Assembly (NCBI GenBank): GCA_017640505.1
Contig: JAEPQO010000005.1
Span: 124,001-188,000 of the forward strand
Length of the DNA: 64,000 nucleotides
Origin: Rhodospirillales bacterium
Lineage (GTDB): Bacteria > Pseudomonadota > Alphaproteobacteria > Rhodospirillales > Casp-alpha2
Reading direction: 5' to 3'
Positions 1 to 64,000 of this stretch are shown one piece after another. Under the pieces are notes generated by a model. It was not told the DNA's origin, ran no database searches, and worked only from the letters and a program-made list of their open reading frames with translations. A program made the position numbers and the translations under genes. Numbering within the stretch: position 1 is the first letter of the stretch; the number at the start of each line of letters is the position of its first letter.

Positions 1-963
1 GAAAAGACACCGGGCCCGAGGTGGCAGTCCCTGTTCGAGACCCTCTGGCCCGCTTACCAGCGCTGGTTTCTTTCCGACGGCATCGAGGCCCGCCAGACCT
101 ATCTGGCGGGCTACCGGGCCTTCAAGCAGCACATGCCGGAAATGCTGCCGACGTACGAAAAGCTTTGCGAGCGCGCGGGCGGCGACGACCTGTCGGCCCG
201 ATTCCTGAGCTTTTACTGCCCGCCCGCCTACCTTTCCGGCTGTTCGCAGGCGGTCTGGCCCGGCCATGAGCCGATGCTGGTCCGCAACTACGATTACGCC
301 CCCGCGCTCTGCGACGGGCTGATCCTGCATTCCCGCTGGCACGACCGCTGGGTGATGGGCATGTCGGACGGCCTGTTCGGCCTCGTCGACGGTCTCAACG
401 ACCGGGGCCTGGCGGTGTCGCTCACGTTTGGCGGGCGCACCGTCGTCGGCGACGGCTTCGGCGTGCCTATCATCCTCCGTTACATCATGGAGTTCTGCGA
501 CACCGTGCAGGACGCCGTCGAGGCGTTGACGTCGATCCCGTGCCACATGACCTACAACGTCACCGTGGTCGACAAGCGGGGCAAGCACGCGACGGTCTAT
601 CTGGCGCCGGACCGCGAAGCCATCGTCACCGACCAGCGTGTCGCCACCAACCACCAGGAACGTGTCGAATGGCACCGGCACGCCCGCGCCACCGCGACGG
701 TGGAACGCGAACGCTTCCTGCTGCAACGCCTGACGTTGCACGACGAACCGGCCGACCGTTTCATCGGCGCGTTCCAGAAGCCGCCGCTCTATTCGACGGC
801 GTTCGGGCGCGGCTTCGGCACGGTCTACACCGCCATCTACTGGCCCAGGAAAGGCCTCGCCGAATACCGCTGGCCCGGGGTGCACTGGACGCAGCGCCTG
901 AAGTCGCCGGTCGAAGGACAGCGCCATATCCGCTTCCCGATGTCGGACGAAGTTCTCGCCTGA
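1..963 (+). CDS. C45-family autoproteolytic acyltransferase/hydrolase, 5' truncated by window edge
   Basis: The frame is open from base 1, so the true start lies upstream; the visible part is about 320 residues and ends with TGA at 961-963. It resembles the acyl-CoA:6-aminopenicillanic acid acyltransferase (peptidase C45, Ntn-hydrolase) family. The GCSQ motif followed about 18 residues later by LVRNYDY matches the place where these proteins cleave themselves to expose an N-terminal Cys nucleophile. The later YNVTVVDKRG and VATNH segments also fit. Substrates vary widely across the family, so none is proposed. The next gene starts 80 bp downstream on the same strand. Confidence 0.75.
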   Translation, partial: EKTPGPRWQSLFETLWPAYQRWFLSDGIEARQTYLAGYRAFKQHMPEMLPTYEKLCERAGGDDLSARFLSFYCPPAYLSGCSQAVWPGHEPMLVRNYDYAPALCDGLILHSRWHDRWVMGMSDGLFGLVDGLNDRGLAVSLTFGGRTVVGDGFGVPIILRYIMEFCDTVQDAVEALTSIPCHMTYNVTVVDKRGKHATVYLAPDREAIVTDQRVATNHQERVEWHRHARATATVERERFLLQRLTLHDEPADRFIGAFQKPPLYSTAFGRGFGTVYTAIYWPRKGLAEYRWPGVHWTQRLKSPVEGQRHIRFPMSDEVLA

Positions 964-1043
964 TTTCAAAAAAGTTTAATGATTTTCACGGCCTCGCATG
1001 TTGGTATGAGTGACACGACCCGATTGCCGAAACAGGGACGCCC

Positions 1044-1697
1044 GTGAAAAAAGTTTACAGACGCATCTTCAATGGATTTAGCGCACCGGTCGTACCGCTC
1101 GACTGCGGCGAAAAATGCCGCCATCTGAACGACGGCGTTCCCGTCTGCTGCGATATCGGCCACGCCGTGCCTATCATGGACAAGTCGGAATACAAGCTGC
1201 TGCGTTCCCGCTCGGATCTCTGGAGCAAGTACAAGCCGGAGGATGACCACGGTGAAGAGCTGGTGAATTCCCTGCACGACGACTGCGTCGCGTGCGAATG
1301 CAAGGGCGCCAAGTTCTGCGAACGGGACAACCGCTCGCTCAGCTGCCGCGCGTTTCCGTTCTTTCCCTACATCGATAAGTCGGGCGAGATGCTCGGTCTC
1401 GCGACCTACTGGACGTTCGAGGACCGCTGCTGGGTGATCAGCAACATGAGAAAGGTCACGCGCGAATTCATCGAAGAGTTCTTCGACAGCTACGAGCACC
1501 TGTTCAAGAAGAAACCCGACGAGTTCGACGTCTTCAAGGATTACTCGGCAACCATGCGGCGCGTGTTTTCACGCAAGAAACGCGCGATCTACATCATCGA
1601 CCGTGACAAGAAATTCCACGCCATCCTGCCGAAGGGCGCCGGCATGCACCGCGTCAAGAAACGCGAGTTGCCGGCGTTCGAACCCTTCGCGGATTAA
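1044..1697 (+). CDS. YkgJ-like cysteine-cluster protein (putative metal/Fe-S binding)
   Basis: This 217-residue protein starts at GTG 1044, preceded by AGGGA six bases upstream. The N-terminal half is rich in Cys: DCGEKC, PVCCDIG, DDCVACECKGAKFCE and a final SLSCRAFPFFPY, which resembles the CRxYPF end of the YkgJ family of zinc- or iron-chelating cysteine clusters. The C-terminal half is basic and has no recognised domain. No signal peptide is visible, so it is probably cytoplasmic. Its stop overlaps the convergent aminotransferase by 4 bp. Function is unknown; a redox or maturation role is possible. Confidence 0.6.
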   Translation: MKKVYRRIFNGFSAPVVPLDCGEKCRHLNDGVPVCCDIGHAVPIMDKSEYKLLRSRSDLWSKYKPEDDHGEELVNSLHDDCVACECKGAKFCERDNRSLSCRAFPFFPYIDKSGEMLGLATYWTFEDRCWVISNMRKVTREFIEEFFDSYEHLFKKKPDEFDVFKDYSATMRRVFSRKKRAIYIIDRDKKFHAILPKGAGMHRVKKRELPAFEPFAD

Positions 1698-3085
1698 GCC
1701 TTCACCTCAGCATAGACACTGTCGAGCGCCTTCTTGACCGCGGCGACGATCTCGTCGACCTCGCCTTCGGTGATGCAGAACGGCGGTGCGAAACCGAGGA
1801 TGTCGCCGTGCGGCATGGCGCGCGCGATAACGCCGTTTTCCAGCGCTGCCGCAGACATCTTGGCGCCGACCTTGAGGCCCGGATCGAAGAACGTCTTCGT
1901 TGCCTTGTCCTGCACGAACTCGACGGCGGCCAAAAGCCCCTCGCCCCGCACTTCGCCGACCATCGGATGATCGGCAAACGCATCGCGCAGGCTTTTCTGG
2001 AAGTAGGCACCGGTCCTGTTGACGTTACCGATCAAATCGTCGTCCTCGATCACCTTGAGGTTCGCCATGCCGGCGGCGGCACCGATCGGGTGCGCCGAAT
2101 AGGTCCAGCCGTGACCGATGGGCCCCAGGTCTTCCGATCCCTTGTCGAGGATTTCGCACACGCGCTCGCTCAGGATCGACCCCGAGAGCGGCGCATAGGC
2201 ACTGGTGAGGCCCTTGGCGATGGTGATGATGTCCGGCTTCATGCCGTAGTGTTCGGACCCGAACCACGACCCCAACCGGCCGAAACCGGTCACCACTTCG
2301 TCGGCGATCAGCATGACGTCGTACTTGTCCAGAACCTTCTGGATGGCCGCCCAGTATCCTTCGGGGGGCGGAATCAGGCCGCCGGTGCCCATAAACGGCT
2401 CACCGATAAAGGCCGCGACGGTGTCCGGTCCTTCGTCCTGGATCATCTGTTCAAGCTGCAGCGCGCAGTAATCGGAGAATTCCAGTTCCGTCATGCCGTC
2501 CTGAGCATACTTCCAGTAGTGCGGGCACTGCGTGTGCAGCACGCGGTCGAACGGCAGGTCGAACGCCATGTGGAAAAGCGGCAGGCCCGTCAGGCTGCCG
2601 GTCATCAGGCCCGAACCGTGATAGCCGCGATCGCGGGAAATGATCTTCTTCTTCTCGGGGCGGCCGAGAATATTGTTCATGTACCAGACCAGCTTGATGT
2701 TGGTCTCGTTCGCGTCCGACCCGGAAAGCCCGAAGTAGACGCGGCTCATGTGTTCCGGCGCGTGGTCGATGATCTTCGCGGCGAGACGAATGGACGCTTC
2801 GGTGCCATGACCGACATAGGCGTGATAGTACGCAAGCTTGTGCGCCTGTTCGGAAATCGCATCGGCGACTTCGGTCCGGCCATAGCCGATATTGACGCAA
2901 TAAAGGCCGGCGAACGCGTCGAGACTCTTCTTGCCGTTACGGTCGGTGATATAGACCCCTTTACCACTTTCGATGACGCGCGTCGGCGTCGTTCCCGTGG
3001 CGTGTCCCTTCACATCGGACGATGCGTGCAGGAAGTGCGCGCGGTCCAGGGCTTCCAGTTCGTCCATGTTACGAAGTTCATTCAT
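1694..3085 (-). CDS. Class III omega-aminotransferase (PLP-dependent)
   Basis: This 463-residue fold-type I aminotransferase starts at ATG 3085 with GGAGG upstream. Visible class III features are the phosphate-binding GLSGSDANETNIKL segment, IADEVVTGFGR with the PLP-binding Asp, and ITIAKGLTSAYAPLSG with the PLP Lys. It closely resembles alphaproteobacterial omega-amino acid:pyruvate transaminases, which accept beta-alanine, taurine-like or other terminal amines. Because xsc and a sulfoacetaldehyde dehydrogenase also lie in the window, taurine is a possible donor, but the sequence does not prove this. It is divergent from the SDR gene and convergent with the cysteine-cluster gene. Confidence 0.88.
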   Translation of the reverse strand: MNELRNMDELEALDRAHFLHASSDVKGHATGTTPTRVIESGKGVYITDRNGKKSLDAFAGLYCVNIGYGRTEVADAISEQAHKLAYYHAYVGHGTEASIRLAAKIIDHAPEHMSRVYFGLSGSDANETNIKLVWYMNNILGRPEKKKIISRDRGYHGSGLMTGSLTGLPLFHMAFDLPFDRVLHTQCPHYWKYAQDGMTELEFSDYCALQLEQMIQDEGPDTVAAFIGEPFMGTGGLIPPPEGYWAAIQKVLDKYDVMLIADEVVTGFGRLGSWFGSEHYGMKPDIITIAKGLTSAYAPLSGSILSERVCEILDKGSEDLGPIGHGWTYSAHPIGAAAGMANLKVIEDDDLIGNVNRTGAYFQKSLRDAFADHPMVGEVRGEGLLAAVEFVQDKATKTFFDPGLKVGAKMSAAALENGVIARAMPHGDILGFAPPFCITEGEVDEIVAAVKKALDSVYAEVKA

Positions 3086-3238
3086 CGTCCCGTCCTCCGA
3101 AAATCAGTAACGTCGCTTGATAGACGCTCGCTCGGAGAAGATACAACCCCCCTTCTTTAAATATTTTCGGGCATTCCCATCTATGGTTTATGGAATGACA
3201 CGACACCCCACCTATGGCACATCACGGAGAAAAAAATT

Positions 3239-3982
3239 ATGGGAGAGACACGCCGCACGGCCCTGATCACGGGGTCGGGACGTAACATCGGGCGCGCTTC
3301 GGCGCTCGCGCTTGCCAAGAACGGCATCAACATCATCGTCAATGGATCGTCCAATCAGGCGAACTGCGACGCCGTCGCCGACGAAGTGCGCGCGCTGGGT
3401 GTCGACGCCTTGGTCGCCATGGGCAATATCGGAAATCCGGATGACCTGGGCGCCATCGCCGCCAAGAGCTTCGAGACGTTCGGCCGTGTCGACATCCTCG
3501 TCAACAACGCCGCCGTGCGGCCCAACAGCCCTTTCCTGGAAACCGGCGAGGACGAGTGGGAACGCATCCTCAACATCGATTTTCACGCCGCGCGCCGTCT
3601 CGCGAAGCTCTGCCTGCCGGGCATGATCGAGGCCGGCTGGGGGCGCATCATCAACTTCGCCGGCATGAACGCCATTCACGGCTATAACGGCCGCGCCCCG
3701 GTCAGCGTGTCGAAGCACGCGTCATGGGGCCTGACCAAATCACTGGCCAAGGAATTCGGCAAGCAGGGCGTGACGACCAATATCATCTCACCGGGTCCGA
3801 TCGGACCGGACGAGGCGGAACCGGAAATGCGCGAACATATCGAAAGCATGGTCGGTCGCGTGCCGGTGGGCCGACTCGGCAAGAACCAGGAAATCGGGGC
3901 CATGGTTGCGCTGCTGGCGTCCGACGACGGCGCCTTTATCAACGGCCAGTTGCTGCAGGTGAACGGCGGCGCGGAAACCTAA
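3239..3982 (+). CDS. SDR-family protein with degenerate catalytic tetrad
   Basis: This 247-residue short-chain dehydrogenase/reductase of FabG-like length has the N-terminal TGSGRNIGRA NAD(P)-binding motif, NNAAVR near residue 91 and ILNIDF. At the active site, YxxxK is replaced by V155-S-V-S-K159. The catalytic Ser expected 13 residues earlier is Gly142 (NFAGM). The cofactor fold is intact but normal carbonyl/alcohol chemistry is doubtful. GGAG lies upstream of the ATG with about 10 nt spacing. The stop overlaps the convergent dioxygenase gene. A binding or regulatory role, or altered chemistry, are possible. Confidence 0.85.
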   Translation: MGETRRTALITGSGRNIGRASALALAKNGINIIVNGSSNQANCDAVADEVRALGVDALVAMGNIGNPDDLGAIAAKSFETFGRVDILVNNAAVRPNSPFLETGEDEWERILNIDFHAARRLAKLCLPGMIEAGWGRIINFAGMNAIHGYNGRAPVSVSKHASWGLTKSLAKEFGKQGVTTNIISPGPIGPDEAEPEMREHIESMVGRVPVGRLGKNQEIGAMVALLASDDGAFINGQLLQVNGGAET

Positions 3983-4812
3983 GCCGCCGGGCGGTCACCC
4001 GCCGCCGTGGTGCGATGCATACGCCGGTGATCGTCCGGTGCATAGTCGTACTCGGCGAAGTGCATGGTGCAGCGGTTGTCCCACATCAACGCATCTCCTG
4101 GCCGCCACTTGTGCCGGTAGATATTGTCGTCGCGCGTCGCGGATGCTTCCACCGCGTCCATCACGGCGGCGCTTTCCTCGTCGTTCATGCCGATGATCCG
4201 TGTCGTGAAGAACTTGTTCACGTAAAGCGCGCGGCGACCCGTTTCCGGATGTCGGCGGACGACGGGGTGCACCTCGGGCGGCGGTACGGTCATCTCACGG
4301 TTGCCGTCGGTTTGGGTAGCTAGATTCCGCTGCCTGATCGCTTCGCCTGAATGTTCGGCCTCGGCCAGTTCAAGCGCGGCCTTCATGTCAGGGTCGAGGT
4401 CATCCCACGCCCGGTACATGTTGCAGATCAGCGTATCGCCCCGGCCCTCGGGAACCGTGATCGCATGCAGGAAAGTCGCCGACGGCGGGCGTTCGACGCA
4501 GCTTATGTCGGAATGCCAGAAATCGTTGCGGGCGCCCCGACGCTGGGCGTTGTTCTCCAGCACCAGCAGGTTTTCGTACTCCGGATGTCCGGCCCGGGCA
4601 CGCAACGGGTGCGGCTCCACGGCACCGAAGCGTTCGGTATAGGTGATCTGATCCGCGGGACTGATATCCTGATCACGGAACACGAGCACCAGATGATCCA
4701 GGTAAGCCTGCTTAATGATCGCGAAGTCCTCGTCGTTCAGATCCGGGCTGATCTTTGCGCCCAAGACTTCGGCGCCGATATACGGCGTTAGCTTTTTAAT
4801 TTCGATGCTCAT
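3979..4812 (-). CDS. TauD/TfdA-family Fe(II)/2-oxoglutarate dioxygenase
   Basis: The protein is 277 residues from ATG 4812 (MSIEIKK), chosen because GGAGGA sits at correct spacing; an upstream in-frame ATG at 4818 is too close to that site. The metal triad is visible: HSD in FWHSDISC and the distal His in TMHFAEYDY, with the 2-oxoglutarate-binding Arg in RRMHRTT. This family hydroxylates substrates such as taurine (releasing sulfite), 2,4-D or other small acids, using O2 and 2-oxoglutarate. The substrate cannot be told from the sequence. The gene converges on the SDR gene with a 4-bp overlap. Confidence 0.88.
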   Translation of the reverse strand: MSIEIKKLTPYIGAEVLGAKISPDLNDEDFAIIKQAYLDHLVLVFRDQDISPADQITYTERFGAVEPHPLRARAGHPEYENLLVLENNAQRRGARNDFWHSDISCVERPPSATFLHAITVPEGRGDTLICNMYRAWDDLDPDMKAALELAEAEHSGEAIRQRNLATQTDGNREMTVPPPEVHPVVRRHPETGRRALYVNKFFTTRIIGMNDEESAAVMDAVEASATRDDNIYRHKWRPGDALMWDNRCTMHFAEYDYAPDDHRRMHRTTAAGDRPAA

Positions 4813-5044
4813 TGGCATTCCTCCCCGCACCAAGGATAAGCCGGGGATCACATTTTCTTCAAGCAGGCGGCAAGCTAACATAAGTCAAGTCCCGCCGATG
4901 GAAACCATGCTCATTTACGCCCGCGCGTGCGCCGGCCGACGATCGGTTCAATTCCCGTCCCAACCGTTGCGGCAGCGGCTGTCCGGATTGGCTACCGTAC
5001 GATGGTCGTATGTTCGTGAATCGTCAGGAAAGGGACGGCATACA

Positions 5045-5473
5045 TTGGACATTGAAACCCCACTCAGACTGCCGGAAGCGTTCGAGACCGGTATCCCGTC
5101 GGTCGATGCGGAGCACCGGGACCTCGTCGCGACGCTGAACGGTTGCCTGCGGGCCCACGACGGGGAAAACATCTCAAACTTCGAAAACCGGCTCGGGCGT
5201 TTCATCGCCGAACTCAGGCTACACTTCGTGAACGAGGAGATGTTGATGAAGGATGCCGGCTATCCCGGGCTCGAGAAGCACGCGCGGCATCATCAGGCAT
5301 GGATCGAAGAACTCAGGGGACTGCTGGATCGCCTTCGTGAGCGCGGTGCCGCGGATCAGAAAGACGTCGTGGCTTTCTTCCAGCGATTGATCGCCGACGT
5401 TTCCAAGGCCGACATCAAGTTCGTGGAGTATCTGTGGAGTCACGATAAATTCGACGACTTCAAGGACAGATGA
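5045..5473 (+). CDS. Bacteriohemerythrin-like O2-binding protein
   Basis: This single-domain hemerythrin of about 142 residues probably starts at TTG 5045, with AGGAAAGGG upstream; the open frame extends further but the extra sequence does not look coding. Expected di-iron ligands are present: His24 in DAEHRDL, H60-x3-E64 in LHFVNEE, His79 and His83 in KHARHHQAW, and SHDKFDD near the C-terminus. Such proteins bind O2 or deliver it to enzymes. No chemotaxis or signalling domain is attached. Confidence 0.85.
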   Translation: MDIETPLRLPEAFETGIPSVDAEHRDLVATLNGCLRAHDGENISNFENRLGRFIAELRLHFVNEEMLMKDAGYPGLEKHARHHQAWIEELRGLLDRLRERGAADQKDVVAFFQRLIADVSKADIKFVEYLWSHDKFDDFKDR

Positions 5474-5479
5474 TTTCGC

Positions 5480-6862
5480 TCAGCACTCCGTCACGTTGAC
5501 CGCAAGACCACCCTGCGACGTTTCCTTGTACTTCGACAGCATGTCGACACCCGTTTGGCGCATCGTTTCGATGGCACTGTCCAGCGGCACGAAATGCGTA
5601 CCGTCACCCAGCAGTGCAAGCGATGCGGCGTTCACGGCTTTCACCGCCCCCATCGCGTTGCGCTCGATGCACGGCACCTGCACGAGACCGGCGACCGGAT
5701 CGCAGGTCATGCCCAGGTGATGCTCGATCGCAATTTCGGCGGCGTTTTCGATCTGTGCGTTGGTGCCGCCCAGCACCGCACACAGCCCCGCCGCCGCCAT
5801 GGCGGCCGCCGAGCCGACCTCGCCCTGGCAACCGACCTCGGCCCCCGAGATCGAGGCCTTGGTCTTGATGATCCCGCCGATGGCCGCCGCCGTCAGCAGG
5901 AAGTCGTCAACCGTGTCTTCCGACGCGTCGGGACAGAACTCGAGGTAGTACCGGATCGTCGCCGGGATTACGCCCGCGGCGCCATTGGTCGGCGCCGTCA
6001 CGATGCGCCCACCGGCGGCATTTTCCTCGTTGACCGCGATGGCATAAAGGCTGATCCAGTCCATCACCGCATGCGCGTACTTCACGTTTCGCGACTGCTC
6101 CGCCGCCAGCGTATCGGAGATCTGCCTGGCCCGGCGCTTGACCTTCAATCCGCCCGGCAACTGCCCGTCGGTGGCGATGCCCCGGTCCATGCAATCCTTC
6201 ATTACCGACCAGATGCGGTCGAGCGCGGTGCGCACCTCGGCCTCGTCACGCTGAGAGATTTCGTTCTCAAACTTCATCTCGGCGACCGTCTTGCCTGAAA
6301 CGCGCCCCATCTCGAGCATCTCTGCTGCATCACGGAACGGATAAGGGACGTCCGGGTACGTCACGCCCGCGCCGGCGAAATCCGCGAACTCCGCCTTCGT
6401 GACGACGAAACCGCCGCCAACGGAAAAGTATGTATCGCTCAGAATAGGATTGCCGGAAGCGTCGTAGGCCGCGACCAGCATGCCGTTGGTGTGCTCCTCC
6501 AGCGGCGCGTCAAAATCGAAAATGATGTCGCGTTCGAAGTCGAACGCCGTTTCCGCAAGCGGACCGCGCGTCAGTGTGCCGGTGGCGATCACGTTATCGA
6601 CCAGCTTGTTAACGTCGGCAGGATCGATCTCGTCCGGTCTCTCGCCGAGCAGCCCCAGCACGCAGGCGCGGTCGGTGCCGTGCCCCTTGCCGGTGTAGGC
6701 GAGCGAACCATAAAGCGTGACGACCGCGCGCGCGACCTCGGCGGCTTTCCCGGACGCGGCAAGGTCGTTCAGAAAGCGGCCCATCGCGACCATCGGGCCG
6801 ACGGTGTGGGAGCTGGAGGGACCGATACCCACCTTGAACAGATCGAAGACACTCAGGAACAT
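5480..6862 (-). CDS. sdaA: L-serine ammonia-lyase, iron-sulfur-dependent, single chain
   Basis: This 460-residue enzyme converts L-serine to pyruvate and ammonia. ATG 6862 is preferred over an upstream TTG because GAGG precedes it. The N-terminal [19 protein letters not shown] is diagnostic of the beta part and the C-terminal region ([35 protein letters not shown]) of the alpha part that binds the 4Fe-4S cluster. Both domains are in one chain, as in Gram-negative SdaA/SdaB. The stop lies 6 bp from the convergent hemerythrin gene. Confidence 0.95.
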
Positions 6863-7070
6863 GTACGCCTCACCCAAATTTTCCGGACGGTACGACCGCG
6901 CCTATCAGGCAGCGAGCAGCGCATCGACACGAAATATCTCCACCGCGACGTCAGGATAGCAAATTTCGAGACAATTTAGGGCCTTACGTGATTGGACACT
7001 TTGCCGGACCGTCTGATACCGTGGGGAAACGGTGCCCGAGAGCGCTACATCCCTGTTGGAGGAAGACCAG

Positions 7071-8036
7071 ATGATACCGATGTCCGTCGTCAAGGAGACG
7101 GCGCTGACACTCATGGACAAGGCGGCAATCGAGATCCCCGACGACTATTTGGCGGGGTTGAAGAAAGCCGCGGAAGCCGAGGATGGCGACCTGTCGTCGT
7201 TCGTGCTTCATGCCATGCTGGAAAACTACGAAGCCGCGAAGGAAGACCGCCGCGCCATGTGCGCCGATACCGGCGTGCCGCGCTGGTACGTCAAGATGGG
7301 CAACGAGGCGACGCTGGAGGGCGGCCCCGTTGCGCTCGAAGAAGCCCTGCGCGGTGCGACCGCGGAAGCGACCGACGGCGTGCCGCTCCGGCCCAACCGC
7401 GTGCATCCGCTGTGGCGTACCGATCACAACAACAATGTCGGCCTCAATGCGCCAGAGATCGAATATTCGTTCGAACCGGGCGGCGACTGGATCGACCTCA
7501 CCACCGTGCACAAGGGCGGCCTGTTCGGGACCGACTACCGGATGCTGTTCCCGGGCGACGGGATCGAGGGGATCAAGCGGTTCTACCTCGACTGCCTGAT
7601 GGCCTTCGGCAAGCGCGGTCTCGCCTGTCAGCCCGCCATCATCGGCGTTGGCCTCGGCGGTTCCAAGGATATCTGCTCGGTGCTGGGCAAACAGGCAGCG
7701 TGCCTGCGCACGGTCGGCGACCGCAACCCGGACCCGCGCACGGCGGAACTGGAACTGGAACTGATGGAACTCGGCAACTCCATCGGCATGGGCGCCATGG
7801 GATTCGTCGGCAAATCCATGGTCATCGACTGCCACATTGAATGCGGCTACACGCACACCGGCGGCATGCCGATGAGCGTGCACGCCTTCTGCCTGTCGTC
7901 CCGGCGCGCGGTGGCGCGTGTCCATGGCGACGGCCGGGTCGAGTATCGCACCGACCCGAACTGGTTCACCCCTTACATGAGACGGGAGACGGTCGGATGG
8001 GAACCGGAAGCGGAAAGCTTAAGACAGTCAGTCTGA
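7071..8036 (+). CDS. Class I fumarate hydratase / L(+)-tartrate dehydratase family, alpha subunit
   Basis: This 321-residue Fe-S hydro-lyase large subunit starts at ATG 7071 with GGAGG eight bases upstream. Cluster-ligand candidates are in MCADTGVP, ACQPAIIGVGLGG and CHIECGY; the NPDPRTAELELELMELGN segment is conserved in both fumarases and TtdA. Overall layout is closer to two-subunit TtdA-like enzymes than to long FumA. The reaction is reversible hydration of fumarate, or dehydration of tartrate or a related hydroxydiacid. The next gene overlaps by 40 bp in another frame and encodes the beta subunit. Confidence 0.85.
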   Translation: MIPMSVVKETALTLMDKAAIEIPDDYLAGLKKAAEAEDGDLSSFVLHAMLENYEAAKEDRRAMCADTGVPRWYVKMGNEATLEGGPVALEEALRGATAEATDGVPLRPNRVHPLWRTDHNNNVGLNAPEIEYSFEPGGDWIDLTTVHKGGLFGTDYRMLFPGDGIEGIKRFYLDCLMAFGKRGLACQPAIIGVGLGGSKDICSVLGKQAACLRTVGDRNPDPRTAELELELMELGNSIGMGAMGFVGKSMVIDCHIECGYTHTGGMPMSVHAFCLSSRRAVARVHGDGRVEYRTDPNWFTPYMRRETVGWEPEAESLRQSV

Positions 8037-8677
8037 ACCTGCCGGTCACGACCGAGGATTTGAAAGACATCGAGATCGGCACGGTCGTGTACCTGAACGG
8101 GGTCGTCTATACGGCACGCGAAGGTGTTTATAAAAAGGTGATTCAGGACGGCGAACAGCTGCCGGCGCACCTGCACGAAATCTCCAACGCCAACTTCCAC
8201 TGCTCGCCGGCGGCGACGCGGCATGCTGACGGCACCTACACCATCGGCGCCATGACGGGCACGGCGTCGTTCCGCTTCTCGAAATGGCTCGAGGACTGGT
8301 TCCGCATCTCGAAGGCCAAGATCATCATGGGCAAGGGCGGCATGTCGTCGAAGGACTACAAGAAATACTTCGTGCCCAACGGTGCGATCTGCCTGACGAC
8401 CGTGGGCTACGGTACCGGCGCATTGCTGGGGCGCGGCATCAAGGGGATCCGCGACGTGCACTGGTACGACGAACTGGGCGTCGCGCAGGCCATGTGGATG
8501 GTCGAGGTTGAGAACTTCGGCCCGTTCATCGCCGACAGCGACCTGGAAGGGAACTCGCTGTTCGAGCGCGAGAACGCGAAAATCCGCGAAGGTGTCGACA
8601 AGCTCTATGAGGGCACCAAGGAACCGGCGCTGCACCGCTACGGTGAAACCGGCGACCGCGGCGACGAGGTGATCTGA
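7997..8677 (+). CDS. Class I fumarate hydratase / L(+)-tartrate dehydratase family, beta subunit
   Basis: This 226-residue small subunit starts at ATG 7997 inside the 3' end of the alpha gene, which suggests translational coupling. MGKGGMSSKDYKKYF, the DVHWYDELGVAQAMW stretch and ENFGPFIADSDLEGNSLF match the TtdB/fumarase C-terminal domain. It would pair with the alpha subunit to form the active hydro-lyase. The C-terminal tail after residue 200 is slightly longer than in E. coli TtdB. The stop codon abuts the stop of the convergent channel gene. Confidence 0.87.
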   Translation: MGTGSGKLKTVSLNLPVTTEDLKDIEIGTVVYLNGVVYTAREGVYKKVIQDGEQLPAHLHEISNANFHCSPAATRHADGTYTIGAMTGTASFRFSKWLEDWFRISKAKIIMGKGGMSSKDYKKYFVPNGAICLTTVGYGTGALLGRGIKGIRDVHWYDELGVAQAMWMVEVENFGPFIADSDLEGNSLFERENAKIREGVDKLYEGTKEPALHRYGETGDRGDEVI

Positions 8678-9301
8678 TCAATATTCCCGACCTGGGCGCG
8701 GCTTGTATCCGGGCAATGATAGCCCCTTGGCAATGCCGAGCGCGCGCAGGATGAATCCGGCGGCGAAACCGAGGCTTGCGGAAATCTCGAACGGCACGCC
8801 GGCGGTGCTGCAAATCACGTGCGTTGCCGCCGCCAGCGCCGCGCAGGTCGCATAGACTTCTTTCCTGAGCACCAGCGGCGTTTCCCCGCAGATGACGTCG
8901 CGCAGCAGGCCGCCGAACGTCGCCGTCATCATCCCCATGACGATGGCGACCAACGGTCCCGCGCCGGAGAGCCTCGCAAGCTCCGCCCCCATCACGCCAT
9001 AAAGCGCGATACCCAGGGCATCCGCCCATAACAACAGCGGATAGCGCCGCTGCACTTTGTGCGCCGTGAAGAACACCAGCAGTGCGATGCCAAGGCAGAT
9101 CCAGATGGCTTTCGGGTCGGCGATCCAGAACACGGGACGGTCCAGCAGCACATCCCTGAGCGTGCCGCCGCCGACACCGGTCAGGCTCGCCATCAACCCG
9201 AAACCGATCAGGTCCATTTCCTTGCGGCTGGCGACCAGTGCGCCCGACGTTGCGAACACGATGACGCCCAAAATATCGAGAACGGAAATGAATGTGTGCA
9301 T
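8678..9301 (-). CDS. TRIC-type (UPF0126/YicG) trimeric cation channel family protein
   Basis: This 207-residue inner-membrane protein has about seven hydrophobic segments in two repeats. Each repeat carries the family signature: GVGGGTLRDVL near residue 42 and FGGLLRDVI near residue 128. Prokaryotic TRIC relatives form trimeric monovalent-cation channels. There is no operon partner on this strand; it is convergent with the hydro-lyase genes. Confidence 0.88.
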   Translation of the reverse strand: MHTFISVLDILGVIVFATSGALVASRKEMDLIGFGLMASLTGVGGGTLRDVLLDRPVFWIADPKAIWICLGIALLVFFTAHKVQRRYPLLLWADALGIALYGVMGAELARLSGAGPLVAIVMGMMTATFGGLLRDVICGETPLVLRKEVYATCAALAAATHVICSTAGVPFEISASLGFAAGFILRALGIAKGLSLPGYKPRPGREY

Positions 9302-9341
9302 GCGTTGCGGCTCTCCCCGGCACCAATATACCGGGTCGGAG

Positions 9342-11381
9342 TCACACCGTCATGCAAAGCCTGAGCGCGTCGAAGATCGCCGCATGAATATTGCGGCTGG
9401 CGACCGCATCGCCGATCCGGAACAGCTGGAACGCGCCGTCACCGTTGGCCGACAGTGTCTGTGGTGTGCCGCCGACGAACGCTGCCATGTCGACGGCGCC
9501 AAGATTGCGGCTGAGCGGTTTCAGGTCGAGATAAAGATCGTCCATCGGTAACGTCCCGTGTTCGATTACCACCTGATCGACGGCGCGTCGTTCCAGCCGT
9601 TTCGAATAATCGGACCCGATCACGGCAGTCAGCGTATTGCCGTCCTTCTCGATCGCGCTGAGGCGCTTGTTGATGGTGATGCGCACGCCGTGTTCGTCGA
9701 AGCATTCGGCATACTTCACGTGATTGAGGCCACCGACCTCGACCGCGAAAAACCGCTCCGGCGTCACGATCTCGAGCTCCGAACCGGCCAGCGCGATCAT
9801 TTCCGCCGCCGCCAAGCCTTGGTGCGCCGCATTGTCGTCGAAGATCAGCACCCGTTCCGCCGGTTTCACGTCACCCGCGAGAATATCCCACGTCGACACC
9901 GCATGCTGGGCGCCCGGCACGATCTCGGTGTTCGGCAGGCCGCCCGTCGCGACGATCACCACGTCCGGGTCCAGCGCCGTCACATCGGCGGCTTCGGCGT
10001 ACGTGTTAAACTGAAACGTGACCCCCGCATTTTCGCACTGTGCCATGCGCCAGTCGACGATGCCGATCAGTTCTGAACGCCGTTTGACGCGCGCGGCCAA
10101 CTGCACCTGTCCGCCCGGCTGGTCGGCGGCTTCCAGTACCGTGACATGATGACCACGCGCAGCGAGCACGCGCGCCGCTTCGAGCCCTGCCGGGCCGGCG
10201 CCGACGACGACGCAGGATTTCTTCTCGCCATCCGATGCCGGGACCAGATGCGGGATCGTCGCTTCGCGTCCCGTTGCCGGATTGTGGATGCAAAGCGCCT
10301 CGTTGCCCTCGTACAAACGGTCGAGACAATAGGTGGCGCCGACGCAGGGACGGATGTCGTCCTCGTTGCCGGCCGCGACCTTGTTCGCGATGTGCGGGTC
10401 GGCCATGTGCGCCCGGGTCATGCCAACCATGTCGAGCTTGCCTTCCGCCACCGCATGGCGTGCTGTCGCCACGTCGCTGATGCGCGCGGCATGGAAAATC
10501 GGGAACTTCGTCGCCGCCCGGACCTCGCCACAGAAATCCAGATGCGGCGCGGACGCCATGCCACCTACCGGAATGACACGCGACAGCGCGGCATCGCTGT
10601 CGATGTGGCCACGAATCAGGTTAAGGAAATCGATCTTGCCGGTGGCGACAAGGCGCCGGGCGATCTCGATCCCCTCTTCCTTGGTGATGCCGGCGTCCCA
10701 GTCCTCGTCCGCGACCATGCGGACACCGACGATGAAGTCCGGGCCGACGCGGTCGCGCACCGCATCGATAACGCGCATTGAAAAGCGCATCCGGTTCTCC
10801 AGACTGCCACCCCATTCGTCGTCGCGCTGGTTGGTCGCGGGTGACCAGAACTGATCCATCAGGTGGCCGTAGGCCTCGATCTCGATCCCGTCTAGGCCGC
10901 CGGCCTTCATCCGTTCCGCCGTATCGGCGTATTCGCCGACAATGCGTTCGATGTCCCAGTCCTCGATCATTTTCGGAAACGCGCGATGCGCCGGCTCCCG
11001 GATCGGGCTCGGCGCCAGCACCGGCAGCCAGTCGGAATGATTCCAGCCGGTACGGCGCCCGAGGTGCGTGATCTGCATCATGATCGCGGCGCCGTGCTCA
11101 TGGCAGGCGTCCGACATCTCGCGCAGCCATGGCACGATCTCGTCCTTGTAGGCATGCAGGTTGCCGAACGCGGGCGGACTGTCGGGCGACACGACAGCGG
11201 ATCCCGCCGTCATGGTCAGCGCAATGCCGCCCTTGGCCTTTTCTTCGTGATAGAGCCGATAGCGTTCCTTCGGCATGCCGTCTTCGGAATACGCCGGTTC
11301 GTGCGCCGTCGACATGATGCGGTTACGAAGCTGGAGATGCTTCAGCTGATAAGGCTGCAGGAGTGGATCGTTGGCCGCCAT
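9342..11381 (-). CDS. FMN/FAD/Fe-S NADH:flavin oxidoreductase (trimethylamine dehydrogenase / 2,4-dienoyl-CoA reductase family)
   Basis: This 679-residue enzyme has an N-terminal old-yellow-enzyme barrel (residues 1-335), an Fe-S loop (346-364) and a C-terminal FAD/NAD(P) region beginning CVVVGAGPAGLEAARVL. The Fe-S loop reads C346-x2-A349-x2-C352-x11-C364. The spacing is like trimethylamine dehydrogenase, but the second ligand Cys is Ala. Family members demethylate methylamines or betaines, or reduce enoyl substrates; the substrate here is unknown. The start has a weak ribosome-binding site. A palindromic repeat and tcuB lie upstream on the same strand. Confidence 0.85.
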   Translation of the reverse strand: MAANDPLLQPYQLKHLQLRNRIMSTAHEPAYSEDGMPKERYRLYHEEKAKGGIALTMTAGSAVVSPDSPPAFGNLHAYKDEIVPWLREMSDACHEHGAAIMMQITHLGRRTGWNHSDWLPVLAPSPIREPAHRAFPKMIEDWDIERIVGEYADTAERMKAGGLDGIEIEAYGHLMDQFWSPATNQRDDEWGGSLENRMRFSMRVIDAVRDRVGPDFIVGVRMVADEDWDAGITKEEGIEIARRLVATGKIDFLNLIRGHIDSDAALSRVIPVGGMASAPHLDFCGEVRAATKFPIFHAARISDVATARHAVAEGKLDMVGMTRAHMADPHIANKVAAGNEDDIRPCVGATYCLDRLYEGNEALCIHNPATGREATIPHLVPASDGEKKSCVVVGAGPAGLEAARVLAARGHHVTVLEAADQPGGQVQLAARVKRRSELIGIVDWRMAQCENAGVTFQFNTYAEAADVTALDPDVVIVATGGLPNTEIVPGAQHAVSTWDILAGDVKPAERVLIFDDNAAHQGLAAAEMIALAGSELEIVTPERFFAVEVGGLNHVKYAECFDEHGVRITINKRLSAIEKDGNTLTAVIGSDYSKRLERRAVDQVVIEHGTLPMDDLYLDLKPLSRNLGAVDMAAFVGGTPQTLSANGDGAFQLFRIGDAVASRNIHAAIFDALRLCMTV

Positions 11382-11438
11382 GGCTGCATACTGGCAGGCT
11401 TAATTGACCAACGCTACCCACACAAATGGTTCGAATTC

Positions 11439-11538
11439 GTCACCCCGGCGCAGGCCGGGGTCCAGAACATCCATCGGGTCAATAAAACTTCAACTCTGGG
11501 CATTTGACGCCCTGGATTCCGGCATGAGCCGGAATGAC
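11439..11538. repeat. Two-hairpin palindromic repeat, copy 1
   Basis: This 100-bp element consists of hairpin CACCCCGGCGCAGGCCGGGGTC, an A/T-richer middle, and hairpin GATTCCGGCATGAGCCGGAATG with flanking GTCA/TGAC ends. It matches copy 2 (24839-24931) in inverted orientation. It lies between tcuB (stop 11553) and the start of the flavin oxidoreductase (11381). It is of the REP-like type common in alphaproteobacterial intergenic regions. Confidence 0.8.
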
Positions 11539-11552
11539 GACGTATGAGCGGA

Positions 11553-12647
11553 TCAGCTTCTCCGCTCGTGCGCGAACTTGATCAGCGCACCCAACCGGTA
11601 GACCGCGTGCACCATCTTGCCGTACGGGAACGTCACGAACATTCCCAGCACGATGCCGAGATGCACCGCCAGCAGCGTGCCCATCGCCGCGGTTTCACGG
11701 AGCGCCAGCAACGCAAGCCCCGTGATCCCGGTCAGCATCAGCAGCCAGAGGAAGGCGACGTCCATTCCCGTGCGTTTGGTGTCCTGCGGTGCCGGATCGG
11801 CTTTTTTCTTGATCATCAGCAGCCCGATGGGTCCGATCACGATCCCGATGCCGCCCAGGGTGCCGAGGATGACCGGGATGGAGAAATAATCGTAAGGCGC
11901 TTCCCAGCCGAAGGCGTAGTGATAGAGCGTCGCGACGCTGGTCGCCGCGAAGCACAGCAGGAAACCCCACATGGTCATCTGGTGTGCGTGGCGCCGCCCC
12001 ATCGAGAAATTGTCGTTCGGGTAGTTACAGCCATGGCCGCCGCCCGACATGTACTTCATCTGCCCCGCATCCTTGAGCGCCTGGGCCAATGCGCCCGGGT
12101 GCAGCAGTTCACCCGGCTTGCCACCGATATCGCGCCAGAACGTGACCAGCCCGACGATGAACGCGAGGCCCGCGAACAGGAACGGCGCGGAGGCGAGGTA
12201 AACGATCACGTCATGCGGAATGACCTTGTAGAACGCGCCCGTGCCGGTGTGCACGCCGGCGACGACGTCGGCGCCCTGCACCATGAACACGCCAGCGGTG
12301 ACGGCAATCGTCAGCACCAGCGTGATCAGCGCGACCCACTTGCCGTTGCCTTCGAAAAGCCCCTTGAAGATGCCGGGCCACGCATAGTCGCGGTAGGTCT
12401 CGGCACGCAGTTCGGCGAACGCCTTCGGCACATTGACCGCGAATTCGTGTGGCGGCGCGTACTGGCAGGCGTAATAGCAACCCTGGCAACCGTGACACAG
12501 GTTCGCGAGATACGTCACGTCGCCGTCGGAGAACGTGAGGCGCTTGTTCATCGCGGGAAATACGGCGCAATAGCCTTCACAGTACCTGCAGGCGTTGCAG
12601 ATCTGCATGACCCTTTTCGCTTCCTGAAGGGTTTCAGTTTCTGGCAT
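11553..12647 (-). CDS. tcuB: TcuB-like membrane Fe-S/cytochrome b electron-transfer protein
   Basis: This 364-residue protein resembles TcuB/CitB of tricarballylate utilisation, which re-oxidises the reduced flavin of TcuA and passes electrons to the quinone pool. The N-terminus carries two Cys clusters, ICNACRYCEGYC and LCHGCQGCYYAC, typical of 4Fe-4S binding. Several hydrophobic helices follow, with His residues in MGRRHAHQMTMWG that could hold heme. The start ATG 12647 (MPETET) lies 14 bp inside the tcuA 3' end, so the pair is likely translated together. Confidence 0.85.
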   Translation of the reverse strand: MPETETLQEAKRVMQICNACRYCEGYCAVFPAMNKRLTFSDGDVTYLANLCHGCQGCYYACQYAPPHEFAVNVPKAFAELRAETYRDYAWPGIFKGLFEGNGKWVALITLVLTIAVTAGVFMVQGADVVAGVHTGTGAFYKVIPHDVIVYLASAPFLFAGLAFIVGLVTFWRDIGGKPGELLHPGALAQALKDAGQMKYMSGGGHGCNYPNDNFSMGRRHAHQMTMWGFLLCFAATSVATLYHYAFGWEAPYDYFSIPVILGTLGGIGIVIGPIGLLMIKKKADPAPQDTKRTGMDVAFLWLLMLTGITGLALLALRETAAMGTLLAVHLGIVLGMFVTFPYGKMVHAVYRLGALIKFAHERRS

Positions 12648-14037
12648 GGCGCGCGGCCTCCTCGCCTGCGATACGGCCGAACACGTTGCCGATCGCCATT
12701 CCGGTACCGCCGGCATAGCCCTGACCGAGGATGTTCCCGGCCATGATCTCGCCCGCCGCCCAGATGTTCTCGGCGGGTTTGCCGTCGTTCATGAAGACCT
12801 GCGCCCGCCTGTTCACTTCCAGCCCCAGATACGTGAATGTGATGCCCATCCTGACCGGATAACCGTAATAGGGCGGTGTATCGATCTTGCGCGCCCAGTT
12901 TGATTTCTTGGGTTCGACCCCTTCGGTGTGACAACCATCGGGCTCCGTCGCATTGAAGTCGCCCGGCTGGACGGCGGCGTTGAAGTCCTGAATAGTCTTT
13001 TCCATGGTCGCGGCGTCCACACCCAGCTGTTCGGCAAGGCCCGCCAGCGTGTCCGACTGGAACGGCTCGTAGACCGTCGGCATGAACAGCCCCATGGACT
13101 TGCTGTCAATGACCGCATAGGCGACCTGATCGGGCTGTTTCGCAACGAGCCTGCCCCAGATGGCGTACCGCTTGGGCCAGATGTCCTCGCCCTCATCATA
13201 GAAACGCTCGCCGTTCTTGTTCACCACGACCGAGAAGATGACGCAGTCGATCCGAGTGGAAATACCGCCGTCGAACTTGGGCGCGCGGCCGTCGATGGCG
13301 ACGGCATGACATTGATCCGGCGCACCGATGGGTTTGGCGCCGTTATCGAGCATGGAGCGCAGCACCTTGCCGGTATTCATGGGCGAGCCGCGGACGAGGA
13401 AGTTCTCGGCGATATCGCCCCACCCTTCCTTGAGCCAGTCAATGTTGGCCTCGAACCCGCCGGACGCGAGCACGACGGTGCGCGCCTCGACCCGGTGCAA
13501 CTCGCCGTCGTGGCGCACCATGGCGGCCTGGAATCTGCTGCCGTCCATCTCGATGCTCTCGACCTCGGCTTCATAGACGATATCGATGCCCGCTTTCTCG
13601 GCGGCCTTGAAATAGCTGTTCATCATTGCCTTGCCGCCGCCCAGGAAGAACGCATTGGTGCGCGCGAGGCCGAGGGTACCGGAAAGCGGCGGCTGGAACT
13701 TGATGCCCTGCGCCAGCATCCAGTCGACGCAGTCTTCCGACGCGTCGATCATGAAGCGCATCAGGTCTTCGTTGGTGTTGCCGTCGGTGACCCGCATCAG
13801 GTCCTTGAAGTACTCGTCCGCGTCATAGCGTCCGGTGACGAAATCCGTCGCCGCATTGTGCGAATAACGAATGTTGCGCACGTGCCGGCTGTTGCCGCCG
13901 CGAATGTCCCTGTTCGCGCTTTCGATCATCAACACCGAGGCGCCCCGCGCCCGCGCCGTCAGCGCCGCGGACATCGCCGCGTTCCCGGCGCCGAGGACGA
14001 GCACATCGTGCGGGCGGGTAAACTCTTCAGGTGGCAA
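12634..14037 (-). CDS. tcuA: TcuA-like FAD-dependent tricarballylate dehydrogenase
   Basis: This 467-residue flavoprotein is the length usual for TcuA, which oxidises tricarballylate to cis-aconitate. The start is taken as TTG 14037 because GGAG lies six bases upstream and the Rossmann motif VLVLGAGNAAMSAALTARARG begins about 12 residues later; the open frame upstream is not protein-like. C-terminal TYLGLEVNRRAQV and AAGEIMAGNILGQGYAGGTGMAIG match the fumarate-reductase/succinate-dehydrogenase flavoprotein fold. No TcuC-type transporter is adjacent, so the true substrate could be a related tricarboxylate. Confidence 0.85.
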   Translation of the reverse strand: MPPEEFTRPHDVLVLGAGNAAMSAALTARARGASVLMIESANRDIRGGNSRHVRNIRYSHNAATDFVTGRYDADEYFKDLMRVTDGNTNEDLMRFMIDASEDCVDWMLAQGIKFQPPLSGTLGLARTNAFFLGGGKAMMNSYFKAAEKAGIDIVYEAEVESIEMDGSRFQAAMVRHDGELHRVEARTVVLASGGFEANIDWLKEGWGDIAENFLVRGSPMNTGKVLRSMLDNGAKPIGAPDQCHAVAIDGRAPKFDGGISTRIDCVIFSVVVNKNGERFYDEGEDIWPKRYAIWGRLVAKQPDQVAYAVIDSKSMGLFMPTVYEPFQSDTLAGLAEQLGVDAATMEKTIQDFNAAVQPGDFNATEPDGCHTEGVEPKKSNWARKIDTPPYYGYPVRMGITFTYLGLEVNRRAQVFMNDGKPAENIWAAGEIMAGNILGQGYAGGTGMAIGNVFGRIAGEEAARHARN

Positions 14038-14139
14038 TCTTAACTCCGTGGCCGGGATGGCCGATGTGAATAGGCGGTGACAGCCAAGATAGCCGCCGAT
14101 ACCATGCGCATCAAAATAAATAAGCTTAGGGAGCCATTT

Positions 14140-14913
14140 ATGAGCAACGTTGCGGAATTCAAGCAAAATATCAGCGATGCGGAGTGGCAGACGCGGGTCG
14201 ATCTTGCCGCCTGCTTCCGTCTCGTCGACCTTTACGGCTGGTCGGACCTGCTGGCGACACACCTGTCGGCCAGGGTCCCGGACGCCGACGACCAGTTCCT
14301 GATCAATCCGTTCGGCGTGATGTTCGACGAAATGACGGCGTCTTCTCTCGTCAAGGTGGACGAGGACGGCAATGAGCTCTCGCCCTCCGAGAAAGGCATC
14401 AATCCGGCCGGTTTCGTCATTCATTCCGCCGTGCACATGGCGCGGCCGGAGGTCGCGTGCGTCATCCACACCCACACCCAGGCCGGTGTCGGCGTCGCGA
14501 CGCAAAAAGACGGTCTGTTACCGCTGACCCAGCAGGCGCTGGCCGTCATCGCCCACACCGGCTACCACGACTACGAGGGCATCGCGTTCGACATATCGGA
14601 GCGGGAGCGTCTCGCCCATGACCTTGCCGACAACAAGGTCCTGATCCTCAGGAACCACGGCCTGCTGACGGTCGGCAATACGGTCGCCGAAGCCTTCATG
14701 TGGATGTACCGGGCCGAACGCGCCTGCCGCTTCCAGCTCGCGTTCCAGCAGGCCGGCGCGGCCCCGGTGGAGATTTCCGAGGAAATGCAGGAGATCACCA
14801 AGGAGCGAAACCGCAAGGCGAATTCGAGCGAAGGCTACCGTCCCATCGGCGTCAACGAATGGCCGGCGCTGCTGCGGAAACTCGAGCGCGAGAACCCCGG
14901 CTACGACGTGTGA
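14140..14913 (+). CDS. Class II aldolase/adducin-family protein
   Basis: This 257-residue protein starts at ATG 14140 with AGGGAG six bases upstream. The Zn-binding pattern of class II aldolases is visible in CVIHTHTQAGVGV and LILRNHGLLTVGNTVAEAF. These enzymes cleave fuculose-1-phosphate or ribulose-5-phosphate, or act as decarboxylases or epimerases. It is divergent from tcuAB across about 100 bp that probably hold both promoters. The substrate is not predictable. Confidence 0.88.
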   Translation: MSNVAEFKQNISDAEWQTRVDLAACFRLVDLYGWSDLLATHLSARVPDADDQFLINPFGVMFDEMTASSLVKVDEDGNELSPSEKGINPAGFVIHSAVHMARPEVACVIHTHTQAGVGVATQKDGLLPLTQQALAVIAHTGYHDYEGIAFDISERERLAHDLADNKVLILRNHGLLTVGNTVAEAFMWMYRAERACRFQLAFQQAGAAPVEISEEMQEITKERNRKANSSEGYRPIGVNEWPALLRKLERENPGYDV

Positions 14914-14916
14914 AAA

Positions 14917-15498
14917 TCAGCCTTTGAAAACCGGGTCGACGCCCGGCGGCATGCCGACTTCGAACGCGTTCAGAATGTGCGAAATGGTGGCGTAATAGCC
15001 GGCGAGGAACACAAGCTCGGTCACGCCCTGCTCGCCCAGCAGATCGAGGGCTTCCTTGTATAGCGCATCGTCGACGCGAGTCTTGGTCTGCAGGTCCGAT
15101 ACGAAGCGGTAGACGGTCGCTTCCGCCGGATCGTCGGGTACCTGCTTGTTCAGCACCTTCTCGATGGTCTCGTCCGATAACCCTTCCTTCTTGCCGACGT
15201 TGACGTGCGCCCACCATTCGTAATCGGCCTCGAAATGCCGGCCAACGGTGATGATCGCGAGTTCACGCAGCGGCCCCGGGATAATGGTTTCGTAACGCAG
15301 CTTGCCGCCCAGCTGCTGCAACAGGTCACCCATTTCCGGCGCGTACAGCATGGCGTTGAAGGGACCGCGCAGCGCGCCTTGCTCGTTCAGCATTTCCGCC
15401 GGATTGCCCTTGGCACGGGGGCCGCCGGTGATACCGTCGAAGACGCGTTTCTGCGCGTCGGTCATCGTGTCCGTGGAGACGGGTCCAAGTCTGCTCAT
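14917..15498 (-). CDS. Carboxymuconolactone decarboxylase (AhpD-like) family protein
   Basis: This 193-residue helical protein of the CMD family carries the characteristic EADYEWWAHVNVGKKEGL segment, equivalent to the ExxxxxHxxxA region. It lacks the CxxC of peroxidase-type AhpD. Its ATG overlaps the stop of the upstream old yellow enzyme gene as ATGA, indicating coupled translation and a shared process. Family roles range from decarboxylation in protocatechuate breakdown to peroxide defence. Confidence 0.82.
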   Translation of the reverse strand: MSRLGPVSTDTMTDAQKRVFDGITGGPRAKGNPAEMLNEQGALRGPFNAMLYAPEMGDLLQQLGGKLRYETIIPGPLRELAIITVGRHFEADYEWWAHVNVGKKEGLSDETIEKVLNKQVPDDPAEATVYRFVSDLQTKTRVDDALYKEALDLLGEQGVTELVFLAGYYATISHILNAFEVGMPPGVDPVFKG

Positions 15499-16637
15499 GA
15501 TACACCTGCCGCTTCTTTTGCCTTCTCGGGCGGGGGCGGATTGCCCGGCACCGGCTCACCGGCAAGTGCCGGATGACAGCGCTGGTACTGCGGCGGGAAG
15601 GCCGCCTTGCCGCGCAGCGTTTCCGCCGCGTGCCACGCCCAACGGGGATCGTAGAGCATCCCGCGGGCAAGCGCGACCATGTCGGCCTGGCCGCTGCGGA
15701 TAATGTGCTCCGCCTGGATCGCGTCGGTGATCTTGCCGACGGCCATGGTGGCGATGTCGGCATCGCGTTTGATGCGCTCGGCGAACGGCGTCTGGTAACC
15801 GGGCCCGACGGGGATCTGTTGCTTCGGCGAATTGCCGCCGCTTGAGACGTCGATGAAATCGCAGCCGAGTTTCTTCAGCTCGTGCGCAAAGGCGACGCTG
15901 CCTTCGATGTCCCAGCCGCCTTCGACCCAGTCGGTCGCGGAAATACGGGCACCCAGCGGCAGATCGTCCGGCAACACGGCGCGAACAGCCTCGAAAATCT
16001 CCAGCGGATAGCGCATGCGCCCCTCCGGCGTGCCGCCGTAGGCGTCGTTGCGACGGTTTGAGATCGGCGACAGGAACTGGTGCAGCAGGTAGCCGTGCGC
16101 CATATGGATTTCGATCACTTTGAAACCCATGCGGACCGACCGCTTGGCGGCCGCGACAAAGCTCGTTTTGACGCGATCAAGCGTTTCATCGGTCATTGCC
16201 TCGGGGGTATGCCAGCCGTCGGCATAGGGTTCCGCCGATGGCCCCACCGTCTGCCACGCCCCGTTATCGGGTTTCAGTGCCGTGCCGCCGTTCCACGGCA
16301 GATCGGCGCTTGCCTTGCGCCCCGCGTGGGCAAGCTGAATACCGACCGGCGTGTTGCCGTAGGCATTGCAGAAATCGAGTACGCGCTGCAGCGCCGCTTC
16401 GTTTTCATCGGACCAGAGACCGACACAACCGGGCGTGATGCGCCCTTCCGGCTCGGTCCCCGTGGCTTCGACAAACAGCAATCCGTTGCCGCCGACCGCG
16501 AACTGGCCGAGATGCATGATATGCCAGTCACCGACCGTGCCGTCCTTGGCGGAATACTGGCACATCGGCGCGACGACAATGCGGTTCGGCATCTCCAGAC
16601 CGCGCAGGTTGAAGGGCGTGAATAAAGCGCTGCTCAT
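15495..16637 (-). CDS. Old yellow enzyme, YqjM-like NADPH:flavin oxidoreductase
   Basis: This 380-residue FMN barrel belongs to the thermophilic-like/YqjM OYE class. PMCQYSAKDG carries the redox-tuning Cys near residue 25, QLAHAGRKAS and EIHMAHGYLLHQFLSPISNRRNDAYGG carry the His pair and FMN contacts, and the C-terminal MVALARGMLYDPRW binds phosphate. Such enzymes reduce activated C=C bonds of enones or nitro compounds. It is first in a two-gene operon with the CMD-family protein. Confidence 0.92.
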   Translation of the reverse strand: MSSALFTPFNLRGLEMPNRIVVAPMCQYSAKDGTVGDWHIMHLGQFAVGGNGLLFVEATGTEPEGRITPGCVGLWSDENEAALQRVLDFCNAYGNTPVGIQLAHAGRKASADLPWNGGTALKPDNGAWQTVGPSAEPYADGWHTPEAMTDETLDRVKTSFVAAAKRSVRMGFKVIEIHMAHGYLLHQFLSPISNRRNDAYGGTPEGRMRYPLEIFEAVRAVLPDDLPLGARISATDWVEGGWDIEGSVAFAHELKKLGCDFIDVSSGGNSPKQQIPVGPGYQTPFAERIKRDADIATMAVGKITDAIQAEHIIRSGQADMVALARGMLYDPRWAWHAAETLRGKAAFPPQYQRCHPALAGEPVPGNPPPPEKAKEAAGVS

Positions 16638-16725
16638 GAGGTCCCCCGGGGATTAACTTGGATGGTCAGAGGCATATGTTGGCATGCCCCGCCCATCCGT
16701 CAATATCTTGAGGCCTTTGAGCGTG

Positions 16726-18261
16726 TCAGGCTGCTTTGGAGTGCTGAGCGACGGCAGACTGTTGATCGACGGCCGGCGGCAGCACGGGCTGGCCGTTCGC
16801 CTCGCGGTTTTCGATCAGTGCCGTGTGCAGCACCTTCACCGCGTCATCATAGCTCTCGTCGGCAAAGATGAACTGGATGTCCACGCCGCGGCCCGAGGCA
16901 TGCGTCGCCAGCAACTCGAGATCGCTATCGCCAATGGCGGCGACGGCTTCGCTCAGGATGTCCTTGTCGCGCATGTTGGCGCCGATGGCCGATACGATAT
17001 CGACCTTGCGGGTCTGAATCTCGGCCTCCGGCTGGCGTTTCTGGATCAATTCGATGACGCGGCGGACCTGTTTCAGCGGCGCCGAAACGTAGAACGTCAT
17101 GGTGTTGGCGTTCAGGCTCCAGCTCACCAGCGGCAGCTTGAAACGGCGGAAAGCGGCGACCGCTTCCTCGGCAGCGCCCGGTACGCCGACCATGTCCTGA
17201 TCGAAGACCTCGACCTCGATGGCGTTCTCGAGACCGGTGACGATCTCGATCCGCGCGTTGTCCGGCGTCCAGCCCTCGTCGATCACGGTGCCCGGATGTT
17301 CGGGCTCGAACGTGTTGACGATTCGAAGCGGAATGCCCTGCTGACGCAGCCCCTTGGCGGCACGCGGGTGAATAGCTTCCATCCCCATGTTCGAGAGCTG
17401 ATCGGCGACGTCGTAATTGGTGCGGCCGATGGGCTGCACGTTGTCGATACCGACGATTTTCGGATCCGCGCTCGACAGGTGGAATTCCTTGTGAATGACG
17501 GCTTCGCGGGCATTCGTGACACAGGCAACGGCAGAGAACGTCACCTCGGAATAACCGCGGCCATAGATCCCCATCAGGCCGTCGGCCGCCTGGGTATAAC
17601 CCGTGACGATGGGCAGGGTCTGCGAAACGTCGATGTCGGCAAACCCTTCGCGGATGCGATCCTCGAGGCTCATGCTCTCGCTTTCGCGCCAACCCGACAG
17701 ATCGACGAAATCTGCATTCACGCCACGCCGGCGCAGCAGCAGCATGGTGTTGTGCGCACTGTGCGCTTCACCGATGCCGCTGATCATCTCGCGGACGGTC
17801 AGCAGGTGCTCCTCCAGCTTGAAATGCCCGTAACCGCAAATCCGCTGCAGGTCGATCAGGCAGTTGCGCACCCCTTCGATCCGCTCGTTCACAAAACGGT
17901 CGGCCAGCTTGCGGTCGGCTTCGTCCTCAAAAGCGCTCGTGTTGATCTCCAGCATGCGTTGCTGCACGCGGGTCAGCGCATCGCCCCAGGCCCAGTCGTT
18001 GTCCGACCCGGCATAAAGCGCATACACGCCCGGCTCGCCGGTTTTCTTGTTTTCCAGCAGCATGTCGGTGATGCCGCCATAGGCGGAGACGACGAAGATC
18101 CGGTTATAGAGATCATCGCCGCTGCGGTTTCCGATCATGATGTTATCGAGCACCGCATCGACATCCGACATGGACGTCCCGCCCACCTTGTGAACGGTAT
18201 GCTGGTTCTCTTCTGGTTTCTCCCCGGAAAACTGGGGCTTCTCAAAATTCTGGGTCGTCAT
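16726..18261 (-). CDS. ask: Aspartate kinase, ectoine-operon type
   Basis: This 511-residue kinase phosphorylates L-aspartate, the first step toward aspartate semialdehyde for ectoine. It has the N-terminal HKVGGTSM motif, the VVSAYGGITDML segment, and two C-terminal ACT domains (around SWSLNANTMTFYVSA and ISAIGANMRDKDI). Its extended form and place after ectC fit the specialised Ask_Ect isozyme that escapes normal feedback control. GAGGAGG precedes the ATG. The 88 bp beyond the stop hold no recognised gene. Confidence 0.94.
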   Translation of the reverse strand: MTTQNFEKPQFSGEKPEENQHTVHKVGGTSMSDVDAVLDNIMIGNRSGDDLYNRIFVVSAYGGITDMLLENKKTGEPGVYALYAGSDNDWAWGDALTRVQQRMLEINTSAFEDEADRKLADRFVNERIEGVRNCLIDLQRICGYGHFKLEEHLLTVREMISGIGEAHSAHNTMLLLRRRGVNADFVDLSGWRESESMSLEDRIREGFADIDVSQTLPIVTGYTQAADGLMGIYGRGYSEVTFSAVACVTNAREAVIHKEFHLSSADPKIVGIDNVQPIGRTNYDVADQLSNMGMEAIHPRAAKGLRQQGIPLRIVNTFEPEHPGTVIDEGWTPDNARIEIVTGLENAIEVEVFDQDMVGVPGAAEEAVAAFRRFKLPLVSWSLNANTMTFYVSAPLKQVRRVIELIQKRQPEAEIQTRKVDIVSAIGANMRDKDILSEAVAAIGDSDLELLATHASGRGVDIQFIFADESYDDAVKVLHTALIENREANGQPVLPPAVDQQSAVAQHSKAA

Positions 18262-18285
18262 GACATTTCCTCCTCGTCGGTGCCG

Positions 18286-18690
18286 TCAGGCGTCGACGAG
18301 TGCTTCTTCATTCAATTTGTAGGCGCCGTCCTCGTCATGGACCTCGCGCCCGTTGAGCGGCGGATTGAAGGCACAAGCCAGGTGCATGTCCTCGGTCCCG
18401 CCGCGCAGGATGTGCTGGTCGTTCTTGTCGAGGATATAAACCGTGCCCGGCTCGATCTTGTAGACCTTGCCGTCGGCGACGGTTTCGACCTCGCCGTTGC
18501 CGGACATGCAGTACACCGTTTCCAAGTGGTTCTTGTACCAGATCGGCGTCTCCGTACCGGCGTAAATGGTCGTGATATGGAACGAGAACCCCATACCATC
18601 GTCGGCGAGCGACAGGCGGACACTCTGCCAGTTGTCCGTCTTGACGGTGCGGTTCGAGTTTTCACATTCCTTGAGTGTGCGAACGATCAT
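18286..18690 (-). CDS. ectC: L-ectoine synthase
   Basis: This 134-residue cupin-fold enzyme closes N-gamma-acetyl-diaminobutyrate to ectoine. The sequence [16 protein letters not shown], the metal-site region [21 protein letters not shown], and [16 protein letters not shown] are typical of EctC. It is the third gene of ectABC-ask, 44 bp after ectB. AAGGA lies upstream of the start. Confidence 0.97.
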
Positions 18691-18734
18691 AATCGATGTC
18701 CTTTTTAATCCGTGGTTCGTGGTCGCGCTCAGCG

Positions 18735-20012
18735 TTACTCAGCAGCCACCTTCGGCGCTTCGGCAGCAGTCGCCGCACCGAACGCTTCGGTCAGCAATTC
18801 AAGACCGCGCTTCAGTTCGTCCTCGGTAATCGTCAGCGATGCAAGGCACTTTACCACCTCGTCATGCGCACCCGATGTCTCGATCACGAGACCGCGCTTG
18901 AACGCCTCGGCGACGATGCGGCCGGCAAGATCGCCGGATGTGACGACAATACCCTGCATCATGCCGCGGCCGCGCAGTTCGACGACGTGCTCGTCATACT
19001 CGGCCTGAATGGCCTTGAAGCCGTTGGTCAGCAGTTCGCCCTTTTCGCGGACGGATTTTGCGAATGCGTCGTCCTTCCAGAACTTTTCAAGCGCTGCCGT
19101 CGCGGTAATAAAGGCGTGGTTGTTACCGCGGAAGGTTCCATTGTGCTCGCCGGGCTCCCACGCATCGAGATCGCGATCGATCAGCGTGACGGCAAACGGC
19201 AGACCGAATCCGGAAAGCGATTTGGAAAGCGTCACGATGTCCGGCTTGATACCGGCCGGCTCGAAGCTGAAGAACGTGCCGGTCCGGCCGCAACCGGCCT
19301 GAATATCGTCAACGATCAGCAGCACGTTATGCTTGCGACAGACCGTCTCGAGATTCTTGAGCCAATCCATGCGGGCCGCGGTCAGGCCGCCCTCGCCCTG
19401 CACACATTCGACGATCACGGCGGCCGGCTGGTCGACGCCGCTCGACGGATCGCCGAGCACGCGGTCGAGATATTCAGTGCTGTCGATATCCGCGCCCAGA
19501 TAGCCGTCATACGGCATCCGCGTCACACCCGGCATGTCGACGCCGGCGGCGCCGCGATGATGTTCGTTGCCCGTCGTCGCCAGGGCACCCATGGTCACGC
19601 CATGAAAGCCGTTGGTGAACGAGATGACATTGCTGCGGCCGGTGATCTTGCGCGCGAGCTTGAGCGCCGCTTCCACCGCGTTGGCACCGGTCGGACCGGT
19701 GAACTGCAGCACGTAGTCCATGCCGCGCGGTTCGAGAACGATATCCTCGAACGCCGTCAGGAATTTTTCCTTGGCGCGGGTATGCATGTCGAGACCGTGC
19801 GTAATACCGCCGGAACCGATGTAGTCGACCAGCGCATCACGCATGTCGGGGTCATTGTGACCGTAGTTCAGGCTGCCGGCGCCGGCCAGGAAATCGATGT
19901 ACTCGTTGCCGTCCTCGTCAGAGAGGATTGCGCCCTGGGCCTTGTCAAAGGTCACCGGGAAGGATCGGGCATAGCTCTGAACCTGTGATTCGCGTTTATC
20001 GAAAATAGACAT
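18735..20012 (-). CDS. ectB: Diaminobutyrate-2-oxoglutarate transaminase
   Basis: This 425-residue PLP enzyme turns aspartate semialdehyde into L-2,4-diaminobutyrate using glutamate. The start is ATG 20012 (MSIFDKRES), with GAGG nine bases upstream. [35 protein letters not shown] with the PLP Asp, and [13 protein letters not shown] with the PLP Lys are visible. It is the second gene of the ectoine operon. Confidence 0.97.
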
Positions 20013-20053
20013 ATCTGAAGACCTCGCTTCTTTTCGTCTGTGATGTTTGTGCG

Positions 20054-20092
20054 GTGTGCGCCGCCCGGCGTTTTCCGCCGGACGCTGCACAC
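20054..20092. other. Imperfect 17-bp hairpin between ectA and ectB
   Basis: Arms 20054-20070 and 20076-20092 pair at 14 of 17 positions around a TTTTC loop. No T-run follows on the minus strand, so it is more likely an mRNA processing or stability element than a terminator. Confidence 0.5.
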
Positions 20093-20127
20093 ACGCTAAA
20101 ATCAGGGTTGAATTCGGGTTTGACCGA

Positions 20128-20679
20128 TCAGGCTGCGCTCATCAGCGCCGGCATCAGGTCGGCCCGCTTGAACGGTCCGATGTTCCACAGCACCTCGGAC
20201 TTCTGCTGACCGTCGAAGTGCTGCTGCTTTTCGAACAGGACGTCGCGGTCGATGTCCGCGCCCAGTTCCCGTGCGATGGATTTGAAGACGCCGTGCGATG
20301 CCTCGTTGTCGGGCGTGATGGTGGTCTTGATGTTGCGAATCTCCTTTGCCGCGGGGCGGCGCAGGATATCGAACACCATGCGCTTGGCGAGACTAAGGCC
20401 ACGTGCCTCGGGCGCCACGGCGACCTGCCATACGAACAGGCTGTCGTCTTCTTCGGGCACCACATAACCGGAAACGAAGCCGGCCACCTCGCCCCCGAGT
20501 TCGGCCAGCGCGCTGGTTTCCGAGAAGTGCGAGCATTGCAGCAAATTACAGTACACCGAGTTCTCGTCGAGCGGTTTGCACTGCTCCACCAGATCGTTCA
20601 CGGCGACCCCGTCTTCGGGGGTCGGGCGCCTGAGAATCAGGTCGCGGTCGTCACGGTCGAGTCGTCCGGAAATCGTCAT
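20128..20679 (-). CDS. ectA: L-2,4-diaminobutyrate N-gamma-acetyltransferase
   Basis: This 183-residue GNAT-family enzyme acetylates diaminobutyrate with acetyl-CoA. LRRPTPEDGVAVNDLV, DENSVYCNLLQCSHF and VAPEARGLSLAKRMV (the acetyl-CoA pyrophosphate loop) are typical of EctA. It leads the ectABC-ask operon. It is separated from divergent ectR by about 230 bp of AT-rich DNA holding the promoters. Confidence 0.96.
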   Translation of the reverse strand: MTISGRLDRDDRDLILRRPTPEDGVAVNDLVEQCKPLDENSVYCNLLQCSHFSETSALAELGGEVAGFVSGYVVPEEDDSLFVWQVAVAPEARGLSLAKRMVFDILRRPAAKEIRNIKTTITPDNEASHGVFKSIARELGADIDRDVLFEKQQHFDGQQKSEVLWNIGPFKRADLMPALMSAA

Positions 20680-20700
20680 CGTTCTTGCTGTTCCTCTTAT

Positions 20701-20721
20701 TTATATCAATAACCGATATAA
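20701..20721. promoter_or_regulatory. Inverted repeat TTATATC-N7-GATATAA, candidate EctR operator
   Basis: A perfect 7-bp inverted repeat lies 21 bp upstream of the ectA start in the AT-rich ectA-ectR intergenic region. MarR-type EctR proteins bind AT-rich pseudo-palindromes at the ectA promoter, so this is a plausible operator. The rest of 20722-20906 is AT-rich and shows no gene. Confidence 0.45.
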
Positions 20722-20906
20722 TTTTGTTGCGCATGACATAGACAATCGCCTCTACCACGTCAACCGGCAGGCCATAATTTCATGTATTAATTTAAAAAAA
20801 ACACATTTCCGCAATATTGTGAGCGAGCCCAATGCTAAGACGACATTAAATTTCTATTGAATACCGATTAATTTCGACCTATCTCTGTCCCGTCATGGAA
20901 GGTGGC

Positions 20907-21449
20907 ATGTCATATCTGGGTTATGTATCGTTGTCCGGCCAAGACGAGGACGGCCAGGGGACAACGGATATGGATAAACTCAACGAGGCGCTGATCTCGA
21001 TCCGCCGGATTCTCCGCGCGACGGAGCTTCACGGAAAGGCGCTACGCGTCGCCACCGGCCTCAAGACGTCGCAACTGCTTGTGCTCCAGGCACTGGAAGA
21101 AGAACCAGAACTCACCGTCGGCGAAATCACCGGACAGGTGCATATGGCACAGGCCTCGGTAACGGCCATCGTGGCCCGTCTGGAGGACATGGGGCTGGTG
21201 ACACGTACCCGCGGCACCAGTGATAAGCGCAAGGTATTCGTGCGCCTGACCGACGCCGGTCACGATGTTCTGGAGCAGGCGCCAGAAGCGTTGCACCAGC
21301 GCTTCGCCGAACAGTTCGAGCCCCTGGAAACCTGGGAACAGACGATGCTGGTGGCGTCGCTGCAACGCGTCGCAAGCATGCTTGATGCAGCCGACATCGA
21401 CGCCGCGCCGATCCTGCAGTTCGGACCGGCCGGACATACCGACGAGTAA
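20907..21449 (+). CDS. ectR: MarR-family regulator of the ectoine operon
   Basis: This is about 180 residues from ATG 20907, which has GGAAGG just upstream; ATG 20895 in the same frame has no such site. The winged-helix region LLVLQALEEEPELTVGEITGQVHMAQASV and TRGTSDKRKVFVRLTDAG is typical of MarR. Position divergent from ectA matches EctR, a repressor of ectoine genes that responds to osmolarity. Confidence 0.88.
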   Translation: MSYLGYVSLSGQDEDGQGTTDMDKLNEALISIRRILRATELHGKALRVATGLKTSQLLVLQALEEEPELTVGEITGQVHMAQASVTAIVARLEDMGLVTRTRGTSDKRKVFVRLTDAGHDVLEQAPEALHQRFAEQFEPLETWEQTMLVASLQRVASMLDAADIDAAPILQFGPAGHTDE

Positions 21450-21463
21450 CCTGCTTCCGTTGA

Positions 21464-22639
21464 TTAATCCTGGGGCAGCTTGCCCTGATACCCGTTCCGT
21501 TTGAGGTGCGCGATCATCGAAGGCGACAGGATGCCTCTGTTGTGCGCCAGCTGGTGCAGGTTCAGATCGCCGCCCCAGTTGACCTCGATCGCGACCGGTC
21601 CCCGGTTGGTCAGCGCGATATCCCAGGACTGGGTCTTCAGTCCCGGCAATGCCATCGCGGCACGCCTGCACACGGTTTTCGCAGCCTGCCATTCCGGCAG
21701 TGCGAGGCCAACCAGCTTGGATTCGGTTACCGGATGATGGGTCAGTTCACGGAGTTCCGGGCCGGTGCCCGTGACAACACGGGTAATCCGGCCGGTTTCA
21801 AGTTCCAACGCCCCCAGCATGTTACCGGAACGCCAGTAATTGTCGGCGATGTTGGCGCCCTGCGGGATCTTGGCGACCGCGCTTTCGATGACCGGGCCGT
21901 CGTCGCCCAGCAAAACCAGCATACGCACAGTCCCGAGCGTGCCGCCCATGGCGGTATAGAGATCGGGGTGCGGGCTCAATGTCCGCTGCAGCAGGTATCC
22001 CTCGCTGCTCATGCGTTTCATGTAGCCTGCGATCTCGCTGATCTGGACCTGACCAGCGCCCTGCACGTGCGCCCAGCCGCTGCCGCCGTCGGTGATCGAA
22101 AGCGCGCCGACGCTGTACATGCCATCAATGGGTTTGGCGAACACCGGATAGGTTTCCGGCATGTCGAGCAGCGCTTCGAGCGCATCTGTGCGCGTGATCA
22201 ACTTCGGGTGCTCGCGCGCGCCTGACGGATTGAACACGGCCACAACGTCCGGCACCGGGACCCCGGCGCCGTGCATCGCGGTAAGGAAGAACAGTTTGTC
22301 CAGCGCCGGTGCGAACCACGCCGGATTGCAGCACGCGCGATGGATTTTCTCCTGCGCCGCCTTGCCGACGAAGCGCTGGGTTTCATCGGCACTGCGCTTG
22401 CCCGCATAGAGACGGTAGTAAAAATATTCGCTGGCGGAGAGCTTCCCCGGCCCGTTCAGGCAACGCCAGAAGTCCTTGAGCCAGGAGGTTCCGGATCCGG
22501 TCTCCCGGGTGGCATGTCGGATCGCGTCCGCGAGGGGTAATTCGGGTGGTCTGTCCAACTGTTCGCGGCGGGCCAGGTCGTATTCGGCATCGAAGGAAAA
22601 CGGCTGAACGTCTTGTTCCGGCGCGTTCTGGTCAAGCAT
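21464..22639 (-). CDS. Sugar-transfer-associated ATP-grasp domain protein
   Basis: This 391-residue protein starts at ATG 22639 with GGAG six bases upstream. TYPVFAKPIDGMYSVGAL resembles the ATP-binding Lys strand, EGYLLQRTLSPHPDLYTAMGGTLGTVRML the central part, and IALTNRGPVAIEVNWGGDLNLHQLAH the metal-binding end of ATP-grasp enzymes linked to polysaccharide loci. No glycosyltransferase is nearby. It may ligate a small carboxylate, but the substrate is unknown. It converges on ectR with a 14-bp gap. Confidence 0.7.
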   Translation of the reverse strand: MLDQNAPEQDVQPFSFDAEYDLARREQLDRPPELPLADAIRHATRETGSGTSWLKDFWRCLNGPGKLSASEYFYYRLYAGKRSADETQRFVGKAAQEKIHRACCNPAWFAPALDKLFFLTAMHGAGVPVPDVVAVFNPSGAREHPKLITRTDALEALLDMPETYPVFAKPIDGMYSVGALSITDGGSGWAHVQGAGQVQISEIAGYMKRMSSEGYLLQRTLSPHPDLYTAMGGTLGTVRMLVLLGDDGPVIESAVAKIPQGANIADNYWRSGNMLGALELETGRITRVVTGTGPELRELTHHPVTESKLVGLALPEWQAAKTVCRRAAMALPGLKTQSWDIALTNRGPVAIEVNWGGDLNLHQLAHNRGILSPSMIAHLKRNGYQGKLPQD

Positions 22640-22784
22640 GCGTATCTCCATTGCCAGGCGACTCCATCTGGAACGAAGTCTAGGCACAACGGATTTGACC
22701 GCATGTGTCGCAGGTCACATCGCGGGACCTAAATTTTATGAACGCAATAAGAGACTTGCCGGTATCGGCGCTTATTTATCCGAG

Positions 22785-23660
22785 TTATCCCAGCACTTCC
22801 TTCAGTGCGTCGCCGACGTGAACCGGCGTCGACAGCACGTTGACGCCCGCCGCTTCCAGCGCGGATTTCTTGGATGCATAGGTGCCCTTGTCGCCCATGA
22901 CGATGGCCCCTGCATGCCCCATTTTCTTGCCCGGGGGCGCAGCACCCCCGGCGATGAAGGCGATGACCGGTTTGGACATCGTTTTGACGTACTCGGCGGC
23001 GTCCTCTTCCATGGTGCCGCCGATCTCGCCGACCATCACCACGGCCTCGGTGCCCGGGAAGGTGTCCAGCGCTTCGAGCGCATTGCGCGTCGTCGTGCCG
23101 ATCACCGGATCGCCGCCAATGCCGACGAACGCCGTTTGACCGTAGCCGGCGGAGACGATGTTCTGACACAGCAGCGTGCCGAGCGAGCCCGATCGTGACA
23201 GCACACCGACGGTGCCTTTCTTGAAAATGCGTTCGTTGAACGCGGGCATGAAACCCATGAAGGTTTCGCCGACGGTGACACCGCCTGCGGTGTTGGGCCC
23301 AACGACCTGGGTCCCGGCTTCCTTCGCCGCTGCCATCACGTACATGACGTCGTGTACCGGGACGTGTTCGGTCAGGCAGAGAATCATCTTGGCGCCCGCC
23401 TCGATCGCGTCCAGCGCCGCTGCCTTCACGCCGAGCGGCGGAATGAACAGCAGCGTTGCGTCGAAACCGGTATCTTTCTGCGCATCGACGGCGGACGCGT
23501 GCACGGGCACGCCGCAGTGTTCGGTGCCGGCTTTCTTCGGGTTCACACCGGCGACGACGGTGGCGCCGTATTCCTGCATGCGTTCGGTCCAGAACGTGCC
23601 TTGCTTGCCGGTGATGCCCTGGACGAGAATGCGCGTTTCCTTGCGGGGAATAATCATCAT
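22785..23660 (-). CDS. ADP-forming acyl-CoA synthetase, SucD-like alpha subunit
   Basis: This 291-residue alpha subunit of a succinyl-CoA synthetase-type ligase has RILVQGITGKQGTFWTERM (CoA-binding Rossmann), VVGPNTAGGV, GVLSRSGSLGT and the phospho-His loop MGHAGAIVMGDKG. ATG 23660 overlaps the beta-subunit stop as ATGA. It is linked to an acylating sulfoacetaldehyde dehydrogenase instead of TCA-cycle genes, so the substrate may be sulfoacetate or another short acid. Confidence 0.85.
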   Translation of the reverse strand: MMIIPRKETRILVQGITGKQGTFWTERMQEYGATVVAGVNPKKAGTEHCGVPVHASAVDAQKDTGFDATLLFIPPLGVKAAALDAIEAGAKMILCLTEHVPVHDVMYVMAAAKEAGTQVVGPNTAGGVTVGETFMGFMPAFNERIFKKGTVGVLSRSGSLGTLLCQNIVSAGYGQTAFVGIGGDPVIGTTTRNALEALDTFPGTEAVVMVGEIGGTMEEDAAEYVKTMSKPVIAFIAGGAAPPGKKMGHAGAIVMGDKGTYASKKSALEAAGVNVLSTPVHVGDALKEVLG

Positions 23661-24802
23661 GCACCCCCCAGGGAATTTTTCTGGGCGGCGTCGACGGCGG
23701 CCTTGCAGGCAGCACTCATGTCCGGCAGCGGATCCATGCCGAGCTTTTCCTTCAGCATGCGGATCGCTTCCTCGTCCCCCGTACCGGCGATGGAAAAGAA
23801 CACCGGAATGTCGGGCTTCAGTTCTTCCCACGCCCCCAGCAGCCCTTCCATCATCACGTCGCAGCGCGCAAAGGCGCCGCAGAAGTTGACCACAAGGCTT
23901 TTGATGCCCGGCTTCGCCAGCACCATCTCGAGCGCGAACTTGGCCTTGGTATAGGCCTCACCGCCGATCTCGCAGAAGTTCGCGGGCTTGCCGCCGTGGT
24001 GGCGGACCACATCCATGGTCGTCATGGTCAGCCCGGCCCCGTTCGCCAGCACGCAGACGTCGCCGTCGAGTTCGATGTACTTGATGCCGGCGCTTTCGCC
24101 ACGGGCTTCGAGTTCGGTCAGTTTGTCGGGCGTGCCTTTCGTTGCCAGCTCTTCCTGGCGCTTGATCGCGCTGTCATCGAGCGTGAACTTGCAGTCCAGC
24201 GCAACCACGTCACCCGATCCCGTCACGATCAGCGGGTTAATTTCCAGAAGCTCCGCATCGTTGACCATGTAGGCGTCATAGAGCTTGGCCAGCGTTTCCG
24301 CGACACCGGCTTCGGCACCGGCGAGGTCGAGCCCGGCAATCAGCGCCTCGGCGTCCCCGACACTGAAGCCCTTGCGGATATCGACCGCGTGCTTATTCAG
24401 TTTCTCGGGCGTCTCGGCGGCGATTTCTTCGATGTCCATGCCGCCCTCGGTCGAGAACATGACCATCGGCCCCTTGGTGACCGGGTCGTTCAGCACGGCG
24501 GCGTAGTATTCATGGCGGATGTCGGATTTTTCCTCGACCAGCACCTTTTCGACCGTGTGCGTACCGATGGTCATACCGAGGATCGCCGCCGCATGCGCCT
24601 TGGCTTCTTCCGCCGTGTCGGCGAGCTTGATACCGCCCGCCTTGCCGCGCTTGCCGGTCGGCACCTGCGCCTTGACGACGCAGCCGCCGAGTTTCCCGGC
24701 CGCATCCGCTGCGGCGTCAGGGTCGTATGCCAGAACGCTCAGCGGCACCTTGATGCCACTTGCCGCCAGCAAGGGCTTGGCCGCGTATTCTTCGAAGTTC
24801 AT
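23657..24802 (-). CDS. ADP-forming acyl-CoA synthetase, SucC-like beta subunit (ATP-grasp)
   Basis: This 381-residue beta subunit begins MNFEEYAAKPLLAASGI like SucC and includes VVKAQVPTGKRGKAGGI (nucleotide-binding) and ELLEINPLIVTGSGDVVALDCKF. With the alpha subunit it would link acid plus CoA to ATP hydrolysis. A palindromic repeat separates it from the dehydrogenase gene upstream. Divergence from ordinary SucC (for example ANGAGLTMTTMDVVRHHGG instead of the usual GAGLAMATMD form) is modest. Confidence 0.85.
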   Translation of the reverse strand: MNFEEYAAKPLLAASGIKVPLSVLAYDPDAAADAAGKLGGCVVKAQVPTGKRGKAGGIKLADTAEEAKAHAAAILGMTIGTHTVEKVLVEEKSDIRHEYYAAVLNDPVTKGPMVMFSTEGGMDIEEIAAETPEKLNKHAVDIRKGFSVGDAEALIAGLDLAGAEAGVAETLAKLYDAYMVNDAELLEINPLIVTGSGDVVALDCKFTLDDSAIKRQEELATKGTPDKLTELEARGESAGIKYIELDGDVCVLANGAGLTMTTMDVVRHHGGKPANFCEIGGEAYTKAKFALEMVLAKPGIKSLVVNFCGAFARCDVMMEGLLGAWEELKPDIPVFFSIAGTGDEEAIRMLKEKLGMDPLPDMSAACKAAVDAAQKNSLGGA

Positions 24803-24838
24803 CCGGATGTTTCCCTTGGTCTTCTTGCATGTTTCTTC

Positions 24839-24931
24839 GTCATTCCGGCGAAGGCCGGAATCCAGGGATGCAAGAAGACTGTCTCAAATTTGCTTCATGC
24901 CGCTCTGGACCCCGGCTTGCGCCGGGGTGAC
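24839..24931. repeat. Two-hairpin palindromic repeat, copy 2
   Basis: Hairpin CATTCCGGCGAAGGCCGGAATC is joined to hairpin GGACCCCGGCTTGCGCCGGGG with GTCA/TGAC ends. Its reverse complement matches copy 1 (11439-11538). It lies between the sulfoacetaldehyde dehydrogenase stop and the SucC-like start, inside what is probably one operon. Confidence 0.8.
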
Positions 24932-24940
24932 GCTAAAGCG

Positions 24941-26371
24941 TCACTTCCCGAACTTTTCCCAGTAGCTCCCGAACAGATCCTCTTCGGAAGGTTTGTCTTC
25001 CGGGATCGTCTTCACCAGGTGCGTGATGTTGATGAAGTGCGTGTAGTTGAGGTTGTCGGAAATCGAGTTGCCAGCCCACGTGCCGCCGCCCATCGAGAGC
25101 GTGAAGTTGAGGCCGTTATTGTACCCGCCGCCGTTGCCGAACGTGTGCGCCTGGTTAACCAGCACGCGGACGACGTCGATTTCCTCGGCGAGGCGCGTGG
25201 CGTGCGCCGGCTCGTTGGTGTGAATGCCGACCGAGTGCCCCTTGCCGCACACATCGAGGATCGTGTTCAACTGGCGAATCACGTCATCCATGTCCTTGGC
25301 GCGGTAAACGGTGAGGACCAGCGAAAGCTTCTCGTCGATGAAGGGGCTATCTGCGTCTGCTTCACCCTCTTCGACCATGAAGAACTTGTTGCCCTTGGCC
25401 TGATCGCCAAGGCCGAACACGTCGGCCAGCACGTCGGCGTCCTTGGCAATGACGTGACGGTTGAGATGCCCGTCGACCCAGAGGTTGTCCTCGACCTTCT
25501 GCTTTTCATCCGCCGTGCACAGATAACCGCCGGCACGTTTGAGCGCAGCCATCGCCTCATCGTAAACGCTGTCGAGAATGATCAGCGAGTTCTCGGACGA
25601 GCACGACGTCGAGTTGTCGAAGATCTTCGACATGGTGATCTTTTCAGCGGCGTCGTCGAAATCGGCGCTCTCGTCGATCACGACCGGCACGTTGCCCGCA
25701 CCCACGCCGATCGCCGGCGTGCCTGACGAATACGCGCGGCGCACGTTGTTCTGCGAGCCGGTGACGATCACCAGATCGCACTGGTTCATCAGCTGCTGCG
25801 TCAGTTCCTTGTTCACCGGGGCCGGCAGCACCTGCACCAGGTCCGCGGGCAGGCCGATCTTTTCAAGTTCGGCGCGCATGTAGTTGACCGTCTTGGTCGT
25901 GGTGCCGAGACCCGCCGGCGACGGCGCGATGATCACGGCGTTGCGGCCCTTGATCGCGAACATCGCCTTATTGACTGGCGTCGCGGCCGGGTTGGTCGAC
26001 GGCGTCACGGCACCGACGACACCGACCGGCTTGGCATATTTGACAAGGCCCTTTTCGGGAATTTCCTCGATGATGCCGACGGATTTGACGCGGCTGAGAT
26101 CGCGCAGGCACCCGAACGTCTTGCGCGTGTTCTTCATGATCTTGCTGTCGACGTTGCCGAGCCCCGTGTCCTCGACCGCAAGCTCCGCCAGTTCACGTGC
26201 GCGACCCGGCTCATAGATGGACCAGGCCAAGGCCGTAACGGCTTCATCGACGCGGGCCTGATCGGCGTTGGCGAATTGCGCCATCGCGGCGCGGGCCTTG
26301 GCGATCAATCCGCGGATGATGTCCTTTTCCGGGCCCTCGACGGGCGCTGTGGCAGCAGCTTGGGTGCTCAT
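24941..26371 (-). CDS. Sulfoacetaldehyde dehydrogenase (acylating), SauS-like
   Basis: This 476-residue member of the CoA-acylating aldehyde dehydrogenase family starts at ATG 26371 with AGGAAA upstream. GVVGAVTPSTNPAATPVNKAM, the GSQNNVRRAYSSGTPAIGVGAGN region and catalytic Cys in FDNSTSCSSEN are visible, as is AHTFGNGGGYNNGL. It most resembles proteins annotated as acylating sulfoacetaldehyde dehydrogenases; acetaldehyde is the alternative substrate. The CoA ligase pair follows directly and xsc lies elsewhere in the window. Confidence 0.8.
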   Translation of the reverse strand: MSTQAAATAPVEGPEKDIIRGLIAKARAAMAQFANADQARVDEAVTALAWSIYEPGRARELAELAVEDTGLGNVDSKIMKNTRKTFGCLRDLSRVKSVGIIEEIPEKGLVKYAKPVGVVGAVTPSTNPAATPVNKAMFAIKGRNAVIIAPSPAGLGTTTKTVNYMRAELEKIGLPADLVQVLPAPVNKELTQQLMNQCDLVIVTGSQNNVRRAYSSGTPAIGVGAGNVPVVIDESADFDDAAEKITMSKIFDNSTSCSSENSLIILDSVYDEAMAALKRAGGYLCTADEKQKVEDNLWVDGHLNRHVIAKDADVLADVFGLGDQAKGNKFFMVEEGEADADSPFIDEKLSLVLTVYRAKDMDDVIRQLNTILDVCGKGHSVGIHTNEPAHATRLAEEIDVVRVLVNQAHTFGNGGGYNNGLNFTLSMGGGTWAGNSISDNLNYTHFINITHLVKTIPEDKPSEEDLFGSYWEKFGK

Positions 26372-26464
26372 GACGTTTCCTCTGGGCATGTTTTTTATGA
26401 TGGTAAAATCAGTATAGATCATACCGGGGCGGGATTAAAAATCAACAAATAATGAGATTATATG

Positions 26465-26479
26465 TCCCAAAAAATGGGA
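26465..26479. promoter_or_regulatory. Inverted repeat TCCCA-N5-TGGGA upstream of sauS-like gene
   Basis: A perfect 5-bp inverted repeat with an A5 spacer, flanked by TTAT and ATAA, lies between the zur stop and the sauS-like start. It may be an operator or a weak terminator of the zinc operon. Confidence 0.35.
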
Positions 26480-26490
26480 TAATAACAAGA

Positions 26491-26907
26491 TTAGCTGTGC
26501 GTGCAGGCCTGGCAGTGTCCGCGCAGTTCAACCACCGCGCGCTCCGTCACAAACCCGCTGTCGCCCGCCAGCGCACCCAATGTCTTGGCGGCTTTAGGCA
26601 CCGGGATTTCAGAGACATGCCCGCAATCATCGCAGATTGCGAACGCGACCGTGCCCGAGTGGCCATGATCGTGGTCGGCCCCTTCATGGCCGTGGGCGCA
26701 TGCCACAAATGCGTTCATGCTTTCGATCCGGTGCACGATCGACAATTCCATCAGTCGTTCCAGAGCCCGGTAAACCTGCACCGGCGCACGAATCCCCTGC
26801 GCGCGCACGCCATCCAGAATGTCATAGGCGGTCATCGCACCCGTTGCCTTTTCCAGGCAACCCAATACGGCCTGCTGGTTTTTCGTCAGGTCCGGCACAT
26901 CGGTCAT
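26491..26907 (-). CDS. zur: Zinc uptake regulator, Fur family
   Basis: This 138-residue repressor has an N-terminal winged helix (QQAVLGCLEKATGAMTAYDILDGVR) and the metal-binding C-terminal half with AHGHEGADHDHGHSG, ICDDCGH and HCQAC, the two CxxC pairs holding structural zinc. It is co-transcribed after znuCB, with the znuB stop overlapping its start. It would repress the znu genes through the operator at 28533. Confidence 0.92.
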   Translation of the reverse strand: MTDVPDLTKNQQAVLGCLEKATGAMTAYDILDGVRAQGIRAPVQVYRALERLMELSIVHRIESMNAFVACAHGHEGADHDHGHSGTVAFAICDDCGHVSEIPVPKAAKTLGALAGDSGFVTERAVVELRGHCQACTHS

Positions 26908-27719
26908 CGCAGTCCCTCCGTCCGTGCATTCCCGAAACGGCCTGGAATGACGCTCATCAGAAACAGAAGCGCCGCGGCACAGACGATGCTCGGTCCCGAC
27001 GGCGCGTCGAAACTCAGTGACCCCAGCAAACCGGCGCCAACCGCGATCACGCCGATCAGCGCGGCCAGCACGGCCATCACTTCAGGACCGGACGCGAACC
27101 GCCGTGCCGTCGCCGCCGGGATAATCAGCAGCGACGTAATCAGCAGGATGCCGACCACTTTCATGGCAATTGCGATCACGGCGGCCATCAGGAGCATAAA
27201 TGCGATACGTGCGCGTTCCGGATGCAGCCCTTCCGCCGACGCGAGCTCGGCGCTGACGGTCCCTGCCAGAAGCGGCCGCCAGATCATTGCCAAAATCAAA
27301 AGCACGACCGCTCCGCCGCCGAAAATGACGAAGATGTCCGCCCACGACACGGCGAGGATATCGCCGAACAGAAATGCCATCAGGTCAATGCGCAACCACG
27401 TCATCATGGCGACGATGACGATGCCGAGCGCCAGCGTCGAATGCGACAGTATACCCAGCAGCGCGTCCGACGACAGCGGTGCTCGCCGCTGCAGCACGAT
27501 TAACCCCAAAGCACCGAGCGCGGCGATCAGGAATACCGACCCCGTGATCGACACGTCCATCATCACAGCCAGCGCGACACCGAGCAGGGCCGAATGCGCC
27601 ATGGTATCCCCGAAGTACGCCATGCGGCGCCAGATGATGAAACAGCCCAGCGGACCGGCAACCAGGGCGACGCCGATCCCGGCCAAAAAGGCGCGCAGCA
27701 GGAACTCATCTATGATCAT
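26904..27719 (-). CDS. znuB: Zinc ABC transporter permease
   Basis: This 271-residue membrane protein of the ABC-3 family has about eight hydrophobic segments. The cytoplasmic coupling region includes RRMAYFGDTMAHSALLGVALA and the late KVVGILLITSLLIIPAATAR motif. The start ATG 27719 has GGAG seven bases upstream and lies inside the 3' end of znuC. It works with ZnuA and ZnuC in zinc import. Confidence 0.94.
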   Translation of the reverse strand: MIIDEFLLRAFLAGIGVALVAGPLGCFIIWRRMAYFGDTMAHSALLGVALAVMMDVSITGSVFLIAALGALGLIVLQRRAPLSSDALLGILSHSTLALGIVIVAMMTWLRIDLMAFLFGDILAVSWADIFVIFGGGAVVLLILAMIWRPLLAGTVSAELASAEGLHPERARIAFMLLMAAVIAIAMKVVGILLITSLLIIPAATARRFASGPEVMAVLAALIGVIAVGAGLLGSLSFDAPSGPSIVCAAALLFLMSVIPGRFGNARTEGLR

Positions 27720-28533
27720 GGCGATGCTCCGGATGCGTACATGCCGAATGGTCGTCGGCCCCGCCGGTTCGAACGACGGTCCCGTCCGGCAGGTGGCTGT
27801 GATCATGATGGTGATGATAGATCGCCAGCGCCTCGGCCGCGCGCGCGCCGAACAACGAGCGGTACTCCGGGCTTTCGGTGACGGTTTTCGGCGTACCGGA
27901 ACAGCAGACGTGACCGTTGAGGCAAATCACCGTATCCGTCGCCGCCATGACGATATGCAGGTCGTGCGAAATCAGCAGCACGCCACAGTCATGACGGTGG
28001 CTCAGATCCGCGATCAGTTCATAGAGTGCGATCTCGCCCGCCGCATCCACGCCCTGCACCGGTTCGTCCAGGATCAGCAGGTCCGGCTCCGCGATGATGG
28101 CGCGCGCCAGCAATAAACGCTGGAACTCACCACCGGACAGCACCTGAACGTTTCGATCCGAGAAATCGCCGAGCCCGACCTCGTCAAGCGCCGCATCAAT
28201 TGCCGCCGGCGGATGTCGATCCGTCAACGTCATGAAGCGGCGCACCGTCAGCGGCATCGTCCAATCCACGGAAATCTTTTGCGGTACGTAACCGACACGA
28301 AGCCCGGGTGCCCGGTCGATGATACCGGCGTGATGATCAATCAGGCCCAGCAGTGCGCGCACGGTTGTGCTCTTGCCCGAGCCGTTGGGCCCGATCAGGG
28401 TCACGATCTCGCCCGCATGCACGGTCAGGTCGACGTTCTCGATCAACCAGCGCGTGCCGTGCCGAACCCCGACACCACGCGCGGCGATCAGGGAACGATT
28501 TTTTGCCAGAGATGTTTGACGGCCCGTATCCAT
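27706..28533 (-). CDS. znuC: Zinc ABC transporter ATP-binding protein
   Basis: This 275-residue ATPase has Walker A GPNGSGKST, signature LSGGEFQR, Walker B LLILDEP and switch His LLISHD. The C-terminal tail is His-rich (YHHHHDHSH, HPEHRHDHR), probably binding zinc. The start ATG 28533 has no ribosome-binding site and lies at the edge of the Zur-like palindrome. The mRNA could be nearly leaderless. Confidence 0.94.
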   Translation of the reverse strand: MDTGRQTSLAKNRSLIAARGVGVRHGTRWLIENVDLTVHAGEIVTLIGPNGSGKSTTVRALLGLIDHHAGIIDRAPGLRVGYVPQKISVDWTMPLTVRRFMTLTDRHPPAAIDAALDEVGLGDFSDRNVQVLSGGEFQRLLLARAIIAEPDLLILDEPVQGVDAAGEIALYELIADLSHRHDCGVLLISHDLHIVMAATDTVICLNGHVCCSGTPKTVTESPEYRSLFGARAAEALAIYHHHHDHSHLPDGTVVRTGGADDHSACTHPEHRHDHR

Positions 28534-28548
28534 AATGTTATATCATTA
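28533..28548. promoter_or_regulatory. Zur-box-like palindrome TAATGTTATATCATTA
   Basis: This 16-bp near-perfect palindrome (one mismatched pair) sits between divergent znuC and znuA. It matches the AT-rich TAATG/CATTA architecture of Zur operators in Proteobacteria and would let one site control both directions. Confidence 0.7.
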
Positions 28549-28593
28549 CATATCTGCGGGAGCGATACAATAAAAGAAATCGGAATCAACACG

Positions 28594-29556
28594 TTGCGAA
28601 CAATACACTTCCGCCGCTTCGGCCTTGCCGTGCTTTCGGCATGTCTTCTCTCCGTCCCGGCTGCCGCCGCCGATACTGTTGGTGTCGTTGCGTCGATCAA
28701 GCCCGTGCATTCGCTGGTTTCGATGGTCCTCGACGGGATCACCGAGCCGCACCTCATCGTCAAGGGTGCCGCCTCGCCGCACGGGCATGCCATGCGCCCA
28801 TCCGACGCGCAGGCACTCGCAAAAGCGGACGCCGTTTTCTGGATCGGCCCGGAGTTGGAGACATTTCTGGTTAAACCGTTGCGGACCCTTCCTGCTTCGG
28901 CACGCGTGGTGCGGCTGATGGAGGACGACGACGCGCATCAGGAGCATGAAAAAGGGCATTCCGAACACCAGGAAACGAAACACGAAGACGAGGGCAAACA
29001 CGGGCACAGCGACCAAGATGGCCACGATCATAACGGTGTCGATCCGCACATCTGGCTGAACCCGGCTCACGCCGTCGAGATGATCGAACATATCGCCGAG
29101 GTCATGACGGATATTCTCCCGGCCGAGGCCGAACGGATCGCCAGCAACCGGGATGCGGCCATCGACCAGATGATCGACGTGGACGCCGAAGTCCGCCGTC
29201 TCGTCGCACCGATGCAGGACGACCACCTGGTTGTCCTCCACGAGGCCTACGGACATTTCACCGAGCACTATGGATTGCAGCCCTTCGTTGCCCTATCGGT
29301 CACGCCCGAACACAAACCGACACCGGGCAACATCCGAAAAGTCCGCAAGAAGATTTTAGATCTGGGGGTGCGCTGCGTCTTTGCCGAACCGCAATTCCCG
29401 GACACGTTCGTTCGCCTTCTTACGGAAAACACAAGCGCGCAGACCGGCGTCATCGATCCGCTGGGGGCGCAACTCATCCCGGGCCCGGACCTTTACCCGC
29501 AGTTGCTGCGGCTTGTGGGGTTCGCCATCAGGAGTTGCTACGAAGAGACGTCATAA
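28594..29556 (+). CDS. znuA: Zinc ABC transporter substrate-binding protein
   Basis: This protein is about 320 residues from TTG 28594, the first plausible start before the signal peptide (FGLAVLSACLLSVPAAAA). SIKPVHSLVSMVLDG, HGHAMRPSDA and DPHIWLNPAHA carry zinc ligands. A His/Asp/Glu-rich loop (HQEHEKGHSEH to HGHSDQDGHDHN) is typical of ZnuA. The start is uncertain, since upstream codons are open and only GGA is available as a ribosome site. The stop overlaps the convergent GFA gene by 6 bp. Confidence 0.9.
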   Translation: MRTIHFRRFGLAVLSACLLSVPAAAADTVGVVASIKPVHSLVSMVLDGITEPHLIVKGAASPHGHAMRPSDAQALAKADAVFWIGPELETFLVKPLRTLPASARVVRLMEDDDAHQEHEKGHSEHQETKHEDEGKHGHSDQDGHDHNGVDPHIWLNPAHAVEMIEHIAEVMTDILPAEAERIASNRDAAIDQMIDVDAEVRRLVAPMQDDHLVVLHEAYGHFTEHYGLQPFVALSVTPEHKPTPGNIRKVRKKILDLGVRCVFAEPQFPDTFVRLLTENTSAQTGVIDPLGAQLIPGPDLYPQLLRLVGFAIRSCYEETS

Positions 29557-29958
29557 AATGCCGCCACCGTCCTTGTGGGCAGGCAGGCCGTCATTCAACT
29601 CGTAGTAGTCGCCGGCGTCTTCCGTAAATATATGAGACACCAACTCGAGGCCGGTCGGGGCATCGAGCACGCCCGCCATGATCGAGGTATTCACGCCGCC
29701 CACGGGTCGCCAGAAGAGGCTACTGCCGCAACGGTTGCAGAAGCCCCGTTCGGCTACATCGGACGACGAGTACCAACTCAGCGTTTCATCTGAATCAAGC
29801 TGAAGATCTACATTCCGGGCCGTGGTCGCGGCGCCGTAGTGTCCGGTCGTCTTTCGGCATTGCGTGCAATGACAGGCTACAACTGGCCGTTGGAACTCGC
29901 TGACCCGGAACTTGACGCCGCCGCAAAGGCAGCTGCCGGTAACCGGCTGATCGGCCAT
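29551..29958 (-). CDS. GFA-family (glutathione-dependent formaldehyde-activating-like) protein
   Basis: This 135-residue Mss4-like zinc protein has the GSCLCGGVKF, CHCTQCRKTTG and GFCNRCGSSLFW motifs that hold the zinc. Many GFA members have no known reaction. It is 17 bp downstream of the CmcJ/NvfI-like gene on the same strand. Confidence 0.88.
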   Translation of the reverse strand: MADQPVTGSCLCGGVKFRVSEFQRPVVACHCTQCRKTTGHYGAATTARNVDLQLDSDETLSWYSSSDVAERGFCNRCGSSLFWRPVGGVNTSIMAGVLDAPTGLELVSHIFTEDAGDYYELNDGLPAHKDGGGIL

Positions 29959-29975
29959 CGATTTTTCTCCTCGGC

Positions 29976-30812
29976 TCAGGCGGGGACGCGGGCGAAGGTG
30001 CGGACCTCGATCGAACGGCGCGCCGGCGCATCGGCAGGCGTCGCCGGGTGTTCGAACGCGGAATGCGGCGTGAACCGCGCGCGCCCGTCACGCAGGCTAT
30101 CGTAGCCCTTGATCAGGATCGCCTCGTTCCGGGTCATTTCCGGGAAATAGAACCAACGCTGACCGTCACGGTGGGCGACGCTGTAGATACGACCGACGCG
30201 GCCGCCCTGGCGTTCGTTGGTAATCGTCGTTTCCACGAGATCCGCCTCGTCCGTGCTCGATGCATCGAGTAATGCCAGCGGCATTCTCAGCACAGGCTCG
30301 ACGATCGGCCGCCAGACGTTAACCTGCACGAGCCTGTCGTTCGCCCAGGCATCGGCGCGCTCGTCGCCGATCATGTCACGTAGCCGCTTCGGACCGGACG
30401 TCTCGGTGTAATCGTTGTGGGCGTGGCTGGCCGGGCGTCGGTACGTCGTTTCCGGGTCTGTCACACGGATCGTGTGATCGAAGATCTCGACCTCGCTGGC
30501 GCCGGTGGCATCGGCGACGATTTTGCGGATTTCCGGATAGTACACCCGTTCCACCTCATCGTTGTCTTCGAAGTTGTCGACGCCGCTCGTATGCTCGAGA
30601 AAGGCGAACCCTTCATGATCCAGCGAAAACGTACCGGCGATGTCGCGCCCGCTGGCAATCAGCACTTCGCGCAGGTCGAGCCCGCCGCGCCGGACGGTCC
30701 CTTCGTCGTTTTTGGGAATGAACACCGAAGGCGCCTCACCCGCCGGATCTGCAAACAGGAGTTCGGCACGGACATGGCGCGGATCGTCGATCTGTCTGAG
30801 TGTCTCGTTCAT
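29976..30812 (-). CDS. CmcJ/NvfI-family putative Fe/2-oxoglutarate oxidoreductase
   Basis: This is 278 residues from ATG 30812, with GGGAG eight bases upstream. SHAHNDYTETSGPKR (His and Asp metal ligands), LVQVNVWRPI, and a C-terminal HSAFEHPATPADAPARRSIEVR fit the family of AsaB, CmcJ and NvfI proteins. Some members hydroxylate or dehydrogenate natural products. No biosynthetic cluster is nearby. Confidence 0.75.
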   Translation of the reverse strand: MNETLRQIDDPRHVRAELLFADPAGEAPSVFIPKNDEGTVRRGGLDLREVLIASGRDIAGTFSLDHEGFAFLEHTSGVDNFEDNDEVERVYYPEIRKIVADATGASEVEIFDHTIRVTDPETTYRRPASHAHNDYTETSGPKRLRDMIGDERADAWANDRLVQVNVWRPIVEPVLRMPLALLDASSTDEADLVETTITNERQGGRVGRIYSVAHRDGQRWFYFPEMTRNEAILIKGYDSLRDGRARFTPHSAFEHPATPADAPARRSIEVRTFARVPA

Positions 30813-30858
30813 ATCGATATCTCCCAACAAGGAATGCGTTGAGCCGCAATGTGTCTCA

Positions 30859-30890
30859 ATTCAGCCTCTACGGCAACAGTTAATATGAAT
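30859..30890. promoter_or_regulatory. ATTC-N24-GAAT repeat upstream of the sox regulator
   Basis: It lies in the 263-bp region between 30813 and 31075, which holds no gene. The ATTC and GAAT half sites resemble those found at other sox intergenic regions, but pairing is short and may be chance. Confidence 0.3.
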
Positions 30891-31075
30891 ATCGTTAGTG
30901 TTGTTCCATAAAGGCACAAATAAAACACAAGGTGGCGATGTTGTAATAAAGTTTCTACGAATAGACATATCACAGCCTGTGAATGTAAGTAGCCTTGACC
31001 GCAAAAATCGTTTATAGTGCGTCGCAACATCGGATTCGCGCCGCGGCCAGGAAGCCCGGCAGGGAAAGTACGCAC

Positions 31076-31426
31076 ATGGTAGATCAAGCAATGCTCGCCG
31101 GCGCCACTGAGGCGGCGGATTTTCTCAAAGCCCTCGGCAATGAAAACCGGCTGCTGATTCTTTGTCATCTGAGCGAAGGCGAGATGTCCGTTTCGGAGCT
31201 GGAGACTGCCCTTGGCCTGCGCCAGCCGACGTTGTCGCAACAGTTGGCCAGGCTCCGTTCGGACGAGCTGGTCGATACGCGCCGCGACGGCAAGACGATC
31301 TATTACTCGCTCGCGTCCGAAGAAGTGCGCAAGCTTCTGGAGCTTATGTACAACCTGTTCTGCTCCACCGAAGCCAAGGCCGCGCGCGAAAAAATGGCTG
31401 CGGCACGAAACAGCGCCGCAGCCTGA
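31076..31426 (+). CDS. ArsR-family persulfide-sensing repressor, SqrR/BigR type
   Basis: This 116-residue winged-helix protein reads through LLILCHLSEGEMSVSELE, RQPTLSQQLARLR (recognition helix), VDTRRDGKTIYYSL and MYNLFCSTEA. Cys30 and Cys96 are 66 residues apart, the same spacing as the Cys41/Cys107 pair that forms a tetrasulfide bridge in SqrR. The start ATG 31076 has AGGGA about ten bases upstream. It is convergent with soxD and is the likely repressor of the sox genes. Confidence 0.88.
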   Translation: MVDQAMLAGATEAADFLKALGNENRLLILCHLSEGEMSVSELETALGLRQPTLSQQLARLRSDELVDTRRDGKTIYYSLASEEVRKLLELMYNLFCSTEAKAAREKMAAARNSAAA

Positions 31427-31454
31427 TATACGCCTCATCGCGTCTTAGGGAAAT

Positions 31455-32507
31455 TTATTCGGCCGACGCCTCTTTCATGTAGGCGATCAGATCACGCACG
31501 TCTTCTTCCTTGCGAAGGCCGCCGAACGCCATCCGCGTATTGGCTTTCTCCTTGCCGATGACACCGCCGAGATACCCCTTCGGGTCGGTCAGAAAGCCGG
31601 CCAGCGTCGCCGCATCCCAGACCAGTCCGGCATCGCCGACCTTCTGGAAATCCTTCGAGTAACGGAAACCGTCGACGCCCCCGGCAGCACGGCCGAAGAC
31701 GCCGTGCAGGCTGGGCCCGACACGGTTTTTCGGACTGTCGATGACGTGGCAGCCTTTGCACTTGTTGAACACGGAGCGCCCCGCCACCGGATCACCGGTC
31801 TCCGCGGCGGCAACCTGTTCCGTCTTTTCTTCGGCGGGCGCGGCCTCGGCCCCTTCGGTGGTGTCTCCGCCGGTTTCAGGCGTCACGTCCAGCACGCGGG
31901 CGCGCCCGATCACCTCAATCTTGTCCTTGCAGTCCTTCATGCATGCCGTACCGCCCTCGGGTTGCGCATCGGGACGCGGGTCCATGAAGAAGTTCGCTTG
32001 GTTCGGCATTTCAATCGTACCGATATTGTCCTGCGTGACGGCAAAGTCTTCCTCGATGACGTCATTCATGAACAGAAGATAGGCCGTCAGAGCATAGGTC
32101 TCGTCATCCGTCAGGCTTTGTGCGTCACCAAACGGCATCGCGCGCTTGATGTAGTCGAACACCGTAGACGCATAGGGCCAGTAGCTGCCGATGGTTTTTT
32201 CCGGTCGCATGTCCTTAAGCGTCCCGTGACCGCCGATCAGAACCGGATAACGGCCCCCACCCTCGCCGAATTCGCCGTGGCACGATGCACATTTCACGAG
32301 GTAGACACGCTCGCCCTCGCCGGCCGTGCCATGTCCCACCGGTGCACCCTGCCCGTCGGGACGGACGTCGATGTCCCAGCTCTTGATTTCCTCGGCCGTC
32401 GGCGTGCGGCCGACGCCTTCGTACTTGCGCTCGGCCGCGTCAAGCGGACCCGACGCAACGAAAGTCAGCGCCAGCGCGGCGGCGATACCCTTAAGCCAAA
32501 CGGACAT
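31455..32507 (-). CDS. soxD: Sulfur dehydrogenase cytochrome c subunit SoxD
   Basis: This 350-residue periplasmic cytochrome has a signal peptide (residues 1-24) and two heme c sites, C73-ASCH and C250-KGCH, each in its own domain. An acidic Ala/Glu linker spans roughly 205-240. It transfers electrons from SoxC during oxidation of the SoxY-bound sulfane sulfur. ATG 32507 follows GAGGTGG and overlaps the soxC stop by 17 bp. Confidence 0.93.
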
Positions 32508-33780
32508 TTTCCACCTCGCCGGTCTTGGTGATGTGCCATGTCTGGATGGCATTGTTGTGATAGATCGAATTGACGCCGCGGACCTTCTGCAGCGCGGTCA
32601 TTTGCGGTTGCACGTAGCCGGTGTCGTCAATGGCACGGCTTTGCATGTAGAGCGGGTTGCCGTCCCACTCCCAACCGTCGAGATAGAACCGCGTCAGGCA
32701 CTTCGGCATAACTGGTCCATCGAGCCGGGCTTCGGTCCAGTTCTTGCCGCCATCCAGCGACACGTCGACACGCTTGACCGTGCCACGGCCCGACCATGCG
32801 AGCCCGGTGATGACGTTCGGGCCTTTCTGCGTCAACGGATTTTCCGGACACGGGCTGGTGATCACGGACTTGCAGTCCATTTCCCAGGTGAAGCGTCGCG
32901 CGCGGCCGTCCGGCATCAGGTCGGTGTACTTCGACGTTTCCTCGCGGGCCTGCCAGGATTCGTCGCCGACCTCGATCCGCCGCAGCCATTTCACCCACAT
33001 GTTGCCTTCGAAGCCCGGCACGACGAGGCGCAGCGGATAACCCTGTTCGGCGCGCAGTTTCTCGCCGTTCATTGCAAAGGCGACCATGCAGTCGTCGAGA
33101 GCCTTTTCGATCGGAACGGAACGGTTCATCCCCGCGCTGTCACCGCCTTCGACCATCAGCCACTTGGCCTTGGTGCTGACGCCCGCTTCCTCGAGCAGAA
33201 GCTTCAGCGGCACGCCGGTGTACTGCACGCAGTGGATCATGCCATGCGTGAACTGGACGCCATTGAGCTGCGCATTGCGCCATTCCATGCCACCATTGGC
33301 CGCACATTCCAGGAAGAAGAACTTCGAGACACGCGGCAGCCGCAGCAGGTCTTCCATCGTGAACAGCAGCGGCCGGTCCACCATGCCGTGGATCATCAGG
33401 CGGTGTTCGACCGGATCGACATCCGCGGCGCCACCATGATGGCGCTCGAAGCAGATGCCGTTCGGCGTGACGAATCCGTCAAGCGCATAGAGCGGCGTGA
33501 AGTTGATCGAGGATTCCCGTGTCGCCGTCAGCCATTCGACGCTGCGCCGGACCACGCCAGATTCATGACGCGACGGCTTGCCGTAGGGTGCATCGTCGAC
33601 GCTCGCACCGAGCTGGCGGCTCCAGTCCGGGATCTCGAGCCCCGCCGCACCGGCGGTCTTCGGTGCCGAGAAGGTTCCGGCCGCGGCCAGTGCCGACCCG
33701 GCCAGCCCGGCCTGCAGGAACTGGCGGCGTTGCAGGCCAGGCCCGCCGTCACCCGTCGTGTTTGATTTCTTTTTAGCCAT
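32491..33780 (-). CDS. soxC: Sulfur dehydrogenase molybdopterin subunit SoxC
   Basis: This 429-residue sulfite-oxidase-family protein starts at ATG 33780 with GGGAGG eight bases upstream. The N-terminus carries a Tat motif (QRRQFLQAG). [11 protein letters not shown] contains the molybdenum-ligating Cys, and the C-terminal dimerisation domain includes [18 protein letters not shown]. With SoxD it oxidises protein-bound sulfane, so thiosulfate can go fully to sulfate without stored sulfur globules. Confidence 0.94.
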
Positions 33781-33817
33781 GACAATGCCCTCCCGATTGC
33801 GCGTGCAACCGCCCAAA

Positions 33818-33858
33818 AACATATTCGTTAATTTCATTATATAAAATGTGAATATGTT
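33818..33858. promoter_or_regulatory. Inverted repeat AACATATTC-N23-GAATATGTT at the soxCD promoter
   Basis: The arms at 33818-33826 and 33850-33858 are perfect 9-bp inverted repeats. The core CATATTC-N23-GAATATG recurs with identical spacing at 40166-40202. It is probably a double operator for the ArsR-type regulator. Confidence 0.65.
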
Positions 33859-33911
33859 GTCCAGAGGGGCGAGGCGAAAAACCTGAATTTATCGCCTGGC
33901 GTTATCTGGCG

Positions 33912-34511
33912 TTATCCGGCTTTCTGGGCGCGGACGTACTCGTGAAACTTCTGCTTTTCGTAGGCTTTTTCCTGTACGTACTTGAACATCGCCAGGAAAT
34001 GCTGGGGTTTGAAGTAGCCGGGAATCCGGGCCACCTCGTTGTCGCGCCCGGTCTTGCCGTCCGCACCTTCGACATCATCGGTGAAGAACTGGATCGTCGG
34101 GGTGAAGCGCACCTGCCACTTGCGGGCCAGGTCACGTTCCGACAACTCCTCACCGTCGAAATCGGTCACGATCCTGGAACCGATGACATTAAGTTGCAGG
34201 ACCGTGAAGTTGGTCTTGATGAAGTCGAGGATGTCCGGCTGTGCGAGGTTGACCCGATGCGTTTCCTTGCAGTACGGGCATCCTTTCAGTTCCCAGAACA
34301 CGGCGAAACGTTTGCCGTTGCCGGCGGCATCCGCCAGGTCCTCGTTCATGATCAGAAACGATTCCAGGAACCACGGCTGGATGATCAGCCCGTCGTCGTT
34401 GTACTTCAGTTCCTCGGCCCATGCGGCGCCGGACCACGGCAGGAGACTGCCGGCAGCCGCTGCGAGACCCAGTTGTTGAAACCGTCGGCGGGATATCTGA
34501 TTGTCTTGCAC
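33912..34511 (-). CDS. soxW: Thioredoxin-like periplasmic protein SoxW
   Basis: This 199-residue protein has a Tat-type signal (ISRRRFQQLGLAAAAG) and a thioredoxin fold with the redox pair in LKGCPYCKETH and cis-Pro in RFTPTIQFF. SoxW passes electrons, supplied through SoxV, to keep the Sox carrier protein reduced. It is upstream of soxC on the same strand across a 131-bp promoter region. Confidence 0.88.
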   Translation of the reverse strand: MQDNQISRRRFQQLGLAAAAGSLLPWSGAAWAEELKYNDDGLIIQPWFLESFLIMNEDLADAAGNGKRFAVFWELKGCPYCKETHRVNLAQPDILDFIKTNFTVLQLNVIGSRIVTDFDGEELSERDLARKWQVRFTPTIQFFTDDVEGADGKTGRDNEVARIPGYFKPQHFLAMFKYVQEKAYEKQKFHEYVRAQKAG

Positions 34512-34527
34512 GGCGACCTCTATACGT

Positions 34528-34543
34528 ATTCCAATTACCGAAT
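34528..34543. promoter_or_regulatory. ATTC-N8-GAAT site between soxW and divergent gene
   Basis: This exactly matches the ATTC-N8-GAAT spacing I recall for SqrR operators. It lies between soxW (minus) and the secreted protein gene at 34613 (plus), placed to control both. Confidence 0.6.
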
Positions 34544-34612
34544 GTGTAGTTTAATCTTAGACCTGTTTCGCGCCAAGCCGCCAATTACGAAAAGCACAGG
34601 AAAACATTCGAC

Positions 34613-35338
34613 ATGTCTCGTCTTCTCCCGGCCTTAACAATGACTCTTATGCTCGGCTCCTTCCAGGTGCACGCCGCGGACTCACAGTCATTTGATGCCG
34701 CCCTCGGGGAAGCGTACGCGGGTTACCGCGCCGCCACCAGTTACCTCAGAACCGGGAACCCAGGCCTCGCGTCTCTCGAGACGGCGAGTGCACTCGATGC
34801 CATGAAAACGGCCGTCGCCCAATACGGCGATACCCCGCCCGCACCCTATGCGAAAGACCCGGCGTTCAAGTCGACGCTGAGCGATATCGAAGGCAGACTG
34901 GAGAAGGCGCTTGCTCAGGCCGAGGAAGGCGACACCAAAGCGGCTGCGGATACCCTCGCCCCGGTGCGCGGTATGCTGTACGCGCTTCGCAAACGAAACG
35001 GCGTGCGTCTTTATGCGGATTGCATCACGGAACTGAACCGGGCGATGGAGCCGCTCTTCAAACACCGCCGCACGCCACCCGACCTCGGCAACGTAGAAGT
35101 GCGCAACCAGGTCACGACGGAAAGCCGCACGTACGAGGATCTGGTAAAGGACTGCCGTGCGATGGCGCCGAGCAGATACGAGGACGACCCCGAATTCCGG
35201 CGTCTGTTCGACGGCACGCTAGAGTCCGTGCAGTCCATGTACCCGGCGATCGATAGCGGCGAGCCGGGACGGGTCATCAATGTGCTCAGGGAACTGCGCT
35301 CGTTCGACCGGATTATCTATTTCCGTTTCGGCGGCTGA
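34613..35338 (+). CDS. Secreted helical protein of the sox locus, function unknown
   Basis: This 241-residue protein has a signal peptide (LLPALTMTLMLGSFQVHA) and is mostly predicted helix, rich in Ala, Glu and Arg. It contains a single CI pair of interest (ADCITEL) and another Cys in VKDCRAMAP, but no CxxCH. The two periplasmic Cys could form a disulfide. Helical layout faintly recalls four-helix cytochromes lacking heme. It is divergent from soxW, and its stop is 3 bp from the convergent soxV stop. Confidence 0.65.
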   Translation: MSRLLPALTMTLMLGSFQVHAADSQSFDAALGEAYAGYRAATSYLRTGNPGLASLETASALDAMKTAVAQYGDTPPAPYAKDPAFKSTLSDIEGRLEKALAQAEEGDTKAAADTLAPVRGMLYALRKRNGVRLYADCITELNRAMEPLFKHRRTPPDLGNVEVRNQVTTESRTYEDLVKDCRAMAPSRYEDDPEFRRLFDGTLESVQSMYPAIDSGEPGRVINVLRELRSFDRIIYFRFGG

Positions 35339-35341
35339 CGC

Positions 35342-36085
35342 TCAGCCCACCTTGCCGAGGACGGGGAACGTCTCCAGCAGCCAGTAGGCGATGTCGGCGA
35401 TGGAGCCGGTAAGGAACAACACGCCGGTCGCAATCAGGAACACCCCGATCACTTTCTCGATCGTGCCCATGTGCCTGCGAATACCCGGCATGACCTGCAG
35501 GAACGGATTGATGCCGAGGGCCGCGATCAGGAACGGAATGCCGATACCGGCAGCATAACTGCCCAGCAGCAGCGTGCCCGAGGTGATCGATTCCTCGCTA
35601 CCCGCCATCATCAGGATCGCCGCCAACACCGGCCCCACGCAGGGCGTCCAGCCGAACGCGAAGGCAAGACCCATCAGAAACGCGCCAAACAGGCCGACCG
35701 GTTTCGCCGGTCCCTGGAAACGCGCTTCGCGGTAGAGCAACGGAATTTTGACGATACCCAGAAAGTGCACGCCCATGATGATGATCAGGACGCCGGCGAC
35801 GCGGCTGACCCAGAGCATGTTTTCCGCCAGCAACTGTCCGAGGAACGACGCGGTCGCCCCGAACAGGATAAACACCAGCGAAAACCCGACAACGAACGTC
35901 AGCGCCGCAAAGAACACACGCCAGTTGGCGCCGGGCGGCGGCCCGGCTTCGTCCGTCATCTCCGCAATGCTGACCCCGCCGATGAAGCAAAGATAGGGCG
36001 GCACCAACGGCAGAATGCATGGCGAAAAGAAACTCAGAAGACCGGCGATGAACGCTCCGGCGAAACCGACGTCAAAACCTGCCAT
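35342..36085 (-). CDS. soxV: CcdA-family thiol electron transporter, SoxV type
   Basis: This 247-residue membrane protein has six hydrophobic segments. Two redox Cys lie in FFSPCILPLVPPY and GWTPCVGPVLAA, the CcdA hallmark. It carries reducing equivalents across the membrane, here most likely to SoxW or SoxS. It is the last gene of soxXYZAB-V, 38 bp after soxB. A general cytochrome c biogenesis role is also possible. Confidence 0.9.
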   Translation of the reverse strand: MAGFDVGFAGAFIAGLLSFFSPCILPLVPPYLCFIGGVSIAEMTDEAGPPPGANWRVFFAALTFVVGFSLVFILFGATASFLGQLLAENMLWVSRVAGVLIIIMGVHFLGIVKIPLLYREARFQGPAKPVGLFGAFLMGLAFAFGWTPCVGPVLAAILMMAGSEESITSGTLLLGSYAAGIGIPFLIAALGINPFLQVMPGIRRHMGTIEKVIGVFLIATGVLFLTGSIADIAYWLLETFPVLGKVG

Positions 36086-36123
36086 GATTTTTCCTAGCCG
36101 CGTGGGTTACGCACGACCGGCGA

Positions 36124-37812
36124 TTACACGCCGCGCACGTTGACCGTCTGATTCTCCGGGATGGTAATCGACTTTTGCTTCTCGATATACCCGGCGACGA
36201 GATCGTAAGCCGGCGGCCCTTCCGTGCCCTCGTTGACCGAGGCCCAGCCGGCGACCACGTAGTCGCGGTTCGGATCGATCGGCTTACCGTCCTTCAGCGT
36301 CGTCAAATCGGAAATGCGCGAGCCGATGTCCTTGTCGACGTCGATCGTATAGCTCATGCCGCCGACGCGCACCATGTCCCCGCCCTGCTGGTAGTACGGA
36401 TCCTTGTTGAACAGGTTGTCGGCCACGTCTTCGAGGATTTCCTTGATGAACGAGCCCTTCATCTCGGTCCGGTAGACGTTCGGATACGTGATCGACGTGT
36501 GATGGTGCACGTGTTCGACGGTGATCTCCTGGCCCGGCAGCAGGCTGGAGCCCCAGCGGAAGCCCGGCGACAGCGCGATCTCGGCATCACGTTCTTCCAG
36601 CAGCGCCTGACAGATCAGGTCGTCGAACGTGCCGTTGAAATTGCCCCGGCGGTAGAGCGTCGATTCCGTGACGCCCAGCACTTTCTCGACCTCGTCCTTG
36701 AACGGCGCGCGGAGATTTTCGATCAGCGCGGCCATCTCGGGGTCCGGCGTAATCACGTCGGAGAATACTGGCATCAGCTTGAAGCGGTACTGCGCGACCT
36801 TGTTGTCCTTCACGTCGAGGTCGAGGCGCGACAGGTATTTGCCGTGGCTGCCCGACGCGACGAGGATCGTGTTGTTGACGATCTCGACCTTCGGCAACGC
36901 GTCGTGCGTGTGCCCGGTCAGAATGACGTCGATGCCGTCGACGCGGCTGGCCAGCTTGCGGTCGACGTCGAAGCCATTGTGCGACAGCAGAACGACGAGT
37001 TCGGCGCCTTGGGCGCGGGCATCCTCGACATGCTTGCGGACGGCCTTCTCGTTGATGCCGAACGACCAGTCCGGGATCATGTAACGCGGGTTGGCCACCG
37101 GCGTATAGGGGAACGCCTGGCCGACGACGGCGATCTTCACACCGCCGCGTTCGAACCACGCGGTGGATTCGAACACCGGTTCCTGCCACTCGGTATCGGT
37201 CACGTTGCCGGCAAGGAACGGGAATTCGAGCATTTCCTGCAGTTCCTGAACCCGGTCCTGGCCGTAGGTGAACTCCCAGTGCGCCGTCATGGCGTCAAGG
37301 CCAAGCGCGTTCTGGATCTTCACCATGTCCTCGCCCTGGGTTTCCAGTGACGAATAGGATCCCTGCCACGTATCGCCGCCGTCCAGGAAAAGCGTATTGT
37401 TCGGACGTTCAGCACGGACTGCCTTGACCAGTGTCATCATCCGGTCGACGCCGCCGACACGGCCGTATTCCTTGGCGAGTGCGGTAAAGTCGTGGCTTTG
37501 CAACGCATAAGCCTCGGGCGTGCCCGGCTTAATGCCGTAGTGCCCCAGGAAATCCTTGCCGGTGATATGCGGCGGCAGCCCTTCGACCTCGCCAACGCCG
37601 ATGTTCACCGAAGGCTCCCGGAAAAAGATTGGCGTCAGCTGCGCGTGCATGTCGGTGAAATGCAGCAACGTGACCTGACCGAGCGACTGGAAGTCCAGAA
37701 TGCCGGCCTGATCAAGCTTCTGCTGGGCCATGGCCCGGCTGAACGGCATGGCGGTTCCGGCGACGGCTGCCGTGGCGGCGGCGAGATGGAAGAATTCGCG
37801 ACGAGATATCAC
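36124..37812 (-). CDS. soxB: Thiosulfohydrolase SoxB
   Basis: This 562-residue dimanganese enzyme hydrolyses the sulfonate from SoxY-bound thiosulfonate to release sulfate. It begins with a Tat signal (ISRREFFHLAAA). Metal-site motifs of the 5'-nucleotidase fold are visible: LLHFTDMHAQL, LDGGDTWQGS, LLSHNGFDVD and DVILTGHTHDAL. The length is usual for SoxB. Confidence 0.96.
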   Translation of the reverse strand: MISRREFFHLAAATAAVAGTAMPFSRAMAQQKLDQAGILDFQSLGQVTLLHFTDMHAQLTPIFFREPSVNIGVGEVEGLPPHITGKDFLGHYGIKPGTPEAYALQSHDFTALAKEYGRVGGVDRMMTLVKAVRAERPNNTLFLDGGDTWQGSYSSLETQGEDMVKIQNALGLDAMTAHWEFTYGQDRVQELQEMLEFPFLAGNVTDTEWQEPVFESTAWFERGGVKIAVVGQAFPYTPVANPRYMIPDWSFGINEKAVRKHVEDARAQGAELVVLLSHNGFDVDRKLASRVDGIDVILTGHTHDALPKVEIVNNTILVASGSHGKYLSRLDLDVKDNKVAQYRFKLMPVFSDVITPDPEMAALIENLRAPFKDEVEKVLGVTESTLYRRGNFNGTFDDLICQALLEERDAEIALSPGFRWGSSLLPGQEITVEHVHHHTSITYPNVYRTEMKGSFIKEILEDVADNLFNKDPYYQQGGDMVRVGGMSYTIDVDKDIGSRISDLTTLKDGKPIDPNRDYVVAGWASVNEGTEGPPAYDLVAGYIEKQKSITIPENQTVNVRGV

Positions 37813-37853
37813 GGCGCAGACCCTCTGTTTTGAAAATGGCGAAAAGAAAGTAT

Positions 37854-37883
37854 GACCGGAGAGACGCTCGCGCCTCTCCGGTC
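37854..37883. other. Perfect 10-bp hairpin between soxA and soxB
   Basis: GACCGGAGAG and CTCTCCGGTC pair around a 10-nt loop. On the minus strand a pyrimidine-rich tract TACTTTCTTTTCG follows. It may partly terminate transcription or protect the upstream soxXYZA message. Confidence 0.6.
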
Positions 37884-37898
37884 AGGTTGAGGCTTAAA

Positions 37899-38708
37899 TC
37901 AGTTACGCACAGCAGGCGTTTCGACCGGCAATCCGCGGCCACGCCATTTGACGTAGAGTTCCAGCGCGAGATATTCATCCGAACCGTAGCCAAACGGTGC
38001 CGAACGAACCTGCTTGTTGCAGCCCCGGAAACGGCGGTGGATCGAACCCACCTTCTGCCATTTCAGGCGATACGTCGGGAACCCGTTGACCTGGCCCTGC
38101 GTGAGGGTATTCGCGCGGATAATACCGCCCGCATTGTCCTCGTGGCAGTGTTTGCAGGCCATGTCGAGCTGGCCGCGGCGCTCGTAATAGAACGCCTTGC
38201 CCTTCTCGTACCATTCCGCCGCCGGGCCATCGATCTTCACGTCGACCGGCATACCGAGCGACTGGTTGTTGATGAACGACGTCATCGACAGCATTTCGGT
38301 CGATTCCCACTTATAGGGCTCGGCCTGCATGTTGTTTTCGAGGCAGTGATTGATCTGCGTCTCGACACTTTGCAGCGTCTTCGCACCTTCGTCATAGACC
38401 GGATAGCGTGCGGCAACGCCCTTCATTGCAGCCGTCGCGTCTTCGTGACAGCTGGCACACGACTTACCGGCCTTACCGTTGACTTCGGTCCACAACTCGG
38501 CACCCTGCTCGACCCAGATCATGCCCGGGTTCTGGAAGCTGTCGACCTGCATGGCCCGGCTTTCGTCGGTCATGTAGGTGAAGCCACTACGGCGGTCATC
38601 GACCTCATACTGCCCCCAATCGGCGGCATTCGCCGACGAGACGAACACACTTGCGCACACGGCACACGCCGCAGCGACAAATGTGACCTGTTTCCAGTTC
38701 ATTTTCAT
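37899..38708 (-). CDS. soxA: Diheme cytochrome c SoxA
   Basis: This 269-residue protein has a signal peptide (to about residue 29), heme sites C84-ASCH and C185-KHCH, and the catalytic Cys230 in RRFRGCNKQVRSAPFG that binds thiosulfate. It forms SoxAX, which links thiosulfate to SoxY. ATG 38708 follows GGGAGG; a second ATG two codons on is also possible. Confidence 0.95.
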   Translation of the reverse strand: MKMNWKQVTFVAAACAVCASVFVSSANAADWGQYEVDDRRSGFTYMTDESRAMQVDSFQNPGMIWVEQGAELWTEVNGKAGKSCASCHEDATAAMKGVAARYPVYDEGAKTLQSVETQINHCLENNMQAEPYKWESTEMLSMTSFINNQSLGMPVDVKIDGPAAEWYEKGKAFYYERRGQLDMACKHCHEDNAGGIIRANTLTQGQVNGFPTYRLKWQKVGSIHRRFRGCNKQVRSAPFGYGSDEYLALELYVKWRGRGLPVETPAVRN

Positions 38709-38740
38709 GGTTGTTTGCCTCCCGTTTTTCCGGTTGCCGC

Positions 38741-39070
38741 TCAGGCGACGGTTATCTTCGCGGTTTTTTCGTATACCGATCCGTCGTCGTCGGTCCATTT
38801 GAAGGCAAACTCGCCGCTTTCTTCGACCTTGGCGAAGAACGACATATAGGGGTTTGCGGAAATGGCGGGATGCCAATCGGCCGTAAACACCGGCTTGCCG
38901 TTAAACGTGACTTCCATCTTGTTGATGATGCTACGCGGAATCAGCTTGCCGTCTTTGCCTTTGCGGCGGCCGGATTCCATTTTGTGTGAAATCAGAGATT
39001 TGATTTCGATGATATCGCCTTTCGCAGCCTTTTTCGGGACACGAACGCGGGGTTTCACACCTTTAGCCAT
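38741..39070 (-). CDS. soxZ: Sulfur carrier complex subunit SoxZ
   Basis: This 109-residue immunoglobulin-like protein has PRVRVPKKAAKGDIIEIKSLISHKMESGRRK and FNGKPVFTADWHPAISANPYMSF, both typical of SoxZ. It binds SoxY and has no signal peptide, so it is exported with SoxY. It lies 21 bp from soxY. Confidence 0.95.
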   Translation of the reverse strand: MAKGVKPRVRVPKKAAKGDIIEIKSLISHKMESGRRKGKDGKLIPRSIINKMEVTFNGKPVFTADWHPAISANPYMSFFAKVEESGEFAFKWTDDDGSVYEKTAKITVA

Positions 39071-39091
39071 GATATTCTCCTTTTCCTCGCG

Positions 39092-39574
39092 TCAGCCGCC
39101 GCAGCCGCCGATGGTGACTTTGACTTCCTGTTGGGCCCGATAAACGCTGCCGTCGCTCATTTCCGCGACTGCAACGATGTTCTGCGTGCCCGCAAGACGA
39201 ATACGCGTCGCCGCCGAGGCTTTGCCGCTCATCGGCGTGAAGTGCAGCGATGCCACGTCCGGCGCCGGGTTGCCGTCGGCAAACAGGTGAACCGATTTGA
39301 CGTAGTTGTCGGCCGTCATCGGGCTGTCGACGCTGACACCGACCGGCACCGTGTTGCCGTTTTCGGCGATCTGCGGCAGCTCGAGGGTGATTTTCCCGTC
39401 GGCCGGTTTCTTGTCGCCGATCAACTTCATGATCGCGTCATTGGTCATTTTCTCGTCTGCGTTCGCGGTGCCGCTCTTGAGAACGACTCCGCCGGCCGCG
39501 ACCATCGTCGCCCCGGCCGCCAGCATGAGCGCCTCGCGGCGCGTCAAAGCTGAAAGTGCTTGTTTCGTGGACAT
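39092..39574 (-). CDS. soxY: Sulfur carrier protein SoxY
   Basis: This 160-residue protein has a Tat signal (LTRREALMLAAG). It ends in GGCGG, whose Cys158 carries the sulfur intermediates on a flexible arm. The GDKKPADGKITLELPQIAENG segment is typical. Confidence 0.96.
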   Translation of the reverse strand: MSTKQALSALTRREALMLAAGATMVAAGGVVLKSGTANADEKMTNDAIMKLIGDKKPADGKITLELPQIAENGNTVPVGVSVDSPMTADNYVKSVHLFADGNPAPDVASLHFTPMSGKASAATRIRLAGTQNIVAVAEMSDGSVYRAQQEVKVTIGGCGG

Positions 39575-39597
39575 GTCTGTTCCTCTTGCTCTTGTCG

Positions 39598-40053
39598 TTA
39601 CTTGAAGGTCTTCAGATAAGCGACAATGTCCTCGACCTGCTGTGCGGTCAGGACCGTCTTATCCTTGAACTTCTTAAGGACCCGGTGGAATCCGTCGGTG
39701 CGGTAGAATGCCGGCATGATGGTATCCGGATTGATCGCCTTGGCATTGACGACCTGCAGCCGGAGTTGCGGTTCTTCGTAACGCTCCGCGACACCATCCA
39801 GAGATGGGCCGATTTCTCCGTGGAACGGGTGTGCGGAGAGCTTCGTGACCTGATGACAAGCCAGGCAATTGCCCTGCTTGCGATTGACGAAGGCTTTCTC
39901 GCCGGCAGCCGGATCACCGGCCTTACCCGTCAGAGATTTCGCAATTCCGTAGTCGACGACCTCATACTTCACAAGGTGGTCATCAGCGGTGGCCACGCTT
40001 GCCAGCAAGGTAGCTGCAGCAAAGGCCGGGATAAATGATTTTAAACTTGGCAT
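39598..40053 (-). CDS. soxX: Monoheme cytochrome c SoxX
   Basis: This 151-residue protein has a signal peptide ending near ATA-DD, a heme site NCLACH and the axial Met in DTIMPAFYR. It partners SoxA. It leads the soxXYZABV run and lies downstream of the operators at 40122-40202. Confidence 0.95.
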   Translation of the reverse strand: MPSLKSFIPAFAAATLLASVATADDHLVKYEVVDYGIAKSLTGKAGDPAAGEKAFVNRKQGNCLACHQVTKLSAHPFHGEIGPSLDGVAERYEEPQLRLQVVNAKAINPDTIMPAFYRTDGFHRVLKKFKDKTVLTAQQVEDIVAYLKTFK

Positions 40054-40121
40054 AGGGCAATCGCCTCCCGATGTATGTGCCTCATTCCGGAGCGATCATT
40101 CCCCTTAAACCCGGAACCATC

Positions 40122-40202
40122 ATTCACTGCCCGTGAATAACGATCGTCGCTCCCCCTATAAACATCATATTCAAAAAAAACTATATATCAACATTGAATA
40201 TG
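40122..40202. promoter_or_regulatory. soxX promoter region with two ATTC/GAAT inverted repeats
   Basis: ATTCAC-N5-GTGAAT occupies 40122-40138. CATATTC-N23-GAATATG occupies 40166-40202, matching the soxCD site in both arms and spacing. The region lies 69 bp upstream of soxX and just after soxS. Confidence 0.65.
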
Positions 40203-40220
40203 ACTAGAACTCACCCACTA

Positions 40221-40607
40221 TTAGTTTGGACAGGCTCCGGGCAGTTTGACAAGTTCCCGGGCCAGAAGCGGCCAGAAAAAGTCCTCCCCTGCGTATCCGA
40301 CGAGGCGGGCGATTTCTTTTCCGCCATCAACGACAACAAACGTTGGGGTGAATACGATGGGAGAAACTTCTGAAAGGTCCGCGGGGCGCGGCGCGTCGAC
40401 GTCCACACGCCGGAGCGGTGCACAGCGCGATTCGGGCGTGTTCGGATATATCGGACCGATCTCCGCATGCCAGCGCAGGCACCAGTGGCAGGACGGGCTT
40501 TCGAACATGACAAGTTCCGCGCTTTTTGCCGGCAACGGCGAAACAAACCATGCCGCCAGCACAATTGCGAAAACCGTCCACCGGGATAGGATCGTGTGTG
40601 CGTTCAT
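40221..40607 (-). CDS. soxS: Thioredoxin-like protein SoxS
   Basis: This 128-residue protein has a hydrophobic N-terminus (VFAIVLAAWFVSPLPAKSA) and a redox pair in SPSCHWCLRWH, with cis-Pro in FTPTFVVVDGG. SoxS reactivates SoxYZ in Paracoccus-type systems. It is divergent from the flavoprotein gene and precedes soxX on the same strand. Confidence 0.85.
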   Translation of the reverse strand: MNAHTILSRWTVFAIVLAAWFVSPLPAKSAELVMFESPSCHWCLRWHAEIGPIYPNTPESRCAPLRRVDVDAPRPADLSEVSPIVFTPTFVVVDGGKEIARLVGYAGEDFFWPLLARELVKLPGACPN

Positions 40608-40673
40608 AAAGCGGATATATCAATTAATTCCGCGACCGCCAGTTTTTTCGCGATGAACAGGATTCGCCCGACC

Positions 40674-41957
40674 ATGAAACGCCTTTCACTCAGCCGACGG
40701 CACATGATGCTCACTGCCGCCGCGTTTACCGCCGCATCGACGTCAGCATGGGCTGGCGGCAATCCGACGGCCAAAGGCGAAAAGATCAGGGTCGTCATTG
40801 TCGGCGGCGGCTTCGGCGGTGCCTCGGCCGCGCGCGCGGCACGTGTTTCGCTGCCCGACGCCGAAATCACATTACTGATCGACCAGCCAAAATACTGGAT
40901 GTGCCCGGGCAGTAATTCCGTGATCGCCGGATACAGTGAATTGTCGTCCATCGAGGTTAGATACGATTCGCTGAAATCGCACGGGATCGACGTCATGCTT
41001 GACCCGGCGATAGGTATCGATGCCGCCGCCCGCACCGTCAGCACGGAAAGCGGACGCAAACTCGGTTACGAGAAACTGATTCTCTCGCCGGGCGTGGCCT
41101 TCGACTACGCAACCATCGACGGCATCTCGCTCGAGACCGTTGACCGGGTGCCGCACGCCTGGAAGGCCGGACCGCAGACAGCACTTCTGAAACGGCAGTT
41201 GCAGGCGATGCCGGATGATGGTCTGTTCGTCATGACCATGCCGCCGGCACCGTATCGCTGTCCGCCCGCCCCGGCAGAACGCGCGTGTCTCGTCGCCGAT
41301 TACCTGAAAAAGAACAAGCCGGGGGCCCGGCTTCTGATCCTCGACGCCAAGGACGAATTTCCGTTCCAGGAACTTTTTTCCGAAGCGTGGGACGCGCTTT
41401 ATCCCGACATCCTTGAGTACCGCTCCATCGCCGACGACGGCGTGGTGCGCGAGGTCGATCCCGACACCCTGACCGCCGTTACCGATTTCGACGAAATCCA
41501 GGCGGACGTGCTTAACGTCATCCCGCCGCAGACCGCCGGGCGTATCGCGATCGATGCCGGTGCCGCCGACGAAACTGGCTGGTGCCCGGTCGATATCCGC
41601 ACCTTCGCGTCGACATTGCTGCCCGACGTTTACGTGATCGGTGACGCCGCGTTTGCGGACCCGCTTCCAAAGGCCGGCTCGACCGCCGCCAGTCAGGCGC
41701 ACGTGGCCGTCGCCGCCATCGCCGCAGAACTTGCCGGCGAAAACGCGCCGGATCCGTCATGGATCGCCAACTGCTATTCGCTCGCCGCACCCGACTACGG
41801 CGTCCGCCTCGGTGCGACGTATATCTATGAGGACGACCACGTGGTGCGAAACACGACGAACTTCTCGGAGCTCGGCGCACCGGCCAGCGAACGCCTTGCC
41901 GACGCCGAATTCACCGATGCCTGGCTGCAGCAGATCAAGCACGAGATCTGGGGCTAG
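40674..41957 (+). CDS. soxF: Sulfide dehydrogenase flavoprotein, SoxF/FccB type
   Basis: This 427-residue Tat-exported flavoprotein (LSRRHMMLTAAAF) has the FAD motif VVIVGGGFGGASAARAA. MCPGSN holds the Cys used for covalent FAD attachment in FccB. The redox Cys pair is likely in YRCPPAPAERAC and ANCYSLAAPDY. It oxidises sulfide to polysulfide. No diheme partner (SoxE/FccA) is adjacent. ATG 40674 is chosen over 40653 because AGGA precedes it. Confidence 0.9.
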   Translation: MKRLSLSRRHMMLTAAAFTAASTSAWAGGNPTAKGEKIRVVIVGGGFGGASAARAARVSLPDAEITLLIDQPKYWMCPGSNSVIAGYSELSSIEVRYDSLKSHGIDVMLDPAIGIDAAARTVSTESGRKLGYEKLILSPGVAFDYATIDGISLETVDRVPHAWKAGPQTALLKRQLQAMPDDGLFVMTMPPAPYRCPPAPAERACLVADYLKKNKPGARLLILDAKDEFPFQELFSEAWDALYPDILEYRSIADDGVVREVDPDTLTAVTDFDEIQADVLNVIPPQTAGRIAIDAGAADETGWCPVDIRTFASTLLPDVYVIGDAAFADPLPKAGSTAASQAHVAVAAIAAELAGENAPDPSWIANCYSLAAPDYGVRLGATYIYEDDHVVRNTTNFSELGAPASERLADAEFTDAWLQQIKHEIWG

Positions 41958-41960
41958 GCT

Positions 41961-42911
41961 TTACTCGAACTCCATTTGCACGAAGACGCGACCGGCGTTG
42001 CGCGTCGCCAGTTCGTCGAATGTATCAAGGTGCTTATAGGGCGACTGGTCGACGTAGTACGCCTCCTCAAGACTACCGCCGTTCTCAAGTAGCTCGCCGA
42101 CCTTGCCGCGCAGATAGACAAGGTAGTCGTGGGTATACCGCCTGACCTGCGCCATGTTGGTCGGATGGCCATGCCCGGGAATGACATAGGTTGCACCCAG
42201 TTCTTCAAACGGCCCTTCCCAAGTTTCCACCCAGCCCCGGGTTTCGGTCTCGTCGAAGATCGGCAGCAGGCGTTCATGAAACGCCATGTCGCCGGCGATG
42301 ACCAGTGACTGTTCCGGCAACCAGACCTGAATGTCGCCGGGACTGTGTGCCGGGCCGAGGTGCAGCACCTCGATCCGGAAATCGCCCATCTCGATGACCT
42401 TCTTGTCCTCGAAGGTTTCGGTCGGCCCCTGAATCTTAGTGCCCGCGGCACGTTCCTTCAGCCGCGCCTTGGCGCCGTCGAGGATTTGCCGGGCGCGGTC
42501 GTTGAACTCGTGTGCCGCGTCGACGTGCGCAAGGATCGGTACGTCCTGCTCGATCCAGTAGCTGTTGCCGAGCATGGCATGGCCTTGCCCGTTCTCGTTG
42601 ATCACAAGCTTCACCGGCTGATCGGTGATCTTCTTGATCTCATCATGCAGCGCCTTTGCCAGCAGGTACGCACCACCGCCATTGACGACGATGACGCCGT
42701 CACCGGTCACGATGAAACTCAGGTTGTTGTTATGGCCGGTGTTCTCGTACGTCGGTGGCGAGGTGGCACCGATCGCCGACCAGACGTGGGGTATGACCTC
42801 GACCGGTTTCGAATACAGCAACGATGCCGGGTACTGATCCGGAATGTCCTGGCTCGCGGACGCGGCGACGCTCAGTGTCATCGCCAGTAGAATAGAGATA
42901 ATTGTGCGCAT
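41961..42911 (-). CDS. soxH: SoxH-like metallo-beta-lactamase-fold protein with altered metal motif
   Basis: This 316-residue secreted protein (signal peptide to about residue 20) starts at ATG 42911 after GGGAGGA. The fold is clear from HLGPAHSPGDIQVW, LVIAGDMAF and VIPGHGHPTN. The usual HxHxDH is N107-G-Q109-G-H111-A112, so most first-site zinc ligands are missing. Its role in sulfur oxidation is not known, though soxH is often found in sox clusters. Confidence 0.85.
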   Translation of the reverse strand: MRTIISILLAMTLSVAASASQDIPDQYPASLLYSKPVEVIPHVWSAIGATSPPTYENTGHNNNLSFIVTGDGVIVVNGGGAYLLAKALHDEIKKITDQPVKLVINENGQGHAMLGNSYWIEQDVPILAHVDAAHEFNDRARQILDGAKARLKERAAGTKIQGPTETFEDKKVIEMGDFRIEVLHLGPAHSPGDIQVWLPEQSLVIAGDMAFHERLLPIFDETETRGWVETWEGPFEELGATYVIPGHGHPTNMAQVRRYTHDYLVYLRGKVGELLENGGSLEEAYYVDQSPYKHLDTFDELATRNAGRVFVQMEFE

Positions 42912-42973
42912 GGTTTCCTCCCGGGCGGGAGTATGGCGCAACAATTAAGAAAAATCGAATATGAAAATCCGAG

Positions 42974-44056
42974 TTATTCGGCCGGTTGCACTTTGGCCTG
43001 ACGTGGCGCGAACTCCCGGCGCACCAGCACGTCACCGATGACGGCGCCGATCCCGATGGAAACCACGGCCAGGATGGAACCAACGGAAAGCGTGCTGAGA
43101 CCCGACAGCCCCTGCCCCACGGTGCAACCCAGCGCCATCACGCCGCCGAAACCCATAAGCGCGCCGCCGAGCGTATAGCGCAGCAGCTGATGCGGTGTTT
43201 CGAAGCCCTGCAGCACCCACTCGCCGCGTGTGACGGCGATGGCAAAGGCACCGATGATGACGCCGCCGACGGCCACGATCCCGAAGTCCGCCGTCGCGCC
43301 GGTATAGGTCATCAGATACTGGATCGCGTTCCCGACGGGCGCGGTAAAGGTAAGCGATTCCGTCCGCACTGGCTCGAACTCGTCAAAGCCGAGCACACCC
43401 GTCACGTACCAGCCGGCCGCGATCAGCGCGCCGACGCCCAGGCCCGTCAGAACGGGCCGGACGCGCTTTTCGAGTCCGCCGCGAAGCGCCACGGCAACGG
43501 CAATCGCAATGAAGGCCGCAGCGAACGCAAGCGGCACAATCTCCGACCCGCCGCTGAGCGCACCCAATGACTGCGAAGCATACCCCAGGGCTTCAAGGTC
43601 GAGCGTGCCGATTCCTTCAAGCGTCGTACGCGGGATCGCCAAAATGCCGCGCAGTGTCATGTAGGCAACGATACCCAGCACCGACAGCACGACGGCGGAA
43701 CGCAGATTTCCGCTGGCTAGCAACACCATATGCCGTGCACCGCAGCCCCGGGCCAGGATCATGCCGATCCCGAACAGTACGCCGCCGACGATCAACGTCA
43801 GCCACATCAGGCTGGTGGAAAGGTAGATACTTTCCGAGATATCAACGATCCCGAACCAAGACATGGCCTGCGTCGCCGCAACCGCCGTGGCGATGGCGAC
43901 AGCCCACGCCCGCACCTGGAATCCGACCCGGCGCGCCAGCAATTCCAGCACCGCCGAGCGGAAGCAAAATGCACTCAGGCGCGCAATCACGCCAAAACCG
44001 ACGCCGACGACCAGGGCGCCAATCAGGAGGGCTGTACGGGGTTCGATATCACTCAT
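42974..44056 (-). CDS. YeeE/YedE-family sulfur (thiosulfate-type) transporter
   Basis: This 360-residue polytopic membrane protein has the family motifs LARGCGARHMV and ALGCTVGQGLSGLS, whose Cys residues line the thiosulfate path in TsuA. A third Cys is in SAFCFRSA. In a sox locus it is likely to move thiosulfate or another sulfur compound (SoxT-like). Upstream DNA to 44238 holds the palindromes at 44091-44150. Confidence 0.88.
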   Translation of the reverse strand: MSDIEPRTALLIGALVVGVGFGVIARLSAFCFRSAVLELLARRVGFQVRAWAVAIATAVAATQAMSWFGIVDISESIYLSTSLMWLTLIVGGVLFGIGMILARGCGARHMVLLASGNLRSAVVLSVLGIVAYMTLRGILAIPRTTLEGIGTLDLEALGYASQSLGALSGGSEIVPLAFAAAFIAIAVAVALRGGLEKRVRPVLTGLGVGALIAAGWYVTGVLGFDEFEPVRTESLTFTAPVGNAIQYLMTYTGATADFGIVAVGGVIIGAFAIAVTRGEWVLQGFETPHQLLRYTLGGALMGFGGVMALGCTVGQGLSGLSTLSVGSILAVVSIGIGAVIGDVLVRREFAPRQAKVQPAE

Positions 44057-44129
44057 GAGTTCACTTTCTTCGTTGAGCGCAGGTTTTACAGAATATATTC
44101 ATGAAATGCAATATAAAACTCTTTGAATG

Positions 44130-44150
44130 TGTGAAATCCAATATTTCACA
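44130..44150. promoter_or_regulatory. Perfect palindrome TGTGAAAT-N5-ATTTCACA
   Basis: It lies in the 182-bp divergent region between the YeeE-type gene and the DehI-like gene. Nearby GAATATATTC (44091-44100) and GAATGTG (44125-44131) carry the same ATTC/GAAT words as other sox operators. Confidence 0.55.
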
Positions 44151-44238
44151 TTTTTAATATGTTGTAATGGTGGCTTGACCCGGCGCCTAGGAGCGCCCTT
44201 CATACCGTTGATTATTGAAATACCAGGGGAAACTGCCG

Positions 44239-45078
44239 ATGTCCGAAACCCTTCCGGAAGTCGCCGTCCGCGACGCACCGCCCAAAATCGCCACCATCTA
44301 CGAACGCATCATGGAAACCACCGGCGTCGGGTCGCCGGCGCTGATCTACCGCCATTTTGCTGTTTTCCCGGGCCTCCTCGAGTGGGTTTGGGAAACGGTC
44401 GGCCCGGAGCTGGAGAGCGGCCGCGCCATTTCGTATGCGCTGGACGCCGTGTCGCGGACGCCGGTCGTACCCCTACCCGCCGTCAATATCGCGGACATGC
44501 GCGCCGACGGGGTGGATGCCGAGGCGCACCGGACCGTGGATGCCATGCTGGCGACCTATAACCGGATGAACCCGGTCAACCTGAGCCTGATCACGGCAAT
44601 CCGCGACCTGGTGAATCCCACGGCCGCGCCGGCGGATGTCCCGCCCCCGCCGCCGGCGCCGGCGGCACCGACCGCATCGCCGATGAAACTGCCCGCGCCC
44701 GTCAACCTGCAGGAGATGCCGGATGATCTACGCGAAACCGTGCTGGCGCTCAGTGCCGCGATTCCGAGTCCGGGAACACAGGTCATCCCGACGCTTTACC
44801 GACACCTGGCGATCTGGCCCGACTTCCTGCGTCGTCTCGCACCCGGCCTATTGGAAGCGATGTCGCGTGGCGACGTGGAAAAGCAGATGGACACACTCAA
44901 TGCCAACATGAGGCCACTGATCGCCGACGTCGCCGGGCGCGCGCGCGATGCCGCTGCGCCGCCGCTGGACGATCCGGCAGCGATGGTTCGGACGCTCGAT
45001 TCCTTTCTCTATACGATCCCGCAGCTCGTCGTTGTCGGCACGGCGCTACGTGCCGCATTGCCGGTTTACGAGGCGTGA
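44239..45078 (+). CDS. DehI-family two-repeat helical protein
   Basis: This 279-residue protein has two related halves: residues 30-60 (GSPALIYRHFAVFPGLLEWVW) and about 180-205 (TLYRHLAIWPDFLRRLAPGLL). A Pro/Ala-rich linker lies between them, about 127-155. It resembles halocarboxylic-acid dehalogenase DehI, but the catalytic Asp region does not seem conserved by my alignment from memory. A dehalogenase function is therefore unlikely. It sits next to the sox cluster. Confidence 0.7.
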   Translation: MSETLPEVAVRDAPPKIATIYERIMETTGVGSPALIYRHFAVFPGLLEWVWETVGPELESGRAISYALDAVSRTPVVPLPAVNIADMRADGVDAEAHRTVDAMLATYNRMNPVNLSLITAIRDLVNPTAAPADVPPPPPAPAAPTASPMKLPAPVNLQEMPDDLRETVLALSAAIPSPGTQVIPTLYRHLAIWPDFLRRLAPGLLEAMSRGDVEKQMDTLNANMRPLIADVAGRARDAAAPPLDDPAAMVRTLDSFLYTIPQLVVVGTALRAALPVYEA

Positions 45079-46694
45079 GGCGCGGCGTTATCGATCATCG
45101 CCTGTGACACCGGACTGTCGACACGGCGGAACGTTTCGGCCGCCGCGCGCCGCCAGTGGACGGCGTATTCCTCCGGGCAGCCGTCGCGAAGCAGCTGCCC
45201 CTCTTCCAGCGTCAACATGGACGTCCCGCTCAGGTGCGGCTCGCGGAAGTTGATCATGTTGAGCGTAATCTGATCCGACGACGTCAGTCCCATGGCACCC
45301 AGCATCTCCGCAAATCCCAGCAACGTGTTGCCGTGGAAGTTCGCGACGCGCCTCGCCTTGTCGCCGACGTGCAGCCCGGACTGCCGCATCTGGTCCTGCG
45401 TCGCGACGCCGGTCGGGCAACGGTTGGTATGACATGCACGCGCCTGGATACAGCCGATGGAGAACATGAAACCGCGCGCCGAGTTACACCAGTCCGCACC
45501 GAGCGCGAAAGCGCGCGCCATGTCGGCGCCCGAGACGATTTTGCCGCTGGCGCCGATCTTGATCCGGTCGCGGATACCGGCGCCGATCAGCGTCATATTG
45601 ACGAAATGGAGCCCGTCCCGAAGCGGCAGGCCGAGGCTGTTGGAAAACTCGACGGGCGCGGCACCTGTCCCACCCTCCTTACCGTCGACGACAATGAAAT
45701 CCGGGTAGCAGTCCCGTTCCAGCATCGCCTTGACCATGGCCATGAATTCACGCCGGTGCCCGACGCACAGCTTAAAGCCGACCGGCTTTCCGCCGGAAAG
45801 GTCACGCAGTTGCTGAATAAAATCGACCAGCCCCAGCGGCGTCGAAAATGCCGAGTGCGCGGCCGGCGAAATGCAGTCAACACCGACCGGCACACCGCGT
45901 GCCTCTGATATTTCCTGCGTCACCTTGGCGCCCGGCAGCATCCCGCCGTGGCCCGGCTTGGCACCCTGCGACAGCTTGATCTCGATCATCTTGATCTGCG
46001 TGTCGGCTGCTTTTTCCTTAAAGGTATCAGGGCAGAACCTGCCATCCTTGGTCCGGCAACCGAAATAGCCCGAGCCGATCTCCCAAATAATGTCACCGCC
46101 GTTTTCGCGGTGATACTTCGAGATTCCGCCCTCGCCCGTGTCATGCGCGAAACCGCCCATCGCTGCACCCCGGTTCAGCGCCGAGATTGCATTTGCACTG
46201 AGGGAGCCGAAGCTCATCGCCGATATATTGAGAAGCGAGCAGTTGTACGGCTGGGTGCAGGACGGCCCGCCGACAGTGACGCGCAACGATGCCGGGTCGA
46301 CATGCTCAGGCACCATGGAGTGACTGAAGAACGTGTATCCGGTGCTGTAGACATCCTGCTGCGTCCCGAACGGAATCGTCTGCAGTTCATTCTTGGCGCG
46401 TTGATAAACGAGCGACCGCTGCTCGCGGTTGAACGGAAACGCATCGGCGTCGCTTTCGATCAGGTACTGGCGGATTTCCGGCCGGATGCCTTCGAACAGC
46501 CAGCGCATGTGAGAGATGATCGGATAGTTGCGCCACAACGTATGTCGCGCCTGCAGCAGATCGTAGATGCCCAATGCCGTCAGCGGTGCGGATACCGCAA
46601 GCACCCACCAGCCGATCGCACTTCCGAAGACGAGAAACAGGAAGCCGACGCCGACACCGGCGGCAACACCGAAAAACGCGAAAAACCTCCCCAT
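45066..46694 (-). CDS. FMN-binding glutamate synthase-related protein, membrane-anchored
   Basis: This 542-residue protein has two N-terminal hydrophobic segments (residues 2-45), then a GltB-like FMN barrel. Visible motifs are SFGSLSANAISALNRGA, IKLSQGAKPGHGGMLPGAKV and the cluster Cys in CIQARACHTNRCPTGVATQ (3Fe-4S). The amidotransferase domain of full GOGAT is absent. Its partner and substrate are unknown. The stop overlaps the convergent DehI-like gene by 13 bp. Confidence 0.9.
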   Translation of the reverse strand: MGRFFAFFGVAAGVGVGFLFLVFGSAIGWWVLAVSAPLTALGIYDLLQARHTLWRNYPIISHMRWLFEGIRPEIRQYLIESDADAFPFNREQRSLVYQRAKNELQTIPFGTQQDVYSTGYTFFSHSMVPEHVDPASLRVTVGGPSCTQPYNCSLLNISAMSFGSLSANAISALNRGAAMGGFAHDTGEGGISKYHRENGGDIIWEIGSGYFGCRTKDGRFCPDTFKEKAADTQIKMIEIKLSQGAKPGHGGMLPGAKVTQEISEARGVPVGVDCISPAAHSAFSTPLGLVDFIQQLRDLSGGKPVGFKLCVGHRREFMAMVKAMLERDCYPDFIVVDGKEGGTGAAPVEFSNSLGLPLRDGLHFVNMTLIGAGIRDRIKIGASGKIVSGADMARAFALGADWCNSARGFMFSIGCIQARACHTNRCPTGVATQDQMRQSGLHVGDKARRVANFHGNTLLGFAEMLGAMGLTSSDQITLNMINFREPHLSGTSMLTLEEGQLLRDGCPEEYAVHWRRAAAETFRRVDSPVSQAMIDNAAPHAS

Positions 46695-46795
46695 GGATTT
46701 CTCTCCCCTAAGATCGAGCCCAGGCCAACGCCGCCCGGTCTTCGGGTGTGCGCCGTCTACACCTTAACTTTAATGCGGGGAGCGGTGAAGAAATC

Positions 46796-48376
46796 CTAAA
46801 AGCCGACGGCGCTACCGTCCGAGCGGGGATCGGCGGCACCTTCGAACAACCCGTTCGGATGGCGGCAAACGGCACCCGCATGCCCCATGGTCGAGGTGAA
46901 CGGTTCCACGACATCGATGACGTGCCCGGCGGCTTTCAAGGCTTCGATCAGCGCGGGATCGAAACGGCTTTCCAACTTCAGCGTCGTGCTTTCCTCGCCC
47001 CAGGTCCGGCCCAGCAGCCAGCGCGGCGCGGTCACCGCCTGCTGCAACGGCTGCCCGAACATCACATAGCGGCTGAAGACCGCGGCCTGCGTCTGCGGCT
47101 GGCCCTCGCCACCCATGTTACCGTAGCTCAGCACCCGGCCATCGTTCAGGCGCGCCATGGCCGGGTTCAGGGTATGGAAAGGACGTTTATGCGGCTCGAG
47201 CACGTTGGGGTGTGACGCATCCAGCGTAAAACCGCTGCCACGGTTCTGGAACAACACACCGGTTTCCGGATTGGTCACACCGGAGCCGAATTCCCAGTAC
47301 ACGCTCTGGATAAACGATACCGCCCGGCCGTCGCCGTCAATGGCGCCCATCCAGATGGTGTCGCCCGGTTTTCGGATTTGCGGCCATTCCAGCGCTTTCG
47401 CCGGATCGATATTTCCGGCCAGACCGTCAAGAAAACCGCTTTCGAGCCAGTCGTTCGGATCGACCTTCATGAAGTCGAGATCGGTCAGGTGCTCGTTCCT
47501 GAGAAGAAATGCCTGCTTCGTCGCTTCGACAAGACCGTGAATATGATCGAAGCCCTCACCCGCCGTGACGCCCAGGCGATCGAACAGCGCCAGGATCATC
47601 AGCGAGCTGACGCCCTGCGTCGGCGGCGGCATGTTGTAGACGGTGCCGGACGAGAGCGTGACCTCGAGCGGCGTTACCTGCTTTGCTGAAAACGCCTCGA
47701 AGTCATCAAAACGGAGCGGACTGCCGACACTCTCCAGGTAGGCCGCATTGGAGCGTGCGATCTCGCCCGTGTAGAAGTCATCGAGGCCGACATCGGCCAG
47801 CCGACGGAGCGTCGCCGCCAACGCCGGGAACTTCAGGATGTCGTTGCAGGCAGGCGGCTGGCCGTCGACTAGGTACGTTTCCGCAAAGCCCGGTACGTCC
47901 TTGAGCTCGTCCAGCTTTTCCCGTGTCAGGTCTTCCTGTCCTTGCGTGACGGGAACACCGTTCGCTGCATGTGCGGCGGCATCTTCAAGAAGCCGGCCCA
48001 GCGGCATTTTGCCGCCGCCGACGTCAAGCGCCTTGGCCCACCCGGAAATCGTTCCGGCGACGTTCAGCGCTGCCAGCGGTCCGCGCGCCGGAATCACGTC
48101 GCATCCTTTATCTGCATAGAACGCGGGCGTCGCCATGCCGGCGCTCCACCCGGCGGCGTCGATCCCGACCGGCGCCTGCCCCGGTTCCGCGATCAGCCAG
48201 AAGCCGTCGCCACCGACGGCGTTCATATGTGGATAGACCACCGCGATCGTGGCAGCTGCGGCAACCATCGCCTCGACCGCGTTTCCGCCATCGCGGAGCA
48301 CGCGTAATCCGGTTTCAGTTGCAAGGTGATGCGGCGCCGTAAACATGCCGCCGAGTGCGGTGGTGGTGTAAAGCAT
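46796..48376 (-). CDS. Gamma-glutamyltransferase-family Ntn-hydrolase
   Basis: This is 526 residues from ATG 48376, preceded by GAGGAGG. The N-terminal ATETGLRVLRDGGNAVEAMVAAA and NMPPPTQG are typical. The autoprocessing Thr is probably in KPGDTIWMGAIDGDG, where the small subunit would start. No signal peptide is visible, so it is likely cytoplasmic. It is divergent from a DUF1028 gene, a common partner, which suggests a shared peptide or amide substrate. Confidence 0.9.
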   Translation of the reverse strand: MLYTTTALGGMFTAPHHLATETGLRVLRDGGNAVEAMVAAAATIAVVYPHMNAVGGDGFWLIAEPGQAPVGIDAAGWSAGMATPAFYADKGCDVIPARGPLAALNVAGTISGWAKALDVGGGKMPLGRLLEDAAAHAANGVPVTQGQEDLTREKLDELKDVPGFAETYLVDGQPPACNDILKFPALAATLRRLADVGLDDFYTGEIARSNAAYLESVGSPLRFDDFEAFSAKQVTPLEVTLSSGTVYNMPPPTQGVSSLMILALFDRLGVTAGEGFDHIHGLVEATKQAFLLRNEHLTDLDFMKVDPNDWLESGFLDGLAGNIDPAKALEWPQIRKPGDTIWMGAIDGDGRAVSFIQSVYWEFGSGVTNPETGVLFQNRGSGFTLDASHPNVLEPHKRPFHTLNPAMARLNDGRVLSYGNMGGEGQPQTQAAVFSRYVMFGQPLQQAVTAPRWLLGRTWGEESTTLKLESRFDPALIEALKAAGHVIDVVEPFTSTMGHAGAVCRHPNGLFEGAADPRSDGSAVGF

Positions 48377-48507
48377 AAGACCTCCTCGGGAATGCGCCGA
48401 CATAATCGGCAAGGAACCGCCGCCTATCAAGCTGTGATCGACGTTACTTTCGCATATTGCGCGAAACGATATGCTGCTATACGAGGGGATCGGGGTGGTT
48501 GATCATA

Positions 48508-48516
48508 TGGTTACCA
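48508..48516. promoter_or_regulatory. TGGTTACCA palindrome, GntR-like site
   Basis: It sits in the 165-bp divergent region between the gamma-glutamyltransferase and DUF1028 genes, 25 bp from the latter's start. TGGT-N-ACCA words are typical of FadR/GntR-type operators, but no such regulator is in the window. Confidence 0.3.
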
Positions 48517-48541
48517 AAATTAGGTTATTTCGGAGCGGCGT

Positions 48542-49225
48542 ATGACGTTCTCAATCGTTGCGCGATGCCGCAACAGCGGCATGTTCGGCGTCGCCGTGAC
48601 ATCGTCGTCGCCTGCCGTCGCCGCGCGTTGCGCGTTCGCCGAGGCCGGTGTCGGCGCGGTTGCGACACAGAACATCACCGACCCGTCGCTTGGCAAACGG
48701 GGGCTCGGCCTGCTTCGGGCCGAAGCCGACGCGCTGGAGACCATCGATACCCTGCTGACCAGCACGGATCATATGGAGTACCGCCAGGTTCTGGTCATCG
48801 ACCGGAGCGGCGACGCGGCCATTCATTCGGGCAAGCATACGCTGGGCGTCTGGGGCGAAGCCGTTACCAAGAATGCGGCGGCGGCGGGGAATCTACTTGC
48901 TGACAAATCCGTGCCGCGCACGATGATTCACGCCTTCGAGGAGTCCGAAAACGCATCGCTGCATCTGGCCGAACGGCTGATCGATGCGCTTAAGGCTGGC
49001 CTTTCCGCCGGCGGCGAAGCGGGACCGATTCATTCCGCCGGCATCAAGATCGTCGACCGCGTCTCATGGCCCATTGTCGATCTGCGTATCGACTGGACCG
49101 ACGGTTGCCCCGTCACTGAGCTGGAAACGCTCTGGAAACTCTATGAACCACAGATGGACGATTACGTGACCCGCGCGCTCGACCCGTCGTCAGCGCCAAG
49201 CTACGGCGTTCCGGGCGACGAGTAA
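48542..49225 (+). CDS. DUF1028-domain Ntn-like protein
   Basis: This 227-residue protein starts MTFSIVARC and includes AFAEAGVGAVATQNITDPSLGKRGLGLL and VIDRSGDAAIHSGKHTL, typical of DUF1028. Members often sit beside gamma-glutamyltransferases or peptidases, as here. GGAG precedes the ATG. The reaction is unknown. Confidence 0.88.
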   Translation: MTFSIVARCRNSGMFGVAVTSSSPAVAARCAFAEAGVGAVATQNITDPSLGKRGLGLLRAEADALETIDTLLTSTDHMEYRQVLVIDRSGDAAIHSGKHTLGVWGEAVTKNAAAAGNLLADKSVPRTMIHAFEESENASLHLAERLIDALKAGLSAGGEAGPIHSAGIKIVDRVSWPIVDLRIDWTDGCPVTELETLWKLYEPQMDDYVTRALDPSSAPSYGVPGDE

Positions 49226-49231
49226 CGCCGT

Positions 49232-50869
49232 TCAGTCTTTCAAGATGACCGGCTCCGGCGCCGCCTTGCCGCGGATCATGTCCGACGCCTTCTCGGCAAT
49301 CATGATGGTCGGTGCGTTGAGGTTTGCCGACGGCATCATTGGCATGATCGAGGCATCGACGACGCGAAGCCCTTCCAGTCCGTAGACCCTCAGTTGATCG
49401 TCGACGACGGCCGTCGGATCGGAATCGGGGGCCATCCGGCACGTACCCATCGGATGGAATGTCGTGGTTCCGCGTTCCCTGGCGACCTGCAGCAGTTCGT
49501 CGTCCGACTGCAGGTCATCGGTCGGATAGATCCAGTGATCGAAGTACCGCATCATCGGTTCGGTGGTCAGCATGCGTCGCGCGAGGCGCATCGCCGCAAG
49601 CAGCACCTGCCGGTCCATCTCATGCTCAAGATACCTGGGGTTGATCGCAGGTTTGTCGAACGGGTCGGCGGTTTTAGCCCGGACGTATCCGCTCGATTCC
49701 GGGCGCTGTTGCCATGACGCAATAGTCATGCCGGGAAAGTCGTCGAGCTCCGACTGCACCCCTTCCTTGTAGCTTGCCGGCGTAAAGGTGAACTGCACAT
49801 CATTGTTGTCGAGGTCCGGGTTAGAGCGCCAGAAGCAGTAAACCAGTGTCGGGCTCAGCGACAGGATCCCCTTTCGCGTCAAACCCCATCGCGCGATCTC
49901 GCTCAGAAGATTGAGCCCCTTGGTCCGCTCGTTCAGGCTGCCCACGTTTTTGACCCGCGCGGTGAAGCGCGGTGCGTAGTGATCGCGCAGGTTCTCGCCG
50001 ACACCGGGGAGCGCGTGCTTTACCTCGATCCCTAGCGACTGCAACAGATCCGGCGCACCGATCCCCGATACCTGGAGCAACTGCGGCGAATTGATGGTGC
50101 CGCCGGACAGAATGACCTCACGGCGCGCCATCACCTGTTTCGGCTTCCCGTTCCGCCCACCCTTGTTGTAGGCGACGCCCGTCGCGCGCTTGCCGTCCAG
50201 AATGATCTTGGTCGCATGCGCATTGGTGATCACGTGCACATTACCGCGCTTCTGGGCGGGCCTGAGAAACGCGCGCGCCGTCGACATACGGCGGCCGCCG
50301 GCGATGGTGCGCTGGGAATAGGTCGCGCCTTCCTGCTTGGCGCCGTTGTAGTCAACCGCTTTCGGGATGCCGATGGTCTGCACGCCTTCGATAAAGGCAT
50401 CGGTAAGCGGATGCGACCAGTCGATGTCGGTGACCGTCAGCGGGCCGCCCCGGCCACGGAACGTGTTGTCGCCCTCGCCGACCCGGTTTTCAGATCTTTT
50501 GAAGTACGGCAGCACATCGGCATAGCCCCAGCCGCGATTGCCGCGCTGTGCCCAGCCGTCATAGTCCATGCGGTTGCCGCGCGTATAAATGTGCCCGTTG
50601 ATCGAACTCGATCCGCCGAGGGTCTTGCCGCGCGGCTGCTGGATCGCACGCCCGGCCGTCCACTCGGTCGGCTCTGTCTCGTAGAGCCAGTTAATCTTCG
50701 GGTCCTTGATCGTATAGATGAAACCCGCCGGGATATGGATGAACGGGCTCAGGTCCGGCGGTCCGGCTTCGAGCACACAGATCGTGACGTTGGGGTCTTC
50801 GCCCAGCCGGTTGGCGAGAACGCTGCCCGCGGATCCGGCGCCGACGATGACGTAATCGAAAGTTTCCAT
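49232..50869 (-). CDS. GMC-family FAD oxidoreductase (choline/alcohol dehydrogenase-like)
   Basis: This 545-residue flavoenzyme begins with VIVGAGSAGSVLANRL and has the GMC signature GKTLGGSSSINGHIYTRG. The active-site His lies in TTFHPMGTCRM, and the C-terminal VVDASIMPMMPSANLNAPTIM segment closes the FAD fold. Related enzymes oxidise choline or aliphatic alcohols. No betaine genes are adjacent, so the substrate is open. Confidence 0.92.
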   Translation of the reverse strand: METFDYVIVGAGSAGSVLANRLGEDPNVTICVLEAGPPDLSPFIHIPAGFIYTIKDPKINWLYETEPTEWTAGRAIQQPRGKTLGGSSSINGHIYTRGNRMDYDGWAQRGNRGWGYADVLPYFKRSENRVGEGDNTFRGRGGPLTVTDIDWSHPLTDAFIEGVQTIGIPKAVDYNGAKQEGATYSQRTIAGGRRMSTARAFLRPAQKRGNVHVITNAHATKIILDGKRATGVAYNKGGRNGKPKQVMARREVILSGGTINSPQLLQVSGIGAPDLLQSLGIEVKHALPGVGENLRDHYAPRFTARVKNVGSLNERTKGLNLLSEIARWGLTRKGILSLSPTLVYCFWRSNPDLDNNDVQFTFTPASYKEGVQSELDDFPGMTIASWQQRPESSGYVRAKTADPFDKPAINPRYLEHEMDRQVLLAAMRLARRMLTTEPMMRYFDHWIYPTDDLQSDDELLQVARERGTTTFHPMGTCRMAPDSDPTAVVDDQLRVYGLEGLRVVDASIMPMMPSANLNAPTIMIAEKASDMIRGKAAPEPVILKD

Positions 50870-50950
50870 CCCAATTCCGTTTTGCTGGCCGGTTCACCCG
50901 GCATTGGGAAAATATTAGAGGGTGGTGCCCCGGGTTGAAAACAGCAGAGA

Positions 50951-51631
50951 TTACAGAACGGCAGGAAAATCCGCAGGATCGAGGACCGGGTATTCGAAAG
51001 CCCGGAAATCTTCGGCGTATATCTCGTTGACCATCGCCACGACATCGCGCGTGTAACAACCCAGATACTTTGGCCGGTCCGGCTGGTCTGTGTCGGCGGG
51101 CGTTTGCACGTTCAAACTCTTCACGTCGCCCAGCGCGACGCCGATCTTCCCGGCGAGTTCGGCGAGACCCCCGTCCAGCCACTCCGTCCTGCCGATCCAG
51201 TCGACGGCCTGCCGGCCGTCCAGGTGCGTGAATGCCGTCATCGGACAAAAGCAGATCCAGTCCCATGCATTGGCGATGTCGGCCTGCGCAACGTGATCCA
51301 GCATATACGCCGCGAAGTCGTCGCCGATGGCGTCAAAGATCGGGCGCTTGGCAGCAATCCAGTGTTCCCACTTTGTCGAGGCCAGCCTGTCCTGACAAAA
51401 GCCGGAATAAAGACGGTCATAGGGATTGCGCACGAACGAGAACTTGAAGTGTGTATCGAACCGCCCGGGCGCATCGTAATTGTCGAGGAACTTGCGAATG
51501 GTGACATGTTCCTCGAACCTGCTGACCGGATAACCGATGTCCGTGAACGGTGCCAATGCATGACGCACCGTGGCTGAACCGCACTTCGGAATGACGAAAT
51601 AGAGGTACTTGTAGCGGTCCGAAATCACCAT
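50951..51631 (-). CDS. Sulfotransferase family 2-like protein
   Basis: This 226-residue protein has the PAPS 5'-phosphosulfate loop FVIPKCGSATVRHAL and the 3'-phosphate motif FVRNPYDRLYSGF. It would transfer sulfate to a carbohydrate or lipid. It starts 3 bp after the FkbM gene and lacks its own clear ribosome site, so translation is probably coupled. Confidence 0.85.
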   Translation of the reverse strand: MVISDRYKYLYFVIPKCGSATVRHALAPFTDIGYPVSRFEEHVTIRKFLDNYDAPGRFDTHFKFSFVRNPYDRLYSGFCQDRLASTKWEHWIAAKRPIFDAIGDDFAAYMLDHVAQADIANAWDWICFCPMTAFTHLDGRQAVDWIGRTEWLDGGLAELAGKIGVALGDVKSLNVQTPADTDQPDRPKYLGCYTRDVVAMVNEIYAEDFRAFEYPVLDPADFPAVL

Positions 51632-51634
51632 CGT

Positions 51635-52453
51635 TCAGCGCGCTTTTCTGGCTGCGGGATGGTCGTCGAAACTGGTCAGCTTCAACAGCTTCCCCGGGTC
51701 AGCGGGGTTGTCCGGATGGCAGCAGAAGATTCCCAGCGAATGAACGTTGCCGAAGACGTTTTCCGCGACGCCTGCTAGGTTGTCCGGACGGAACAGTGGC
51801 ACCGCGTGCCACCAGACGTCGTAGCCGAAACCGCGTACCAGATCATAAAGTTCGCGCGACAGCTCCGGGCGGTCGTCTTCGAGATAGAGCAGCGGCTTGT
51901 CCCGTTCAATAAGGCCGGCGGCACCACGCACGACATCCGCCTCCATCCCCTCCGCGTCGCATTTCAGAAGATCGACCCGGAAGCTGCCGATGACATCGTC
52001 AAGCCGGACCACCGGCGTCTTGCCGAGCACGGGCGTTGTCACCGGTTCGAACGTCTCCAGGCGCACACCGATGCCGCCAAAGTTGAATGCCTGGTCCGGG
52101 TGGATATCCGGGACCTGGGCGCGGCCGGGCACGGCACCCGCAGCCATGTTGTAGGCACCGACGTTGACGCAGTCGTTATTGACGAGGTTGGCGCACAGCA
52201 GCTGGAAGCAGATCCGTTGCGCCTCGAACGTGATCACCCGGCCAGCCGCGACATGGCGCGCCAACGGCACGGTGTGCGCGCCAACGTTGCCGCCGACCTC
52301 GACGATGCTTGCGTCAATGGAAACAAGCCGCGTCAGAAATGATATCTCGCCGAACGACCATTCACCGTACGTCAGCAGTGACGTGCCGATATATTTGTCC
52401 TTGGGATTGACGGTCCAGCGATAGCCGGCGATATCCGCGTGTGCAAACTGCAT
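51635..52453 (-). CDS. FkbM-family methyltransferase
   Basis: This 272-residue protein has the SAM motif ASIVEVGGNVGAHTVPLA, the FEAQ acidic end of strand 2, and VDLLKCDAEGMEADVVRGA typical of FkbM. Members O-methylate sugars or small molecules. Its ribosome site is a run of eight G residues just before the ATG. It is paired with the sulfotransferase. Confidence 0.87.
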   Translation of the reverse strand: MQFAHADIAGYRWTVNPKDKYIGTSLLTYGEWSFGEISFLTRLVSIDASIVEVGGNVGAHTVPLARHVAAGRVITFEAQRICFQLLCANLVNNDCVNVGAYNMAAGAVPGRAQVPDIHPDQAFNFGGIGVRLETFEPVTTPVLGKTPVVRLDDVIGSFRVDLLKCDAEGMEADVVRGAAGLIERDKPLLYLEDDRPELSRELYDLVRGFGYDVWWHAVPLFRPDNLAGVAENVFGNVHSLGIFCCHPDNPADPGKLLKLTSFDDHPAARKAR

Positions 52454-52485
52454 GGCCCCCCCCGGTGTCGGCGACGGATGCCCGT

Positions 52486-52884
52486 TTACGTCTTGGTTCT
52501 GTTTACGTGGCGCTCGAGGCGATTGATCATCTCGTTCATTGCCATGCTCTTGCGCAGATAGTCCTTGGCACCGCCGATCATCGCATCTTCGATGGACTCT
52601 TCGTCCTCGACCGCTGTCATCATCACGACGTATGCACCCGGGTCGATTTCCTGAAGCTTCTTCAACGTCGTAAGACCGTCCATAATCGGCATCCGGATAT
52701 CCAGCAGCACCAGATCGGGTGACGCGTCCTTGTAAAGCGCAATGCCTGCATCGCCATCGTCGGCCTCGCCAACGACTTCACAGTCAAGCGCCGTCAACGC
52801 GGCGATGACGACACGGCGCATCAACTCACTATCATCGACGATGATGGCGCGTGACTGCTTATTCGGCTCCGATTGATCGCTCAT
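52486..52884 (-). CDS. Single-domain CheY-like response regulator
   Basis: This is 132 residues from ATG 52884 (MSDQSEP), chosen for the GGGAAAG upstream. The receiver motifs are IIVDDSELMRR, the phospho-acceptor Asp in LVLLDIRMPIMDG, and the conserved Thr and Lys in MMTAVED and KDYLRKSM. There is no output domain and no kinase nearby, so it acts by protein binding or in a phosphorelay. Confidence 0.92.
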   Translation of the reverse strand: MSDQSEPNKQSRAIIVDDSELMRRVVIAALTALDCEVVGEADDGDAGIALYKDASPDLVLLDIRMPIMDGLTTLKKLQEIDPGAYVVMMTAVEDEESIEDAMIGGAKDYLRKSMAMNEMINRLERHVNRTKT

Positions 52885-52948
52885 GAACTTTCCCGTATCG
52901 ATTGTTCCGGACATGGAAGATTAAAGCAGCACCCGGCTCGCACGAAAA

Positions 52949-52975
52949 GCCCCGAAACCAAACCGGTTCCGGGGC
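52949..52975 (-). terminator. Rho-independent terminator of xsc
   Basis: Arms GCCCCGAAACC and GGTTCCGGGGC pair with one mismatch around a 5-nt loop. On the minus strand a TTTTCG tract follows, 30 bp beyond the xsc stop. Confidence 0.75.
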
Positions 52976-53005
52976 CAGGGAGTGTCTTCAGGGTCGAAAA
53001 TTATG

Positions 53006-54784
53006 TCAGTCGGCGCCAGCCTGCGGCTGCATGTCGGCGGCGCTTATGCCGGCGACCTCCGTCGGCGCTTTCATTGCGTCGCGCCGGAACGGCTCGCCCA
53101 GCTCCTGGTTGATCAACGCTTCGATGAAAACGGTTTCGCCGTTTTTCTGCGCTTCGATGGCCTTGCCGAGTTCCTCGGTCAGCTGTTCCATGGTCGCCAC
53201 CTGCACGCCCTTGACGCCGCAAGCCTCGGCAATCTTGGCGTACTTCACGTCGAGGTCGAGTTCGGTACCAACGAAGTTGTCCTGATACCAGAGCGTCGTA
53301 TTGCGCTTTTCCGCACCCCACTGGTAGTTGCGGAAGATGACCATGGTGATCGCCGGCCACTCTTCCCGGCCGACGGCAGTCATTTCGTTCATCGAAATCC
53401 CGAACGCACCATCGCCCGCAAATCCGATGACCGGCGTATCCGGGCAGGCGATCTTGGCGCCGACGATCGACGGGAACCCGTAACCGCAGGGACCGAAAAG
53501 GCCCGGCGCCAGATAACGGCGGCCCTTTTCGAAGGTCGGGTAAGCGTTACCGATGGCGCAGTTGTTGCCAATATCGGACGACATGATGAAGTCCTTCGGC
53601 AGCGCCGCCTGAATGGCACGCCATGCCATGCGCGGCGACATCCAGTCGGGCTTCGCCTTGCGGGCGCGCTCGTTCCACGTGGTGCCCGGATCGTCGTCTT
53701 CGTGATCCATAGAGGAAAGCTGCTGCAGCCAGGCCGAGCGGGTCTGGTGGATGGTCTCCTCACGCTCCTTGCGGTTGGTGTCGCCGGCGTCGGCGGGAAG
53801 CTGCGCCAGGATTTGCTCGGCGACCAGCTTGGCGTCGCCCTGAATGGCGACCGAGACCTTCTTGGTCAGGCCGATACGGTCGGCGTTCATGTCAACCTGG
53901 ATCACCTTCGCGTCCTTCGGCCAGTAATCGATGCCGTACCCCGGCAGGGTGGAGAACGGATTGAGGCGCGTGCCAAGGGCGAGCACGACGTCGGCCTGGG
54001 AAATCAGTTCCATGCCTGCCTTGGATCCGTTGTAACCAAGCGGCCCGGCAAACAGCGGGTGCGAACCGGGAAATGCATCGTTGTGCTGATAACCGCAGCA
54101 CACCGGTGCCGACAGTTTCTCGGCGAGCGCGGCGGATGCGGGAATGCCGCCCGAAAGGACGACACCGGCACCGTTCAAGATCACCGGGAACTTAGCGGAG
54201 GCCAGCAGCTTCGCAGCATCGGCAACCGCCTGCGCACCACCCGATGGCCGCTCAAGGCGCACGATTTCCGGAATCTCGATATCGACGACCTGGGTCCAGT
54301 AGTCGCGCGGCACGTTGATCTGCGCCGGCGCGGAACCGCGCCAGGCCTGCTCGATCACGCGGTTCAGCACCTCGGCGATACGGGTCGGATCGCGCACTTC
54401 TTCCTGATAACAGACCATGTCTTCGAACAGGGCCATCTGCGGGATTTCCTGGAAACCACCCTGACCGATCGTCTTGTTCGCGGCCTGCGGCGTCACCAGC
54501 AAAAGCGGTGTGTGGTTCCAGTACGCCGTCTTGACCGGCGTCACGAAGTTGGTAATGCCCGGGCCGTTCTGCGCGATCATCATGCTCATCTTGCCGCTGG
54601 AGCGCGTGAAGCCGTCGGCCATCATGCCGGCGTTGCACTCGTGCGCGCAGTCCCAAAACGTAATCCCGGCTTTCGGGAACAGATCGGACACCGGCATCAT
54701 GGCCGAGCCGATAATCCCGAACGCATGTTCGATACCATGCTTTTGCAGAACTTTTACGAATGCTTCCTCGGTCGTCATTTTCAT
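53006..54784 (-). CDS. xsc: Sulfoacetaldehyde acetyltransferase
   Basis: This 592-residue ThDP enzyme converts sulfoacetaldehyde and phosphate to acetyl phosphate and sulfite. It starts at ATG 54784 (MKMTTEEAF). HAFGIIGSAMMPVSDLFP at the N-terminus and the FAGDGAFGISMNEM ThDP-binding motif with FRNYQWGAEKRNTTLWY are typical of Xsc. It stands alone, with a terminator downstream. Phosphotransacetylase is not in the window. Confidence 0.95.
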   Translation of the reverse strand: MKMTTEEAFVKVLQKHGIEHAFGIIGSAMMPVSDLFPKAGITFWDCAHECNAGMMADGFTRSSGKMSMMIAQNGPGITNFVTPVKTAYWNHTPLLLVTPQAANKTIGQGGFQEIPQMALFEDMVCYQEEVRDPTRIAEVLNRVIEQAWRGSAPAQINVPRDYWTQVVDIEIPEIVRLERPSGGAQAVADAAKLLASAKFPVILNGAGVVLSGGIPASAALAEKLSAPVCCGYQHNDAFPGSHPLFAGPLGYNGSKAGMELISQADVVLALGTRLNPFSTLPGYGIDYWPKDAKVIQVDMNADRIGLTKKVSVAIQGDAKLVAEQILAQLPADAGDTNRKEREETIHQTRSAWLQQLSSMDHEDDDPGTTWNERARKAKPDWMSPRMAWRAIQAALPKDFIMSSDIGNNCAIGNAYPTFEKGRRYLAPGLFGPCGYGFPSIVGAKIACPDTPVIGFAGDGAFGISMNEMTAVGREEWPAITMVIFRNYQWGAEKRNTTLWYQDNFVGTELDLDVKYAKIAEACGVKGVQVATMEQLTEELGKAIEAQKNGETVFIEALINQELGEPFRRDAMKAPTEVAGISAADMQPQAGAD

Positions 54785-55123
54785 GGCTTTGGTTCCTTGT
54801 TTGCCAGCAGGCCGACCCCTCCCCGGGCCAGGCAAATCGCTGTGGCAGTTAGCGATGTCGGTTAGTGATGCATATAAACAAAAATATTCATTAATGAGAC
54901 GATATATCCTACTTTTTCATATCAAGACAGTCTCGTCAAACGTATTTCACGTTGATCTGAGGGTGTGCCCCGACGCCTATGGCCTAGTGGGCAAAGCGTT
55001 TGAGGGTAAGGGCCAGCATCGCAGGGATCATGGTGCCAGCGGCGACGCGGCCGGAAACAACAGCGGCGCTTGCCGGTCCAGGACCCGCAAACGCCGCCGT
55101 TTCGACGGTCAGTCCGTCAGGGA
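54785..55123. other. 339-bp intergenic region upstream of xsc
   Basis: The xsc-proximal part is AT-rich and holds the perfect palindrome TCATTAATGA (54888-54897), a candidate operator. The distal part (54984 to about 55110) on the minus strand keeps a coding-like frame ending LALTLKRFAH-stop but has no start. No other feature is seen. Confidence 0.5.
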
Positions 55124-56200
55124 TTACTTGGCTGCGTCGCGGTTGATCTTGAGCCGCTTGTTCACGAGATCGACCGTATCTTCCACCATCTTGGAGTGCA
55201 TGCCGATGCCGTCGGATAGCGTCTTCACCAGCAGATCCAGCCGTTCGATGTTCGGTGCGCCGGCGAAAAGTGCCCGCGCGGCGGACGATGGCTTGGACAA
55301 CCCTTCCGCCGCGTTCGCGTACTTTTCGAACGGCACCATGTCGGCCGCGTCGGCACCGAGCTTCTGACACAGGTCGTGCACCCAGTTGTACACTTCCTTG
55401 GACGCATCCAGATTGGTATGCACCGCTTCCTTGATAGACCGGGCTGCATCTTCCTGAACGCAACGGTAGTTGCCGGTCATCAGCATCGCCCACTTGGCAA
55501 GCGGCACGAACACCGAGTCGTAAACCTTCAACTTCACCGGCAGTTCGATCGGATTGCCGTCGCCCGGGTCGAAGCGGATATCCATGATATCCTGTTCGAT
55601 CTGGCGCAACATCGCGGTGTGTTCATCGGATACGAACCGCGCCACCTTGAAGTTGGTGGGCAGGCTGACCTGCAGAACGTTGACCGGCTCATCGGGCGGA
55701 CGGAATGCCTGCGGATCCGGGCTGGCCAGCGTCACCAAGTCGCTGTCGAAACCGTCCCAGACGCTCGGGTCCGTATAGCACTGCTTGATGGCTTCGGCCT
55801 CAATGCCGGGCAGCCGCAGCATGTACGGCAGCGGCGGCATATTCATAATCGACATGCACGGCTTACCGGACGCCGCCACCTTCGCCAGCAACTGGCGAAC
55901 ACCGTCGGAGCGGTACTGGGGCTCCTGCATGGCCAGCGCGATGAGATCAAAGTCCGCCGGATCGACGTCACCCGGCCCCGCCGCGGTTACCTTGCCCGGC
56001 GCATTGGCGGAATCGATATGAACCAGCTCGTCACGGCCGCGCACCGGCATCCGCACGTGAATGCCGTCCTTGTTGATCAGTTCGACTTCTTCGGGAAGGC
56101 AGATCAGCGTCGCGTTGTGACCCGCCAGGATGAGTTTGGTCGCCAGCAACGACCCGTAAGACGCCCCCAGGATAAGGACGTTATAAGATTTGTCAGACAT
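55124..56200 (-). CDS. Ketopantoate-reductase-like (ApbA/PanE fold) dehydrogenase
   Basis: This is 358 residues from ATG 56200, preceded by GGGAGGA. The Rossmann start is VLILGASYGSLLATKLILAG and is followed by an acidic VELINKDG segment as in PanE-like proteins. The helical C-terminal half includes FVPLAKWAMLMTGNYRC. It is longer than PanE and has no pantothenate genes around, so the substrate is unknown. It precedes xsc on the same strand. Confidence 0.7.
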   Translation of the reverse strand: MSDKSYNVLILGASYGSLLATKLILAGHNATLICLPEEVELINKDGIHVRMPVRGRDELVHIDSANAPGKVTAAGPGDVDPADFDLIALAMQEPQYRSDGVRQLLAKVAASGKPCMSIMNMPPLPYMLRLPGIEAEAIKQCYTDPSVWDGFDSDLVTLASPDPQAFRPPDEPVNVLQVSLPTNFKVARFVSDEHTAMLRQIEQDIMDIRFDPGDGNPIELPVKLKVYDSVFVPLAKWAMLMTGNYRCVQEDAARSIKEAVHTNLDASKEVYNWVHDLCQKLGADAADMVPFEKYANAAEGLSKPSSAARALFAGAPNIERLDLLVKTLSDGIGMHSKMVEDTVDLVNKRLKINRDAAK

Positions 56201-56450
56201 GTTTCCTCCCAAGTGTAAACGACAGCGGCGGCGCTTCGGTTGACGGCTGAAGTGTCTCTCCCGCTATGTTTCGGCAAATAACTTAACAGCTAAGCGAAAT
56301 GTGCTCCTTATCCGCGGTTAACTCTTGCGTCGACACGGTCTATTTGGGTATCGCACGGCCCGCTGCCAACAGGAAATTGCTGACGATGGAATATTTCCCG
56401 CGTCGTCTGAACCGGTATACTTGGCACCGGCACAAAATGGAGAGGACACC

Positions 56451-56846
56451 ATGACGGAGAACTGGAAGTTCGTTCACAGCAAGGCGGCGGACGCGTCATG
56501 GACGCCCGGCCTTCGACAGATTTTCGAATACCGTGATCTTGATCTGAAAGAAGCGACGGGCGGCGACTATGTCGCGCACCTGATCCGCGCCAATGGCCGC
56601 GAGGACCCGGATGCGGTCCAGCAATGGCATGTGCATCACTGCACCTTCCAGGTTGTGCTGGTGCTGAACGGCTGGGCCGAGTTCGAATACGAGGGCGAAG
56701 GCATTCACCGCATCGAAAAAGGCGACTTCGTGCACCAGCGTCCGGGAATCAAGCACCGCGAAATCGCATGCTCGGAGGACTTCGAGGTGCTGGAAATCGT
56801 TGCACCGGCGAATTTCGAGACCGAAGTCGTCGACCCGCCGGCCTGA
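56451..56846 (+). CDS. Small cupin-domain protein
   Basis: This 131-residue single cupin has QQWHVHHCTFQVVLVLNGWAEFEYEGEG for motif 1 and GDFVHQRPGIKHREIACSEDFEVLEI for motif 2, with His and Glu metal ligands. GGAGAGGA precedes the ATG. The 250 bp upstream to 56200 are a divergent promoter region without other genes. The substrate is unknown. Confidence 0.87.
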   Translation: MTENWKFVHSKAADASWTPGLRQIFEYRDLDLKEATGGDYVAHLIRANGREDPDAVQQWHVHHCTFQVVLVLNGWAEFEYEGEGIHRIEKGDFVHQRPGIKHREIACSEDFEVLEIVAPANFETEVVDPPA

Positions 56847-57203
56847 TCAGTCGTCTACACGCTTCGACAGGATGCGCACTCGTTCCGTCAGGTAGTGCAC
56901 CCAGTAACGCATGAAATCGTCGGCTTCCTTGAGGTGCTTGTCGATATCCTCTGGCCGGATAACGAGCACTTCCGACGCTTCCACGGCAATTGCCGAGGCA
57001 CTCCTCGGGCTATCATCGATCAGCGCCAGCTCTCCGAAAAGCTGGTTCGGCAGGATCGTCGCCAAAACAATCCGTTTGCTGCCCTTATATGTCGTGATCT
57101 CGACCTTTCCCGACTTCAGCAGATACGCGTAGTTGGCGATGTCGCCTTCGTGGAAGATGAGCGCGTCCGGCGGGTAGGTCTTACGGGTGAGGTTTTTGGC
57201 CAT
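56847..57203 (-). CDS. Small cyclic-nucleotide-binding protein
   Basis: This 118-residue protein is one cNMP-binding domain. The beta-roll (FHEGDIANYAYLLKSGKVEI) leads to a phosphate-binding cassette FGELALIDDSPRSASAIAV with the key Glu and Arg. There is no HTH or kinase domain. It lies 13 bp after a second cNMP-binding gene and near a divergent class III cyclase. The stop abuts the cupin stop. Confidence 0.88.
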   Translation of the reverse strand: MAKNLTRKTYPPDALIFHEGDIANYAYLLKSGKVEITTYKGSKRIVLATILPNQLFGELALIDDSPRSASAIAVEASEVLVIRPEDIDKHLKEADDFMRYWVHYLTERVRILSKRVDD

Positions 57204-57216
57204 ACTGTCCACCTGA

Positions 57217-57750
57217 CTACGCTTCCGGATCGAATCCCGGGGGCAACCGGCGTTCGGTATAGCCAACCAGCACCCTGTAGAGTCCACGCAGAAACACATC
57301 CAGTCTGTCGAGCTCGCCGGGTTTCTTCGAGCTTTTCACGAGATGGTAGGCGATCGTGTCGCGCTTGACGGTTTCCGGATTCTTCGGGCGGTTCGGCATC
57401 AGTTCGAATGGCAGGAATTCCTGGCAATATACGATCAGGAACCTGAGCGCGTCGCGCATATCCTCGTCGAGCGCATCGACCCTGCGTTTCAGTTCGCGCC
57501 GTTGACAGCAGTTCAATTCGGTCCGGCCGACGGCGACAGCCGACGCCATCCGGTTCATGTCCGAGATGACACCCATTTCGCCGAAGATATCGCCGGGACC
57601 GATCAAATCGATTTCGTTGATCTCCCGGCCATCCATTTTGAATATCCGGACGTTCCCTGAATTGATCAGGTAGGCTTCGCCGGCACGATCTCCATCCTCG
57701 AAGATCATCTCGCCGTCTTCGTACGTGCGTCTCGTATAATCGCCAGCCAT
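57217..57750 (-). CDS. Cyclic-nucleotide-binding protein with C-terminal helical extension
   Basis: In this 177-residue protein, residues 1-90 form the cNMP domain with cassette FGEMGVISDMNRMASAVAV, retaining Glu and Arg. Residues 100-177 are helical and contain a CC pair (NCCQRREL) and many charged residues; no HTH is recognised. It is probably an effector or scaffold for the cyclase signal. Confidence 0.87.
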   Translation of the reverse strand: MAGDYTRRTYEDGEMIFEDGDRAGEAYLINSGNVRIFKMDGREINEIDLIGPGDIFGEMGVISDMNRMASAVAVGRTELNCCQRRELKRRVDALDEDMRDALRFLIVYCQEFLPFELMPNRPKNPETVKRDTIAYHLVKSSKKPGELDRLDVFLRGLYRVLVGYTERRLPPGFDPEA

Positions 57751-57865
57751 GCTCCCCCACAGTCTGACAGCGTTTCAACTGGAGAGACTATACAATTCCC
57801 CCGATAAATCATTAAAGTAATAACAAGTGACGCGGCCGCAGAGCCCGCGCACGTATGGGGGTGAG

Positions 57866-59539
57866 ATGCGGCTTAATATCGCGCACAAAATATTCGGCAT
57901 TGCGCTGGTCGTGCTGGTCCTGATGGCCGCCGTCGCCGTCTATTCCGTCAAGCTGACGGCGGAAATCAGCAAGGAGTTGGATCTTGTCGCCGGCAAGCAG
58001 CTTCCGCTTTCCGACACGATCGGCCAGATCAACGTGCACACCCTGGAACAGGGCATCCTGCTGCAACGTCTTTTCGCCATGAAAGAAGAAACGCCGGAAG
58101 CCATTGCGAACGTCAAGAAACTGGACGAACGCATCGAGGCGGAGTTCGCGCGCGCCTATGCCCTGTTCGAGGCGGAAGAAAAGACCGAGCACCACCCGGA
58201 GTCGATCCTGAAACTGCACGAAGCCCTGAAGCGGGTCGAACAGGAATACCGACGCTACGAGGATGGCGGGATTGAGTTGCTGGAACTCCATGCCGCCGGC
58301 GACGCGGCCTCGTTTTCCGCCAAGCTGCCGGATTTCAATGCGCTGCAGACGGCCGTCGACACGGAAATCTCAACGCTTCGCAAAACGGTTGAAGGCATTG
58401 CCGAGGATGCCGTGCAGCGCGCCGATGAAAACGAGAAGCGTTTGCTGATCTTCAATTCGGTCATGACCACGATCTCGGCGGTTCTCGGTCTTGGTATTGC
58501 GGCCCTTGTAACCTTCATGCTGGTCCGCAACGTACGCAATCTGGTGCGTGCCGCGGACGAGGTCGGTGACGGTCATCTCGATGTCGAGGTGCCGGTCCTG
58601 ACCGCTGACGAGGTCGGGCACCTGTCATCGAAGTTCAACGATATGGTCGGCGATCTCCGGCTCAAGGAACGCATCAAAGACACGTTCGGGAAGTACATGG
58701 ACCCCCGGATCGTGACCCGGCTGATCGACAACCCGGAACTGACCCAGCTCGGCGGCGAGCGCCAGGAAATGACGGTGATGTTCATCGATCTGCAGGGTTA
58801 CACCACCATCTCCGAAAAGCTCCAGCCGGCCGACCTTGTCCGTATGCTGAACATGTTCCTGGGTGAAATGTCGGATGCGGTGTCGCAGAACGACGGCGTC
58901 ATCAACGATTTTCTGGGTGACGCCGTGATGGCCTACTGGGGGCCTCCGTTCACGAACACCGACGAGCATGCCACGCTCGCCTGCCGTGCGGCGCTCGACG
59001 CGTTCAAGAACTTCGACCGCTACAAGGCCGAGGTGGCGGCGGAACTCAGCACCGAGATCGAAGGTCTCGATATTGCCATGCGGGTCGGCATTTCCACCGG
59101 CGAGGTCATTTCCGGAAATATCGGATCAGCGGCGTCGCGCAAGTTCTCCGTCATCGGCGATCCGGTGAACCTGGGTGCGCGCCTCGAAGGCGTGAACAAG
59201 ACCTACGGTACGCGCGGCATGATCGCAGAGCGGACCCGCAGTATCATCGGCCCAGAGATTCCAGTGCGTGAAGTTGACCTTATTCGCGTCAAAGGGAAGT
59301 TCGAGCCCACCCGGATTTACGAAGTGATCCCGAGGGGTGTCACGCGCGCCTCGTTAACCGACGCGCTCGCCGCATACCGGAAGCAGGAATGGGACACCGC
59401 TGAACGGTTGCTCAGGGCCGGCGCCGAAAGCGAGCCCGACGACCCGGTCCCGGCCGTTTTTCTTGAACGCGTCGCAATCCTGAAAGCCAATCCACCCGGT
59501 CCGGACTGGGACGGCGTCTGGGAATTCCAGACCAAGTAA
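57866..59539 (+). CDS. Membrane class III adenylate/guanylate cyclase with HAMP domain
   Basis: This 557-residue protein has a transmembrane helix (residues 7-30), a coiled periplasmic sensor, a second helix near 200-222, HAMP, then a CHD cyclase domain. Both metal Asp are present in VMFIDLQGYTTISEKL and NDFLGDAVMAYWG. SRKFSVIGDPVNLGARLEG shows the Lys and Asp that favour ATP. The tail after 480 is helical. It is divergent from two cNMP-binding genes. Confidence 0.93.
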   Translation: MRLNIAHKIFGIALVVLVLMAAVAVYSVKLTAEISKELDLVAGKQLPLSDTIGQINVHTLEQGILLQRLFAMKEETPEAIANVKKLDERIEAEFARAYALFEAEEKTEHHPESILKLHEALKRVEQEYRRYEDGGIELLELHAAGDAASFSAKLPDFNALQTAVDTEISTLRKTVEGIAEDAVQRADENEKRLLIFNSVMTTISAVLGLGIAALVTFMLVRNVRNLVRAADEVGDGHLDVEVPVLTADEVGHLSSKFNDMVGDLRLKERIKDTFGKYMDPRIVTRLIDNPELTQLGGERQEMTVMFIDLQGYTTISEKLQPADLVRMLNMFLGEMSDAVSQNDGVINDFLGDAVMAYWGPPFTNTDEHATLACRAALDAFKNFDRYKAEVAAELSTEIEGLDIAMRVGISTGEVISGNIGSAASRKFSVIGDPVNLGARLEGVNKTYGTRGMIAERTRSIIGPEIPVREVDLIRVKGKFEPTRIYEVIPRGVTRASLTDALAAYRKQEWDTAERLLRAGAESEPDDPVPAVFLERVAILKANPPGPDWDGVWEFQTK

Positions 59540-59637
59540 CTTTCCCGACACGATACCGTCACGAACATGTTATTCGCCCAGGGGTGTACTCACCGCGCTG
59601 ACGCGTTAGGCTTTAGCGGATCAGCGGGAGAGCACTC

Positions 59638-61875
59638 ATGTCGAAAACGCAGGCCCGACGCCGGAACAGCCCCGACCCCATCGATATCGCGAAACGTTTC
59701 ACCAGTATCCGGGAGCGGTCCCTGGAACTTGCCGAACCGCTCAGTGCGGAAGACCAGTGTATTCAGTCGATGCCAGACGCCAGCCCGACGAAGTGGCATC
59801 TCGCGCACACCACCTGGTTCTTCGAGACGTTCATCCTGGGCGCATACTCCGACGGGTATGCGGCGTTCAACCCGAACTACAATTACTTGTTCAATTCCTA
59901 TTACGAACAGATCGGCGACCGTCATGCGCGCCCTGAGCGCGGCATGTTGACGCGTCCGCCGCTCAGCGACATTCACGCATACCGCAGCCATGTCGACGCG
60001 GCGATGCAGGCCTATCTCGAACAGTCGCCGGAAAATGATATCCTCGAGCTGATTGAACTCGGTCTGCATCATGAACAACAGCATCAGGAACTCCTGCTGA
60101 CCGACATCAAGCACGCTCTGTCGCGAAACCCGCTCAACCCGGCCTACCACCCACCCCGCCCCTCGGACGCGACGCGCAACCGCGAGCGCGGCTGGACCGC
60201 ACACGCCGGCGGCTTGGTTGAAATCGGCCACGACGGTAACGGCTTCGCATTCGACTGCGAAGGCCCGCGTCACAAGGCGTGGCTGGAACCGTTCAGCATT
60301 GCCTCGCACCCGGTATCGAACGGCGACTACATCGAGTTCATCGAGAACGGCGGCTACACCACGGCAGAACTCTGGCTTTCCGATGGCTGGGCGATGTGCC
60401 AGGAACAGGGCTGGAGCGCCCCGCTCTACTGGCGAAAAAACGATGACGACGAGTGGCGTATCTTCACGCTTTCAGGCCTGCGCCCGGTGGACCCCGATGC
60501 GCCGGTCTGCCATATCAGCTATTACGAGGCAGATGCCTTTGCGCGCTGGGCCGGTGCACGCTTGCCGACCGAGGCGGAATGGGAAGCGGTCGCCAAGACG
60601 CAAAGCTGCGATGGACACTTCGCGGACGCCAATGTCTTCCACCCGATGCCGACACGTGCAGAAGGCCTTGCGCAGATGTTCGGCGACGTCTGGGAGTGGA
60701 CGCAAAGCGCATACGCGGCCTATCCCGGGTTCCGGCCCGACGCCGGTGCTGTGGGCGAATACAACGGCAAGTTCATGTCGGGCCAGATGGTCCTTCGCGG
60801 CGGCTCGTGCGTAACGCCCGAAGGGCATATCCGCGCCAGCTACCGGAACTTCTTTCATCCCTCGGCGCGGTGGCAGTTCTCGGGCCTCCGTCTCGCCAGG
60901 GACGCGGTGCGGTCGACCGGTGACCGACCGGCGCCCGATACGGACGGCGCGGACGACTTCAGGCACGATGTGATGCAAGGGCTTTCGTCTTTGCCGAAGC
61001 AACTGTCGCCGAAATATTTCTACGACGCCGAAGGGGCGCAACTGTTCACCGAAATCTGCCAGCTTGAGGAATACTATCCGACGCGGACCGAAACCCGCAT
61101 CCTGACCGACAACGCCGCGGACATCGCAGCGCACATCGGCCGTCGCGCCATGTTGATCGAATACGGGTCCGGCGCGCTCGACAAGGTGCGCATTCTTCTG
61201 GACGCGCTCGAAGATCCGGTATCGCTCTGCGCCATCGATATATCGGCGGCGCAGCTTCAAACCGCGACCGATGAACTTCAAGCCGCCTATCCCGGCCTGG
61301 ACGTGCTCGCCGTCGAAGCCGATTTCACCCGTGCGGTGACATTGCCGGCACCGAAGCGGGCGCCTGACGCGCGCATCGTGTTCTTCCCCGGCTCCACGAT
61401 CGGCAACTTCGAACCCGCCGATGCCGAGGCATTCCTGCGCGGTGTCACGAAGACCGTCGGCATGGGCGGCATGCTGCTGATCGGCATCGATCTGAAAAAG
61501 GACCTGAAAACCCTGATCGACGCCTATGACGACGACGCCGGGGTTACGGCGGCGTTCAACAAGAATCTGCTGACGCGGATCAACCGTGAACTGGGCGCAG
61601 ACTTCGACATTTCACTGTTCCGGCATATCGCCAGGTACAATGCACATGCAGGCAGGATCGAAATGCATTTGGAAAGCCGCACCGACCAGACGATCACCGT
61701 CGCCGGCAAGGCGTTCTATTTCACCGCCGGCGAGACCATTCATACGGAGAATTCCTACAAGTTCACGCCGGAGGAATTCGAAGCCCTCGCCGCGCGTGCC
61801 GGACTTGAAAGAACGGGACTGTGGATGGACTCGGACGCGCATTTCGCGGTGATGCTGTTCCGCGCCGCCGGTTAG
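59638..61875 (+). CDS. egtB-egtD: EgtB-EgtD fusion: ergothioneine sulfoxide synthase and histidine trimethyltransferase
   Basis: This is one 745-residue frame. Residues 1-430 are EgtB: a DinB-like part with iron ligands His57 (HLAHTTW), His145 and His149 (HHEQQHQE), then an FGE-sulfatase domain (LPTEAEWE, GGSCVTPEGHIRASYRNFF). Residues from about 437 are EgtD: LSPKYFYDAEGAQLFTEIC, EYYPTRTETRIL, SAM-binding IEYGSGALDK and FFPGSTIGNF. It would trimethylate histidine and then join it to a thiol. Fungal Egt1 has the opposite order. Confidence 0.9.
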   Translation: MSKTQARRRNSPDPIDIAKRFTSIRERSLELAEPLSAEDQCIQSMPDASPTKWHLAHTTWFFETFILGAYSDGYAAFNPNYNYLFNSYYEQIGDRHARPERGMLTRPPLSDIHAYRSHVDAAMQAYLEQSPENDILELIELGLHHEQQHQELLLTDIKHALSRNPLNPAYHPPRPSDATRNRERGWTAHAGGLVEIGHDGNGFAFDCEGPRHKAWLEPFSIASHPVSNGDYIEFIENGGYTTAELWLSDGWAMCQEQGWSAPLYWRKNDDDEWRIFTLSGLRPVDPDAPVCHISYYEADAFARWAGARLPTEAEWEAVAKTQSCDGHFADANVFHPMPTRAEGLAQMFGDVWEWTQSAYAAYPGFRPDAGAVGEYNGKFMSGQMVLRGGSCVTPEGHIRASYRNFFHPSARWQFSGLRLARDAVRSTGDRPAPDTDGADDFRHDVMQGLSSLPKQLSPKYFYDAEGAQLFTEICQLEEYYPTRTETRILTDNAADIAAHIGRRAMLIEYGSGALDKVRILLDALEDPVSLCAIDISAAQLQTATDELQAAYPGLDVLAVEADFTRAVTLPAPKRAPDARIVFFPGSTIGNFEPADAEAFLRGVTKTVGMGGMLLIGIDLKKDLKTLIDAYDDDAGVTAAFNKNLLTRINRELGADFDISLFRHIARYNAHAGRIEMHLESRTDQTITVAGKAFYFTAGETIHTENSYKFTPEEFEALAARAGLERTGLWMDSDAHFAVMLFRAAG

Positions 61876-61884
61876 GTCCCCGCG

Positions 61885-62715
61885 TTAAAGCTTGCCCGTG
61901 TTGTTCTGGGCGCCGTGGTAAAGGACCTCGCGGAATGCCTGCGACGCGCGCTCGTGGAAGGCGACGGCCGCGTCATCAAAATCGTGGGCCGGCACGGGGG
62001 TCGGTTCGAAATGACCATAGGGGTCCTCACCGCGGACCAGCGCGGCGCTGTCCCACGAACCGACAATCTGTTCCGTCTCGGGCGGCATGAAGTGCATGGA
62101 AACACCGATGCGCCGATCCGGTGCGTTGTTCGGCCCCGATGCATGCGCGATCCGATAATTATGGATCGACATCTGCCCGGGTTTCAGCGGCATGTACACG
62201 GACTCTTCTTCCGTCGGCTCTCTTGAGAGTTCTTGGCCACGGGTCAGCATGTTGTCTTCGTTATAGTTCTCGTCGTGCTCAAGCACGTCACCGGTGTGCG
62301 ACCCGGGCAGCACCTTCATGCAGCCGGCCTCGATACTCGCAGGTGACAGCGCGACCCAGGCGGTGACCACCTTGTCACTGGAAAGCCCCCAGTACTTCGT
62401 ATCCTGGTGCCAGCCGACGAACGACTTGTGATCCGCTTCCTTGATCCAGAACAGCGTGTTCCAGCACAGGATATTGGGGCCGATCAGCTGTTCGACCGGA
62501 TCCAGAACCCGCGGATCGCGGATCAGGTTGTCCAGCCATTTGAAAAGCAGATGCCCCTTGGACCGCTGTCCCGGCAGCAGCTTGCCGCCGTGCTTGGCTT
62601 CTTCGGCCTCGACCTGGCTACGGATATCCGCAACTTCGTCCGTTTCCAGCACGTCGAGCGGAAACAGATATCCGTCTCGATGGAACTGTTCGATTTCCGA
62701 TGTCGTCAGTGTCAT
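61885..62715 (-). CDS. Phytanoyl-CoA dioxygenase (PhyH)-family protein
   Basis: This is 276 residues from ATG 62715, preceded by GGGAGGA. Iron ligands are WHQD (His, Asp) and the distal His in NYRIAHASGPN, with the 2-oxoglutarate Arg in DRRIGVSMHF. The Asp shows it is a dioxygenase, not a halogenase. It lacks the EctD signature, so ectoine hydroxylation is unlikely. The substrate is unknown. Confidence 0.87.
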   Translation of the reverse strand: MTLTTSEIEQFHRDGYLFPLDVLETDEVADIRSQVEAEEAKHGGKLLPGQRSKGHLLFKWLDNLIRDPRVLDPVEQLIGPNILCWNTLFWIKEADHKSFVGWHQDTKYWGLSSDKVVTAWVALSPASIEAGCMKVLPGSHTGDVLEHDENYNEDNMLTRGQELSREPTEEESVYMPLKPGQMSIHNYRIAHASGPNNAPDRRIGVSMHFMPPETEQIVGSWDSAALVRGEDPYGHFEPTPVPAHDFDDAAVAFHERASQAFREVLYHGAQNNTGKL

Positions 62716-62778
62716 GTCGGTCCTCCCAAACCGGCCCGATTGTAAATCCACGCGCATTTTAGCGCCACCCCCAGGGGC

Positions 62779-64000
62779 TCAGGCGCCGGCTGCGGCCTTC
62801 TTCGGGCTTGTGATGAACATGATCAGCGGGATCGCTGCGGCGGATGCCAGCGTATACATCCCGAACGCGTTCAGATAGCTGATCAGCGAGGCCTGATGCA
62901 CGATTTCCTGCGACATGCGTGCCAGCCCCTCGACCGTATCCAGACTCCGTTCGCCCATCACCCACGGCATCTGCAGCATCTGGTTGAACGGCGAAATGAA
63001 CCCGGTCATGTATTCGTAGTTCATGGCCGACGACCGCACCAACTCCGTCACGGTCATGGAGATAAAGAAACTGGAACCGATGTTCCTCAGCAAATGATAC
63101 ATCGAACTGGTTTCGTCCAGGTACTTCGGATCGAGCGTCGAGAACGTCACCACCGTCAGCGGCACCCAGATGGTGCCGACGGCGAACCCCTGCACGATGC
63201 CGTTGAGCACGAATTCCATGGGCGTTGTATCGAGGCTAACCGTCATCAACCAAAGCCCGGCGATGACCTGAAATCCGAACCCGGCGGCAATCGATTTCCG
63301 TGGAAACTTCTGACCCAGGAAGCTCGCCACATAGAACGCCGCCATCGCACCGATCCCACGCGCCCCGACCACGTAACCGACGAGCGAATCCGGCAGCCCC
63401 ACGTGCTCGCGCAGCAGGCCGGGCAGGATCACCATCGGCGTGAAATTGAGCATCCCGTATATGGTCACGAGGATCAGCCCGATCGAATAGTTCTTGTTAA
63501 GCAAGAGTCTCAAGTTCAGGAACGGTTTGTCGTGCGTCAGGCTGTGCACGACGAACAGATAGAGCGCCAGTACGCCGACGAAGACCTCGACGACGATTTC
63601 CGTACTCTCGAACCAGTCGAGACGCTGTCCCCGCGACAGCGCCAGCTGAATGCAGGCGATCGACGTGGTGATCAGCAGAAATCCGGTCCATTCCAGCTTC
63701 ACCGCGAACTGCCGTCGCGTACGCGGCAGCGCCATCAGCACCCCGATCGAGGACAGCACCGCAACCGGCACCATCAGATAGAACGCGTAACGCCAAGAAT
63801 ACCATTCCGCCATCACGCCGCCGACCATCGGTCCGATGAAAGCGCCCATGACGACGCCGACCCCATATAACCCGACGACCATGCCGTGCTGATGCTTCGG
63901 AAAGATATCAAGTGTCACCGACTGACCGACCGGCGGCAGCGGCGCCCCGGCCGCACCCTGCACGATACGCCAGAAGATCAACGCCTCCAGCGACGTCGCG
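62779..64000 (-). CDS. DHA2-type MFS multidrug exporter, 5' end beyond window
   Basis: About 406 residues are visible; the frame is open to base 64000, so the N-terminal helices are missing. ATSLEALIFWRIVQGAAGAPL matches the EmrB/QacA family motif, followed by GVGVVMGAFIGPMVGGVMAEWYSWRYAF (motif C) and about ten hydrophobic segments. It would export drugs or hydrophobic compounds by proton antiport. A membrane-fusion partner would be expected off-window. Confidence 0.9.
   Translation of the reverse strand, partial: ATSLEALIFWRIVQGAAGAPLPPVGQSVTLDIFPKHQHGMVVGLYGVGVVMGAFIGPMVGGVMAEWYSWRYAFYLMVPVAVLSSIGVLMALPRTRRQFAVKLEWTGFLLITTSIACIQLALSRGQRLDWFESTEIVVEVFVGVLALYLFVVHSLTHDKPFLNLRLLLNKNYSIGLILVTIYGMLNFTPMVILPGLLREHVGLPDSLVGYVVGARGIGAMAAFYVASFLGQKFPRKSIAAGFGFQVIAGLWLMTVSLDTTPMEFVLNGIVQGFAVGTIWVPLTVVTFSTLDPKYLDETSSMYHLLRNIGSSFFISMTVTELVRSSAMNYEYMTGFISPFNQMLQMPWVMGERSLDTVEGLARMSQEIVHQASLISYLNAFGMYTLASAAAIPLIMFITSPKKAAAGA

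Follow-up and report, generated by a model that had tools for sequence, protein, structure and literature searches.

A 23-bp-spaced inverted repeat at two sox promoters is a likely operator of a linked SoxR/SqrR-like repressor

The inverted repeat CATATTC-N23-GAATATG marks two sox promoters of a Rhodospirillales bacterium, and its occurrence there is not a matter of chance. In the window, i.e. the whole 64-kb stretch of DNA that was analysed, it is present at 33820–33856 in the soxCD promoter and at 40166–40202 in the soxXYZAB promoter (both on the reverse strand) and nowhere else. The identical arms, the 23-bp distance and the differing spacers reported in an earlier note on this DNA proved exact: both copies consist of 7-bp arms around a 23-bp spacer, and the centres of both are AT-rich and TATA-like. 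The repeats are probably operators of a linked SoxR/SqrR-like repressor of the ArsR family (31076–31426, forward strand), each most likely accommodating two dimers.

The sox genes described here, those for soxW-like and soxT-like products included, lie on the reverse strand. The gene for the sulfite dehydrogenase SoxC (32491–33780) was identified with TIGR04555 (640 bits; cut-off 420); the list of open reading frames places its start at 33837, inside the repeat, and the frame from 33780 shows a full-length match to the soxC model. The gene for a soxD-like c-type cytochrome (31455–32510) was named by position, cytochrome c models having matched below their cut-offs. Family models assign soxX (39598–40053; TIGR04485, 95.3 bits versus a cut-off of 61) and soxA (37899–38711; TIGR04484, 257.9 bits versus 110), and the names soxY (39092–39574), soxZ (38741–39070) and soxB (36124–37812) were inferred from position and sequence. 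The window further contains a thioredoxin gene (33912–34511; PF13098), for which the name soxW is inferred, and a soxT/YeeE-like sulfur transporter gene (42974–44056; PF04143, 188 bits).

The 3.95-Mb genome was searched for CATATTC-N15..30-GAATATG, which returned three places: the two copies in the window and one with N22 spacing (C4:252391). A LysR-type gene follows 13 bp after the latter, and no sulfur gene was seen there, so it was rejected as a member of the set. The 6-bp core ATATTC-N23-GAATAT is likewise exact at three places, all of them at sulfur genes; the third is found outside the window, where it precedes by about 69 bp a gene for a YeeE-type sulfur transporter that matches Sulf_transp (PF04143). 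Allowing one mismatch added two N23 matches, C5:56915 and C6:340237, of which the latter is not at a sulfur gene and was rejected; it lies between a proline dehydrogenase-like and an Lrp-like gene (names by eye). A mirror-pattern control at three mismatches (115 versus 14) was set aside, as its letter order was too unlike the motif.

The repeat is conserved in relatives. In the six soxX-positive genomes of the genus, all 13 exact N23 sites are located at soxX (5), soxC (4) or the YeeE gene (4); the four at soxC, which include our own genome, share the same core. All three exact N23 sites of the two soxX-negative genus genomes lie inside open frames. In the family, 13 of 21 soxX loci and eight of nine soxC loci have an N23 site with at least 11 of 12 matching positions. 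The rarity of the repeat, its conservation and the confinement of its exact form to sulfur genes in soxX-bearing genus genomes bear out the proposal of a common regulator site within one pathway. The claim of a fixed distance stood within the genus but is not general: five genomes of another genus show N25 at soxX in four cases and one clear arm in the fifth, and N23 at soxC in none. Among 59 exact pairs at spacings 3–32, N23 (12) and N8 (10) are the most frequent, every other spacing occurring at most five times.

The N23 spacing is linked to one SoxR clade. In a tree of the repressors, a branch with 99/92 support separates those of N23/N25 loci from those of N8 loci. Repressors that scored less than 90 bits or aligned over fewer than 76 residues (L020 among them) were left out; L015 and L016 were dropped as duplicates, L017 and L018, which duplicate L274 and L272, were kept, and L272 counts as N25 in spite of an unclear upstream arm. 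This co-occurrence is not independent proof, because the clade follows organism phylogeny and a repressor match at E 1e-26 or better also occurs in six of the 12 family genomes that lack a soxX match.

Both repeats overlie promoter-like sites on the reverse strand. For soxC, TGGACA and TATAAT with a 16-nt spacer (33836–33863; 11/12 matches, conserved in four genus loci) place the −10 element in the centre of the repeat and one arm between −35 and −10. For soxX, TTGATA and TATGAT with a 16-nt spacer (40164–40191; 10/12 matches) place the −10 element over one arm and the other arm just upstream of −35. Since the two repeats overlie these sites in two different registers, promoter spacing does not by itself dictate the 23-bp distance. 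The pattern TTGAT(A/G)...GAATATGAT is retained in 26 of 30 family soxX loci, L272 being used in place of L122. An FNR box was rejected by reasoning, as its TTGAT half alone is present and fits a −35 element.

The closest solved structures to the 31076–31426 protein are the ArsR-family entries 13ct and 6o8k–6o8o (E 8e-26), which we take to be SqrR structures, followed by HlyU and BigR, the latter represented by 3pqj (E 1.1e-21; presumably from Xylella fastidiosa). C30 and C96 align with the cysteines of 13ct/6o8k and BigR, the two-cysteine signature of the SqrR/BigR/SoxR persulfide-sensing repressors. The protein scored 105.1 bits against the BigR equivalog NF040642 (NCBIfam; cut-off 155) and is not filed as BigR. 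Its gene adjoins soxCD and lies 8.2 kb from soxX, and linkage to sox genes is what defines a bona fide SoxR as described in PMC10451225. A repressor match within 10 kb of soxX was found in 19 of the 36 soxX-positive family genomes. The earlier note had pointed to this ArsR-type protein as the obvious candidate for the regulator; its likeness to SqrR, both sensor cysteines, the position beside sox, the match to the SqrR half-site and the clade link of N23 all argue for that assignment.

The SqrR site deduced for Rhodobacter capsulatus is ATTC-N8-GAAT (PMC9774250), and its half-site is identical to that of our arms. An N8 site of this type, ATTC-N8-GAAT, lies upstream of the soxW-like gene (34528–34543, reverse strand; kept in all five aligned genus loci, chance alone predicting 1.03 such sites in the window), a near match, ATATTG-N8-GAATAT (11/12), upstream of the soxT/yeeE-like gene (44095–44114, reverse strand; kept in three of four aligned genus loci), and soxX and soxC carry the same half-site at N23. 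The soxT/yeeE-like upstream region has an extra half-site, ACATTC, at N24 to the same arm as the N8 site; no third half-site was seen next to the N8 operators in 32 distinct N8 sites of named loci. N8 outnumbers every other spacing in the 80 named sox loci (36 versus 0 to 10 at the other 40 spacings, soxC loci), these loci including at least four family genomes (L015, L016, L017 and L018, contigs of G046, G043, G031 and G030), which were counted as non-family in the tally of sites of at least 11/12. Good N8 sites (11/12) are few in the named loci, with nine in 50 soxX and four in 77 soxC upstream regions. Four exact ATATTC-N8-GAATAT sites exist in our genome, none with a recognised sulfur gene beside it, so that the N8 form of the half-site is not specific to sulfur genes in this genome and might be read by another protein. 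In the window, the region preceding the repressor gene has no N23 site and no good N8 site. A weak N8-like site, ATATCA-N8-GAATGT (9/12; 30967–30986, forward strand), aligned in four genus genomes and below the pairs of at least 10/12 listed for the window, makes autoregulation possible; in two relatives, L266 and L282, the repressor gene is preceded by an N8 pair of 11/12.

Taking these sequence features together, the repressor would use the N23 operators and probably the N8 sites as well. When oxidisable sulfur is lacking, the reduced protein would occupy the arms and block RNA polymerase at the soxXYZAB, soxCD and YeeE-transporter promoters; sulfane sulfur would then link its two cysteines and cause release from DNA. 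The arms, their spacing and conservation, the sulfur-gene specificity, the promoter overlap and the link with a SoxR clade are observed, whereas we infer binding, repression, two-dimer occupancy and, by homology, release by sulfur. One ordinary dimer cannot span both arms, because dimer half-sites are 12 bp apart as against 27 bp at N23; the N23 site thus probably holds two dimers, each of which would hold one outer arm and extend into the AT-rich centre. Their dyads would be about 15 bp apart and hence on nearly opposite faces, while the N8 sites in the cluster (soxW, soxT) would take a single dimer. SoxR of Hyphomicrobium, described as a dimer with some tetramer, fits this picture in that it gave two retarded bands with a sox intergenic region (PMC10451225). 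The inner half-sites are degenerate: in 29 distinct sites, chosen by hand and aligned at N23 (N25 loci, L104, L106, L112, L115, L117, L121 and L123 omitted), the best p values were about 0.001 (right, N10), 0.013 (left, N5) and 0.033 (right, N8) in 18 uncorrected tests confounded by promoter elements.

Alternatively, the same repressor might grip both arms as a tetramer (dimer of dimers), bending or wrapping the DNA between them. SoxR of Hyphomicrobium forms some tetramers in gel filtration (PMC10451225), and the middle of the repeat is AT-rich in all three promoter classes (soxX, soxC, YeeE gene). However, 27 bp correspond to about 2.6 turns at 10.5 bp per turn, so that the arms do not share one face, and N25 at soxX in relatives changes the phase; we regard this arrangement as unlikely. 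Rather less probable is a different binder, be it the ArsR paralogue at G000:C4:2028515 (55% identity across 77 residues; the genome has two further, more distant ArsR matches) or an unlinked factor. Two such repressors reportedly bind the same fragments in Hyphomicrobium, and exact N8 sites stand away from recognised sulfur genes, but the linked protein stays near sox in the family genomes, as counted above, and N23 follows its clade. It is slightly more doubtful still that the spacing is a by-product of promoter geometry, with each arm tied to its own promoter element. The soxX arms do keep their place beside −35 and −10, and the N25 cases have, by reading, an 18-nt rather than a 16-nt core spacer; yet N23 is found both at soxC, with the −10 element in mid-repeat, and at soxX, with −10 on an arm, and at the YeeE gene as well. 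Chance likeness of two AT-rich promoters, to be considered as the arms are themselves AT-rich, can be dismissed: none of 100 dinucleotide-preserving shuffles gave a match (mean 0.00, spacings 20–26), and conservation at the same promoters in relatives refutes it.

The promoter resemblance thus becomes a small, testable regulon comprising soxXYZAB, soxCD, the YeeE-type transporter outside the window and perhaps soxW and soxT, and the operator spacing is tied to a repressor clade. One SoxR clade in this Rhodospirillales-like family might even read two geometries of one half-site, a single-dimer N8 at accessory genes and a two-dimer N23 giving tighter and steeper control at the main sulfur-oxidation and transport promoters, in which case N23 would add a new class to the operators of persulfide-sensing ArsR repressors. 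We put this forward tentatively and consider it less likely than not; that none of our four exact N8 sites has a recognised sulfur gene beside it lowers its odds somewhat. Should one protein read both, it would offer a clean system in which to ask how a sulfur switch gains or loses strength and steepness with the spacing of its operator.

Among known systems, SoxR of Pseudaminobacter salicylatoxidans KCT001 is said to be a dimeric repressor acting cooperatively on sox promoters. SoxR of Hyphomicrobium denitrificans likewise represses sox, has two conserved cysteines and gave its two shifted bands at soxA-soxY, with probes chosen for conspicuous inverted and direct repeats (PMC10451225). No ATTC or GAAT string occurs in the main text of that paper, so that SoxR's own operator seems to be barely characterised in it. 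BigR of Xylella fastidiosa is a relative with a solved structure, whose family cut-off is missed here; its described role is H2S detoxification (PMC10451225). The deduced SqrR site of Rhodobacter capsulatus, which recurs in the footprint of YgaV on the Escherichia coli ygaV gene, has the same half-site, palindromic layout, promoter overlap and a sulfide-responsive regulator of the ArsR family (PMC9774250). In those sites the arms are 8 bp apart, whereas at soxX, soxC and the YeeE gene they are separated by 23 bp.

Two promoters in the window carry the inverted repeat CATATTC-N23-GAATATG, that of soxC (33820-33856) and that of soxX (40166-40202). As the earlier note had read them, the arms are identical and the spacing is the same 23 bp; both copies are exact, and none was seen in shuffled sequences. 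In the 3.95 Mb genome, CATATTC and GAATATG separated by 15 to 30 bp were found at three places, namely both window repeats and one with N22. The 6-bp core ATATTC-N23-GAATAT was likewise exact at three places, the third (G000:C4:639920, outside the window) lying ~69 bp upstream of a gene strongly matching Sulf_transp (PF04143). A small protein, cyclic-nucleotide-binding-like by eye, is encoded just before this third site and its YeeE gene (extracted locus L255:2668-3000), and similar frames adjoin the N23 site in the relatives G043 and G046 too. The N22 place (G000:C4:252391-252426; L001:1501-1536) contains an inner ATATTC and is followed 13 bp on by a LysR-type gene; the latter is divergent from a peptide-binding protein-like gene (both named by eye), and the N22 place is perhaps the LysR-type regulator's own site.

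The exact N23 core was searched in eight genus genomes, six of which carry soxX (G000, G043, G044, G045, G046, G047). The expectation that matches would occur only at sulfur genes was borne out for the exact core in these six, where all 13 sites lie at such genes: five at soxX, four at soxC and four before the YeeE-type gene. G041 and G042 lack a soxX match, and their three exact sites are all inside open frames of >400 codons. One-mismatch matches, considered for G000 and G045, comprised in G045 its soxX site and L251:3081-3115, which precedes a rhodanese gene by 180 bp, and in G000 the further matches C6:340237 and C5:56915. Because C6:340237 is not at a sulfur gene, specificity of this degree is limited to the exact core. 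Exact ATATTC and GAATAT pairs at spacings of 3-32 bp in the six soxX-bearing genomes numbered 59, of which N23 accounted for 12, N8 for 10 and each other spacing for at most 5.

Among family relatives, N23 with at least 11 of 12 half-site bases was present at soxX in 13 of 21 loci and at soxC in 8 of the 9 loci with a readable soxC promoter, or 8/15 after adding six loci with a soxC match. None of these six shows N23 at soxC; L282, with a soxC match of only 58% identity, is one of them, and the other five come from a single genus. At soxX, four of these five have N25 and the fifth one clear arm. N23 at soxC was also found in L020 and L038, from MAGs labelled Kiloniellaceae and Rhodovibrionaceae. 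No N23 operator form was described in the titles and abstract openings searched, a scope outside which the subscription literature falls, so earlier publication is possible.

Both repeats overlap promoter-like sites on the minus strand. At soxC (TGGACA-16-TATAAT, 33863-33836) the -10 element is mid-repeat; at soxX (TTGATA-16-TATGAT, 40191-40164) it overlaps one arm, with the -35 element just inside the other. The soxX layout TTGAT(A/G)...GAATATGAT is kept in 26 of 30 family loci (L272 used for L122). Since soxC and soxX have identical N23 in two promoter registers, the sequences argue that the spacing is set by the regulator and not by the promoter.

The deduced SqrR site, ATTC-N8-GAAT, is present in the YgaV footprint at ygaV and absent at katG in the accessible part of PMC9774250; the passages covered from PMC12423496, PMC11582611 and PMC9995734 give no operator sequence. 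Across 80 soxC loci from named organisms (one mismatch allowed, each locus scanned in full with its coding DNA), ATATTC/GAATAT occurred at N8 in 36 cases vs 0 to 10 at the other 40 spacings. N8 is thus the commonest spacing there, yet far from general, because at 11 of 12 bases it lies upstream of soxX in only 9/50 and of soxC in 4/77 named loci. In the window, ATTC-N8-GAAT upstream of a soxW-like gene (34528-34543) is kept in 5/5 aligned genus loci, and an 11-of-12 site upstream of a soxT/YeeE-like gene (44095-44114) in 3/4. The 4-bp site by itself gave no above-chance signal in the window (1.03 expected); its weight derives from conservation. The four exact 6-bp N8 sites in the genome adjoin no recognised sulfur gene, which counts against the half-site at N8 being sulfur-specific here. 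In two genus genomes, exact N8 palindromes (L258:3041-3060 and L269:2985-3004) precede homologous genes by ~61 and ~41 bp. These genes, presumably YfiH-like, have no evident link to sulfur and may form a second regulon, under the ArsR paralogue.

The closest solved structures to the protein encoded at 31076-31426 (+) are 13ct and 6o8k-6o8o, ArsR-family entries (E 8e-26) that we take to be SqrR, followed by HlyU and BigR; both its cysteines align with those of 13ct/6o8k and BigR. Because it scores below the BigR equivalog cut-off, it is classed as a putative SoxR/SqrR-like repressor. Of the 36 family genomes with soxX, 33 have a match at E 1e-26 or better and 19 have one no more than 10 kb from soxX, but a match at that E-value is also present in 6/12 family genomes without a soxX match. 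In a 97-row repressor tree, built on a short alignment and with organism phylogeny as a confounder, proteins of N8 loci (13) are split by branch from those of N23 (10) and N25 (5) loci, with support 99/92. The stretch at window 31220-31270, which we take to be the recognition helix of SoxR proteins, reads LSQQ in 11/11 N23 rows vs VSQQ in 15/15 N8 rows (rows with a match), a difference that may be mere ancestry. Upstream of the repressor gene, the block AGTGTTGTTC (30897-30906) is identical in four genus genomes, and a CmcJ-like oxidoreductase gene adjoins.

By arithmetic the half-sites are 12 bp apart at N8 and 27 bp at N23, a distance too great for a single dimer of ArsR-type fold to span. 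Two dimers, with dyads ~15 bp apart on nearly opposite DNA faces, would be compatible with the N23 geometry, each using a strong outer and a weak inner half-site. Inner half-site signals at 29 hand-picked sites (right N10, p ~0.001; left N5, 0.013; right N8, 0.033) come from 18 uncorrected tests and are mixed with promoter elements. The polysulfide-responsive SoxR of Hyphomicrobium is, in the accessible part of PMC10451225, a dimer and in part a tetramer, and gives two shifted bands at soxA-soxY. SoxT1B signals to SoxR in that organism, according to the abstract of PMC11582611, so that an N23 site before a YeeE-type gene would be apt.
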